In this document: positions 1 to 64,000 of the stretch, piece by piece
Layout: each line of letters starts with the position of its first letter
How positions within the stretch are numbered: the stretch's first letter is position 1
NCBI GenBank assembly: GCA_947561395.2
Contig: OX387183.1
Coordinates: forward strand, 32,538,853-32,602,852
Direction of reading: 5' to 3'
DNA length: 64,000 nt
Source: Buxus sempervirens
Taxonomy: Eukaryota; Streptophyta; Magnoliopsida; Buxales; Buxaceae
The notes under the pieces: model-generated
The model's database searches: none
The model's input: only the letters and a program-made list of their open reading frames with translations
What the model was told of the DNA's origin: nothing
Program-made: the position numbers and the translations under genes

Positions 1-1053
1 GAACAAGATCAAACGAAATAACAATTGTACTTACGATAGACAGAAAAAAGAATTGAAAACAATAAATAATGAAATCTAATATGTGCAAAAAGAACTTGTC
101 AATCTAAAATCGAGACAAGGCTTTCAAGCTTTTGTACTTAAAACAATTAGTACCCCCTATTGGTACTTTGCCTCATCAATGGTCGGAGACCTCTTCCGAT
201 AAATCGGTAATGTACACTTGAATATGAGTCTGAAGGCAAACTCAATAGCAATGTCACTCAATCACTCTTTGATTTCAAAAGCAAATAAGAAGCGAACATT
301 CGCATTGCCACTTTTTGATTTCAGAAGCAAATAAGAAGAGAACATGGGGTATGAGAAGATGAGTATTTTGTTTTTCATAAAACATAGAAACCCTAACCCC
401 CTTTTCCCTTTTTAGAAAACGAGAGAGAGAGAGAGAGGGTATTCCACGAGACGAGTTGCTCTAAATGTATTTTTTATTTTATTTTGGGGTACACGAGCAG
501 CTCCATAGAGTCTAAACCTCTCTTTTTTTTTTTTTTTGGTAGGCTCATCTAAACCTCTCTTAATCTTAACATCAATAAAAGTGAGGCCTTCGTTGGTGTG
601 GGCCTTCAGGTATGAAAAAATTATAAAAGAACAAAAAACGTTAAAAAAGGAAAACCTATTAGTTGGGCCGTTGGGGGGTCTTAACGGCTTAATGATTAAG
701 GAGAAAAAAAAACTTAATAACGTAAGAAAGAAAACATATTTAAAAATTGGGGCCTTTGTAGATTGGGGGCCTTAGGCGGTAGCCTAAGTGGCCTACCCCT
801 TTGAGCCGCCCCTGTGTAGGGATTGGGGCATTATAGATATTGAGGTGGATGACACAACGCCAAAAGATAAAGAGGCATTAAAAAATACTAGATTAAGAAA
901 ATTCAGTGTTGAGGAGAATTGAAGCATCACCATCGACTTGTCTACATCTAGAAGATCCACTTCTAGAGTGTTCTCATCATCTTCACCAGCCATCTTGTTT
1001 GACCAAGCCAAACTTCCTTCACCATCCTTGCAAGAGCCACTTTTGTTGACTAC
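1..1053. other. Non-genic flank
   Basis: No gene was recognised. There is a short GA run near 421-436 and a T run near 523-537. A GC-richer stretch at about 755-815 contains a gccttaggc-type inverted repeat and ends in gccgcccctg, which resembles the end of a hAT-type MITE, but I found no partner end. Confidence 0.5.
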
Positions 1054-1424
1054 TGATGTAGGACGAGTGGGACCCAAAGTCTAGATTAGTTAGTTATTTA
1101 ATAAAAGTAGAATTCCTATTTTCTTGCATTAGATATTTGAGTTATATTAGGAGTCTTTAAGAGGTTTTAGAGTTAGATTTTAACTTTAAGTTGTTTACTA
1201 TGAGTAGGAGTCCTAATTTTAATAGGTTTCTATCTTATTTTGGGGTCTTTTAAGATCTATAAATAAGGGGTAAAGGTTGTACACGAATTTTAGACATTAA
1301 TTTTAAAAGAACTATAGAGTTTCTCTTTCATCTTCCTTATGGATTCAAGGTTATTTGCTGGTGGATTCCAATTTTCTAGGATTAACGGAGATTAATCCTT
1401 CTTTTCGTAACTTTCACTACGTCA
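1054..1424 (+). repeat. 5' long terminal repeat
   Basis: Begins tgatgtagga and ends cgtca. A TATA-like tctataaataag near 1255-1267 may be the promoter. It pairs with 3306-3676; five of the seven differences are transitions. Confidence 0.9.
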
Positions 1425-1426
1425 AT

Positions 1427-1439
1427 TGGTATCGGAGCC
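1427..1439 (+). other. Primer binding site (tRNA-Met type)
   Basis: TGGTATCGGAGCC lies two bases after the left LTR. It differs by one base from the usual initiator-Met site TGGTATCAGAGCC. Confidence 0.8.
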
Positions 1440-1456
1440 AGGACTTGCCTAACGAG

Positions 1457-2866
1457 ATGGCCAACAACGAGGGTGACGGTAACAATCCCATCGACGTTGT
1501 TCGTGGGCAAGAAGTGATTTGGGAGGCCATTGAAGAACAACGGCAACAGATGGCGGAGATTCATCAAATGATCGCCAATATAGCTATTAATGCCAACCCT
1601 AATCAAAACACTGTTAGGGGCGGAGCCGCGGGACTTGCCCGAGGACCCCTAGGCGTTGAAGCCAAAAGGCCCTACCAACGACCCCATGAATGCAGTGTTC
1701 GCGGGCATCATCGGGCACTATTTGGCAATGATGATTCGGACCTAGAAGAGGAGGAGATAGTTCACGAACAGAGAGATCATGAAGTTTGCAATAGAAGGTT
1801 CGAAGATTACCGCATCAAGGCAGATATTTCCTTCTTTTAGTGGGAATATGAATATCGAGGAATTTCTTGATTGGGTTTCAGAAGTTGAGAGATTTTTTAA
1901 GATGATGGAAGTTTGTGAAGAGAGACAAGTGAAACTTGTTGCTTTCAAACTGAAGAGTAGAGCAGCCGTTTGGTGGGACACGTTGTAGAATAATAGACAT
2001 CGACAGGGAAAAGTCCTAATTCATACATGGGGGAGAATGAAGCAACTGATGATGGAGAGATTCTTACCGCCAGACTACGATCAGCATCTATTTCAGCTTT
2101 ATCAGAACTGCGTTCAAGGAAGTAAATCAATTTCTGATTATATTGCTGAATTCTCTAGACTATCTGCACGTAATAATTTGTCTGAAATAGAATCACAGAG
2201 AGTTGCTAGATATTTGGTAGGGCTAAAACCATCAATTCGAAACAAAATTGGGTTGCAGACTTTGTGGTCAGTGGATGAAGCACACAACATGGCATTGAAA
2301 GCTGAATTGATGGAGAAGACAGTTGGACGTTCCGAATTAACTTATAGGCCTTTTTATGAAGCTGGTGATTATTTTGGAAAGGGCAAAGCACCTCAAATAG
2401 ACAATCCAGCAGACCCATCTACAGATGGCGTCAATTCCAGAATGGTTCCAGAAGGTGGCGTTAACCTCAGAAAATCAACAGATGTTGGTTACCGGGAACA
2501 AGCTAAAAATTCATCCCGTACTGCCGCAATTAAGTGTTACAGATGTGGTCAAATAGGGCACAGATCTAATGAGTGTCTAGCCTGGAAGCCAGTTAATTTG
2601 ATTGAACAGGGTGATGTTTCAGAAGAAGAAGATGGTGGGCTGGTCATATATGATAATGATGTGTACGAAGTGGGGGAAGAAGATGAAAGTGAACGTCTCA
2701 ACCTAGTTTTGCAACAGGTTTTATGTTCGGACAAGCAAGAAGACTTCTCTCAAGGCCACGATATTTTCCAATCATTGTGTACCGTATCCAATAAGGTATG
2801 CGACTTGATTATTGATAATGGAAGTTGTAATAATTTTGTGTCAAAGAATTTGGTTGATTATTTGTA
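1457..2866 (+). pseudogene. Gag polyprotein remnant, Ty3/gypsy type
   Basis: The likely start is the ATG at 1457. An acidic N-terminal region is followed by a retrotransposon gag domain (AVWWDTL and FLPPDYDQ motifs) and a zinc knuckle, CYRCGQIGHRSNEC (C-x2-C-x4-H-x4-C, about 2535-2576). The protein is broken: the frame shifts near 1827-1833, and an in-frame TAG lies at 1986-1988 just after the WWDTL motif. The longest uninterrupted piece, 2037-2866, holds the rest of gag, the knuckle and the start of a retropepsin-like region (LIIDNGSCNNF, where DSG or DGG is usual). Gag would form the capsid-like particle. This copy probably makes no full-length protein. Confidence 0.85.
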
Positions 2867-3215
2867 ATTGTCAACCAAACCGCACCCTTCATCTTACTCA
2901 ATTGGTTGGGTAAAGAAAGGCTGCACAGTGAAGGTAGCAGAAATTTGCACTATTCCAATTTCTATTTGAAAGCACTACAAAGCGGAGATTACTTGTGATG
3001 TGATTGACATGGATGCCAGTCATATCTTATTAGGAAGACCTTGGCAGTATGATTTGAATGCAATCTATAAGGCGAGGGACAACGTGTATTTATTCACCTA
3101 AAAGGGTCACAACATTGCCATGGTACCAACCAACGTTTCTGATAAGACTCCAAAAGCTTATAAAGTGAAAGAAACAAAGCAGGGCTACACCTTTGTTATT
3201 AAAGGAGAAGGATAA
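2867..3215 (+). pseudogene. Retropepsin (protease) remnant
   Basis: After the TAA that closes the gag frame, the same frame still reads as protease sequence, including the conserved LLGRPWQYD motif near 3029-3055, with further stops. The polyprotein ends here, shortly before the polypurine tract. The rest of pol is missing. Confidence 0.7.
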
Positions 3216-3292
3216 GCTCCAAGATGTTCAATGTGCAAGACCTATTTGAGTGCGGCCATGCCAGTGCTTCACTCGAGGACAAGTGTTTCTCT

Positions 3293-3305
3293 AAGAGGAG
3301 GGGAC
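3293..3305 (+). other. Polypurine tract
   Basis: AAGAGGAGGGGAC lies directly before the 3' LTR, where plus-strand DNA synthesis would be primed. Confidence 0.8.
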
Positions 3306-3676
3306 TGATGTAGGATGAGTGGGACCCAAAGTCTAGATTAGTTAGTTATTTAATAAAAGTAGAATTCCTATTTTCTTGCATTAGATATTTGAGTTATATT
3401 AGGAGTCTTTAAGAGGTTTTAGAGTTAGATTTTAACTTTAAGTTGTTTACTATGAGTAGGAGTCCTAATTTTAATAGGTTTCTATTTTATTTTGGGGTCT
3501 TTTAAGGTCTATAAATAAGGGGTAAAGGTTGTACACGAATTTTAGACATTAATTTTAAAAGAACTATAGAGTTTCTCTTTCATCTTCCTTGTGGATTCAA
3601 GGTTATTTGCTGGTTGATTCCAATTTTCTAGGATTAACGGAGATTAATCCTTATTTTCGTAACTTTCACTGCGTCA
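3306..3676 (+). repeat. 3' long terminal repeat
   Basis: Same length and ends as 1054-1424, with seven single-base differences. It is followed by aaaaatgata. Confidence 0.9.
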
Positions 3677-3946
3677 AAAATGATATCCTTAAACCGACTT
3701 AACAAAATTATAAATAAGTCCCATTATATAACCCAAGAGTGTCCTGTATAGTCTTGTGTGAGTTTGTAAGGAGTGTGTGTTATATTGGAACTATGTGCTA
3801 AATATTTTCAACTATTTATAGAAGGTGTGCTATCTTCTTAACATGTACTACATATTAGTGTATGAGAGTGAGGGTAAGTTCTAACCTTCTTCTACTAAGG
3901 ATAATCTCGAGCAAAATGGCTAAGGGTCTTGCAGTTATAGTACTTA

Positions 3947-5015
3947 GGTACCGTTTGGTAATGCCCTTCAGAAGTGTTTTTTTGCTTTTGAAAGCAAAAA
4001 ATTGCTTTCGAAAGCAAAAGTGTTGTTTGGTTATGAACATATGAAACAATTTATAAGAAGCAAAAAAGCAATTTCATTGCTTTTTAAGAGAAGCATAGAA
4101 ATGTTACTTCTCACTTTAACCATAAATTTACTTTCTTGCTTCTAAAATCCTCGACACAAAACTAGATCAGGAAAAAATTGACCCATCATGTCCAATCCAA
4201 CCTGAATAAACGGGTTTGGGTTGACGCGTGTAATAGTTGGGTCGGCTTCAAGTTGGGGATTTAGTAACTCATTCGCATTCCGGTCAACTCAAATCTAGAC
4301 CGATAATGATTCGTTTTAACCCGATAATGACTTGTTTAACACAATAATGACCCATTTAACCTGATAATGAACCACTTAATCCGATAATGACCCGTTCAAC
4401 TCGATATGACCCGTTTAACACAATAATGGCCCGTTTAACACGATAATGGCACGTTTAACCTGATAGTGACTCGTTTAACCTGATAATGACCCGCTTAATC
4501 CAATAATGATCTGTTTAACTCGATAATGACCCGTTTAACTCAATAATGGCCCATTTAAATCTATAATGACCCGTTTAACCTGATAATGACCCGTTTAACC
4601 CTAAATTGTATCACTAATTCATGTTATTTTCTATTAATTGGTGTATTTTTTATAATTAAAAATAAAAAATTTTAATCGAATTGGTGGGTTGAACCTGATT
4701 ATTAGTGAGTTGGGATTGGTTTTGGGTTTTCCTAACCCACCAATAAATAGATTCAACTTGAACCGACCCAATTATTGGTTGCTCAACCTGTTACAATATA
4801 CGTTAAGTATATTTAAGTAGAATGCATCAACTGTTTACGATAGTTTTATATGATAGCAAAAAAGCAATTTATATACTACTATAGTTACCAAACATGCTTT
4901 TTTACTTCTTAGCAGCAAAGAAAAAATTTACCAAACAACTTTGCTTCAACAAAAGATCTTTTGAAAAGCATTTGCTTTTGAAAGCAAGAAAGCAAAAACG
5001 TTACCAAATAGAGCC
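3947..5015. mobile_element. Non-autonomous PIF/Harbinger-type element
   Basis: The left end GGTACCGTTTGGTAATG and the reverse complement of the right end GGCTCTATTTGGTAACG form imperfect terminal inverted repeats. Both ends are flanked by TTA (3944-3946 and 5016-5018), the usual 3-bp Harbinger target duplication. The subterminal regions repeat gcttttgaaagcaaa-type palindromes. It is 1069 bp with no transposase frame. The ends resemble those of the full element at 59504-63101, which could have mobilised it in trans (inference). Confidence 0.8.
4280..4605. repeat. Degenerate ~18-bp tandem repeat
   Basis: About 17 head-to-tail units related to cccgtttaacncgataatga fill the middle of the Harbinger-type element. 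Units vary by a few bases. GGGT/ACCC-rich sequence on either side (about 4180-4290 and 4680-4790) suggests the array belongs to a second, nested element. Confidence 0.85.
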
Positions 5016-5149
5016 TTAATCTTTAAGATATCTTTCTTAACCTCACTTGCCTATATGATGCTTTTCTCTTCTAGAATACTCTTGGGTTTTGATCCTTACC
5101 TTCTTGGTTTCAAGCATTATCTCTGTGCTTACGCTTAGGTTTATAACCT

Positions 5150-5836
5150 TTACGTTGTCCCAATTTAGCCAAATAAAGAGATGGTTCGGACTTTACAGCC
5201 TGCTTCTTCCTTCATCTCTAGATGATGTACCAGATCATTAATGCTTTCATTATGTGTCATTGTGAGCTTCACATGCTCCCAAGAATTAGGAAGAGATCTC
5301 AACACAACCAAAATCTATTACTCGTCACTAAGATTGTTGCCAGCAGACTTTAAATGCGGATCATGACAGACATTTTTCTAAGATGCTCAACCATCATGAC
5401 TTTGGGAGATGTCTTATAAGTATCAAACTTTAAAGTCAGTACCTGCAATTTGGTGGCTTAAGTTCTAGCAAACGCAAGATGAAGGGCAATCCACATGTCT
5501 CGGGCTATTGTATAATCCTCAAATTTACCAACAAGATTATTGTGCACGCTAGCTACAAAGAATGGTGAATGAGGTATAACGATCTTTCTTAGCCTAGGTA
5601 GAATTTGCCTCTTCATTTCTTCTGAGTTGTGTTGTAGAAATTCCCTTAATCTCTTGAGAGTAAGTCAAGCTGTAGGTCAAGGTCTCAAGTACATGCTGTT
5701 CTTTGAGAAAATACTGGATTTTCCTATGCCAAATATCATAATTCTTGCCATCCAATTTTTTTCCTTTATTGAGATCAATAACAATTTGCTTTGAAGCCAT
5801 TATCACTATCAAGAAATAGTGCATATTACTAAACAT
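5150..5836 (-). pseudogene. Copia-type gag remnant
   Basis: The minus strand from ATG 5800 encodes a typical Copia gag N-terminus (MASKQIVIDLNKGKKLDGKN, then YDIWHRKIQYFLKE), which stays open to about 5594. Related sequence continues to about 5150 through stops and frameshifts. It matches in orientation the LTR and primer site at 9821-10694, so both are probably parts of one Copia element split by the CACTA insertion at 6254-9499. Confidence 0.75.
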
Positions 5837-6895
5837 GTTCAGCGTGACACACCATTAATTCTTGAGAATTTGTTGTGAATTATCAAGAAAAATACTATCC
5901 TAAACTCTGGATCGAAAACACCAAGCCATTGTGTGAAATTATCTCTAGAAATAAAGGAGGATAATCTTTCCATTAATTCTTCATTTCAAAGAAATATTAC
6001 AAGGAGGATTCACTACCACTTGCGTACATACAATCAACACATGATTATGGCTTAATTCCAAGTACACAACTGGCATATGAATAGTTGTTCAAAGTACATG
6101 AGTGCATAAAGCCCGTTTAAAAGGTATTCTACTTGCTTATTTAGTCTCTACTTTCATGCCAGGGAGTGTGCTCAAGGTCTTACACTTATGTTGGAGGAGC
6201 TCACTAGTGCTTTACACATGTCAACACATGTAGATGTGCCAAAATAATGCTTACACTACTAAAAAATTGTTTTTTACTGGCGGTTTTAAAACCCCCGGTA
6301 AAAGAAAAAGACCGCCAGTAATTCATTTATTGGCGTTTCCAAAACTGCCGCAGAATGAAGCGTCGCAGATTGTATCTGCGGCGCTTCATGCGGCGCTTTA
6401 TGAAACGCCGGTAATATTTCAATTATTACCGGCAGCTTTTGAGCGCCGGTAATAGCCCCATTTTATCTGACACATTAAAACCGCCGCTAATTATAGTTTT
6501 TGGGGATTTTTTTTTTTGTTCGCCTCACCAGCGACCATTTTTTGTGACCTTTTCATGGTTCACATAGAAAAGATATTGAAAGAAATTTGTACAATGAGGA
6601 TTCCCCTTTTTTCAATAATAAAGAAAATAAATGAACCCCAATACGGAAAAGCATACACATTAATTAAAAATTTAACATTTGATCCACTGCTTGCTATGGT
6701 AAAATGATATATTTTAATGTATCAGTATAATCCACAATAAGGAACAGGACCAATGTGTGAGAGGGACCAATCACTTGATGTGGCATCATAAAACTCCATC
6801 CTTATTGACTTAGCATAAGCTTCAGTCACAAAGGGCATTTGAAACTCTCAGTTGCAGCTTTGTGCAGCAACCAACTCCCTTCTGTCATTGGCTTC

Positions 6896-7947
6896 TTACG
6901 AGCATGGTTCCAAGTTATCAAATAACGCCTGCAGAACCTAAAAGATATTGAAAAAATGGCATTTTTTTAAAGCCATTAATAGAGAGTGAAACATGTCAAT
7001 ATACAAAAACAAACCATAAATAGAGTGTGGAACATGCCAATATACAAAAACAACACCTGTAGAATTTCAATGCGACCACTAAAGTTACGAACAAAACCCT
7101 TGATTAGCCTTAAATGGATTAGGATACTCACAACTCTAGGATCACAACCGTCTGGAACTAAGTTAAGCTTTTCATTTCCAATTCTTGTTGTCCTTGTTAG
7201 ACCTTTAGTTCAAGGCACTGCCCACATTCTGTCACAAGGATTCTTGATTAAAAGGACATGTATAAACCAAAAACTAGTAGCCTTAGAAAATCATTTTAAC
7301 ATATCCACATACTATAAAAGTCCCTATACAAGTGATTATGCTTCTTTAGTAAGAACTTCTAATGATGATAAAAGTTCAATAATCAGATGGATGTGTTTAC
7401 TTATATTTTATGAAGGACAAAACAGAGACCTTGTTTGGGTATAATTCTCCTCAGTACGATTCAGATAACATTTGTAACATTCCAACAAGTAAAAGCTCAC
7501 AACAAGGTTTAGGGTGAGTGTTTAACTATTGCACTCATTCATATAAAATTGTATGCATGTGAATACAAGTATGTGTATAAAAGAAGCTTGCATGACGAAG
7601 ATAACAATGATTTAGTGTCTATCGAAACTGCAATGACAGTAAATGTTGGAAAATGCTAAACCATGATCACTTGATCACATAAATGTCCGGGTTATAATCC
7701 AATCATGAGCTGCTTATGGAAAATAAAGGAACATTACAAGCAAAGTTAATCAAGTAAATATAGAAGATCATAAATTGTTATTGATCATTGTACTATAAGT
7801 TCTATCTGGATAAATGAGATCCAAATGCTAAATGTATCACCAACAGACTACAAAGCATCATATAAACTCTCCAATTAAAATTTTTACAATAAAGGCAGCA
7901 TGTTGAATTCACACCTCATAAGTATCTGCTGGTGAAAAAGTTCAACC
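6896..7947 (-). pseudogene. Exon-like gene fragments carried by the CACTA element
   Basis: On the minus strand three segments are bounded by AG and GT and join in one open frame: 7916-7947 (VELFHQQILMR), 7057-7078 (SGRIEILQ, first codon shared with the previous segment) and 6896-6937 (VLQALFDNLEPCS then TAA). A further exon-like segment, 8044-8090 (VKDSDGNATSCGPCR), has good splice borders but does not join in frame. A donor-like CAG/GTATTT near 8925 follows a possible leader. I do not recognise the protein. The pattern suggests a captured, spliced host gene, but the exons are short and could be chance. Confidence 0.35.
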
Positions 7948-9193
7948 TGAAAATAATGTTAGATGCAGTGAAACAATGAATTGATGAGAAGCAAAAGGCC
8001 CCTTCAAGGACTTGAAAAATTGGAAAAATGAAGAAATGCCCACCTCCTGCATGGCCCACAACTTGTAGCATTTCCATCAGAATCTTTCACCTGAAAATTT
8101 AACGATTTCCAAACCAACAATGTAATTGCTTAAGATCCACACTGAACATAGTAAGAGGACAGAAGCAATTGCATAGCTAATGATGAAAGCAACTTCTAGC
8201 TCTAACCTCCAACCAATAGCCCATTATAAAATTCAGAACATTAACAAGAAAGTGAGGATCCAAAATCAAAAAGTTGCTTATCCAAATGGATCAATGGACT
8301 TTCAACCCTTCTTTTTAGATCAATAGATGTTCTGCAACAAAGGTTTTCAACGAAAATAAATGAAAATATGATCCATCAAAACTACACTAGATTTGATGAA
8401 CTGTTAATGTTTTAAAATGGGGGACAATGCTGATGAATATCCATATTTCTGTTTGTAATAAATAAAAAAAAGAGATTTTAATCTCTGCACGGAATTTTCT
8501 CAACTACTCATGAAATTCTGAAACATATGAAAAAGAACGACAAATCAGAACACAATTGGTAACTATTAGATCATGCCTCACGGAAATACAACTCGATTTA
8601 TTTAATTTAAAACCAAAACCTAAGATCCTTAAGGCACTGAAATCTGAATTACTTGAATGTGGCTTTTCAAACCTCCTTGGATAGTTGAGGACAAATAGAT
8701 CAGAAGTATGCTTACATCAGATGCAGTTGGCTCAAATCTATGCAATCAAAACATATAAAAAATAGGAACAAAGATGAATCTTGACATTTTATTGTTTGAC
8801 AGCAAAAGCAACAAAAATCGTGATCGTAGTACCCCAACGCATGTGGTAAAAGTCAACCTCAAGTGCCCTTTCTTGAGGCAATTTTTATTTATAATTGTCT
8901 ATAGAAAATAAGGAGATGAAATACCTGAAAATGAGGACTAGAAAGAGAGGATCTGTATCTATGCCTGCCGTAGAATGGTTAGGGTTCTTAGCGTTTCTAG
9001 CTTTCAGGCTCCACAAGATGCTGTTCTCTCTCTTTATGCTTCAGATTTGGAAATGCCAGACTTGGAGGACGAATAAGCTTTCAATAACTCGATAACCATA
9101 ACCAGCTCCCGATCATGGCGCCATCTTGTATGAATCAGCCAAGCGAATGATCGTAAGATTTAAGTCAGACGGCAAACACGAAGTTGAGAAGCA

Positions 9194-9206
9194 GAGAGAG
9201 AGAGAG

Positions 9207-9250
<44 letters not shown>
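9194..9250. repeat. GA microsatellite
   Basis: A nearly pure (GA)n run inside the CACTA element. The open frame read across it on the minus strand (serine-leucine repeats) is an artefact of the repeat. Confidence 0.9.
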
Positions 9251-9254
<4 letters not shown>

Positions 9255-9820
9255 AAGGAGAACAGCAAGGGGGTTTGAATGTTGAAGAAGATGCAAAGAT
9301 CAGGATCAGTCTTGCAAAAAAAATCTAAAATCATTTACGGCACTTGCACAAACAAGTGCCGTTATATAAGCCCCTGAAACCCAATCCACATGGTTTTTCG
9401 GGCGCTCGCAGTAGGTGCGCCCCAGTATGTGATATTATCGGCGGTTTCATGAAACCGTCGGTAATACTTCGCCCCTAATTCCCTCGAAATTTTGTAGTGT
9501 TACATACCCTCAAATGGGCAGCCTGTGCAGACATTGCATATTTTCAGCATTTTAGAGCCCTAATTTTCTTGTTGCGAATTAACAAGAAAAATAATATCCT
9601 AAATAATGCTTACATACCTTCAATCTTGTCTTAAATATCATATAACCTATCTTCCTCAAATTGAAAAAAAAGATATTCTTGGCACAGAAAGTTCTATCAT
9701 CCAACAAAGATCGTTATCCAGATCTGAGATAAAAAAGACCTCTTGGTTTCCTAATGGCATTGAGATTTGAATGAAATCTCAGATAGGATACCAAATATAA
9801 GATTAGAGGTAATAGGTATA

Positions 9821-9832
9821 GCTTTGATACCA
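9821..9832 (-). other. Copia primer binding site
   Basis: The minus strand reads TGGTATCAAAGC, the usual Met-tRNA primer site with one change. It follows directly on the LTR-like block to its right and fixes that element on the minus strand. Confidence 0.65.
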
Positions 9833-9834
9833 AT

Positions 9835-10694
9835 ATAGGGTTTTAGATACATGTCTAATGAAAATCCAAACCCGAAATATGGAGTGGAATTGATGGATCA
9901 AGAATCGGATTGCACCAACATCTACAGAATCTGATAACTGGAGTTCCCTTTGCTTTCCACAACGTAGATATTTCCCTTGGATGGATGGGACCGCATATTT
10001 CTTTCAGGATTGAAACACTGATCTCCATAGAACATTGATCTCCATAGAGATTCTCATTCCAAAAGACTCACAATTGAAACCCTGATCTCCATAGAGATTC
10101 TTGTTTGAACTTAGAAGTCTCCTTGGAGACCGCTCCTCTTGCTCCTTCTAGCAACCTCTTACTCAATAAGGAGCCTTGGGGTGGATTTATTGAGAGAGCT
10201 TGGGATAGAGTCCTGCATCTTTTGGGATTCCTATCTACTCAATAACTCTATCTATATGACTGTATGTCACGTGACCAAGCAAGTTTACAGGAGAAGTATT
10301 TTAGTTTGTTTAGGATTCGAGTTTGTTTATGATTCTTCTTTGAAGTTTATCTTTAGGTCTCGCGCTGAGCTTAAGTTCCTTAGATCCAGCCGAGCTGCCG
10401 CTGTCTTTAGGGGATTAGGGGATTGGTTTGTTTATCGGATTAGGATAGGTATTCAGTTTGAGTAGGATTCTTCTGTTAGGAGGATAACTCTCTTCTTCTT
10501 TATATGTAGCTCTTGGGATGAGCGGAGGTTTTTTATGAAAGAAATTTATTCAAGTCTTTAAGGAGGAAGGTTCCCTCTTGAATTTACAGGTTCCATTAGT
10601 CTGAATTTGTGAGTTCTTAACACTGTATCCCATCTTTATACATTCATACTAGGCATCAAACACAAGTGGGACCATGTTGCCCATTGCTCCAACA
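9835..10694 (-). repeat. Copia-type LTR
   Basis: The minus-strand sequence starts TGTTGGAGCAATGGGC, a common Copia LTR start, and runs about 860 bp to the primer site. Its last bases are TA rather than CA. No second copy lies in the window, so the partner LTR is lost. The open frame at 10139-10465 on the plus strand lies inside it and is probably not a gene. Confidence 0.6.
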
Positions 10695-10783
10695 GTAAGA
10701 ATTTATCAAAATTACTTGCTAGATTTGCATGTAGTACTGAATGTCATGATTGCATGTTTTGAATGATTGAGTTCTTGCTTGGA

Positions 10784-10861
10784 ATGGACAGAAATAGAAA
10801 TTAATGTTAGAATTAAATTAAATGGACAGAATTAGAAATTAATGTTAGAATTAAATTAAAT
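10784..10861. repeat. 39-bp tandem duplication
   Basis: Two adjacent copies of a unit containing atggacagaa(a/t)tagaaattaatg differ at one position. Confidence 0.85.
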
Positions 10862-11710
10862 GTTTTATTGTGATATTTTTATCATGTTATATTCTTGAGT
10901 AATAGAAGAAAATGGCTATTATATTCTTGTGTTATATATTACCTTTAAGCCTTGTAACATAGGTATGGATTTGACTTCTATGTCTAAATGCACAACCAGC
11001 TTTTTTCCTTCCTTTTTTTCCCCCTATGATTTGACTATTAATTGTGTACTTTGACTTCTAGTCCTAACTTGGAAAGGGGTTTCTCAATAGATTGATGAAT
11101 TGCTATATCATTCCTTACCATCGATAGGGTAGAGGGATGTGACATTATAAGTGATTAAGTCTTCCATTGCATGATTAATGATGAACATAAATCATGTTAT
11201 TAATATTTGAATTTGGTTAAATACCATATATTAAGTTCCCATATAATTGGGACATTTGGAGTATTTAAGCTTCTAAGCTTATATTTCATTCATTTATATA
11301 TCCATACCTTTTGTGGTGATTACTTTAGTTTTGACACCTTTTCTCCCATCTCTTGCATTGAGGAGGCTTTTGAAATATGAAATTACTATAAATAAACATG
11401 TAGATCACATCTATGCCTACCTAAATGCTCTTTTCCTAAATACAAATGTCAGGAAAAATGCCATTCAGTATATAAACCAGAGTGCTATGACAATGTAGAT
11501 GGCTGAAAAATAATACTTTTGAATATTGGATCAAAAAAAATGTGTTACAATCAAATCAAGAAGGCAAATAAAAAATGATGCCTTAATGTTGGAAGCAATC
11601 AGAAGGATGAAAGCCCAAATTACAATGATACAAAGCTATGTTATATCTACTTCCACTAACACAAACACACAAATACACATTTTTACATTAGTCAATGGGA
11701 TGGGAATCTA
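10862..11710. other. Sequence 3' of the SCAB stop codon
   Basis: AT-rich sequence with no recognised coding potential. The part nearest 11710 should be the 3' untranslated region of the minus-strand SCAB gene. I could not fix a polyadenylation site. Confidence 0.4.
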
Positions 11711-11758
11711 TTAGGCTCGTTGAGGAGACATTCGATCATCTGGTCCACCAAGCTTGAT
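11711..11758 (-). CDS. SCAB: SCAB terminal exon
   Basis: 48 nt after attccag, encoding [15 protein letters not shown] and TAA. It corresponds to the (V/T)LAGPDDR ending of SCAB1. Confidence 0.85.
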   Translation of the reverse strand: MKLGGPDDRMSPQRA

Positions 11759-14700
11759 CTGGAATTTAAGCATTTTTCAAAAATTTCTGTTACTATAAAA
11801 AGAAAAAAAAATGACAGTTACACTATGTTGATGAGGTAGAGTGGGAGAGTCTGTTGAGAGTCACAAATCTTCTATTTTTTTTTTCAACATCATTCATGGT
11901 AGGATAGGTCATTTGACTGAGTCAGTCATACCAGGGGAGTTTGGCCCGAAGTCAGTTTTATAAAACATTTGTAGAGAGTATTTCCAAGATCTCTTTTGGG
12001 TATATTTCTAATGTCAGAAGGCAAAAATGAGAGAATGGATGGTTCAAATCATCTATTCATTGTTTTCCATCCTCCAGATTCTTCATGACTACAATGAATA
12101 CTGACCTGCCCTAATACTCTGTGTTCCCAACCAAGCATCTAATGCTTAAAGGATGACAACGAATTCAAAATCTCTTTGGTCTTTAACTTTTGGGAAATAA
12201 TTTATGAACTGAAAGTGAAAATAACTTACATTACAGGCAAAAGCAAATCTCCTGGCAAGCATAATCGCTGCATTCCTTTCTCTTGCTGTTTCAAAAGTTA
12301 ATATAAAGGAAAGACCCTTCTTTGCTTGCCAAAACAATGATCGAGCTGCAGCATTACCACCCCCTCTAACTCCACATAACTAGAAATCAGGATGAAATAA
12401 AAACAATGTCAGAAATACCCGTTCACGTCTTTCAATTTCTATTTACTTGATTCTTTTTTCTCTTTTAAATACGAAAGAGCATTTCTTATGTTCTCCCCAG
12501 GCATTTAGCAACCCCTTTATCTTATTTCATTCCAAAGGTAGCTTTTTTTGGAGTATATAAACCCTTAAAAATATTTGACCTCTCCAAAGTTCGAGAACTG
12601 CCAGAAAAGGTCCTGCATGTGGCTCTATTTATGTTTTGTTTTTCTAACTAATGTTTAAAAAAAATGATATCCCATGATACCTGCATTGAATTACAATAAG
12701 ACTCTCTAGCCTTCTTGATCCTTCCTTTACGTAGCTTTATCCTCGACTTCCCCACATGAAATACATGAATGCAATATGATGGAAGATCTTTTCCATTCAT
12801 CTGTGCGACATATACCTGCATAGAAACCAATAAAATGTAAATAGCATTACCAGGATGGGGTAAGTATGAGTCTGTATGCACTATAACCCAAGTATCATGG
12901 AGTCTCCCAAACAAGTAAATCCCTGCACAAGGTCATATCTGAGATCCACAGGTTATAATAATAAATATAGAATCATCTCCAGTTTATGTGCTTGGGTATC
13001 ATAAAATAGCAATTACCAGGATTATGAGTACCACCTTTTTCAATTGTAAATATCACTTGAGTTATAAATATATTTGAGCAACTGTGATATTATATTGGTG
13101 TAAAATTACTTATAGGTATCAATCTCATCTGATATCAAGCATTTAATAAGGAGGTCATTATGGACAAGAATTATCCATTTCAATGTATCTTGTATTAAAA
13201 CAATATTTAAGAGGTAACAGGAAAATTTTTAGAGAATAAAAAAAAATAACAGAAAATTCTCAGTAATCGAGATTGTAAAAATAATTAAATGGAAATATTT
13301 TCTGGATTGTCTTACAAGCTCTAGTTTCCTTGTGCAACAAGGTTTTTCCAGCACACGTAGGATTATTTAGCTAATCTAGACTTTCCACCTTAGTGGTGAG
13401 TCTGGTGACCTCCTAAGGTAGGCCATTTTAACAATCCGTCCAGCAATCTATGGATGATAGCAGCATGACTCTCCAAGGTAGGCCATTATAACTCTCCACC
13501 TTAGTAGCGGGCCATATTTCTGGTTCTGTGCATGACTCCTCCATGGATGATAGCAGCATTTTGATTTTTAATAGTTTAAAAAATTTTCAACTACTTCCTT
13601 TTGTTATGAGGAAAGCATGTCCAGGGCTGATACTTGATATGTAAAAGAGATTATATGGAAGAGCACATAGACAAGCAGGGACCCAACACTTCAACGACAA
13701 AATATTATTCTGGTGCATCTCAACAGTTTAACTGTCCAGACAACAATCCACCCTGCTATTAGAGGATTCCAGGGACTCATCTGATAGTTGCACCTGTACA
13801 ATATAACTGTTGCCCAAAAATACCCTAATCAGTGTTGTTAAAGGTCATCTAAGAGCCTAGGCAGAAAAACACTTTTCTGAGGACATAGACAATACAATTT
13901 ATCTATGCAACCTGAGAATATGAAACCACCTAGCCTAATTATTTACAATTATTGTTTTTTAAATTAGATATAAAATACATACTTTTTTCTAATTTGAACA
14001 TGATTATACTAACTTAACTATTAGTTAGCTTAAATAATGCATTAATTTAATGAGTATTAAGTACAGATGTATTTGCCTTTTTCTTCCTATTGGGTTGTTA
14101 CTACAAAAGGCAATTCATTAAGAATATATCGAAAACAAGAAGAGGAAGGAGGATATCCCTCCCACCAACACCCCAACTCTCCCTTCACCCACACACGTGC
14201 ACACACACATGCGCGCACACACATTTCCCTTTCGCCACAATCTGGCCATACCTGTGCGCTGCTTTTTCTTTTTCATACCTATAACTTCAGTCTCTTTTTC
14301 TCCTTAACATATTTTAATCTATTGGAATGCTACTATTTTTTAATTTTTCGCAATTTGCTTCACATTAATGTAACTGAGTAGTGATTTGAATGTTGAAGTG
14401 CTACAATCCCTATTTATTTATAGTGCCATTTCATATAATATTAATGTTCTGTTGGCTCTGTTAACTTTTGGACTTTCAATATAGAATCTGAACACTGATA
14501 GGACTTTTTAGCTTAATGATTTAGATAATTAAAGTGCATTTTGGTTACTTCACATACATTTTGGTTTGACGCGTGATTTTCATATACGAAGAAGGTTTTT
14601 TTTAATAAAAAAAAATCTTCACCTGAATTTTTTTAATTGATATCCATTTAACTTCGTAAAATTTAATATGTTGCTATTCATTATTTTATGTAGGTTGGAA

Positions 14701-17700
14701 TCATCCCAGGTGAACAATTATCTTAGTAAAGATTGCATATTACACCATTAAACTTGCAATAGAGGAGATAGGAATGATGTTTAGAAATCTAGTGGAGCTT
14801 TCACCTCGGTGAGCACTTAATCGCCTAGCCAAAAAGCAGGTAACCTAGTGTAATCCAAGCAATTTTGACATTAGTGGCCGACACAGATGTTTCCATCAGT
14901 CCAGGGTGAAAATTGGCAAGCCTAGGCTTTGATTCCATCCAACTTTGAATATGCCAAAGACCTTGAAATTATAGCCTAATTACTTCCATCGGTTTTGGTC
15001 CACTAACAACCTTAATTGTGTAAGTAGGCCGGAAATTTTCTACATATCATTCCCATGAGAAAGAGCACGAACATATGAAAAGTAAACTCAAATGACACAG
15101 TAGGACTCTATAAAAAGCAATAAGCAGTTCACTTGGTTAATGCTACCTTTATCTCTGCGACTATATGGGTGGTATGATAGCGGGTAACAGACATATTTTT
15201 GAAGGCAAAGAAGTGCAGAAAAATAGGATCTGGGATGACAATATCACCTTAACATCAAGGTGGGTCTGCTTGAAGAAGTTCGCTCGTATCTCAGCTGTTG
15301 ACATATTACGAGACTTGGCTGCAGTCATGGAATCTGGCTGAAGGGTTGGCTCTGGTTTTGGTCTTTGTTGTTTCAAGATTGAATTAGTTCAGTTTTGCAG
15401 TCACAGGCCTTGTTTGTTTGTATATATATATTTTTCTTTTGGCTCTTTGATGCACTATTAGCTTCCTGTTGTAACTCCTAGGCTTGTGGGTTCCCCTCTC
15501 TCGTGGGCCCAATTAGTTCTTGTATCTCTATTCTTATATTTAATATATTTCTATCATTACTCAAAAAAAAAAAAAAAACACACACACACACACACAATAA
15601 GCAGTTATTATGTTGGAGCATTGTACTATAATTATTATGACATTTAAATACATAAAAATTTACAAGTACTTGCTTTTAAATTGTAAATGTAAAAGGGAAC
15701 TTTCTTAGATTACATTTATTGAGATATATACGAATATAAGTTTTAATATGCTTTTAGGATTAAATTATGATTATTTAGATATTTGATTGAGAAAAAGCCA
15801 ATATAATGGCAAAATTTCTAACATAACGCATCTTGGGAAAAAGGGATAGAGCTTTTTTAGTTTGTCTCACCAAGTCCATTCAAGGTCAAATCACTCTGAT
15901 GAGGTGGTCCTGTTCTTGGATCAATTTGATTAATAATCCAGCTTGGTTCAGTTTGCAAAACATTGTTCCCAGTAGCCTAATATCGGATAAAAATTAAAGA
16001 TGGTAAAGATGCATATATATATTTGGGTTAAGAAAAATAACGTACATTGAACTCCGTGTCGGATTTCCGAACTAGTGCCTCCACATAGCTTTCCAATCCT
16101 GCAACTGTTGTATACCTGAATCAGTTTTCTTATCTAATCCATTTTCATTACATATGAAAAACATATTCCTCCACAATTCAACTAATTATGCTGAATTATT
16201 TTGACTTCCTGTGGCTGCAACCTGAAACCCACTAAGCTTCCATAGTCTTCGTCAACATACACTGAAAGTAACATTCTTAGTTTAAAATCAAAGATTGGTG
16301 CAAATCAAAGAAGCACCTCAGCCAAATCACATGTACATTCTGTTTAGCAGCCTTATTTTAGAAACGCAGTCAAAGCAATTCCGTTCAATCTTTAAATATT
16401 TGGTTTAAAACATGAATTCCTTCTGAATTAATGACAAAAAATGATCTATATTTCATCCTTTTTTGAATCACAGAAAGAGTGTTCCTATTATAATTTTTTA
16501 CGTAAACATAGCATTTAGCCACTAAAACCTGCATTGACGTGCTGGATACATAGAAAATCATCAAAATTAGTGTATGCTTCATTCCATACACTAGAGGATC
16601 TTTAAATTAAAAGTTCGCGACTATGAGAAAATATATTTTAGTTCACTAATTAAACAAGCGCAAATTACACACCTAGGTCACGGTTCCCTAATATATGAAT
16701 CTGCCTTGAGCTGAATTATTGGTTCCTGAGAAAAACCTAATCTTCAAGTAGATTTCATTTGATAATTGAACTAGATCAAAGCTAGGCAGGTTCAGCTTGG
16801 TGAAATATAGCTCATAATATGTTTGTTACATCTGTAGTTATAATATAAAAGTGATCACCCCATATTAGCTAAAGTTATTGATTAATTTCTTGGGTGTAAG
16901 TGTAACAAGGATAAAATCCATGTACTTGAAGGCATTTAACAAGAACTAATTGCGTGGCTATTCTATGCTCAGTACCCCCCCACACAAAGACACTTAGAAA
17001 CTTGCATCCAACATAGGAAATCTTGTAAAATAGATCCTTTGAGGAATACAAATCAGATCTTCCACTATTTACTGTAGCGTCTTTGTTTTTCTTTTAATTT
17101 TTTTTTAATCGACAAAAAGTTTCCTCTTGGCTAAAGGAAAAATAACACCTATAATGATTTGAGTTAAAGGGGAAAAAGGCATTGGGATATGATTAGATGC
17201 CAAGAAACTGACATATTAATCCCTATACAAGCCATAATCTGGGTAAAGCATAAACAGAGGCAGGCATTTGCATATGCTCAAAATCATTAGCTAAACAAGA
17301 TTTGGCCAGCTCAGCCTAGCTTGTTAATACCCTTGCTAACACCCTCATATTTAAGTTAGACTTTTTTGAGCATTGGACAACCATGACATCATATCACTTT
17401 GTTATTGATCTTGTGATTCCTATTTTAATATGATTTGAACCCTGCGCATGATAGGATGCTTGTTTGAACATTTTCTAGTCATATTATATCCTTAAAATTA
17501 CAAAATATTTGTAATTTTTACATTACTTCCACAAATTTTCAACAAATATATTTGATTTATGCAGGGACCAGAGTTTATACCAAAGTAGCAGCATGGAACT
17601 TTAATGAGAATAAAGATATAATTTACACAAGAGAACATATTGAAATAGAAAGACCTGTTCTTTGGCCCAAATGAAGAAGCAAAAAACATAAGTTGATCAT

Positions 17701-20700
17701 TTTAGTCATGACATATCCTGAATATTATGGATAGGAATCATACCAGGGTCAATGGGACCACTGGTGGTCACTGTGACTCTTTGCTCGCCTGCAACAATAT
17801 CTGCCTGCAAGATTCGCCCAACATCAAATGGATCTGGAGCATAAATTGATTTTGTTGCCCCTGTTGCAGTGAAATTCAAACAAATAGAAGTAAGGATAAT
17901 GATGTCACATGATTTGAATGTAAGAGTTCAGATAACCAGGAATGTTTAACAAGAATTTCTCACATGTAATAATGAGAATGTAAGTGAATAGTTAATCAAG
18001 AAAACAAAGCTTAAGTAACTGAAGTATATCAAGACTTAATGGTACAAATATGATATGCCTACATGATGATTTGAAGGTATAAATACATCAAAAAAAACCC
18101 TCTAATTAACCCATGCGCATGTAATTTTATATCCAGAACAAAAGATGAATGTTTTAGCAGGTCTTCAATTCATAGGTCGTACTGATTTACTCCTAACTTG
18201 AGTACATGCCAGATTTCTTCTATTATTCCCAAAATACTAGAAGTTTATTATTGAAGAAACTTGATTGTTTTGCTAAGATTACATTCTTTGGTGGAACTGA
18301 TCAAGATGAGACTGGAAAATCACTGCAAATTATTCATCCAAAATCAGACTATTGTATGTACATTTGATGTATGTAAATCTTAAATATGTGTGATCACGTC
18401 GTGTAATGTATCCGTGCATGCATAAGCGAGCAATTCTTGGCATGACAAATTTTTTTGTGTGACCCTTCTATCCATATTTTTCCCTAAAACATCATTATCC
18501 ATATGTAAAATATCAACTTAAAATACAAGGAAGAGATCAGCACCTCTTTTACTTTTTTTCCTGTTCTAAAATTGAAAAACCACATTGTAGTTTAGTGTAA
18601 TTTTGTTTCATTGAAAAATTTCAATTCCAGTAAAAGGAAAGCACTTTAAAAGCCTGAGCTTTCAACCATAGCCATTGGACCTCCTTGTGTGCATGCCTTA
18701 AAGTTGGATTTATGACCCTTTACAAAATAAGTTATTTGGTTACTAGCTCAAATTTCTTGGGATTGATAATTGGTATCAAAATGAGAAGTTAAAAAAATGA
18801 CTTCATTGGTTGTAGTTCCTCACTTTAGTTTCTCAACAATATCTCTTTCACTTGTTCTCTCTTTATATTTTGTGACTAGCAATTATCTCCTCTTCCTTCT
18901 GTCCTACCGCAAAACAAGCAGGAAAAAAGAAAAAGAGGATCTCAATCTCATAGTTCTTCTTTTGTAAATTGATATCAGACAATTTTCTATCATTGTTAGT
19001 AAGGTGGTGAATACTAAATTATTGTTGTGATTTTACAGGTTGCTCAAATGACAATAAAAAGTACGTACAAGAATTTATTGCATAATCGGATGATCAATGG
19101 ATCAATGATTTGTTTAGTCATGTGTATTGAAAATAACATTTTTGACACCATTGAAAATGATACATTCATGCAACTATTTTAGAATATGAAGACTTGTAGA
19201 GGGCAATTCTATAAAGATTTATTTGTCCAATTTTACAACTTTTCTTATAGGTTTTTTTTTCTAGGGGTGCAACTCAGTTCATTGGTTCGGTTTGCCCACC
19301 CAAAACCAAATTGAGGTTCTTGACTATCAACAACCGAACCAAACAAAATTGAGAACTGATCACTCCAAGCAGAAAATCAAATTGAAATGAAATCAAAAAC
19401 AGTAAAGAAGAACCAACCCAACCCAAATTATAAATTCATTTTGGCTTGGGTCAGTTTAGTTCACTTTAACACACATTAAATGAGTTTTATAATCATTATA
19501 TTCTTTGAGGCTAAGAATAAAGATAAGATTGGTCTTTAAATTATACCTATGATATCATAATCATCATCAACATAAGCTAGTTCCCGCCAAAGTGGGGTCG
19601 GTGACACAAATCTTGTCTCTCCATCCTACTCTATAAAAAATCATCTTCAGTTACTTTATGTTTATGTGTCTTGTTTTATCAAATCCAATGATATTTTTTT
19701 AAATCTTCCTCTTTATCTCTTAGGCCCTTTGTTATGGTATACCAATTGTAAATAAATAAATACATGACCTATACAATTGTATATATACATGTTTGGTTTA
19801 TTCTAGTGAAATGTATTTATAGGCCAGGTTTCGGTTCAGTTTGTTTTCACCAAGACATCAACCCAAAACTGAAACCAACTTAGTTTGGGTCACAGATTTT
19901 CAAACCAAAACTGAGCCATATACTTTGAAACGAAACCCAAACCCAAAACTGAGATCAATGTAGTCCGTTTTAGGTCAGTTGGTTCACAAGTTTAACTGAA
20001 CCATGTTTCACTATTAGTTTCTTCTAAAAATTTTTATTTTTAATGTAATTAAATTCATTTATCGATTTTATTTTTTGGCCCCTCATGAGCTAATATGCTA
20101 GCTCCGCTCCTGTCATCATCTATTAGCTGAGGATACCAAAAGAGAAACCAATTTCCACGCTATAGGATAGAACACCAAAATATATGAGTAGCTTTCAAAG
20201 TATGATCCCAAATCAAAACATGGGTTCAAAGCAAATGCCTTGAACCCTAGTTCACTAATTTCTAACCAAGGCCGCCATACCCTTTCATATACATCATCAA
20301 AAAACCAAGTTCCCTTAAATATCACATGGAATACATAATAAGGGAATTTGGTGAAATGGATGTCATGAAATTATAAATCATAATTAACAAAAATATGTCA
20401 GAGACATACAAGTGAAAATAACTAGATTGAACAAAGTATTTGAATTATTTTTCCATTTTTTCTTTTGTTTTCATATATGATGGGAATTAGATTAATATGT
20501 TCATTTTCGACCACATCCCCAATTAATCATCCATCATAACATTGTTAGACAGAAGACAGTATATGAAGGGAGTTGTAAATGCACCTGAAATAATATCCTT
20601 CTTGCTACCTTCACATGATACTCGATACCATTGAATTGAACATTTTGAAAATTCTGGAGCTTTATCTGTGCAAGGTTGGATCAACAAGTATGAACCTAAT

Positions 20701-23700
20701 GTTTCAGAACCTTCTAATTCAAATAAACGGGATTTATTTTCTTCAGCCTTCCTGCTGATTGCAATCTGGAGATGGATGGGAAAAATATGATGTAAGAATT
20801 AATCACACCAAAGACCGTATCTCCTACAACTCCAATCAATACTGAACTAGAAGAAGAAAAGACAAAATAGGCGATAGATTGTATGAAAAAATATTTATGA
20901 TAATTTCCGTCTGCGAAAAATATGGAAAACAAGTCGCCGGATAATTGGAAAAACCTGCATACAAAAGATAAATTCAAGAAGATAATAGAGATATCAGCAG
21001 GTAAAAGGTAAATTCAAGAAGTGAAAAGTGGTATTGGCAGTTCATCAAGAGCAATCTAGATAGAGTGCTATGGTTACACAAAACATTATCAGTTCAAACT
21101 CTGCTCTAATATGCACAAATATGATTGCTGCAAGAAAGATAAGCCAAACAAGAATTTCAATGTCATATTATGATTGAAAAGAATAGATTACAAAGATAAA
21201 ATCAGAAATGTAAAAAGAATTAAAAGATAAGAACCCAAGCATATCACAAGAAGTCTCATCTAATTAAAATGGATTAGCTATCATAAAAAATTGCAGCATC
21301 AACAATGACTAGAGGATTGGTTGATGGCCACGAAATTGAAGAAAGAATTGTAGGCAATTTCAGAAAATGTTAAATGAGATCTAAATATTATATCACTTTG
21401 GAGAAACAAAACAGCATTTAATCGCATAAAACTATAAAAGAAAAATGAAAGAAGTTTCCAGAAGGACACATACAGGAAAGTTGAAATTAGATTTGGTTAC
21501 TGTTTTGTTCAAAACTTCATGAAAAATACATAATGAGAATGAAAAAATGGTGTCACAAAAAACATATAGAAGAAAGGAATTGACAATGTCATACTAACTA
21601 CCTCACAAACAAACTTTCCAATTAAACTATTTAATAATGGAATAGAATGAAAATTTAAGAAATACAAAATTTGCCCTCATGAATATTTTTCCAAAAATAT
21701 TGGCCCTTTGCAGTATGTAGGTGCCTTTTTTGAATCCCCGTCCATGTGTCTAGTATCGTCTCCACGATGTCAAAAGACGTGTTTTTAAATCCTGATTATG
21801 AGTAGGAGAGGTACGTCCGACATTGGCCTAAACCGCCGACTCAGCAGCCGTTCCCTCGCCATTACTAAACAGAAGAGGGGTTGGGGTAGATAAGGCATGA
21901 CAGGTAAGCAATGGCTAGAATGAGAGACGGGAGATGCTCAAGTAATCTTCACGTGTACCAAGCTAGAGAGCTCCTTGAAGGATTGTAGAATGTGTAGAAG
22001 ACAAGTAAATGCCAAAACAAACTTAGAGTTCCAATAGCAATTGGAGAAGATCCAGAGAAGAAGAAGAGGTGTTGCTCTAAGCAGCCCAAGATTTGAGGGG
22101 CCACAAATGAAAGAGTATTCTCATATTTATAGAAGGAATGAATCTCTAGGATTTGACACTTGTTACAATCTGGGGCTTTATAAATGTTCAATGTTTATCA
22201 GGAATCTGATCTCATAAAGATCTAGGTTCAAGATAAGAATAAACTGATAGTGATGATAAAAGATAGAGCTCTTTGATTGGTACATTGGGTCCTACATGTC
22301 AGGATGTGGAATTATAAATCATTTGACGTCTTCGTCATTTTAGGTTGACATGCTGTGACTCGTCACTGGCTGCCGACGATTCTTACACCCATGTCCACCA
22401 CGCCTTAAGGACCACCAAATAAACCCCCCTAAGTGGGCTCTCGCCCAAGACGAAGATCTCCACTCCAATATGTTAGATAAGATTTACATTTAATATAAAC
22501 AAGCCATGCCACCCTTAATTATTGTCTTTGTCGGGTGGTAGATAATTCATGATATGCTGTCTCTGTCAGATGATATATGACCCATGACGGGTTCTCTCTA
22601 TCAGATAGCCCATGATAATTCTGTCTTTATCATGTGACAAATAATCCATGCCAGATCATTATATAGGTGACTTGTCAAGTATATAAAAATGGCCACCTAC
22701 ATAGTACAATTCTACAATATTTCACCAGAATTAGCAAAATTTTAACCAAAGTTTTCAACCAAAAGTGAAATTTTATGAGATGAAAAAATAATTAAAAAAA
22801 TCCAAGTTCAATTTGTTTAGATACATACTAGAAAGTAGAAACTCCTTTACTTATTGAAATTCATTTCCAAAAAGATTTAACCTTCAAAAGTAAATTTGAG
22901 TAAGGATATTGTTACCAATTTCTGTGGATTATGTAACTTTTTTCCACATACCTAGCTTAACATTATGTAAAACTTATGCTTATGCACCGAATTGATGCCA
23001 TAAGCATGTATTTGACCAAGTAATTTAAAGCAAACTAGGAACATCTCAAACCATTGTGATCAGGCTATCATGCTTTGTTCCTTTTTCACATCTGAAATTG
23101 TTGTGGGCTGGGCATAATTGATCTTTTCATTAGAGGACCAAAAATCATCAAGGTGGTTCCTGAACTGATATCAACAGATTTGGTTGCATCTTCAATGTCA
23201 AAGAGATGATGGTAGACCAGAGTTGACTAGAGTTCAAAAAAATTAATGCTCTTCCTAATGATTCTGAGGATAGAAGGCTAATCAGGACTAGTGTTTACAG
23301 TTTTTTGTTTTTTGGAAGTAACGATGCGTTTCTGAGGGGGAAAATCTCTTAATTGCATTGCCAGCGATTTTTGGCGGTGCTCTGGCGAAACGGGGCGGCA
23401 TACCGAGCAAAACGGGCGAAACAGGGGAAGGAAATGAAAATTTGTTCAATTTTTATTGGCGAAACGGGGCAGCGTACTGGCAAAATTTCCCCAAAATCCA
23501 AAAAATCCAGTTCTTGTCCATTTTTTGCCTTTTTTAATTTTTCCAGTTGGTAATATTTAAAAATAGGGATTTAAAATATGACGAAAATAATTAAAATAAA
23601 AGTTTCTTTTATAGAGGAATTAGGAGAAATGATTTAAAAAAGAGTTAAGATAAAATAGGAAACTTGGAGTAATGGGAAAATTTCCAAATATAATTAGGAC

Positions 23701-26700
23701 TCTTGATTGGGCGTGTATATAAAAAAGGAGGGAGATAAAAGGTTTTCGGGTTTTCTTTTGGATGATCCTATGACCAAGATAGAGAAAGAGAAGATTATTA
23801 ATCATCTCAAGGTTGGGTTTGGATTTATAGTGAGAGGAGGTAAGTAGTAACTTTTACAACTTAGAAAATATTGCATGATTTTATGTTTAATCGACAAATA
23901 TGGATTCCGAGGGATTTGTTGGATGTATTTTATCTGATTTAAGGATTTGTATAGATGGCTTCGTGGGTTTTATCGAACATACATGAACTTTACAAGAACT
24001 ATCAAAGTATTTTGAACATGTGATTTTCCTTAGGTTTTGATATAAAAAAACTCGTTGATCTTTGTTTTTGACGATCTAAATGACTTTGCATGTTTAGAGG
24101 ACAAAAACCCAAGATTTCGAGATGATTTGGAGTGTTAGATTGGTGAAAATTAAATTAGATTTGAAAAGTTTGCCAAAAACCCAGATTTTGTGAAATTGAA
24201 CGAACGCTCGACATCTAGCTTGAGTGCCAGATCAGGCACCCTAATGTTTTAGACGAATTCCTGAAACTGTTCAAGCGCGGATTCAAGCGCTAAGGCTGTG
24301 TTTTTCTTAAAAAAAAAATTAGAACCCGAGAGTTAAAATTTGGATTTAGGCCAGATGCTCGAGATGTGGCTCGAGTGTCACATCGAGTGCTCGAAGTTGA
24401 AAACCCAGAATTCCTAGCGCCAGACTTGTCTCTTGAGCGTGACAGCGAGTGACCACTTCTCAAATTGATTTTGAACGAGCACCCGATATAGCGCCTTACC
24501 CTAGGCTTGAGCACCCATTCCCAGTTTTTCATATTTTGTCCAAATTGCCTAGTTTTTTATTCTAAACTTATTTTTATGGAATTCCAACTCATGTATCAAC
24601 AAGAATAGGGTGTTTTGAAATTATTTACATTGGTCACAGCATTAATAGGATTTTTATAAATAATTTGGGTACATTTTGCTAAAATAACTCTTGTTTTTGG
24701 TTTATTGTTCCAAAATGATTTCTTTTTAACTTAGCTTGTTTTTAATGGTTTATACACTTGTATTTGAACTATCTAAAGATGTTTTCCAGGTTGCTACGAT
24801 AGAATTACATTTATTTCCTCCTTGTATCTTGGAGTGGATTATTTTCTCACTCATGTATCTTGGGCTGAGGATTTGATTTTCCCATGTATCTTGGGATAAT
24901 CTTTTGGTTTTCGTCCATGTATCTTGGAGTGATTTATATATTAATTTGGCATTATTAAACTACTTGGATTTATTTTAGATATTGGGGATGCTTGCCTTGT
25001 GTCTAGCGAACATAGCTTGTTATGGATCCATAGTTTAGTTAGATAGTGAAATGATTCATTCCTTGTTTAGTTAATCTTGTGTTCCATTTATGCATTTCCA
25101 CCATGTATCTTGGTGAGGCCTTCCTGTATCTAGTCGTGCTACAGCAATCCCACTCGTCGTTTATCTTGATGTGGTCATTATTTTGGGCTACCCACCATGT
25201 ATCTCGGTCTGGTATTCCCATGTTGGTTTTGGATATTGTTGCAATTTGATTGGATTGTACTTGCCAACCCAATTCTATATCTGGTTGGGTTCTCCCCTAT
25301 GTTGTAGCTCGTGTATCACGGCCAACATACAACGGGAGGTGGCAATTGGTGCGAGTCTTAACTTCTCAAAGATATCTTATTTCATGAGTCCTATGATGTC
25401 ACAATTGTATGGTGTGCTGATTGTATTATTTAAGTATTAATTATTGGCTTTGCTTTGGAAATATGTGATTTAAATTTCATACTCAATTATCCATATATAT
25501 TTGGTATTTGGATTTATCATTGAAATCTCATGAAAAAGGATTTCAAATTATATGGACTGTTTTCTCTCATGCATGTTACTGTTTACTGGGATTTTATATC
25601 TTATACCTTTTTTTTCAGATACTCTTGGAGAGGATGTGCCAGCTGGAGTAGAGAATTTTGAAGGTACTGCAGATGATCTAGAAGAGTATGTTATAACTTA
25701 TTAGTTTCTTTTATATTATGTTAGGAGATTTGTTTTAAGAGTTATTTCTTTCATGATAGGTCTTGAGAAGTGTTTATAATAGGTAGTTTAAGTTATAAAT
25801 TTCATATTTGATGTATTGAGTTAATAAGTTTATTTTGAGGATTACTAGCACTTTTATATTGAATTAATTAAGGAGTTGTTTAAATTTTGGTGTACTCCGA
25901 TTTACTTTATCTTTTATGCTTTTGTTCTTAATTGTTTTGTTATCACCAAATAATGCCTTGATCCATTGAAAAAAAAAACTACTTGACCCGTGGTGTTATA
26001 GGTGTGGGTTATTATCTCTCTTGTGATATGAGATGAGTTTATCATTAATTTCCATATTTGGCCTGTTTTCTATGCTTGCTAGGTACCATTTATTATCGGA
26101 CTCATGTTTAGTCCTGTGTTTTTTTAGTGTCTAGACAAGCATAGCTTAATGTGGATCTATGATTTAGCTAGATAGTGAAATGTGGTACACTTTGTTAGGT
26201 TAACCCCTTGTCTATATCCGTGTTTCCACTGTGTATCTCGATGAGGTCTTCTTATATTTGGTAAAGCTGCGGCAACCCATTTTAACTGTGTATCTCGATG
26301 TGGTCATTCTATTTAGGTATTGGTTATTACGTTGGGGTATTGCTGCAGTTTGACTGGGTTGCACTTGCTAACCTAATATTGTATTTGGTTGGGTGCTCCT
26401 CCCTGTATGGTGACCATGTATCTCGACTCGTACATGTAAGACGTGAGGTGACAGATGGGCATGGGTCTTAGCTTATCAAAGATACCTTAATTCAAGAGTC
26501 CTGTGAAGTCACACATTTTATCAATTTCTACGCACTTTTGGGGATTTCAGATTTACTACTATTCTTTATTATTTCATTATGATTAGCAGTATTCATTGAA
26601 TTGCTTACACTATTTTGTTATTAATACTTCATGCCACTGATTTAAAATGTTACGTAAAATGTTTTATTGCATGCATGTGCTACTTGATGAGATGTATGTC

Positions 26701-29700
26701 TTACTTGTGGTTTTCAAATATTTTGTTTTTAAATACTCCTGGTGAGGACAGTCGTATTGGTGTAGAGCGACGGGGTACTTCTGAGAGGAGGACTATTTTG
26801 TGATTTAGGTTATAGGATTTTATATTTGGTTATTGTCAGAACCCCAATTTTGGGTGTTTAAAAAGGTTAGATTGGAAAAACAGCAAATGGGAGCTTTGAA
26901 ATAAAAGTTGAAATATAGGGAAAAATGAAAAATTTTAAATTAATTTTTTACCCTAAACTTTTTAAAATATCAGAAATGGAATAGACTTCTTCAAATTTAC
27001 AAAACTTCACCCCTAAAGCTAACGAAAAGATATTTTTGCCTTGTTTGTTCATCAGCTGCTATTTTGACAACCAAATTCATGTGAAATCACATGGAATGAA
27101 TCCATGATCAAATAAAGCGATTGAAAAGAAAATTAGAAGGTTTCCTGTTTGCTAGTTTTTTCAATTTTAGGAAACTTCCAAACGACTGTTGCAACAGTCA
27201 TTCAAAACCAGATTTTTTGATCTCTTTGGCTCTCTCCCTCCTTCTCTTTCTTCTCTCTTAGATTAGAATCTTCCAAAGGGATAGAGATTTTTCTTTCTTT
27301 TTATGTGGCTGAAGCTCCCGATTTCTCTCTCTTCCGTTCCCTTTAAACCGAGAGCTTTTTTTCAATCTGGGGCAATTTTCTTCTGCTGGGAATTTTCGGA
27401 ACCTGTCAAGCATCGGATCTCTCTCACTCCCTCTCAGTCGCACCTCTCTCTCTCTCTCTCTGTTTCACTGCTCCCACGCCATCCTACTTGCTGCTCTCTC
27501 GCACGCTATTTTTTCCGCCACTGTCGCAACTTTGCTGCGCATGTCACCTCTCTCTTTGTGTTTTCGCCACCTCTCTCAGCCACACTCTCCCCTCTCCCTC
27601 AATCTCTCTCGCTCTCTTTCACCCTGTCGCACCTCTCTCTCGTCATCTCTCTCTCACGCTCTCTCTCTCACAAACTTCTCTTTCGCAGTCACTCTTTCTC
27701 TCAATTTATCTCAGTTTCACTTCTGTCGCACCCTCTTTTTCTCTGGCGCATACGACTCTCGTAACCTCTACAAGTTCGGAGATCCCTTCAGTTCCTAAAT
27801 CATCTTGTTCAGGTGCAATCGGAGCAACTGTTAGAAATCTGTTTATAGTCATCTCCTGTAGTGCACGAATCTTTTGTGTCTGTTCTTTTCATCCTCTATC
27901 TCAGGCTCAGGTAAGCCAATACCCACTTCCAAATCTATGCTTGTTATTTTTGATTCTAGAAATCTGATAATTTGTACAGTAGTTATTTATTTATTGAGAA
28001 GAGAATTTTTGTATCGACTGTCGCAATGATATAAAACATATTCACAGAAAGTGTGGTTGATCTAGTGCTGCTAACATATTCAAAGAGTTTTTTTAATGCT
28101 CATTGGCTCTCATGCTCAAATCTGATTAACTAATTCTGACAAGATATATTGCAATTCTTTGATTCTTATATATGCATACAGTTTGCTAAGATTTGTATAT
28201 TGGGCATGAGATACTTGGATTCTGTTCCTTTAAATTTTTTATTGTTTTCATGTGTATATAAACTAGTGATATTTTTTTTTAAAGCTTTTCAGTTTCATTT
28301 GTCATTCCTTGGTAATCAGAAAACTACTATCTATTGCTATTTGGTTTAGGAAGTTTAACACCATTTATTAAGTTGCTATTTAACTGTTGTAGCAACTAAT
28401 GGTATAAACAAAAAGTAAAGATTTTGTTTGATGCATTTTAACAAAATCAAATAAAATAGAAGTGTGCATTTGATGACTTAAAGATTGTGTTTGACCTTTA
28501 AGAATAAATTTCATGAGTGGTTATATTTCAGATTCCCTTTTTTTTTTTTTGATAAATAATTTTTTTTATTTTCTTTTATTTTCACTTAGGGATTGGGTCT
28601 ATGTTACATTGAAATATTATTTTATGTGATAAATCCTAAAATCCCACATTTTTGTTTTAACTACTTTTCCTTTTCTTGTGTGTAGATATTTAGGTTTAAA
28701 TTATTGTACTTTTTATGATTTTGTGAAAATTTGGATTTTTAGAAATTTAGGATTTAAATTTAGGAATTTTGTACATATAAAATTCTAGATTTTTTTTTGA
28801 ATCTTGCCATTTTAGAAATATTCTCTTTGTAAAAATTTTAGCAAAATTGGAAATTTCCCTTTTGTAAATATTCGAATTTTGTTAATCTTATCTTTCCATT
28901 TTAGAAATATTTCCTTTGTATAAGTTTTAGAATTAGAAATTTTCCTTTTGTAAATATTATAATTTTGTTAATTTGGGAATTTTAGGAATTTGTAAATAAA
29001 TAAATATATTTTCAGAGTGAAATTCAGAGAAGGTAACCAATTCATTGAATCAAGGGTGGTTGGGTGCCTAACACCTTCCCAACCACTTAATTGAACACTC
29101 TGACCTAGAAATCTGGTTGGACCAATTAAAAATTCTCATTTAATTAATTAATTTCATAGTGTCCATCGATACCCTAATTGAACCATGGATGGTGGTGACT
29201 CCATTGACCCGAATCGACCCCACAGGCCGTGTTCCCACAATTATGCTAGCTACTTTATAGCTGTTCTTTGAAATAGATAGAGAGTATTGTGAGAGCTTAG
29301 TTGAACCTTTGTTTCCAGACTTTTATTAATTAAGGTTATTTTTGGTGTTACACTCCCATGCTAAAATAAATAATTGCAGTTGACTAAATTAAGGGTTTTA
29401 ATATTCCCGCACTTTAATATTATTTAAATTGCTTAAGTCTGGAATTAGTTGTGTTTAGGCCCATAAATAACACTTCGGATTTGGGTTTATATATTTAGTG
29501 AATAAATCCGAATCCGGGCCTCTACAGTCTTAGTTCGTACACATCTTTTACAAACCCAATATTCCCTAATTGATACCCTTTTTGCACAAAAACTTGTGTA
29601 CTAACTCTCTATAACTATACTGTATGCCTTTTTAGCATCAATAGAAACCATAAATAGGTCACTTCTCTAATTTCTGAACTTTAATTGTCTAAGTATCACA

Positions 29701-32700
29701 TCAGTGGTAGATATCCCTGGCATAAATCCAAACAAAATTTTGATAATCAGGTTGTTAACCTTTACTACATCACTCCTTCCCACTATTCCATGGATATTTG
29801 GTATGATTATTACATAAAGGTACTGTCATGCTTTTCAACCAAGCATTGGCACTCTTTTAGCCCTCAAAATTTCATCAAATTATTTGGCAAATCTAGTATA
29901 CTAATCTCTCTTCTATAGTTAATTGGAAACTACCTGGTTCTAAAGCTTTTCCTATTTTCTACGCTAAAGTTCCCATCTTTCAGGAATCGCATTTTGGTAT
30001 CGTCTTTTCTCGTGATATCAGCCGTGCAATCTGCCTGATTTTCTGCTATCCAAATGCATGCACAACTCAAGAAACATTGCATTTCCTGAAATCTACGAGT
30101 ATCCATATGCATCCTACGATTAATTGTTTCTTACTCCATTGCAAAGTTTCTAAATAAAGCCCCTTTCTAACCGCTTTTTAAAAATTATTATTCCATCACC
30201 AAGTTTATTTTTTAGATAGATTTTACCTTGTGATTCTTTTTAGGCCTCTTTCAACACTTCTTAACAAAATTGGACATTTCATCTGGATCTTATGCTTCTT
30301 TTTCATTAATCTGTCTTTAAAAAACACTAGTTTTTGTCCCTCGGTATTCCATAATTTAATTTTTGTTTTGTTTTTTATTAATTTTTCCTTCCTTTCGACT
30401 CCTAATAGAAACATCCATCAACATCAAATTGTGTTGTGAAGCAAGAGTTTCTCCTTGAAAGACTTGGAATCCCTAACTTATTTCTTCTAAGAATGAAAAA
30501 TATTCATCTTCACTCCAATTTCTTCCACTCTTGAAGGAAAAATATTCATCTTTACTACAATATCTTCCACTCCTGAAGGTAAATAGATGTTCAGCTCTCT
30601 TTGGAAGAATGCATCTATCAAAACAAGACTAAAAGCCACTTCAATCTCATGAATTGGATCCCCAATCTAATCCAAAGCCCCATCCTTGATCACTGAAATG
30701 AGATGTCAAACCCCTCAAAATTTTCCTCAAAACGGTAATTTTGTCTTACACTAAAAATTCCCCAAGGCATCAAAATTTTGTTAGCATGAGGGAATTTTTA
30801 TGGTATACTCATTTCTCCCTGAATTTTCTTTTTTTTTTTATGAATAATGAAGAATTTTATTATAAGAACTTAGGGAAAAGTACAATCAAAGCCAAAGCAA
30901 TGGACCCATGAAATATGGGGACCGCCCTAGATAAAAAAAACCACAAAAATAAAGCTCCCCTGTCTACACCACCCATAACACTAAAATCAACACCACCCCC
31001 CCCCCCCCCCCCCCCACAACACTCCACCAATACTATGAGAAAATTGGTGATGAAAACAATACTCCTGCCAATCTCTCAAGATGGCTGATAATCCCCAACC
31101 TCTGAACTCTGGTGTAACTAATGCCCATGATTCTACTACGACCATAGAAGACTCCACCACCTGCTCCAAACTTCCTCTCAAATCCTAGAACATTCTGTGG
31201 TTCCTCTTAAGCCATATTGCCAAACAACAGAATGGAATACAAAGCTATACATAATTCGCCCCTAAACCCCAGGCCTAGGATCCTCCATTCATCAAACAAC
31301 CATCAAATAGAGTCTAGCACAACCCATGATACACCTATCATCCTCAAAAATCTTTCCCAAATAGTCCTGGCGAATTTGCACTCCACAAAAAGGTGGTTGT
31401 TACTTTCCCCTGCCTCCATACATAATACACAGACACGAGGAGATAAAACCATCCTCCTCCACCTTTTCTGATTTCTGTTAACATTATTAATTCTATAAAG
31501 GAGAACTGAAAAGGACCCAAAAGATGAAGGGAACCACAAGACTCTATCAACACTAGAAGCATCAATAACCAGATCCTTCAACTAGTCAAGGAGAGAGGCT
31601 AACTCCTCAACCTCACCAAACCTAGGATCCCTACGCAATGATAGATTCCAAGAAAGACCACCAGACTCCCAAGACAAAATATCAAACATGATAGCATCAG
31701 GAAAATGAACTAGAGAAACAATTCAGGGGAAAACAGATGATAAAACCACATCACCCCACCATAGATCATGCCAAAACTTAATGGAATAGCCCAAACCAAC
31801 AGACATATGAGTATGAGAATAGAAAGATATAGCAAGAGCAACGATGGCCTTTCAGGGACTACTCCCCCTTGGTTGAGCCCTTCGGTTGATAGCCAAACCA
31901 TTATTATCCACTCCGTATTTACTAACAATCACTTGGTGCCAAAAATTAGACTGGTCTACACTGAATCGCCAAAGCCACTTAGCCAATAATGATGAATTAC
32001 GGGTCACTAGGTTACCGATATTTGGATTGAGATCCTCTACGGTTGAGCTCGTAAATGGGCTCAACTGTACCCAATAAAAGCTTGCCAAGTAGGCAAGCAA
32101 AATTATGTCTCCTCTCTCTTTCTGCATTGGGAAACGAAAAAGTGAAAAACACTTTTTCAAACAATGAAAGCTTGCCTGCTTGGCAAGCCTTTATTGGGTA
32201 CGATTGAGCTCATTTACGGGCTCAACCGTAGAGGATCTCAATCCCCAATATTTAGCCCTCCTCTCTCATGCCCCTTACATACTTGATCCCATCCAACCAA
32301 GTGAACTCTCTTGGATCCTCCTCCCTCCCATAAAAAATCCCTTTGAGCCTTCTCAATGATATTTACCACTCTTCCAGGCATGCGCAATAATGACATGTAA
32401 TAGACACTTAGATTGGTCAACACCAACTTAATTAAGATGATTCTATCCCCAAAAGACAGACAATTCCTTTTCCATAATGCCAACCTTTTCTCAACTCTCT
32501 CAATCACTGGATCCTAAAAAGCCACACACCTAGGAGATGCTCCCACCGACAAGCCTAAATAAGACAATGGATAATGGCCAACCTGACACCCCAAGACTTG
32601 ACTAAGAACCTGAGACTCCTCACTTGAAATGTTCATCCCCACCAAAGTGCTCTTCCTCCAATTCGCTCTCAACCCAGAGACCATATGGAAATTATGCAAG

Positions 32701-35700
32701 ATACTCTTCAACTAGATAACCTGCTCCATATCTAATTTCATAAACACTAATGTATCATTTGCAAACTGAAGGTGAGAAACCCTCATATTCCCCCTCCCAA
32801 CTACTAACCCTTGAATGAGATCCATATCCACTACACACTCAATAAACTCATGCAAACGCCTCCGCCACCAGTGTAAACAAGAAAGGGGGATAACGGATCC
32901 CCTTGATGCAACCCTCTAGATGACAGAAAAAAACCACTCACCACTCCATTCAATAAGAAGGAGAACTGAACCTTATCCACTTTCTCCATTTGGTCTTGAA
33001 ACCCTTCCATTCTAGAATCGAATCAAGGAATTTCCATTCAACTCTATCATACGATTTTTAATTTCTAGCTTGCTTATAACTTTTGCTTCATTCGACCTAT
33101 ACATACTCTCCACACACTCATTAGCAATCAGTGCACAATCTAAAATCTGTCTACCCTCAATAAACGCACTCTGGTTCTTAGAAATGATCTGAGGGAGAAC
33201 TCCTTTCAGCCTAAGTGAAAGCACATTTGCTATAATCTTATATAAACCGGTAGTAAGGCTAATGGGACAAAAATTTGCAATACCTATTGCTCCTACCTTC
33301 TTTGGGATGAGAACAAGGAATGTTGCATTAGTAATCTTATGAATAATACCATGAGAGTGAAACTCCTCAAACACCCTGAGCAACTCCTTTTTAATCGTCT
33401 CCCAGTTCATTTTAAAAATTCAATTGTGAACCCATTTGGACCTAGAGCCTTATCCCCTTCCATACCCATCACAGCTTCCTTAATTTCCTACTCCTCAAAG
33501 CCTCTTTCAATCCACATCCTTAAGGCATCATCTAATCTTGCTTGACCCCTATCTTTCAAAGTGAATTGAACATCCTGCTCAGATTTATACAACTGTGAAT
33601 AAAATTGAACCAAACAGTCTCCGATTTCAGCAATATCATCCACTTCTCTATCATTGACTTCCAGTCTTGAGATCATGTTCTTGCATCTATGCCCATTTGC
33701 AATCTTATGGAAGAAAGCTGTATTCCCATCCCCCTCTTTTAGCCATGACATTGTTGCCTTTTTCTTCTAGTGAATTTCTTCACACTTTAAAATATTTTCC
33801 AACAAAGCCTTAACCTCTATCCTCCTTCCCCTAAGCTCTTCATTCCACACCCCACTTCCTTCTTGATTATCCAATAAAGCTAGTCCTTCCAATGCATCTC
33901 TTTTTTGACACCCTAACTTCCCAAAACTCTCTCTGTTTCACTTTCCCACGCTTCTTTTCACCTCCTTTAAACCTTCATGAACAAAAAATCAGCCCACCAC
34001 CTATCTCCACCAGCCCTTCCCTCCACCAACCCTTCACTAGCTCCCCAAAGGAAGGGTGTTCTAGCCATATGTTTTCAAACTGAAAGGGAGCCCCCTTTCA
34101 GTTTACAAGGGTCTAGGCAGTAAAAATTGCACCATGGAGAGAAAATGCTCATCCCATAACCTCGATGCCAAGCACCTATCTAGTCAAGATCATAAAGGCT
34201 GACTTTGAAGGTTAGACCAACTAAATGCACCCCCTTGAAAGGGATAATCAATGAGCTCATTTAACTGGATCCAGTTTGAAAAATCTCTCATGCTTCTAGT
34301 AACCTTAGATCTAACGCTATTAGATTCCTGATTATATCTTATAACATTGAAGTCACCCACCACAACCCACGGGGCATTATTACCTGAAGCTTCCCCATTT
34401 AACTCATTCCAGAATTGTTGTTTCCCACTAGGCCTACAAGGCCCGTATACCGCTGTTGACTTCCAACTAAACCCATCCACTTTGGACACTAGATTTACCA
34501 GTAAATAGAACACACCTCTTGACACTTCACTTCCACTCAAAGAGATCGAATCCCACAAAACCACTATACCTCCTGATCTCCCTGATGATGGAAGAATAAT
34601 CCACTCAATTTCCCCAACACCCCACAATTGTCCAACCCTTCTCACTTCTATTGAGTCTAATTTAGACTCAACCAATACTAGGGGTGCAACTCGGTCTGGT
34701 TGACTTCGGTTCGGTTTGGGTTGGGTTTATGAATATTTGGTTTGGTTTTGGTCTTACATATGTCAAAATCGAATTACCTTGGTTTGGTTTTGGGTTGGTA
34801 GAGAAAGATAACCGAACCGAAACCCGAATCATATTAAACTTTAAATTAATTTTATTTAGACACCTGTTTACACAGGCGTCACATGGAATCATTCTCCTTA
34901 AAAGCTTTATTTTATTTTACTAAAAAGCCGTCACCGATGTGGGATGTATGCTTCATACGTGGGACCAAGGTTTGACATTTCGGCGCCGAAATTTCGATTT
35001 TTGTGCCCTTAGCGGCACGAAAAATGACTTCGAAATGATTTTCCAGTGTTTCGTCGGCACGCCGACAATTTCGCTAATTTCGCCAACATTTCGCTAGAAC
35101 TTCACCAGAATTTTGCTAATTCTGGCATGCCAAAAATTTCGCTAATTGTTGTATTTGTTTATATTCATGTGCTTGTATTTGTAGCCTAATGTGCTTGTAG
35201 TTGTAGCCTTGTAATTTTTTATATTCATGTGCTTGTATTTGTAAATTAGATAAAATACTTCCTTATTCTATCTATTTTCGTATATAAATTGTATAGAATT
35301 ATGTCAATTATATATATATTTCAACTTATTTATGTTTTTTTTTTTGCAAAAATGGCATTTCGGCGGCACACCGCCAATTTCGCTAAAAACCCTGTTTCGG
35401 GCCATTTCGACGAAATTTCGCCCCCATCTCGTTTCGGCCGCCTGGCGGCGCACCAGGCGGCACCGAAAAGTCAATCCTTGCGTGGGACTAAGTTAACTTA
35501 GTCCCACATCGGGGGGAAGACTACTTAGTCCCACATCGGTGGGAAGACAAAAGTCTTCCCCATCGATAGTGATAAAAGGGCTCACAGCCCTTGAGTTGAG
35601 CCTTGTTAAATGAATAAATGAATTGGCCCAGCCACAGTTTGGTGAACCGATTTAATTTGGTGAACCAATTTGGCCCAGCCAAATCTAAATTCTCCCAATC

Positions 35701-38700
35701 ACAAGGGCTAAGTAATTTTTTAATTAAACCATTTAATGCCCACCTCTTGATCAAAACCGAACCGAATTTAGATTTGGTTTGGTTTGGTTTGGTTTGGGTT
35801 TAGGGTTTTCTATTTAAAATCGGTTTGGTTTTCGGTTTGATAGGTTCGGTTTAAACTTTGGCTCGGTTCGGTTTTGGATTGATGTCCAAAATCTTCGATT
35901 TGGTCTTGGGTTGAGTACAACCCGGACTGAACCGGCCTGAGTTGCACCCCTAACCAATACCACAACATCCGGCTTCCGACCTTGACATAAATCCCAAACT
36001 GCCCTACGCTTTTCCACATCCCCCAATCCTCTTATATTCCAGCACAGTACCTTCATTGAAACCAAGAGCACCCTCAAATCCCAAAACCTATACTCTTAGT
36101 ACCACTCCTACTCCTTCCCTAACCTAGACCTAAAGGAGTAAACCACCACCCCCATGGAAACATTCTCCCCTCACCCCATTTTGCTTTCTTAATGACAACT
36201 TCTGAAAACATCTTCACTCTCCCACAACCATCTAAATTATTATTCACTTCCACCCCTCCCATAATATTGCCTTCAATCTCCAACGCCCCCTCCCTAACCC
36301 CCCTAGATTCTTGCTTTTCATTTAAAGTGACCAGATGCTTTGGCGAATCAGCATTAACCAATCCATGTCTCATACACCCAGAGAAGTCTTCCATAGGAGA
36401 AGAAGATAATGGAGAGTTATTAACCCAAGGACTCCAATGAGGTGGTGTACCTGAATTCAGCTGATGTCCTGAAGGTGATAACAAAGAATGGTGAGAAAAG
36501 GGCTCTAAACACTCCTCCAACAGCCCTTCCACAGCTTCAGGCACCCTGCTTTCATCTCCTTTAATGACGACACTACTAACCTTATGCATCGAGAAAGATT
36601 TAGATGGCTTAATCCCTTTTTTTACCCTTCTGGAGTACACCTTCTGGTCACTTGTCCCTGACTACATGAAAAGCCTTTTCTTCGGAGTTGTCACCCCCCC
36701 CCCCCCCCCTCCCCTCATAGTTGCTGAACTCAACCCCACCAGCCCCTACAGGCGATCCCAGCTAATGATCAGCAAAGAACTCCTTCTCACTATTAACCAC
36801 TGGGCTGTGCACACAATACCCTGTAGTCTCCTTTCTCAGTAGTGTTTGCTCAGCCATGCCTTCATTTAAGCCTTCACTACACTCTCCTATAGCCTGCAAC
36901 TCGCCTTTCCTTATGCTGCCCACTGATTTCCTTCTCATATTACCCAATAACAGCTTATCTCTACAGCCACCTACAACACCAAACACAGAGGAGAATGAGC
37001 TGGACTTAGGTTATCTATGCTTCCTTTTTCAACAATCACCCTACCTTTGCCTTTTTATTTGACAAAGGAGTCTCCTTCATACCATCTGGAGGATCAACTT
37101 CCAACGCTTTTACCCTTTCTTCGAGCTTCATCAAATAACAGTCCAAGCCTCCCAAGAAATCAGCTACATAGGAGGAATGATAGTTGGACCCCATCACCAT
37201 ATCACAACTGGCCTCACCTTTCAACTTCCTCTCCATCATGTTATCCTTCCAATAAGCCTTTTCTGCATTCCTATTTGAAGATGAAGGGAGAAGAAGGTGA
37301 CTAAAGTTAGAAGTGCGTACCCGAGAATTCTCCTCCCTTGGTTGCTTGGTTACCGCTTGATATTTGTCAACCACCAGAAGCCGAGACAAGTTAAAGACAT
37401 TCTTCTCTTTAACCTCCCCACCATCAGAAGCACAAGCCTGAACCCTTGCATTCTTTGCTTAGTTGGGCCACACCTCTCGGTCTCCTCTCACTGTTGGATT
37501 GATGTATGGCCCATTTGGGCCCACCTTGACCAACTTCATCCCCCAAGGGCCCACAAGACATACAATTTGAGTCACTTGTATCATCTTGGCCTTGCTTATT
37601 TGAGTTCCTTTTCCCAGAACTGACGTGTTCCCCCCTAAGACCGCCCGAAAAGGATGAAGTCTCTGGTTTTGCACTCAAAACTTCCACAAACACCTCCGAC
37701 CACCAATTCCCTTCCCAAATCGCTAAACACCGAGGAATTTTCCTTTTTAACGATTCATTGACTCACATCAGAACCGACCAATTTTGCACCATCTCTCCAA
37801 AACCCCCATTATGTCCCCTAGTGAATGGAAGGTAGAATTCCCCCATAGATGCGGAGGAATACCTTCCAGTTGAACCCACCATCCCTCATTCGACACCAGG
37901 CGCACCACCGAACCTCTCCCATGAACCCATTTATTAAATGAAATTATCAGCCCATCCTCCAACACCCAAGGACTACGACCTATCCATCTCGCTTTCTGTC
38001 CTCCATCCTTCGCAAATAATAAAGCTTCTTGAGTATTCAATGGAATCATCTGATCACAGGCTACTGCACCCAACCCACCAACATTCTCTAATCTATTCCA
38101 TTCAAGGGGACGAGAACTTCTACAGAGAACTGGATAATCCCATTCTGGTCCTCTAAGAGAGGCAGTCAGCTGTATGTCAATAGCTCTATCAACACCTTCC
38201 ATTAACAAATTACTCTTTGTCTGAATATTGTTCCTCATAACTTGGAACAAGCATTGATTGTCTTCTCCTTCCTTTCCCATCTGAAAAAACAAAACCTCAT
38301 TATTTGACAACTTCTTAACAGCCACTTTCTCATTCTTGGTACAGCTAACCTGCTGCTCCTTTAATGCCTTCCACAATGACATTATATAATCCCTACTCTT
38401 GTCTCTTGAATTGATTGGGAAGACTAGAGACTGATTTCTTCCGCCATTCCAAATAGCAAGAACTTGGAAGAACAAACCCCTACTATTACACTTCACCATT
38501 GCTACATATCTACAATTTCTCCATCTGAATGCTCCAATGGTCCCCCTAAAGTTATAGTGCTGATGTAGGGTCCCAATAGTATTCAACAGCCATTAGAGCC
38601 CTTGATTAGCGAAACTCAAGGTGCTGGAAAATCTCCCATTCTTCTCTGTTATCTTCAAATAAGCCCCACTCCCTCCTTTCCTCCCTTCAAAGCAAAATTC

Positions 38701-40081
38701 CTTTCTCTCCACCTTTGCTATGGTCCTGTAAACTTTGTTTGCCTGGAGGGAATGAGCACCAATCGATTTCTCATTAATCTCTAGTGCTGACCGAGCAACC
38801 TCTGCATACAATTGACCATCATCAACATCCCCCCGATCAGTCCCCCTCTTGATCCCAAGAGACCTGGGTACTAAACCTCTAACGCCATTATCCTCTTTTC
38901 CTTCAGTACACTGAGACTTCCAAATGTCTAGCCCCTCACCATTGCCCCTACCTGAGATTACGTCATCATGGCTCAAACCTCCCCATTCAATCTCTACCTG
39001 GTACCTACATCGTTCTTCACCGCTTCTTGAATGATAGAAATATTTTCATGAATACTGTACCCTGCCTCTTGGAGGTCTTTACACATCACCATCAGCTCCT
39101 TCGGCCTTGGAGACTTTCGACGATTATAGATCCCACTAGTAGCAATGTTTAAACCCACCCCAGCGATATCAAACCTATTCCCTAACCATCGCTCTCTTCC
39201 CTCATTCCCCTTACCACCCTACTCTTCCTCTGTTATCAGCTTCTTCAACTCCATAATAACAGTCTTCACCAACACCTTCAAACAAAGTAAGCAGACCTAC
39301 CAAACGTAGTCGCCTGCCAATGCAAATCTCGCCGGCTCTCAACGATACCAGATTCTATTCGCAAATCACTGCCAGACATCGTTCGCAATCATCGCCATAC
39401 ACAGTCATCGACAGTCACACTCGTTGAAGAACAGAGTCGCCCTACTTTGCGATCGCCTGCCATTCGCAATGGTGTTCCATTTGCAAGTTGACTGTCGTTC
39501 GCCCAAATCTTCTGTTCACAAGTCACCGTTTGCTCGACCAATACCAGTCCTTTATCAATACTTGCCACCCCACACCCTAAACTTTGTAACATTTCCTAAA
39601 TTTCATGTATCATAATAGTCCTAAGGGGGAATTGGTGAAATTTCATGCCACCAAAAGGGGAAATGGTGAAATCCCTATGGCATCACAAAATTGTAAAGAC
39701 TGCAAACACATAACAGCACTTGCCACCCCACACCCTAAACTTTGTAACATTTCCATGTATCATAATAGTCCTAAGAATGAGATCACATAAAAGAGGTGAC
39801 ACATTTTTATTGAAGCATTTTTCATTTTTTGGAAGTACTATTAGAAGATGAATCATTAAAATACTGTTTATAACCTTTTCCCCAAGAATGTTGCAACCTG
39901 AATTATTAGCTTGCACCATGCTCTTGGTCAATGTTTATAATTCCAATTATCTATGTCAATAAAAATTTATGAAAAAATCGAAGAGTAAGCCACACACCTC
40001 TTTCTGTAGCTGAAGAGAGTATCTAGACTTCTCTGCAATCTGAATCCTTAATGCTTGTAGCTCGTGATCCATGTCCATCAC
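11711..40081 (-). CDS. SCAB: Stomatal closure-related actin-binding protein (SCAB), 3' half of gene
   Basis: Seven exons join without a frame break: 39998-40081, 20585-20765, 17744-17860, 16046-16104, 12681-12815, 12230-12379 and 11711-11758 (774 nt, 257 codons plus TAA). In order, the protein shows a coiled-coil end ([14 protein letters not shown]), a segment with [10 protein letters not shown] and [11 protein letters not shown], then [38 protein letters not shown] and [14 protein letters not shown]. These motifs match Arabidopsis SCAB1, a plant-specific protein that binds, bundles and stabilises actin filaments and is needed for normal stomatal closure. Its C-terminus is a fused Ig-PH fold reported to bind phosphoinositides. 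SCAB1 is about 496 aa, so roughly half is missing upstream. All borders are GT/AG. The long introns hold most of the transposons in the window. It may be SCAB1 or a paralogue. Confidence 0.87.
12230..12379 (-). CDS. SCAB: SCAB exon, PH domain C-terminal part
   Basis: 150 nt, 50 codons, between tttctag and AAT/GTAAGT. It encodes [20 protein letters not shown] followed by [18 protein letters not shown], the most conserved part of the family. Confidence 0.92.
12681..12815 (-). CDS. SCAB: SCAB exon, PH domain
   Basis: 135 nt, 45 codons, between atgcag and ATGCAG/GTATCA. It contains [20 protein letters not shown] and [10 protein letters not shown], a basic stretch in the PH-like domain. Confidence 0.9.
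14197..14224. repeat. CA-rich microsatellite
   Basis: A short impure (CA)n run in a SCAB intron. A second one is at 15580-15595. Confidence 0.75.
15129..15595 (+). mobile_element. 5'-truncated L1 LINE insertion
   Basis: The plus strand reads as the last part of a plant L1 ORF2 ([20 protein letters not shown], then [15 protein letters not shown] and ILRDLAA), then a 3' untranslated region ending in an A run at 15565-15579 and a CA run. The 11-bp sequence aataagcagtt occurs on both sides (about 15118-15128 and 15596-15606), which fits target-primed reverse transcription. It lies in the SCAB intron between the 12681 and 16046 exons. Confidence 0.8.
16046..16104 (-). CDS. SCAB: SCAB exon, Ig-PH junction
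   Basis: 59 nt encoding [20 protein letters not shown]. Two AGs are possible at the acceptor. The one 11 bases further in (caacag/TTGCAG) keeps the frame with the previous exon, while the outer one (attcag/GTATAC) does not. Confidence 0.85.
17744..17860 (-). CDS. SCAB: SCAB exon, Ig domain
   Basis: 117 nt between tgcaacag and CCTG/GTATGA. It encodes [20 protein letters not shown] and TTSGPIDP. The YAP(D/E)PFDVGR motif is a hallmark of SCAB proteins. Confidence 0.9.
17862..20584. other. SCAB intron with hAT-like fragment
   Basis: No other exon was recognised. The segment 19262-20000 begins taggggtgcaactcag, the same end as the hAT-like element at 34679-35952, and is rich in aaccgaacc and its complement. 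I could not find its right end, so it may be truncated. Confidence 0.5.
20585..20765 (-). CDS. SCAB: SCAB exon, start of Ig-PH part
   Basis: 181 nt between tctccag and TTCAG/GTGCAT. It begins [20 protein letters not shown] and ends [17 protein letters not shown] plus one base. The N-terminal part continues the coiled-coil frame of the 39998-40081 exon, and the rest matches the first strands of the SCAB Ig domain. Confidence 0.9.
20766..23550. other. SCAB intron, no gene recognised
   Basis: AT-rich sequence. The block 21700-22420 is less AT-rich and looks like an old LTR or other repeat, but I could not place it. The block 23330-23550 has gcgaaacggggc-type motifs resembling the hAT MITE family seen at 34966 and 42963. 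Confidence 0.4.
23551..26000. repeat. Dispersed 2.45 kb non-coding repeat, copy 1
   Basis: Closely similar over its whole length to 44596-47044, in the same orientation. It contains many copies of tgtatcttgg and an internal GC-rich block of gcgctcgagc-like motifs near 24200-24510. The right end reads as the complement of TATAACACCACGGG (TATAACGCCTCAG in copy 2), which suggests an LTR on the minus strand, but the other end was not found. A diverged partial copy follows at 26120-26830. Confidence 0.75.
26120..26830. repeat. Diverged partial copy of the 2.45 kb repeat
   Basis: Matches the 24980-25670 part of copy 1 in the same order (agcatagctt, atagtgaaat, tgtatctcga, gatacctta, agtcctgtgaagtcaca) with many changes. 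Confidence 0.65.
26834..29526 (-). repeat. Probable solo LTR, ~2.7 kb
   Basis: The minus strand begins TGTAGAGGCCCGGATTCGG and ends GGGGTTCTGACA, so it has TG...CA ends. It includes a ctctct-rich block (27225-27740) in which long open frames are low-complexity artefacts, and gcctaacaccttccc at about 29068, a phrase often found near the ends of large gypsy LTRs. Flanks are gttat and gtctt, so no clear target duplication. No internal region is attached. Confidence 0.5.
29540..30400 (-). pseudogene. RTE-type LINE reverse transcriptase remnant
   Basis: The minus strand carries degraded pieces of an RTE-clade reverse transcriptase: a [10 protein letters not shown]-like motif followed by FLLMLK (for the FIDLEKAYD region) and GFVKDVYE (for the IKDMY region). 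Stops and frameshifts are frequent. It is separate from the L1 that starts at 30827. Confidence 0.5.
30996..31015. repeat. C20 homopolymer
   Basis: Twenty consecutive C on the plus strand in the 3' region of the L1, hence poly(G) in the SCAB sense strand. Confidence 0.9.
32024..32244. mobile_element. Mutator-type MITE with ~75-bp terminal inverted repeats
   Basis: The ends GGATTGAGATCCTCTACGGT are inverted repeats that match for about 75 bp with a handful of differences (through gggctcaa, ccaataaa and gcttgcca). They leave only a short central spacer. The flanks ccgatattt (32015-32023) and ccaatattt (32245-32253) are a 9-bp duplication with one mismatch, which points to a Mutator-like element. 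It interrupts the L1 ORF2. Confidence 0.85.
34679..35952. mobile_element. hAT-type non-autonomous element inside the L1
   Basis: The terminal inverted repeats are TAGGGGTGCAACTCGG and TAGGGGTGCAACTCAGG. A perfect 8-bp target duplication, accaatac, flanks it at 34671-34678 and 35953-35960. The L1 endonuclease frame stops at one end and resumes at the other. The subterminal parts are made of ggttcggttt repeats. There is no transposase; open frames here are repeat artefacts. It carries a second hAT MITE at 34966-35480. Confidence 0.9.
34966..35480. mobile_element. hAT-type MITE nested in the hAT element
   Basis: It begins CAAGGTTTGACATTTCGG and ends in the complement of CAAGGATTGACTTTTCGG. A perfect 8-bp duplication, cgtgggac, flanks it (34958-34965 and 35481-35488). 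The interior is rich in aatttcgc and ggcggc motifs. The same family occurs at 42963-43353. Confidence 0.9.
36694..36709. repeat. C16 homopolymer
   Basis: Sixteen consecutive C in the spacer between ORF1 and ORF2 of the L1. Confidence 0.9.
37424..38976 (-). pseudogene. L1 ORF1 (DUF4283-like nucleic-acid-binding protein)
   Basis: The two main open pieces are 38593-38976 and 37768-38586. The second contains [14 protein letters not shown] and [13 protein letters not shown], typical of the DUF4283/RRM-like domain of plant L1 ORF1 proteins, which coat the LINE RNA. The two are separated by a TAG near 38593, and the end is broken by frameshifts. Confidence 0.65.
39558..39776. repeat. Partial tandem duplication
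   Basis: A block containing cttgccaccccacaccctaa, then actttgtaac and tcataatagtcctaag, occurs at about 39561-39634 and again at about 39719-39776. The second copy lacks about eight bases. Confidence 0.8.
39998..40081 (-). CDS. SCAB: SCAB coiled-coil exon
   Basis: 84 nt, 28 codons ([20 protein letters not shown] then YSLQLQKE), phase 0 at both ends. The acceptor is ctatag and the donor GAG/GTGTGT. It encodes the end of the coiled coil that precedes the Ig-PH part. The next exon in the transcript begins 19.2 kb away. Confidence 0.88.
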
Positions 40082-42590
40082 CTATAGATATTAACAAAAT
40101 TAAAAACTTAAAAAGAAATATGTATCAATATAACCAGAATAAGGATAAAATGTAACTGCACCGAAATGAATAATTCTAGATGTTGAAATATCAAATTAAA
40201 AACAACATATGAGCAAATATAATGAAATATAAATAACAGCAATTCATATAACATTTGATTAACACAGTGAAATAACATAATAATCTTTTAGTATCTCAAT
40301 AGGTTGCATAGATATAATTATAATCAAATTGAACATTCAAGAATAGTTTTTCATTCCAAATTACCCTAAATATAAAGCGCTTCAAATCACATGTTTTACA
40401 TTTTCTTACATGTTTCCACATATGAGACTCCCAAGACTGGGTTTCTCCATAAGACATTATCAATTAGGTTAAGCACAAAACACACATGAGGTGGAATCCA
40501 ATTCAGCCCTAGGATGAACCAAAATGTTCTGGTTCACGTCCAAATTTGTGAAGTTTCACATTCAACTATAGTGCTTGCTGATTAGAGTCTTCAAACCATC
40601 TTTGCTGACTCTTGTATGAGACTGTTGTTATGAACCCCCATTCTATCTAATTAATATATAGACATAAAAACCAATAAATGATTATAGAAATGATAAGCAC
40701 AAGTTATGCATGAACCTTTGGTCCAAAAATTTTGATACCTGAATGGTGTTGAAACCCTGAAGGTTTCAAAACCCGGTCAATGTTTGCCAACTTGGAAGCT
40801 TACTAGCCTGGACAAGCCTACAGCTTTAGCAATTTATTATTTTAACTTTTAATGCAGTAAAAATAAGGATTTCAGTGTAGCTCATTTTAGCTATTAATGA
40901 TATAATACAAAAATAAGTTTCCACATGAACTAAGATTCTACAGAAACTGAGTTGCTTGATACGGTTAAGACACAAGTGGCAGCTATCAAAGATTTAATTT
41001 TGATTCAAATATTTATGGTTCAGATGACCAGATTTGAAACTAATGTTATATTTCATTTAATTTCTAAGAGAGAAAATAATGGGAAAGATTTGTCAAATAA
41101 AAGAACAAAATAAGATGAAAAATGTCTGAAAGGTAGTGAGAGGTCAAATAATGCTATAACATCATGCTCTTTGGAGCTCTGGACCAGGTTATATGAGGAG
41201 CCTATATGACTGGGACAGACACATTTAAGAGTAAGACACCAAAACAGATTATGTATTCGTTCTCTCATCCTATATTTAAGGACTAGGCCAACTCCCATCG
41301 CTTTAGTTCTTGGTAGCGATTTGAAGATTACAAGTATTTTAGCCAACCTGGCATTTTCAGAACGTAATATCTCAGGCCAAAGTCCTAGAGTAACACTTCA
41401 GTCGCAACAGTTCTATTAGTATTAATATGTATAAATTAAAAAAGTTACAACTTGAGACAGGTATTTTCCCTACACGTGCATTCATAGGCACTCACAGAGG
41501 AATTGGCAGATCCAACTGTAGGGAAAAAGTATGGGAGCAAAAAACCAAAATTGAGTAATCCAACAGAAAAATAAGAGTAGCAAACCACAGAAAACACAGC
41601 ATTCAATATAAAACAGAATCTGGGATGAATAAGAGAGAGATTTTAAAGGACTTATTGTGATTGCGGCAAGACGATTTATCTCTGTGCTTAAAACCTTAAA
41701 TGCATTCTTTTAGATGATTTCCTTGGTGTGTAGTGCTGCAAGCATTAGGTTCACAGCATTCAATGTTCAACAACCTTGCCAGTAGATCACACAAAAATAC
41801 TAACCGAAGGTGAACTCCTTGAATGTCAGTCATATCAAATTCAGAAAGTTGAAGGAGAAGATAGTGATTAGAATCTGTTCAAAACGTTTTCTCATATCAA
41901 ACTAATGCAATTTCGACCAAGAAATACACCAATAAAGGATGAGGTAATCCACAAGTTCATGAACCATCCCATCCACAAACCTGATCAAAACGAATCATAA
42001 CATCGCAAAATTGCAACTGCTGCTCGAGCGCTTGTTGAGCATGGGGCGAGCGCAAAGATACATTCAACAAATTGACTCTTGTTGCTCGAGCACTTGTCGA
42101 GAACTAATCGTGTGTATGCTCTTGGGTTACAACTAAGTAAACACAAACAACTACAGATCAAGTACCACTCAAGCATTAAGTTCATAGAATGAGGTTGCGC
42201 TAGAGTGCTAGTCACGGGATGATCAACTGTGAGAGAATTTTTGCTATTGCTCAAGCATTGATTGAGCAGATTTTAGTACTTATTAATTTTTATCAAAAGA
42301 ACAATACAAAAGACAAAAGAAAAGACACCAAAAACACCTAGTAAATGGAAGGAATGCCAAGAGTCCCAATTTTGAGGACTTCTTCAAGATGTTCAGACTT
42401 CAAACCACAACAATTTCCCCCACAAGTCTCAAAATTGTAAGAGATGATCTAAGTGACTAAAATTATAGTATACAATGATACCGGTGCCTTTTGGACTTGA
42501 ACTGATACTTGGGATTTATATAATATTATTCAAAGAGATCTGGTGGAAATAAATTTTCAAACCTGATTATCTTGTGTAAATCAGTTATTC
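40082..42590. other. SCAB intron, no gene recognised
   Basis: AT-rich sequence without clear coding potential on either strand. A short stretch near 42005-42110 has gctcgagcgcttg-type motifs like those in the 2.45 kb repeat. Confidence 0.45.
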
Positions 42591-42599
42591 CTATAACTC

Positions 42600-43690
42600 A
42601 CACACTAGAACACCACAAGGTGAGTTCTACATTGGGTGGCGATCATTTGGCCATGCGCCTACTGGTCTCATGAGTGCTCTAGAGAATTAACCCAAACACT
42701 CAACGGAGGCGACTCCACCTCAATGCTCACATAGATGATTCCCATCTCCCTTGATGTACTGATAATCAATTTCTTCCCTAAAGGCCTAATCAGAGGATCT
42801 ACTAAATTTCCTCCTGACCTTACATATTTAAACACAAATTACTCCATTTAGTATTTATCTTATATCTTATGTCACAATTCTTATATGCCTCCCTTTTTCA
42901 TTGTATATTTTATTTTGGGATATAACTATTGCTGCCTAGCTATCACAATAGATAGATATAGGCAAGGCTTTTCATTTTAATATTGCTGGGCATTGCCGCC
43001 CAAGGCATGAAACGAATTTTTCAAGCTGCTGATTCATTGTAAAAATAAAAAATAAAAAAACTCAAGAATTGTGCTCTTGGATTTTGGGGAAAATTTGCCC
43101 AAATTGAAAGAAATTTCGCTTTGTCCTGCCCAAAAAAATAATTTCTTTTTAAAAAAAATTGTGTTTCCCGTGTTTCAACCTCGTTTTGCCAATTAAGCTT
43201 AGCACATTGCTGCATTTCACCAGCATGCCACTAAAAATTACCAGAGATGCAATATGGCAATTTTCCCTTACAAAAAGTGTCACTGTGGAGCAAATGGTGA
43301 AATTTCAGTGGCACATCGCAGCATTCGGCATGCCGCTGAAACTGAAAACCATGGATATAGGAGGTACTAGTCTTGTCCACAAAGGGAATAGCACAGAATG
43401 TTTCTCAAAAATTCTACCTCTCCACCAGCCAACTCCAAGGCCACACATTCATATTCCATGGAGGATTAGCATTAGATGATTGTTTAAATGATTCCATAAA
43501 AGAGCACCACCTAGTCCTAGTAAATAGAAAATATAGCCACTGGTTGAGTTTACTTCTTCATGTGCAGTAACCCAATTGGCATCACAAGAGCCCTTTAATA
43601 CAGTGGGATAACCAAGATAGTGAAGACCATGTTGCATTGTTCCCTTTAAGTACCTCAATACTCTAAGTAGTTGCATTTCCAATGTTCATA
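42600..43690 (-). pseudogene. Copia RNase H remnant, interrupted by a MITE
   Basis: The minus strand encodes the end of a Copia polyprotein: LRVLRYLKGTMQHGLHY and STSGYIF (43450-43682), then a CDS-AA motif with its stop (42860-42960), then YVRSGGNLVDPLI and STSREMG near 42720-42830. A 391-bp hAT MITE splits it. Stops and frameshifts are present. Confidence 0.75.
42963..43353. mobile_element. hAT-type MITE
   Basis: It begins CAAGGCTTTTCATTTT and ends in the complement of CATGGTTTTCAGTTTC, and is flanked on both sides by gatatagg (42955-42962 and 43354-43361), a perfect 8-bp duplication. Ends and motif content place it in the same family as 34966-35480. It splits a Copia RNase H. Confidence 0.85.
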
Positions 43691-44131
43691 GTTAGAACTA
43701 TGAATGCATCTACTAGTCTTCTGTTGAGGACCCGATTAAGAATCCAACAACAAACCCTAGTTGCCTTTAGTTGCTCCTCAAGTTTGATGTCTCCCTCAAT
43801 TACTCATGCCAACTTCACAAGAATATTGGCCAATTAGGTGGTTACAGATTTTAATTTCAGATCTAGGGTTTATTCTAGATTGAAATTGTGAATATTTAGG
43901 GGTTTAGGGAAACACAAAATTCAAGAGAGATAGAACAGAAAATCGATTTAATCAAACTCACAGGATTAAGTTGATTAAACCTCTAGATTAAAATCAACGA
44001 CTTACTTTAAACCAGCCCCAGCGAATCAAAGTAGTGCTATTTTGAAAAGCCCAAAGAATACCCAGAACAAATCAGCCTCCAGCTGTTAGTTTCCAAATCC
44101 CCTTTCTTTTAGGTTTTCAGCTGGTCTTTAT

Positions 44132-44132
<1 letters not shown>

Positions 44133-44172
<40 letters not shown>
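44133..44172. repeat. C40 homopolymer
   Basis: Forty consecutive C on the plus strand. Such a run is unusual in plant DNA and prone to length errors in sequencing. Confidence 0.9.
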
Positions 44173-44173
<1 letters not shown>

Positions 44174-44595
44174 TAAAATCCTGAATTTTGAAGAAATAAT
44201 AATACAATTCTAAATCTGAATATTGGAAGAATAAATTTGAAATATTGAGGAATAAAGATTTAATCCAAGTATTTGGAGGATTAATGTTATGATTTAAATT
44301 CATATTATAAAGGAAAATAATGAGATTAAATCTGGAAATTTTGGAAAAAAAGTAGTAGTTAAATATGATATAATAAAGAAAAGGGTATTTTTAGTCTATT
44401 TCTATTAAGCCGATTAATAAATTGATTAATTAAATAATATTAAATCTGAAAAAATTAATTAGATCTAAGGTAGGTTGAATTTGGATTTAAATAGCTTAAT
44501 TTATGGCTTATTTAATGGAAAAAAAGGGCCTATTTCTAATTATAATTAATTAACGGCTTAAATTTGGAAGAAAGAGAGATTTTGGGGAGATTTGA

Positions 44596-47044
44596 TAATA
44601 TTTAAAAATAGGGATTTAAAATATGGCGAAAATAGATTAAAATAGAAGTTTCTTTTATATGGTAGTTAGGAGACAATTTAAAAGAAGAGTCAAGATAAAA
44701 TAGGAAAGTTGGATTACTAGAAAGGTTCCCAAATATAATTAGGACTCTTGGTTGACCATGTGTATAAAAGAAGGGAGATAGAAGTTTTTGAATTTCCTAC
44801 GATCAAGACAGAGAGAGAGGAAGGAGCTCACGGCTGGGTCTAGAACAAGAGAGAGAGAGTGAACGGCTAGTGGAAGAAGAAGGAAGAGAGAAAGGAACAT
44901 TATTGATCATCTCAAAGCTTGGGTTTGGATCTAACCTTTACAACTTGGAAAAGAATGCATGATTTTATGTTTAATCGACATATATGGATTCCGAGGGTTT
45001 TGTTGGATGTATTTTATCTGATTTGAGGATTTGTGTAGATGGTTTCGTGGGTTTTATTGAACATAAATGAACTTTACAAGAATTGTCAAAGTATGTTTGA
45101 AAGTGAGATTTTCCTTAGGAAAACTTGTTGATCATTGTTTTTTATGATCTAGAATGACTTGGCATGTTTAGAGGACAAAACCCAAGATTTTGAGGTGATT
45201 TGAAGTATTAGATTGGTGAAAATTATATTAGATTTGAAAAGTTTTCGAAAACCCAAATTTTGTGAAATTGAACGGACGCCCAACATCTAGCTCGGGCGCC
45301 AGATCAAGGGCCCAAATGTTTTAGATGAACGGCCGATGCCGTTCAAGCAGGCACTCGAGCGCTCTGCCTCTGTTTTTTTTTTTTTTAAATTACAACTTGA
45401 GAGTTAAATTTTGGATTTAGACTGAGTGCCCGAGATGTGGCTTAAGCGCCCGAATTTAAAACACAGAATTCCTAGTGCCCAACTAGTTGCTTGAGTGCGA
45501 CAGCAAGTGACCACTTCTCAAATTGATTTTAAACGAGTGCCCAATATAGCGCCCTACCCTAGGCTCGAGCGCCCATTGACAGATTTTCATATTTTTGCCT
45601 TTTAACCCAGAATTTGATTTTAAACCTATTTTTATGGATTTCCAACTCATGTACCAACTAGATTAGGGTGTTTTGAGAGTATTTACATTGGCCAAAACAT
45701 TAATTGGATTTTTATAAAAAATTTGGGTACGTTTTGCTAAAATAACTCTTGTTTTGGGTTTATTGTTCCAAATTGATTTTGTTTTCACTTAGCTTGTTTT
45801 TAATGGTTTAGACACTTATATTTGAACTATCTAAAGACGTTTTCAAGGTTTCTATGGCAGAATTACATGTATTTCTTCCATGTATCTTGGAGTGGCTTAT
45901 TTTCTCACTCATGTATCTTGGGTTGAAGATTTGACTTTCCCATGTATCTTACGATAATCTTTTGGTTTTCATCAATGTATCTTGGAGTGATTTATATATT
46001 AATTTGGCATTGTTAAACTACTTGGATTTATTTTAGATATTGGGGATGCTTGCCTTGTGTCTAGCGAATATAGCTTGTTATGGATCCATAGTTTAGTCAG
46101 ATAGTGAAATGATTCATTCCTCGTTTAGTTAATCTCGTGTTCCATTTATGCATTTCCACCATGTATCTTGGTAAGGCCTTCCTGTATCTGGTTGTGCTAC
46201 AACAATCCCACTCGTCGTTTATCTTGACGTGGTCACTATTTTGGGCTACCCACCGTGTATCTCGATCTGGTATTCCCATGTTGGTTTTGGATATTGTTGC
46301 AGTTTGATTGGATTGTACTTGCCAACCCAATTCTGTATCTGGTTGGGTTCTCCCCTATGTTGTAGTTCGTGTATCTCGGCCAACATATGACGGGAGGTGG
46401 AATTGGTGCGGGTCTTAACTTCTCAAAGATATCTTATTTCACGAGTCCTGTGATGTCACAATTGTATGGTGTGCTGATTGTATTATTTAAGTATTAATTA
46501 TTGGCTTTGCTTTGGAAATATGCGATTTGGATTTCATACTCTATTATTCATAGATATTTGGTATTTTGATTTATCATTGGAACCTCATAAAAAGAGGATT
46601 TCAAATTATATGGATAGTATTCTCTCATACATGTTACTGCTTACTGGGATTTTATATCTCATACCGTTGTTTTCAAATACTCTTGGAGAGTTGGAGAGGA
46701 CGTGCTAGCTAAGATAGAGAATTTTGAGGGTACTGCAAGTGATCTAGAAGAGCATGTTATAGCTTATTAGTTTCTTTATATTATGTTAGGAGATTTGTTT
46801 TAGGAGTTCTTTCTTTCATGATAGGTCTTGAGAAGTGTTTAGAATAGGTAGTTTACCTTTTAAATTTCAGATTTGATGTGGATTATTAGCACTTTTGTAT
46901 TGAATTAATGGAGTTACTTAAATTTTGGCGTACTCTGATTTACCTTATCTTTTTATGCTTTTGTTCTTAATTGTTTTGCTATCACTAAGTAATGCCCTTG
47001 ATCTGTTGAATAAAAAAAAAAACTACCAAATCTGAGGCGTTATA
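44596..47044. repeat. Dispersed 2.45 kb non-coding repeat, copy 2
   Basis: Closely similar to 23551-26000, in the same orientation. In the 234 bp at 46097-46330, compared with 25039-25272, I count 11 differences, all transitions. The right end is ctgaggcgttata. Confidence 0.8.
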
Positions 47045-47910
47045 CCCCCAAAGCAGTAAATCCAAACTACCCCTACTAATAAAAACAAAATTACCCAATT
47101 GCCCTTAATGATAGCAAAAAATCTAAACTACCCATACTAATAAAAATAGAATTACCCAACTGCCCTTAATGAAGTAATTAAAAGCTTTTTAATTAACAGA
47201 TCTTATCTATTTAGCATATAAATTAAGAAATTTATATGCCTTCTTTACCAGGTACTATAAATCCTTTTAGTTGAGTCAAATAAATTTCTTCTAAATCTCC
47301 GTTTAAGAAGGCATTTTTTACATCAATTTGATGAATTGTTAATTTCTAAATAGTAGCCAAGGCTATCAATACTCTTATAATAGTTATTTTTGGCAACCAG
47401 TGTATAGATTTCAAAATAATCTACTTCTGTTTGTTGAATGGGTTTATTTCCACGTTGCAAATCAATTAATTCCCATTTATGATTAGCCAAAATGGAATCT
47501 CACTCACTATTAATTGCTTCTCTCCAAAATACTGCATTTGGAGAAGACATAGCTTCATTATAAGTTACAGGATCACTATCTACTAGAAATGTGGTGAAGT
47601 CATCACCAAAATTAGTCTCTTTCTGAGGTCTATCAATTCTTAGTTTAAGTTCAAATTCTATACTATGTTCTAGTTCAATTCTAAGACTTGGTTCAGATTA
47701 AAACTCTCTGGTTTGGCTTGCGGAAGCCACATTTGAACCTACTGCAACCTTTTGTCTTAGTGGAAAAATAGACTCAAAAAACTAACACCATTTCATCATC
47801 TACATATTTCAAAGTAAGAAATCTATAAGCAGCACCGTGCTCAGTATAACCTATAAATACACAATCTATAGTCTTAGAACTTATCCTCTTCCTCTTAATA
47901 TTTGGTAGAC

Positions 47911-48327
47911 CTACTTTAGGTAGACAACCCATACTTTAAGGTAATTTATGTTAGGATTATGTCCCTTCCAAAGTTCAAAAGTTGTCTTACAAGTTTTCTC
48001 ATGAGGAATTTTGTTTGTTATGAAACAAGCACAAAGCATAGCTTCCTCCCACAAATTCGTGGGTGAACCAGAACTAACAATTATGGAGTTCATCATCTCC
48101 TTGAAAGTTCTATTCTTTCTCTCAGCTATTCCATTAGACTTGGGAGAATAAGGAGCAGTGATTTCATGTATAACCCCATTCTCTTCATAATATTTTTGAA
48201 ATGCATTTGAGTCATACTCTCCTTCCCTGTCAGTGCCGAGTCTATTAATCTTTCTATTTAATTGATTTTCTACTTCTATTTTATATTTTATGAATGTTTC
48301 TTCTACTTCATCTTTAGTTCTTAGCAA
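47911..48327 (-). pseudogene. Copia integrase core
   Basis: The open segment includes LGTDREGEYDSNAFQKYYEE, ITAPYSPKSNGIAERKNRT and LWEEAMLCACFITNKIP, the core of a Copia integrase. The D of DRGGEY (here DREGEY) and the E of NGIAERKNR are kept. It is part of the broken element and not an independent gene. Confidence 0.85.
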
Positions 48328-48839
48328 CTCGCCTTAGTGTATCGGTTGAAATCATCTAAGAAAGTGATAATATTTTTTTACAACCTCTTTTCGTACTGTT
48401 TTTTAAATCCCCTACATCACTATGTATTAGAACAAGAAGTTCAGATTCCCTTTTAATATATTTATGTGGTTTATTTTGTGAATTTTGCTTCTGAACAACA
48501 TTCACACTTGCCAAATTTTAAGTTCAATAATTTTTTAATCAAACCTAATTTTCAATTCATTTAGTATAACCTATATTAGTATGTCTTGGTCTATCATGCC
48601 ACGAAGAGAGAGAATCACTATAAGCATAATCAGATATTTGGTTTATTTCATTAGAAACATTCAAGACAAACAGACCATTGTAAGTTTGAAACAACTTTTT
48701 TCCATAAAAAACCCCACTCTTGGACAAAATTAACTTATCACCCTCAAAAACAAGTTTTTATTCGAGCCATGAATTAGTGTAATTTTTAATCTCTATGTGA
48801 CAATTGTATGACAAATACCATTTTTACTAATGTTTTGAA

Positions 48840-49760
48840 CTAAAAGATTTGTGTAGATACAGGTGAAATAAAGTATAAATTTGATCCCAACTTGAAAAGA
48901 GGTGAAATAGGCATTTTTAGGCCTGGCACAGGCTTGCGCAACTTGCTCGCCACCTCAAGCAAGCTGGCGGCTTTTAGATTACAGGGATGCAGCCTTGGCG
49001 CCACCTGCGTTGGTGCACGCAAGCTAGAAGTGCACTTGCCATGGTTAAGAAGAGATGAGCACAAGCAGTGCGCCACCTGGGTTTGGTAGTGCAGGCTTAT
49101 GCGCACCTGTGATGTGGTCAATGTTTCTATCAGGGTTTAGATTTATAAAAGGACATAGGTAGTGCGCAGACTTGTGCAAGCATCACGCTGCCTAAGCGTA
49201 GCTTGCACCGATCGTAACTTTTCATATTTAAACAATTTTTAGGGTTGTGTTTTTTAATCCTTCTCATATTATCCTTTGGTAATTTTTCTGAATAGAGAGA
49301 GGACTTTTTGGCTACATAAGCTTGCGCTACAACAAAGATTTGCGAAGACAAGTCTTCGTTGCTTCATTCTTATTGAAGTGGTTGATCTTCTTGGAGGATT
49401 CCTTGAAGAGGTGATCAATCAATATCATAGTGGTGTCTACAATCAAGATCGTGGTGACAGTCGGAGGATTCTAATAGTTGTGTTGGTGACAGCTGGTGGA
49501 TTCCAGACGTTGGGTTGTGCGCTTCCACGCCGTGTGAACAAGAAATAAGAGTAGGTGAAGGTTTTGTAAGTAGTAAAGTGTTATTCTACTTTGTCAAAAC
49601 CTTTTGTAACTCTTTTTGTTCATAGTGGATTGTTTCACAAGGGGTGATCACCTTAAGAGACCTGAGGTTTTACCTAGTTGGATTACTAAGGTTTCCTCAT
49701 TATATCTTGCTCTCACTCTCAATATTTAGATCACTTTAGTTCTTGTTAAAGTACGTAGAG
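48840..49760 (+). repeat. Possible LTR-like insertion in the Copia remnant
   Basis: The Copia reading is lost across this segment. It has cttgcgc- and ccacct-rich sequence, then gtcaaaaccttttgtaac and tagtggattgtttca phrases that recall plant Copia LTR 3' regions. No ends or target duplication were fixed. Confidence 0.3.
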
Positions 49761-49864
49761 ATCCCGGCCTAGCATAGCACCACATCTTGTGTAGGGGTGC
49801 TTTTTCATCATGTTCCATAGGAAACCAAATACTAGATTTCTTCTAAATTTTGGTACATGAAGAA

Positions 49865-50790
49865 CTTCATACACGCATGGCTTTTTAGACTGGGACTAGA
49901 GATCGAACTGGTTGGGCCAGTCCCGGTACAAACTATACCGGACCAGCAAGACCAACCAGTCCCCTTTGATACTAAAAATTGGGAAAAAAGTGTGCCATGG
50001 TGAATTGCTTCTCGTTTCCGGTGATCTGCAAAAGTCGAGAATGTGCAAACCCCACTACCTACCCAGGTAACTCACTCCCCCTCTCTCTCAATCGCTTAGT
50101 TTCTCTCCCTCCCTCCCATTGTCTATCTCCTTCTTTCCCCCTCTCTCTCTCTCTTGGTCTCCCTCCCTCTCTCTCTCTCTCTTTATCCCTTCCTCTCCCC
50201 CGTCTCACTCTCTCGCTCCCTTTCTCTCTTTCTCGGTTTCTATCTCCCTTCCTCCCTCCCTCTCCGTCTCCCCTCTCAGACTCTCACTCCCTCTCTCTCT
50301 CTCTCAGTCTCTCTCTCTCCCTCCCTCCCTCTCCCTCTCCCCTCTCACACTCTCACTCCCTCTCTCTCTCTCTCCCTCCCTCCCTCTCTTCTCTTCTCTC
50401 AAGTCTCAATGCAGGAGGTTTTTTTTTTCTTTTTTTAATTGAAAGCCTGTTAGCAACCTCCCCCTCTCGCCTCCCTCCCTCTCTTCTCTCATTTGCAACA
50501 TGGTTTTCTATTTTTTTTTTCAATTCAACATTAAATTCAGCCTATGAAACATAACATCACACAGGCCTTTGCAGGCTTTGCAAAGGCCTGGTCCGTTTTT
50601 CAAAAATTTAAAGACAACAGCAGTTCCTGTCTAGAAACATCTTAGGCGGTCCCATTGGAACGGTACCGCCTGGTTCGTTCCGACGCGGGCGGTCCCAACT
50701 CAGGACCGTCTGAGTTATATCCATCTTCCGGTCCAGGACCATCTGATCCCGATCCGGACCAGGACCAACTGGTTCGATAATTCATGAATA
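49865..50790. mobile_element. hAT-like DNA element with CT-rich core
   Basis: Imperfect inverted repeats lie near the ends: agatcgaactggttgggcca on the left and ttatcgaaccagttggtcct as the complement of the right. Inside are ccagtcccggt and ggtcccaactcaggaccg blocks and a (CT)n region at 50080-50400. The long serine-leucine-proline frames are artefacts of that region. The exact ends are uncertain. Confidence 0.55.
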
Positions 50791-51934
50791 CAAGGCCAGC
50801 CGTTTCCCATAAGTAAGCTTAATCGGCACCTCCCCTATTCTAGCAATCGGAGAAGTGCAAGAGTCTCCAAATATACCTGCTCGCCATCTCCTACTTGTTG
50901 GTAAGACATGAACATGCCACAATCTCCACAAATATGTTTGGTGGCTCCAGTATTGACCACCAATTCCTTAGGATTGGAAATCATGTTCACCTTTGAGACA
51001 ACAACAAGAATAGTATGAAACTCTACCTCATTAGCCTATGGTTTCTCTCTTGGTTTGATTTGTCCTTTTCTAAACCGACAATGGCAATAATGGTGTCAGA
51101 CTCTACTACATTAGTCTGTGGTTTCTCTCTTGGTTTGTTTTTTCCTTTTCTAAACTAACACTGATGCCCCGGCATGCCATAGAGGTAACAATTTCCTTTC
51201 CTTTTCTTGTTCCCTTTCTTATTTCTATATTTGTTGAAACTCTAAAAATTTCCTCTTTTTTTTGTCTTTTTGGAACTGCCCTCTACCCCATTGGCCTTGC
51301 AAATTGGGTAGCTTGAATGGGTATTTCTGATTTTTTTCTCTTTATTTTCGACTTGTTCTTCCATAGTCATCTCCTTCCCCTTGTGCTTCAGATTAGTCTT
51401 ATAGACTTTCCATGCACGATGGAGTTTCTCAAAGAGAGCCCTAGACACAAAGCATTCAGATAAGTGAATCCCTTCATTAGTCAGGTCTCTCACTAGTTTT
51501 TGGAATTCAATAATCTAGTCAGAAATTGATTTCCCATCCACCATCATAAATTCTAGAAACTTCCTTATAGCATATTTTTTAACCCTAGCATCCTCAGTCA
51601 CATTTTTTTGTGCAGTACATCCCATATATCTTTTGAGTCTCATATCCAAAGTACAAATCATACAAATCGTTAGAGAGTGCATTTAACATGAAATCTTTCC
51701 ACATCCAATCTGCTTTCAAATTCAACCATGTGTTAAATTCATTGGAAACAATTCCATCGGTAGGAGACTCAGGCTTAGGAGTAGATAGGACAAACAGAAT
51801 TTCTAGAGTATGAGTCAACTCATATGATAAAAAAAATCCCTTGATAGTTTTTTTTTAAGAAAAAAAAAAGGTAAACTATCTACTCAAAATGCAGATAGTT
51901 CCCCCTGTAGCTGTCAACAGGGAGAGGAGCACTG

Positions 51935-52140
51935 TCAGCCTCCTCTCCCTGTCGCTAACCTCAACCTGTCTTCTCTCACCCCTCCTCTCCCTGTCGCTAA
52001 CCTCAACCTGTCTTCTCTCACCCTATCTCCCTTGATCTTATTGCTTTTTCCTCCTCTCCCTGTCGCTAACCTCAACCTGTCTTCTCTCACCCCTCCTCTC
52101 CCTGTCGCTAACCTCAACCTGTCTTCTCTCACCCTATCTC
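51935..52140. repeat. 42-bp minisatellite, four units in two pairs
   Basis: Units of tcctctccctgtcgctaacc plus tcaacctgtcttctctcacccc occur twice, then a spacer with tatctccctt(g)atcttattgc, then twice more. On the minus strand it reads as a repeated REDRLRLATGRGG peptide, probably by chance because 42 is a multiple of three. Confidence 0.9.
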
Positions 52141-52159
52141 CCTCGATCTTATTGCTTTT

Positions 52160-52363
52160 TTACAGATTCCGCACGACACATCGTAGCTGCCGTCGAGATT
52201 GTCTCGATTTCAGTTGGCACGAGGCGAGATTTTGCCAGCGTCAATAGGAATAGCTGTGTTCTTAGCGATACACCAAAATGAGGAGGGATATGTGCCTCTA
52301 GTAGCCAGAACGACCAAAATTTCACTGGCACAGGTGAAATTTCATCGACACAAAGAACCTTGC
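52160..52363. mobile_element. Possible hAT MITE
   Basis: The right end aaagaaccttg resembles the 34966 family, and the interior has ggtgaaatttca motifs. Flanks cttttttа-like on the left and cttttttg on the right agree at seven of eight positions, but the left end is not well matched. Confidence 0.35.
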
Positions 52364-52369
52364 TTTTTT

Positions 52370-53560
52370 GGTTAGAATTATGGGTTTTTATCTCAATTGC
52401 TTCTAATACATTCTTATGTTAGGCTTGTATGGGTTATTTACTTAAAGTTATAGTTGTTATGTCTAGACATGTACTTATATGAAAACATCAAAAAAAATAA
52501 ATAAATAAAGAATTGCATTTTCATTTCTCAAGATTATGTTTGTGAAACTGTTTCCATAATTTAAATATGTTGATTTTCTTAGCTTCGCTAGTTGATGGTT
52601 CCCAATGTTGCTGTTTATTTGTATATTTAACCTTTTGTTGTTTGTCTTTATATTATTTCTAACGAGGAGTCCCAAACCATTTAATGAGTATTACTGGTGG
52701 AGGAAAGAGGTAGAAAAGGAATCTATGGTTTGGCCAAGAAGGGAAAAAATTGATAATGCATAACATATATGACAAAAAAAGTTTAAGTACTAAAAGAATT
52801 CCCACCACGTGACAAGATTGTTGGATTCAACAATTCCATTAATTTGGGTTGAGCTTCACTCAATGTGCAATGGAATACAAACGAGAAGGAAAAGAAAACA
52901 TGGGAGAAGGAGACAGATTTCTTTTTTTTTTTTTTTGGGTCAAATTATAAATAAGCTTTGAAGGATTAAAAATTCAACTACAGGTGTTGGTAGTTTTGGA
53001 ATGTACATATTTGCTACAGTTGCATTTGTATTTATGTCAATTATCAATTAAAAGGATTTGCTCAATCCTAAAAAAAAAAAAAGAAAAATCAATGGTCTTT
53101 CTTATAATTAAATCTCAAAATTAACCCTTTCCTCTAATTTTCCCTTTAGTTTTAGGCATGGCTTTTCTTTGGTGCTTTCTCCACTTTAGTTTATTCTTTT
53201 ATGGTTTCGCCTGATGCAACTGCTTTGCATTCTCCGTTTATCTTTATACTATTTCATCATTTATAATCACTTATCAAAAAAAATATAATATGGTATTTAA
53301 CCTATTGAAAAACTATACATACAGATATATATATATATATATATATAGATATATATAAATGGTAAGAGAATATAGGAATTACCATATAGAAATAATGAGA
53401 GAGCAAATCATTATAGCTAATAAGAACCTGCAAAATAGCAATTAAATATCAATAATCAAACTTAGATTTATAGAGCAATTAAGGTGACAACAGGAATCAA
53501 CAATTAAGAACTAGAAATTTGTGCACTCAGAACTTAACTTAAAACAACTGAAAATGTAAA
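52370..53560. other. No gene recognised
   Basis: AT-rich sequence with short A runs (53069-53081) after atttgctcaatccta, which may be the tail of a small retroposon, and a TA microsatellite at 53325-53357. Confidence 0.4.
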
Positions 53561-53586
53561 ATCACCTTGCAATAAGAAATAAAGAC

Positions 53587-53630
53587 CTTCATTTGGTGGT
53601 AGATCTGATGCTTCATCATCATGCCTCTCC
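53587..53630 (-). CDS. SCAB: Candidate upstream SCAB exon
   Basis: The minus strand from tccatag/GG to ATGAAG/GTCTTT encodes RGMMMKHQIYHQMK and would join the 39998-40081 exon in phase. At this place SCAB1 has ARRIKMLHQPSK before VMDM, so the resemblance is partial. A longer version with donor GCAAG/GTGATT (to 53566) is also in phase. This could equally be chance. Confidence 0.25.
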
Positions 53631-54058
53631 CTATGGAAGCACTTAAGACATCAGAAATATAATAAATACATGCACATGTGTATGTAGGGACGCACAAGTA
53701 TGTTAAAGTTATCTATGTGAATTATTAAGAGGTGATAAAACTATCATCCCAAGAAAATGACAAAGAAATGTAAAATATTTTATATGTACTTAAGTAAAGC
53801 CACCAAATGAATATTTTTGTTAAAGGCCAATAGCAAAAAAAAGCAATTCCAGTTTTGATTTTTAAAATCAAGGGCAACAAGAAAGTAAAGCACTCCTACT
53901 TCTAAAATGATTCGGAAAAAAAAAATTTCCCTCTATATTTCGACACTTTGACTTTCATTATCATTAAAACAACAGAATAGCACAAAAGATCATGAAATCA
54001 GAGGCCTCTAAAAGAAGCCAAAGTGAAGGTAATGTAGGAAAACTTTTAAAAGATTACT

Positions 54059-54595
54059 GTCCAAGTTAATCCACGCCCAACTGATCATCTCTCCTCGAAT
54101 CCAAGACAACTACGCCACTAGTCGATTACTGTCCTTTTGCTCTTTCAAACTTCGGTGATCTCAGTTATGCAGTAAAGCTCTTCAGCAATACCCATGACCC
54201 CAATTCTTTTACGTGGAACACAATCATCAGGGGGCCAAGCTAGCTGCACATGTCCTTTTGATGCTATATTCCTCTATATGAAGATAAGACACCTATGTGT
54301 TGAACTAGGTAAGCACGCATTCCCTTTTGTATTTCTCAAGGCTTTTACTAATTGTGATTCACAATTAATAAGTGAATAGATTCATACCTATATCTTGAAA
54401 TTTGGGCTAACCATACAACGTATGTTGTTAATGGTTTGATTCGGTGTCTTGCAGTTTCCAGAGATATCGAAAGCGGGCGCCAACTGTTTGAAGATGCTAT
54501 AGAAAGAAGTCTGATAATATAGACCTGTGGGACCATGGAAATCACCTATGTGACTACCTAATCTCCACACGGCACAAAAGCAAGTAGTCTCCAAC
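54059..54595 (+). pseudogene. Pentatricopeptide repeat (PPR) protein fragment
   Basis: Across frameshifts and stops the plus strand reads as the N-terminal part of a plant PPR protein: KLIHAQLIISPRIQDNYATS (54060-54125), GDLSYAVKLFSNTHDPNSFT and WNTIIRG (about 54152-54230), GKHAFPFVFLKAFTNC (about 54307-54354), then YVVNGLIRC and SRDIESGRQLFEDAIERSL (about 54420-54515). PPR proteins bind organellar RNA. This copy has at least two frameshifts and a stop and ends abruptly at the large repeat at about 54600. It lies opposite the SCAB gene. Confidence 0.75.
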
Positions 54596-56689
54596 ATTCA
54601 AGTTTAGGGTGTGAATGGACACCAAAGTGAGCATAAAAGAATGAAATAGAGCCAAAGTAGCTCTAATTCATGCTCTTGTCCAAAGATAGGGTAAGGGGGT
54701 AGGTTATAAGTAGGGGAAGGTGTTAGGCAGCCCACTCATCCACACAAGATGGTTACCATATGCTATTTATGCTTAAACTTGCTTGCAACAAAAATCACTC
54801 AAAGAAACATGTAAAGTAAACAAACACATGTATGATTTTCCTCATGAGGTGTCCAATGAATTGTATACTCTCTCTAAGGAAGTATCACTTCCAAGACTAC
54901 ATTGTTAAGGTAAGAATCAAAGCAAAAGTTTAATTAAAGCAAATCTGGAAAAATCAATATAAGGTTAAGCTATTTGAGCTTCGAAACTTCAATCAATAAT
55001 AAGTCATTCAATTCAAATTCAAATTGAGTGAAACCAAAGCCATTTGAAAGCTTGTATGAAGTAGAAGATTCAGTAAAAATTTCATTCAGATCCGATTAAA
55101 GTCAAAGAAAATATATTTGTTCAAAGTTTACTGATGTAAAACAGAAAAAGTGATAAGTAACCAACTTTGAAAGCTTATTCATGGAGATTGGCTCCATATA
55201 AATCCTTGAAAATTGGTGTGAATGAAATATGAGGTGTCATCTTTCGAATGGAATAAGCCTCACTCAAAACTTCATCCATTTGTAACTTGTGTGCTCTCTC
55301 AAACGTGCTTAGAGGATCACAGATTGACTTTGTAACCTGCTATTAAGCATCACAGAGCCAATCAAGCACACAGAGCTCAAATCAAAGTGAAAAATTATGA
55401 AACCAATTGGATTTGAAAGTAGACTATAAAGGAAGACTCGGGAATTAAAATAACTCAAATCGTAGTTGAAATGAGCCTTTGGTGCTCAAAGTGACAAGTA
55501 CAGTAATCTGTTCTGATTTGACTCATCAACTTCAATCAAATGGTTTGAAAAATTAGCTCCATATAACTTGTTCAAATTTCACAGGATTAAATTAGACTTC
55601 CTTACCTTTCACATGCCTTTGAATCATTCAAAAATTCATCCATATGATAAAGTTATGAATAATCTAAGACAGGGTACAGGTTCTGTCAAGATCTATAAAA
55701 TTTTAGTAAAATTAAGCCAAAATAATGCGTGTGTGCATATAATTCACTAGATCTGACTTGGAAACACTTGAAATGAGTTGAAAATAACCCATAAATATTT
55801 AGGGCATGGATTTGGCTCAGATCTCTCATTATTTGGAGAGTGAGAGCCAAATCTACCCAATTTGAATAAGATTTGCTCAAAATGAGAGAGAATAGACCAT
55901 GAGGTCCTCTATAAAAGATTAAAACCAATTAGAATCAAATCAAAAAGTCTTAAGAAGTTGTTCTAAGGCCTTTGATATCAGATCTACTATATTGAGAATA
56001 TTAAGTCTAAGATCTATGCTTATTTTGACAAAATCAAGTGGATGTGTGCATTGAAGTATGTAGAAAACCACATTTGAGGTGAGAATTAAGATCCTATGCT
56101 CTCAAAGAGCATGGATATATGCAATTCCTTACAAAATTAAAACAAAATCACACACAAATAAAAACAAATCATGCAATTATCTCATCAAAGTGGTTATAAG
56201 CCTAAAGAATCCATTCTAATACTTGTTTCCCCTAACTCTCTTTTTAAGTTTTACGGCTAGAGAGGAGGCTTAAGGTACTTTAAGCATGGTTTGGGGCTAC
56301 AAACACACACAAGGCCTTATCTACAGAAAGGTAGAAGATGAGATTGTTTGAATTGAAATAAAAATGAAAGATAAGAGCTAGGAGCTTACCTTGGATGCTT
56401 GAGAGACTTAAGTGGAGAATTGGGCAGAGGTTCCCTTCTTCTTCAAGAGCTCTCAATCTTCAAAATTCCAGCCATTTGCTAGAGGAGAGACCCTCTATTT
56501 ATAGGCAAGAGCAAAGGTAAAGATGGTCCAAGGGTAGACACAAAAATGTGTCTAAATCCTTTCAATTCAAGCCCAAGGCATGAATTGGGGGAATTTGACT
56601 AATTTCGGAGGCCAATTTGGGGAATTCAGGCTTCACCGAGAGGGGTTTAAAGGTAAATAAGAGAAAGCTCGTAGGAATTTTCAAATTGG

Positions 56690-56880
56690 CATTTTTCATT
56701 TATAACTGAAAACTCAGTTCGGCTACACACAAAACCTTTTATAACCGAAATTATATTTCAGTTATATATATAACACTCATGACCGAAATTTATTTTCGTT
56801 CATGTATATAACACTCATGGCCGAAATTTAATTTCAGTAATGTATAAAACTCTTCATGACCGAAATTTAGTTTGATCGAA
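56690..56880. repeat. Short direct repeats
   Basis: Three to four imperfect copies of a ~50-bp unit containing tataacactcatgaccgaaa and ttta(t/a)ttt. Confidence 0.7.
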
Positions 56881-56926
56881 CTGAGTTTTCGGTGCATAGC
56901 CTTGACCCTTACCTGCATAGGCAATA

Positions 56927-57008
56927 CTTATTTACATGTAATATCATTTAAGTAAATGTCATCGTATTTTTTAATCTCCATTTACTTAAGATATTACATG
57001 TAAATAAG
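56927..57008. repeat. Inverted repeat, ~30-bp arms
   Basis: The arm cttatttacatgtaatatca (56927-56946) with ttaagtaaatg pairs with 56979-57008 across a 20-bp loop, almost perfectly (two extra bases in one arm). Confidence 0.85.
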
Positions 57009-57458
57009 CAAACACCCCTCCATTTGAATCTATTAGAAATAGTTCCAGACCCAAATTCCAAACGAATAAAAAGTCAAATTTTCAGTTCAAGGCTAAATTC
57101 CAGGTTTTCAGGTCCGGTAAGAAAAATTCAACATGTTAATAATACTAAGGTATTTGTCAAGATGTAAAGGCTCAAAAAATTCATTTATACAATAACATTG
57201 CTAAAACCTGATTACCGGAAAAATTATCTTGAAATCTTGTCTTAAAAAAAATTTTCATTTTTTGGGTCAAAAGTCAACAAAATTCAACTGAAAAAGTTTG
57301 ACTTTGCGTAAAAGATTAAATTTGGCCCTTTTCCTTTGTGGTTTTGGATTCAAATGGGTTAAGGATCTCAAAGTCAATTCTAAGAATTGAAAATTTCAAT
57401 AAGATATTTCTTTTCTTCAAGATTTATCAAAAATCGCGCAATTTTGGTGTGTCTACAG

Positions 57459-59360
57459 GACCTCAATGATTATGTAGTTTCATTCTCATGTTTTCACTCA
57501 CCCAACAAAGTAGTATACTGAAGCCTTATATGTTGAAGTGTTAATTTTCCATTTGCACTGGAGACCATTCTTTGGATTAAAATCGAGATGGTTTGATTCG
57601 GTTTCAAGTTTGAACATGCTACCATTGTTCCAAAGTTCTTTAGCTCCTAGCAAGATGAGGAAACTTGGCAATAAAATATTTTCCAATATTTTAACGCCAA
57701 GATGATCAATGTGGAAACTGGCATGGTTTGATATCTGGTTTAGATCATTTACTTTGTCCATTTTTTATAATCTATGCATGCTTTTGTATGTTTTCGTGAC
57801 TATAAGAACCCTAATTTTGCACCATAAAATGGCCTAGGATGCAAAGCCCTGAATTGGCACATGGATGGACATGCTAACCAAGGTTGAAATAGGGGGCCCA
57901 TATTTATGAAATAACAAACCAATAATTTGGAGAATTCTGAGCAGATTACAATGCATCAAGTTGTGCTTAAATCGGACCTCAAACGTATAAGTTATGAATA
58001 AAACAAGGAAAATGGAATTTAGGGCTTTGTTTTGTGGGAAATTAGAAAAATCAAGTGAATGCCACATAGCAGCCACATGGGTGCCATGTGGCTAAATGAG
58101 AAGTCTTGGATGAGCACATTTCTCATTAAGTTGAAGTGGGTAAGACTTTAATTTTCTTTAAAGTTGCAAGGAAACTACTTGACCATAGGCTAAAAATAGG
58201 ATGGTCTTCTTCAACACCCAAGAGAGATCCCTTGGGAGTTGAAGGGGTTTTTTTTTTAAATTGGGTGGTCGTCCAAGAGAGATAAAAAGGGAAACTTGCT
58301 GAAGTGAAGAAGCTAAGAAGAAACAAGAAACAAGAAACAAAAAGAAAAAGGAAAGGGAGAAGCCTAGAACGTCCAAGTGAGGGCCAGGTAATATCCAAGA
58401 GAGAATGCAGAATAGATAGAGAAATATCCAAGAGAGAATGCAGAATAGATAGAGAAAGGAGAAGAAAGGAATATAGGAGGTAGGAAAAACTATTCTGAAA
58501 CTTCAAACTAATATAGAGGCCAAAAGAAGGTGAGTAGATGATCCTAGGAGGCAACCTCGCACCCGAAGAGCTCCTAGTTCAAGTTGCAGCCCCCATCTCC
58601 ACATGTTTCAATGCTTTTCTTTTCTTTTTTTTCATTTCTGTAAATTTTGTTGTGCATAATCTAAATACTTGATGACCTTCTGATTGCTCAGATTTTCTTT
58701 ATTTTCGTAAAATAAAACGAGGGTGATAAGTGTTTGATTTGAGAAATCAAACAAAGCACTTCGGTTCGGTTTCTAAGACCAAATCATTGTTATCTATGGA
58801 TTGTTTGGCATCCTATGCGCAACCAAAATTCTGGAGATTTACTTGGACCTCTCATACATTAATTCCATAAAGTGTTGTCCATTAAAAGGATCGGCATGCG
58901 TTAAACCTAGGAACAACCATCATGTTTCAATTTTTTTGGGTGCGAACATCAAGTTGGTGATATATTGTTTCAATTATTTGATGTCTTTTTATTTTTTTTG
59001 GAACTTAGGGTATCCGGGCCCGCTTATGCTCAAGCGACTAATCCCTAAGGGCCTATGTAAGACCCTGCAACCCACATGACCCAAGTAAGTCTAAGGCCCA
59101 TAGACCTTATGCAGGTGGCCCCAAGAGATTGTGCCTAAGCGAGTTTGATTTTGTAAATAATTTTTGGCTAAATTTGTTCTTTTTGTCATGTAGATTTGAT
59201 GATGTTTTAATTTGCGGGATGTAATATAGTAATATAGTGATCCCCTCCCTTTTAACCTTTGCATATATTTAAAAAAGAAAGAATAAGAAGAAAAAAGGGG
59301 GAAAAAAAATAAAAATAAGAAAAGGAAACAAAAAGGAAAAGGTATTGGATGTGTGTTAAG
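57459..59360. other. No gene recognised
   Basis: AT-rich sequence. A ~44-bp tandem duplication (gatagagaaat, ccaagagagaatgcagaata) lies at about 58395-58456. No convincing coding region was found on either strand. Confidence 0.5.
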
Positions 59361-59503
59361 TAGGGGTCCAACTAGATTCGGTTTGGTCTGGGTTGATGTC
59401 AACTCAAGACCAAACCGAAACTACATGTATTCAACCCCAAACCGAACCGAACCTAATTGTAAACCGAAAACCTAAAACCGAAAACCGAATCAAAGTTAAA
59501 TAA
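59361..59503. mobile_element. Left part of a hAT-like element, split by Harbinger
   Basis: It starts taggggtccaactagattcgg, related to the 34679 element end, and continues with ccgaaccgaa repeats up to TAA. Similar ccgaaccgaacc sequence resumes after the Harbinger element at 63113-63133, but no right terminal repeat follows. Confidence 0.5.
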
Positions 59504-59831
59504 GAGGCCGTTTGGTAACGTTTTTTTTAAAAACAGTTTGAAAACTAAAAACAGTTAGAACTGTTTTTTGGTTTTTGAAAACAAGTGACAAGAAACTCGT
59601 TTGGTAACAATCACTATTTTTTGGGTTTTTGAAAACAGGTGACAAGAAACCCTTTTGGAAACAATTGATAAAAAAACAATTCAAGTTTTCAAAATTAACA
59701 AATATGCATTACTATACAACTTGCAAACCTATTAAATTATTAAAAATTTGCTATGAAAAAAAAAGGGAATCAAAATTTTGTACCACAAATTAAAAAGGAT
59801 AAATCCCATCAACTCTTTTCCTATTTATAGT

Positions 59832-61266
59832 CTAAACAACTCTTACACCATTAGCTATTGCCATTTCATATGCAATTCTATCTCTAAGTGCAATCATTTC
59901 TCTTTGTCGAGCTGCTTGTGAACTACCTTCCGAAGGCTCTACATTCTGTCCATCTTCACTTAGAATCAAGCCTTCCCTTCCATATTCTTCAAATAACTGA
60001 TCCCTTTGTGTCTCATGTCTAATGAAATTGTGAATTGTGCACGTTGCAATAACAATGTATCCTTGTGTGCGAAGAAAGTACGAAGGCATAAGCTTTAAAA
60101 TTGGAAACCGAGCTTTCAATACACCAAAGCAACGTTCTATCACGTTACGTAACGAAGAATGAACATGATTAAATAATTCTTTAGATGTATGTGTCTGTCG
60201 ACCTCTTCCTCGAAAGTCTCGTAAATGATATCGCTCTCCACGATAAGGTATAAGATAACCCGCCATGCCAGTATAACCAGAGTTCAAAACATAGTACTTA
60301 CCTAAGACAACATGATAATTGTTAAGAATTATGATTTGATATTAGAACTCAATTTCATAATTGAAAGTGTGTACATATATACCTGGGGGAGGGTGGGGAA
60401 AGTTCAAAGCTGGATTATTGATTGCATCTAAAAGAACCCAAGAATCATGCGCGGTGCCCTCCCAACCTGTACAGACAAATGTAAACTTCATATCAAATGA
60501 GCAGGCACACATTACATTCTGTGTGGTAATAGTTTTTCTCCCACGATATGGAACTTGTTTCTTCACTGGAACATAAGCATTAATATGTGTCCCATCTATT
60601 GCTCCAATACAATCCTATAAGAGATAACAAATAAAAAATTAATTTTGATTTCAGATACAATTTAAATACTACTAAATAAGACATGCTTTCTTCATTTACC
60701 TTGAACCAGGGATAGTACTTCATGTTATTGCGAATCTCATTTGGAGTTTCTTGAAAAGATGGCGGCACGATAGTCTCTTTCCCCAATTGTAATATAGCTT
60801 TTAAAACAATTTTAAAGTGTCTAGAAACAATTTCTCCAGAGTGTTGAAAACGATCAGCAATCATTCGATTTCTTTGATTATGCCCCAAGGTCATAAGAAA
60901 CATAGCCACTTGCTCTTCCACGCTTACATAACGTGACTCATATAAAAACTTCTTCTCCTTAAGGGTATGACAAAGAGATAAAAATACATGTTTCTCCATC
61001 CTAAGTATATCAAAAAACCTTTGAGGATTGTCATTTAAGATATTCATCACATAATTTGCACCACTGTAATCATCACTTCTATATGGTGATTTACAAAAGT
61101 ACATATTATAATGATTTGCAATTGCTTCTACCACGACCATTTCCACCATCAAATCGTGTTCCTCATCAGATTCTAGATTATCATAATCCCCATCTGATTG
61201 AGAGTCATCATCATGAAATATAGAGTCACTATATGACTCTTCTTCTAAGTCGTTGTCTGACTCCAT
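59832..61266 (-). CDS. PIF/Harbinger transposase (DDE_Tnp_4 type), three exons
   Basis: Exons 60700-61266, 60383-60614 and 59832-60301 join in frame (1269 nt, 422 aa). Introns of 85 and 81 bp have AAG/GTAAAT...TTATAG and CCCAG/GTATAT...CTTAG borders. The N-terminus is acidic (MESDNDLEEESYSD), followed by a helical region (GHNQRNRMIADRFQHSGE). The catalytic domain has CIGAIDGTHI (first Asp), TAHDSWVL, then VLNSGYTGMAGYLIPYRGE and NVIERCFGVLKARFPIL (Glu). Family members normally have DSGY or DAGY at the third motif; here it is NSGY, with 48 residues between it and the Glu. Start: ATG 61266 is preferred to 61302 because tcttcatacag just upstream looks like a splice acceptor of a 5' leader intron. 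The open frame is intact, but the D-to-N change suggests loss of cutting activity. Confidence 0.88.
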
Positions 61267-62082
61267 TATATCTGTATGAAGATAAACAAATAGAGGTCTC
61301 ATGAAGATTTTACACGAGCAATGATAAAACCATTGTAACTTATAAACATAGCAAAATTTACAAATAAAGAAACTTTAGAAGGAAAGAAGGGCAATGATTA
61401 AATTTAAGAGCCTTTCTATATCTTCCTTCTCTAGCAAGCATGTTGCCTCTTACACTCCATAAGCAGGTTCCTCTCTCCACTATTTGCACTTTCTCCTTAA
61501 ATAAGTAAATATTAGATTATATATCCATTTCATTCCTATTCCTTCATGACAATGATACAATTTATGTATCATAAAGACTGATCAATAAGAAAGTGTTAGA
61601 AGAAAATATTCTGAACTCCAATATAATAACCATGGCAAGTATATATGGCACCATAAAGCTCATACTTTTATTTCAATTCTATGAAATAAAAATATTGAAG
61701 CAATTCCACATAAAAGAATACGTTTCTGTCCAGAGAAAATGCCAACAAAAAGGGATAAAATGAGGGCAATAATTAGTGGCAAGTGATGGAGAATTCACAA
61801 TCCAATGATATATAAATGTTAGGAACTTAAATGCTAAACCCACAAACACATAGAATAGAGAAGGCTTTTTCTTCTTCCTTTTTGTGGGGGTGAGTTGTTC
61901 TACAGTTTCAAGAATATATATAAATTCCAGGTTAGTAGAGTGAAGTGCATCATTAATGGGAAAATAGGAATTCCTTTTTCTCAATAAAAAAAATTATCAT
62001 AGAAAAACAAATCATGTAAGGAAAAAAACCCTAAACGAAGCAGTGACAACCATTGTCTAGTTCAACCAAGAAGATCACAAAA

Positions 62083-62177
62083 TGAAATAACTGAACAATA
62101 GAGCATGGCCTGAATTTATAGTAATTGCTGTGAAATAACTGAACAATAGAGCATGGCCTGAATTTATAGTAATTGCT
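62083..62177. repeat. 48-bp tandem duplication
   Basis: Two near-identical copies of a unit starting tgaaataactgaacaataga, inside the Harbinger element. Confidence 0.9.
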
Positions 62178-62492
62178 ATACTTAGTTTCAGTTTAGACCA
62201 TTGTAGCTTGCACCGAAATTCCTGAAACTGCTTTTTCCTCATAAACAACAAAATAGAGCACAGATTCACAAGAATTAGTAACAAGCCGCATCAACTCTGT
62301 CTCAAAGAAAGGGAAATCAACTTCCCCTTATTTTATTCCTCTAAAAATACTACAGGGAAAGGAATTCAATAAGGGTTTCATCGCAAACTGAAGATGCAAA
62401 CACGAATAATCTAACCGTTGCAGATCAGATCAGAGATCTCCTTCTTCCAAACAAACGAGAATCCGGGATTTTGGAATTTTTTATTTTTTTTC

Positions 62493-62849
62493 TCAGGACA
62501 CAAACACACGAATCTGTTCAAGGAAGCTCAGTTTCTGGGGCCGATCCTTCCGCTTCACGTACCCTCTCGCCTCCTTCTCCGTATACCTGCAAAACCCTCT
62601 CTCTTCGTTCTTCTTCCACAGCTCCGCCGCGAAGCTTCTGTGCGCGTAATAGGCCTCCGCTTCCACCACTCCAACTCCGGCGCATTCTCCTTCTTTGATC
62701 CCCACCGGCAACCTCTCGTAGTGACCGTGACTCGTTCCCTCCAGCTCATCTAGTTGGGCGAGTCCGCATCCGAACACTGCGTATAACTCGCCCCAGACTC
62801 GGTCGCCGGAGCCCGGGATGTTGAGGAGGAAAGGGACAGAGAAGGGCCC
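62493..62849 (-). pseudogene. Captured gamma-glutamylcyclotransferase-like C-terminal fragment
   Basis: The minus strand has an open frame with GPFSVPFLLNIPGSGDRVWG, LAQLDELEGTS, AEAYYAHRSFAAELWKKN and YTEKEARGYVKRKDRPQKLS, ending IRVFVS and TGA. These match the C-terminal two thirds of plant gamma-glutamylcyclotransferase/AIG2-like proteins (for example the At3g02910 type). The fragment is much richer in GC than its surroundings. The N-terminal VFTYGTLK region, with the substrate loop, is missing: upstream sequence soon becomes the transposon's subterminal repeat. It lies inside the Harbinger element on the transposase strand, 1.2 kb upstream of it, and is probably a captured exon. Confidence 0.72.
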
Positions 62850-63280
62850 CCAATCTTTGGTGCTCGTTAACGACCCCTCCGATGTATCGAAGAGAAAAAA
62901 AAAATTTATTACAAAAATGCCATTCAATAAAAAAAACGTTTCATCGTTTTTAGAAACGAAAATTTTCAGTTTCTAAAAACCCGATTATTTTTCAACCGCT
63001 TTTTTAAAAACGATTTGAAATTATTTTCAACCAAACACGTTTTTGGTTTTCTGTGTTTAAAAACCGAAAAACGGTTTCTGAACACGTTACCAAACGGTCT
63101 CTAAAATAATCGAAAACTGAACCGAACCGAACCAGCTCATTGTCAGATAAATAAAGATCTCGAAATTAAAAAAAAAAATAACCAAAAAAAAATACAGACA
63201 GTTCTGCATATCAAATATATAAGTGGAAAAGAAAAATGATAACAAAACCCCTTTGTCTTCCATTCCTATTTGTTCTCCTT

Positions 63281-63712
63281 CTAACGGTATGACTTCTGGA
63301 AACGAGCACGAGCTCCACGACCACCGAATTTTTTGGGCTCGCAGTGTCTGGGATCAGCAACGAGGAGTGTCCAATCGTACCTAACAGGGATATCCTTGAT
63401 CTCCGTCTTCTATTGTTCGTCGACATACTTCTGGTAGTAAGCAACAAGCGCCTTCGCGATGCTTTGGCGGATCACATATATCTGTCAAGTATGGCCACCG
63501 CCACGAACCCTGATCCTCATATCCACACTAGCGAAGCGAGGATGACCGAGCAGAAGGATCGGCTCGTAAGCCTTGTAATGGAGGATCTCAGGCTCCACCA
63601 GCTCGATGGGGCAGCCATTAATTTTGATGAGGCCTCACCCGCGTTTGCAGTATGTTACCGCAATGGCTGTTTTCTTTCGTCCAAAACACTGAACCGACTC
63701 CACAGCTGCCAT
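63281..63712 (-). pseudogene. RPS16: Cytosolic ribosomal protein S16 (uS9) pseudogene
   Basis: An uninterrupted reading register of 144 codons runs from ATG 63712 to TAG 63281: [65 protein letters not shown] and [17 protein letters not shown]. This covers the whole of S16, a component of the 40S subunit head (plant S16 is about 146 aa). There are three in-frame stops and no frameshift: TGA at 63635-63637 (in KRG-R), TGA at 63485-63487 (HT-S-QIY) and TAG at 63410-63412 (DEQ-S-K). No poly(A) tail was seen on the 3' side, so processed origin is unproven. The open frame on the other strand (63344-63793) is its shadow. Confidence 0.93.
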
Positions 63713-63793
63713 GATTACCCACGTTCCATTTCTCCCCACACAAACCCTAGAGCGGAGAATATCACTTCCAACAACGTACAGAGAAGGAAGTGA

Positions 63794-64000
63794 AACAAAG
63801 TGCGGTGATCTTTATTTTGTACTAGCATTAAACCCTTTGCTACGCACGGAAAATACATACATTTAATACAGTTTGAGAAAATTTTTTATAAATATTAAAA
63901 AATATAGAAATCAGTCCCAAAATGTAAAGTAAATTTTAGAGTTGCGTATATTCGTAATCATTTTTATCATTTATTAATCATCTCATCTCTAACAAAAAAG
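63794..64000. other. AT-rich end of window
   Basis: No feature was recognised. The phrase actagcattaaaccctttgctacgcacgg may belong to a repeat, without clear ends. Confidence 0.4.

Follow-up and report, generated by a model that had tools for sequence, protein, structure and literature searches.

A gene-fragment-carrying PIF/Harbinger element of Buxus sempervirens that was probably built in at least three steps

Our analysis points to a PIF/Harbinger element that carries fragments of host genes and that was built, with a probability that we put at roughly 0.8, in at least three steps: the capture of an exon, the replacement of part of that exon by a piece of a GGACT/AIG2-like gene, and the joining of the gene-bearing half to a half with a transposase. 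How cut-and-paste elements acquire host genes is disputed, with the fusion of neighboring elements set against template-switch repair. Here, a single genome holds likely donors, an element in the state before replacement (L049), elements in the state after it (L010-L012), and recombinants with a transposase (the window element and L009). Because these states coexist, they suggest an order of events and expose the footprint of a replacement, which neighbor fusion does not predict. Throughout, the window is the whole 64-kb stretch that was analyzed (C3:32538853-32602852), L and C numbers denote loci and contigs, and the genome searched is the 676.5-Mb assembly of 247 contigs.

Results

Boundaries and class of the element

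The window contains an element with terminal inverted repeats (TIRs), target-site duplications, and a three-exon transposase:

59504-63101, no strand assigned: PIF/Harbinger element, 3598 bp, defined by TIRs and target-site duplication, with the same ends at further insertions
59501-59503, no strand assigned: left TAA target-site duplication
59504-59520, plus strand: left TIR, 16/17 match with the right TIR
63085-63101, minus strand: right TIR
63102-63104, no strand assigned: right TAA target-site duplication
60700-61266, minus strand: transposase exon 1, ATG at 61266, GT-AG model without internal stop
60383-60614, minus strand: transposase exon 2, first half of DDE_Tnp_4 (PF13359, E 9.9e-7)
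59832-60301, minus strand: transposase exon 3 to the stop, second half of DDE_Tnp_4 (PF13359, E 5.3e-11)

The TIRs, GAGGCCGTTTGGTAACG and GAGACCGTTTGGTAACG, are inverted and 17 bp long with one mismatch. As described in the accessible part of PMC2213677, PIF/Harbinger TIRs span 14-25 bp and carry a G(N)5GTT motif at the 5' end, and GAGGCCGTTTGGTAACG is of this kind. No other TAA/TTA-flanked inverted pair occurs in the 64-kb window at ≥16/17 matches and 300-8000 bp spacing, and such a pair appeared in none of 20 simulated first-order Markov windows; uniqueness and simulation together rule out TIRs that arose by chance. The other class features agree. Specifically, the 3-bp target duplication is TAA in the window element and in a second copy (L009) and TTA in three more (L010, L011, and L012), and an IS5-type DDE transposase is recognized by its profile match to PF13359 in two exons of an open three-exon model. 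Between 59000 and 64000, there was no Rfam match at the gathering threshold. NCBIfam gave no match either. When the flanks of the element were joined, they aligned to window 35780-35952 (175 columns, 73%) and the score rose from 94 bits for the left flank alone to 109 bits, which is weak evidence for an empty site given that the sequence is AACCG-rich. The target site itself (59361-59503 and 63105-63135) resembles an AACCG-rich repeat with element-free relatives at 35780-35952 and 19262-19423.

The window has other features of its own. Inside the element, a perfect 47-bp tandem duplication (62083-62177) is also found in L009 and L049 (one copy at 97.9%). Just outside it, at about 63280-63712 on the minus strand, lies what is probably a processed pseudogene of 40S ribosomal protein S16 (uS9). 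It can be followed in a single frame that contains stops, and a 49-aa stretch of it matches uS9 chains of solved ribosomes (4e-22). Direct repeats of 374 bp (1052-1425 and 3304-3677; 98.1% identical) flank a retrotransposon gag frame (PF03732, 1989-2864) in what looks like a short, young LTR element, and a 2.1-kb repeat pair in the same orientation (23848-25978 and 44932-47019) is 86.8% identical.

A block from a GGACT/AIG2-like gene

Upstream of the transposase lies host-like coding DNA:

62382-62849, minus strand: captured GGACT/AIG2-like block, 92.7% identical to L013 3848-4318
62493-62849, minus strand: coding part of the block, 118 codons plus stop, from PF06094 and alignment

The frame around 62493-62849 matches the Pfam GGACT profile PF06094 (E 4.8e-8, 34 bits against a cut-off of 22.8) over profile positions 43-104 of 120. 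A sequence-only reading of this DNA had proposed that a Harbinger element carries a piece of a gene of this family, with its natural stop codon, upstream of the transposase and on the same strand. This description holds inside the TIR/TAA-bounded interval 59504-63101, where 118 codons and a stop run from 62849 to 62493 on the minus strand. The interval that it gave, 62493-62849, stands for the coding part but not for the whole, since the copied block is 62382-62849. The reading had also suggested that read-through might yield chimeric or antisense transcripts that affect the parental gene. Because the fragment lies on the transposase strand, a transcript driven by the element would be sense.

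The parental gene that the reading had called for has a full-length counterpart on C9 (L013), with an open and uninterrupted ORF of 171 codons (MGFEEKETRTLVFTYGTLKRG...) whose domain is matched from the first position. Relative to this gene, the block contains residues 54-171, the stop (357 bp of coding sequence including it), and 111 bp of 3' flank. The domain is incomplete in the fragment, which covers GGACT profile positions 43-104 of 120, against 1-104 in the C9 protein. The absence of residues 1-53, including the N-terminal YGTL motif, which we take to be part of the substrate pocket in this family, makes it most likely that the GGACT piece is passive cargo. When the 9-kb C9 locus was compared with window 58504-64000 (E 1e-5), it aligned solely to 62382-62849, which rules out a fragment that continues beyond the element. 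No second match to the fragment, as a donor gene would give, was found within the 64-kb window.

A genome search with the GGACT piece returned nine matches: the window, four at 96-97%, the C9 gene at 93%, and three at 74-78% (L014-L016). The last three are decayed fragments at 74-81% (L014 3665-3856, L015 3265-3446, and L016 4022-4189) that have other flanking DNA in common and share no further sequence with the window element (E 1e-5). In-frame stops in all three, along with these common flanks, rule them out as paralogous genes; perhaps a different repeat family captured the GGACT gene independently and earlier.

Copies, divergence, and the donor

Five elements bear the GGACT block: the window element and the four matches at 96-97%, namely L009 (C10), L010 (C8), L011 (C3), and L012 (C14). 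The transposase is present in the window element and L009 and absent from L010-L012. Both GGACT breakpoints are identical in every copy, and each copy is bordered by a TAA or TTA duplication in a flanking context of its own. Common breakpoints and target duplications at five sites indicate that the block was captured once and then spread by transposition. Together with the full-length gene elsewhere, they bear out the earlier proposal of capture by a Harbinger element, and copies without the fragment, which it had suggested looking for, also exist (e.g., L049).

The copies are 95.1-98.9% identical to each other and 91.0-92.7% identical to the C9 gene (467-468 ungapped sites). With 5 gapped columns excluded, C9 stands apart from all five copies at 28 sites, of which 18 are coding, and 12 of the 18 fall in codon position 3. 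The surplus of position-3 differences is a hint that the block came from a relative of the C9 gene and not from a direct ancestor of that gene. Thirteen of the fixed sites can be read in the decayed copies L014-L016, which agree with the element copies at seven of them and with C9 at six.

In our view, recruitment of the fragment, either as the template of a short protein or as a regulator of the C9 gene by way of sense or small RNAs, is very unlikely. Four of the five copies retain an open frame, and dN/dS between copies and C9 is 0.14-0.25, as recruitment might predict. Yet L010 has an in-frame stop, dN/dS among copies ranges from 0 to 1.04 on few changes, and the first third of the domain is absent. 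Furthermore, low dN/dS can be explained by constraint on the gene itself, and we read it as that and not as constraint on the fragment.

Remnants of another gene around the block

The GGACT block is bordered on both sides by remnants of a different gene:

62346-62382, minus strand: 37-bp EDR1/CTR1-type first-exon remnant on the 3' side of the GGACT block, 94.6% identical to L060 1844-1880
62849-62885, minus strand: 37-bp EDR1/CTR1-type first-exon remnant on the 5' side of the block, 91.9% identical to L060 1479-1515

The source of these remnants became readable through L049 (C4), found with the query 61551-62381. This locus has 59503-59729, 61541-62382 (in pieces), and 62874-63102 in common with the window. 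It has no GGACT match; at the GGACT position it holds other GC-rich DNA that matches L060 (C21) at 94.3% over 383 aligned columns, with differences split 0, 7, and 7 by codon position. The L060 frame is open and reads MKHLLRKLHIGGGVNEHQRLG..., and a further frame on that strand, some 3 kb farther downstream, matches EDR1_CTR1_ARMC3_pept (PF14381, E 3.7e-48). We call the L060 frame the first exon of an EDR1/CTR1-type gene, a name taken from the downstream frame on the presumption that both belong to one gene. A gene of this type presumably encodes a Raf-like kinase; the C21 frame that was scanned for a kinase gave no Pfam match, and the first exon alone gave no relevant one. Part of the exon piece, aligned over 180 columns at 93% and 86%, also occurs in two loci on C22 (L061 and L062), neither of which has GGACT.

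Between the two remnants, 328 bp of the exon (L060 1516-1843) are missing and the GGACT block is in their place, with a 1-base overlap at each joint as aligned. In L049, about 10 bp are deleted from the 5' remnant, bases that the GGACT copies retain. On the simplest reading of these alignments, the exon piece was captured first and its inner ~328 bp were then replaced by GGACT, because the reverse order would leave no exon remnants around the block and because the sister L049 retains the exon piece without GGACT. One observation speaks against such a simple history: the piece taken up first is 94.3% identical to its C21 relative, and the GGACT piece taken up later only 91.0-92.7% identical to C9. 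Either the rates were unequal, or GGACT was really donated by a relative of the C9 gene that has diverged, been lost, or escaped assembly.

We consider it highly improbable, and the least probable of the accounts weighed here, that a 5'-truncated GGACT cDNA was inserted into the element by retroposition. An A-rich stretch directly follows the stop codon, and with an uninterrupted C9 ORF the lack of introns does not discriminate. But the A-rich stretch is also present in C9 genomic DNA, the match extends across the greater part of the 111 bp with no poly(A) at its end, and the surrounding exon has lost sequence at the site.

Probable joining of two halves at a 7-mer

The GGACT-bearing half appears to have met the transposase at a short shared sequence:

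61544-61550, no strand assigned: switch point TCATGAC between the transposase-bearing left half and the gene-bearing right half, from L032 and L023 versus L010-L012, L049, and L053

The transposase-bearing L032 matches the window as far as ...CCTTCATGAC and diverges after it. L023, apart from one mismatch in the 7-mer, and L043, apart from a short local duplication, behave like L032. L010-L012, L049, and L053 match the window from TCATGAC on and differ upstream of it. The window element and L009 thus have the left half of the L032 group and the right half of the L010-L012/L049/L053 group. By these comparisons, the window element is a chimera of a sibling's transposase half and the gene-bearing half of a transposase-less element. 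The alternative to one joining event would be two independent changes at the same 7-mer. Since the earlier state (L049) and the GGACT state (L010-L012) have a common short left half, joining would come last, and the simplest history would run from exon capture through GGACT replacement to joining with the transposase half.

ORF1 and its probable former position

The sequence-only reading had placed the fragment where the second gene of the element would be expected, which fits what we see in siblings. In the window element, ORF1 (Myb/SANT-like) was not recognized in the one scanned of two ORFs of ≥70 aa in 61369-62381. A sibling with 89% in the transposase search (L033) has two weak Myb/SANT ORF1-like pieces (PF12776, E 6.1e-4 and 0.018, both under the Pfam cut-off) upstream of its transposase on the same strand, their location inside the element being assumed, and L036 resembles L033 upstream of the transposase. 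In the window lineage, host fragments probably occupy the former ORF1 position. The portion available of PMC2213677 gives orf1 in 11 of 22 Medicago elements, and that of PMC2836001 states that Harbinger movement needs both proteins. If ORF1 is absent from the window element, movement would depend on ORF1 supplied from elsewhere.

Host DNA in other members of the family

Host DNA of other kinds is found elsewhere in the family. A search with transposase DNA gave at least 47 matches (40 of 184 first-look candidates scored) and one with the right end at least 43 (40 of 734 scored), five of the scored ones being the GGACT copies; copy counts are therefore lower bounds. Six further right-end neighborhoods of 621-631 bp (ranks 4 to 13) all have the boundary TGTATCGAAGAG, contain neither GGACT nor C21 exon DNA, and hold three other kinds of content. 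The first is composite, with two C4 loci as apparent donors (96% over 346 bp and 97% over 183 bp), the second has an apparent donor at C1:10.45 Mb (437 bp at 95%), and the third is represented by L068. ORFs from L066 and L071 had no Pfam match; the donors are hence unnamed. In addition, L027 and L029 carry a piece of a PPR gene between the transposase and the right end, in common with L028 (PF13041, 8.1e-9 for the L028 frame). Its apparent donor at C1:51.65 Mb, the one such donor locus that was retrieved, matches at 96.4% over 530 bp and has a 334-codon open frame. A further host-like stretch lies in the window element:

62164-62350, no strand assigned: third host-like stretch in the window element, 89-92% identical to four fetched loci on C3 and C10

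At L037, an RRM-like piece (PF00076, E 1.1e-5) is a candidate that we left out of the tally of captures, its position relative to the element not being established. Tentatively, and with more doubt than belief, we raise the idea that the family has a capture-prone site near the fixed boundary TGTATCGAAGAG (~62880), where host fragments would be acquired and overwritten time and again and exchanged between halves with and without a transposase. The family would then keep shuffling exons, driven by the repair of breaks within its elements.

Discussion

The events that we propose would have proceeded as follows. A related element would first have taken up ~400 bp of the EDR1/CTR1-type first exon from C21. 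In one descendant, the inner ~328 bp would then have been replaced by 468 bp of the GGACT/AIG2-like gene, leaving 37-bp remnants on both sides. Finally, the right half of a transposase-less element and the transposase-bearing left half of a sibling would have been joined at TCATGAC, giving rise to the window element and L009, and the GGACT-bearing elements would have transposed afterwards. In each step, repair of a break within the element may have switched templates and copied an ectopic locus. We infer this because there was replacement rather than insertion, because the recombinant joint has a 7-bp overlap, and because both GGACT joints have 1-bp overlaps, although these one-base overlaps are weak evidence. 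The pieces, the joints, their nesting, and the spread are read from the aligned loci, and repair with template switching fits best as their cause.

An argument can be made for a different route, in which two Harbinger copies flanking a host gene are mobilized together. This model, attributed to Catoni and colleagues, has been proposed for maize Pack-PIFs in which 163- and 58-bp pieces were added in turn, according to the available text of PMC8903248. For the element studied here, we regard it as quite improbable. The best TIR-like sequences at the GGACT joints matched 8 and 9 of 17 positions, scores that 200 random window pieces reach as well (deciles 7-10), so that neither joint has a relic above background, and the block is nested in a different gene's remains, which derive from a different contig and have lost ~328 bp. 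Replacement, the lack of TIR relics above background, donors on other contigs, and short overlaps make gap filling a better fit than the fusion of neighbors.

Gene capture by PIF/Harbinger elements is less rare than the sequence-only reading had implied, with cases described in the accessible parts of PMC2528002, PMC8903248, and PMC2572040. In grapevine, the PIF elements Pifvine-3/Harbinger-3_VV carry host exons and introns in their 5' region. Like the window element, Pifvine-3 has a transposase, host exon/intron-like 5' sequence, TAA/TTA duplications, and some captures in several copies. Compared by description only, it differs in its length of 5.8-6.7 kb, its 23-bp TIRs, and a tabulated ORF1, and the description in the available text includes no captured piece that overwrites another (PMC2528002). 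In nematodes, Turmoil-1 of C. elegans likewise combines a Harbinger-type transposase with transduplicated coding sequence, but there the captured sequence lies within 760-bp ITRs (PMC2572040, as far as its accessible text goes).

The Pack-PIFs of maize and rice resemble the window element in having mostly TAA/TTA duplications, gene pieces, and more than one donor per family. As presented in the available portion of PMC8903248, they are non-autonomous, their second piece was inserted, and neighbor fusion is proposed; the window element has a transposase gene, and its second piece took the place of part of the first. With respect to the Pack-TYPE definition, host-gene DNA does lie between the TIRs, but non-autonomy applies to L010-L012, which are without a transposase, and not to the window element and L009, which have one. 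The window element thus works like a Pack-PIF yet falls outside the strict definition. Single-copy Pack-TIRs of animals, which are explained by gap filling, provide another likeness: part of an element is replaced from an ectopic template, with microhomology at the joints (median 2 bp where present), as reported in the accessible text of PMC8277862, in which the word Harbinger does not occur. In the window element, by comparison, the DNA that gave way had itself been captured, and the result exists in several copies. Our search, with partial coverage of the literature and of few subscription journals, found no published PIF element in which one captured fragment overwrites another. Capture of genes is already published for PIF elements of grapevine, maize, and rice and for a nematode Harbinger; what our findings add is an overwriting that can still be read, together with recombination with a transposase half.
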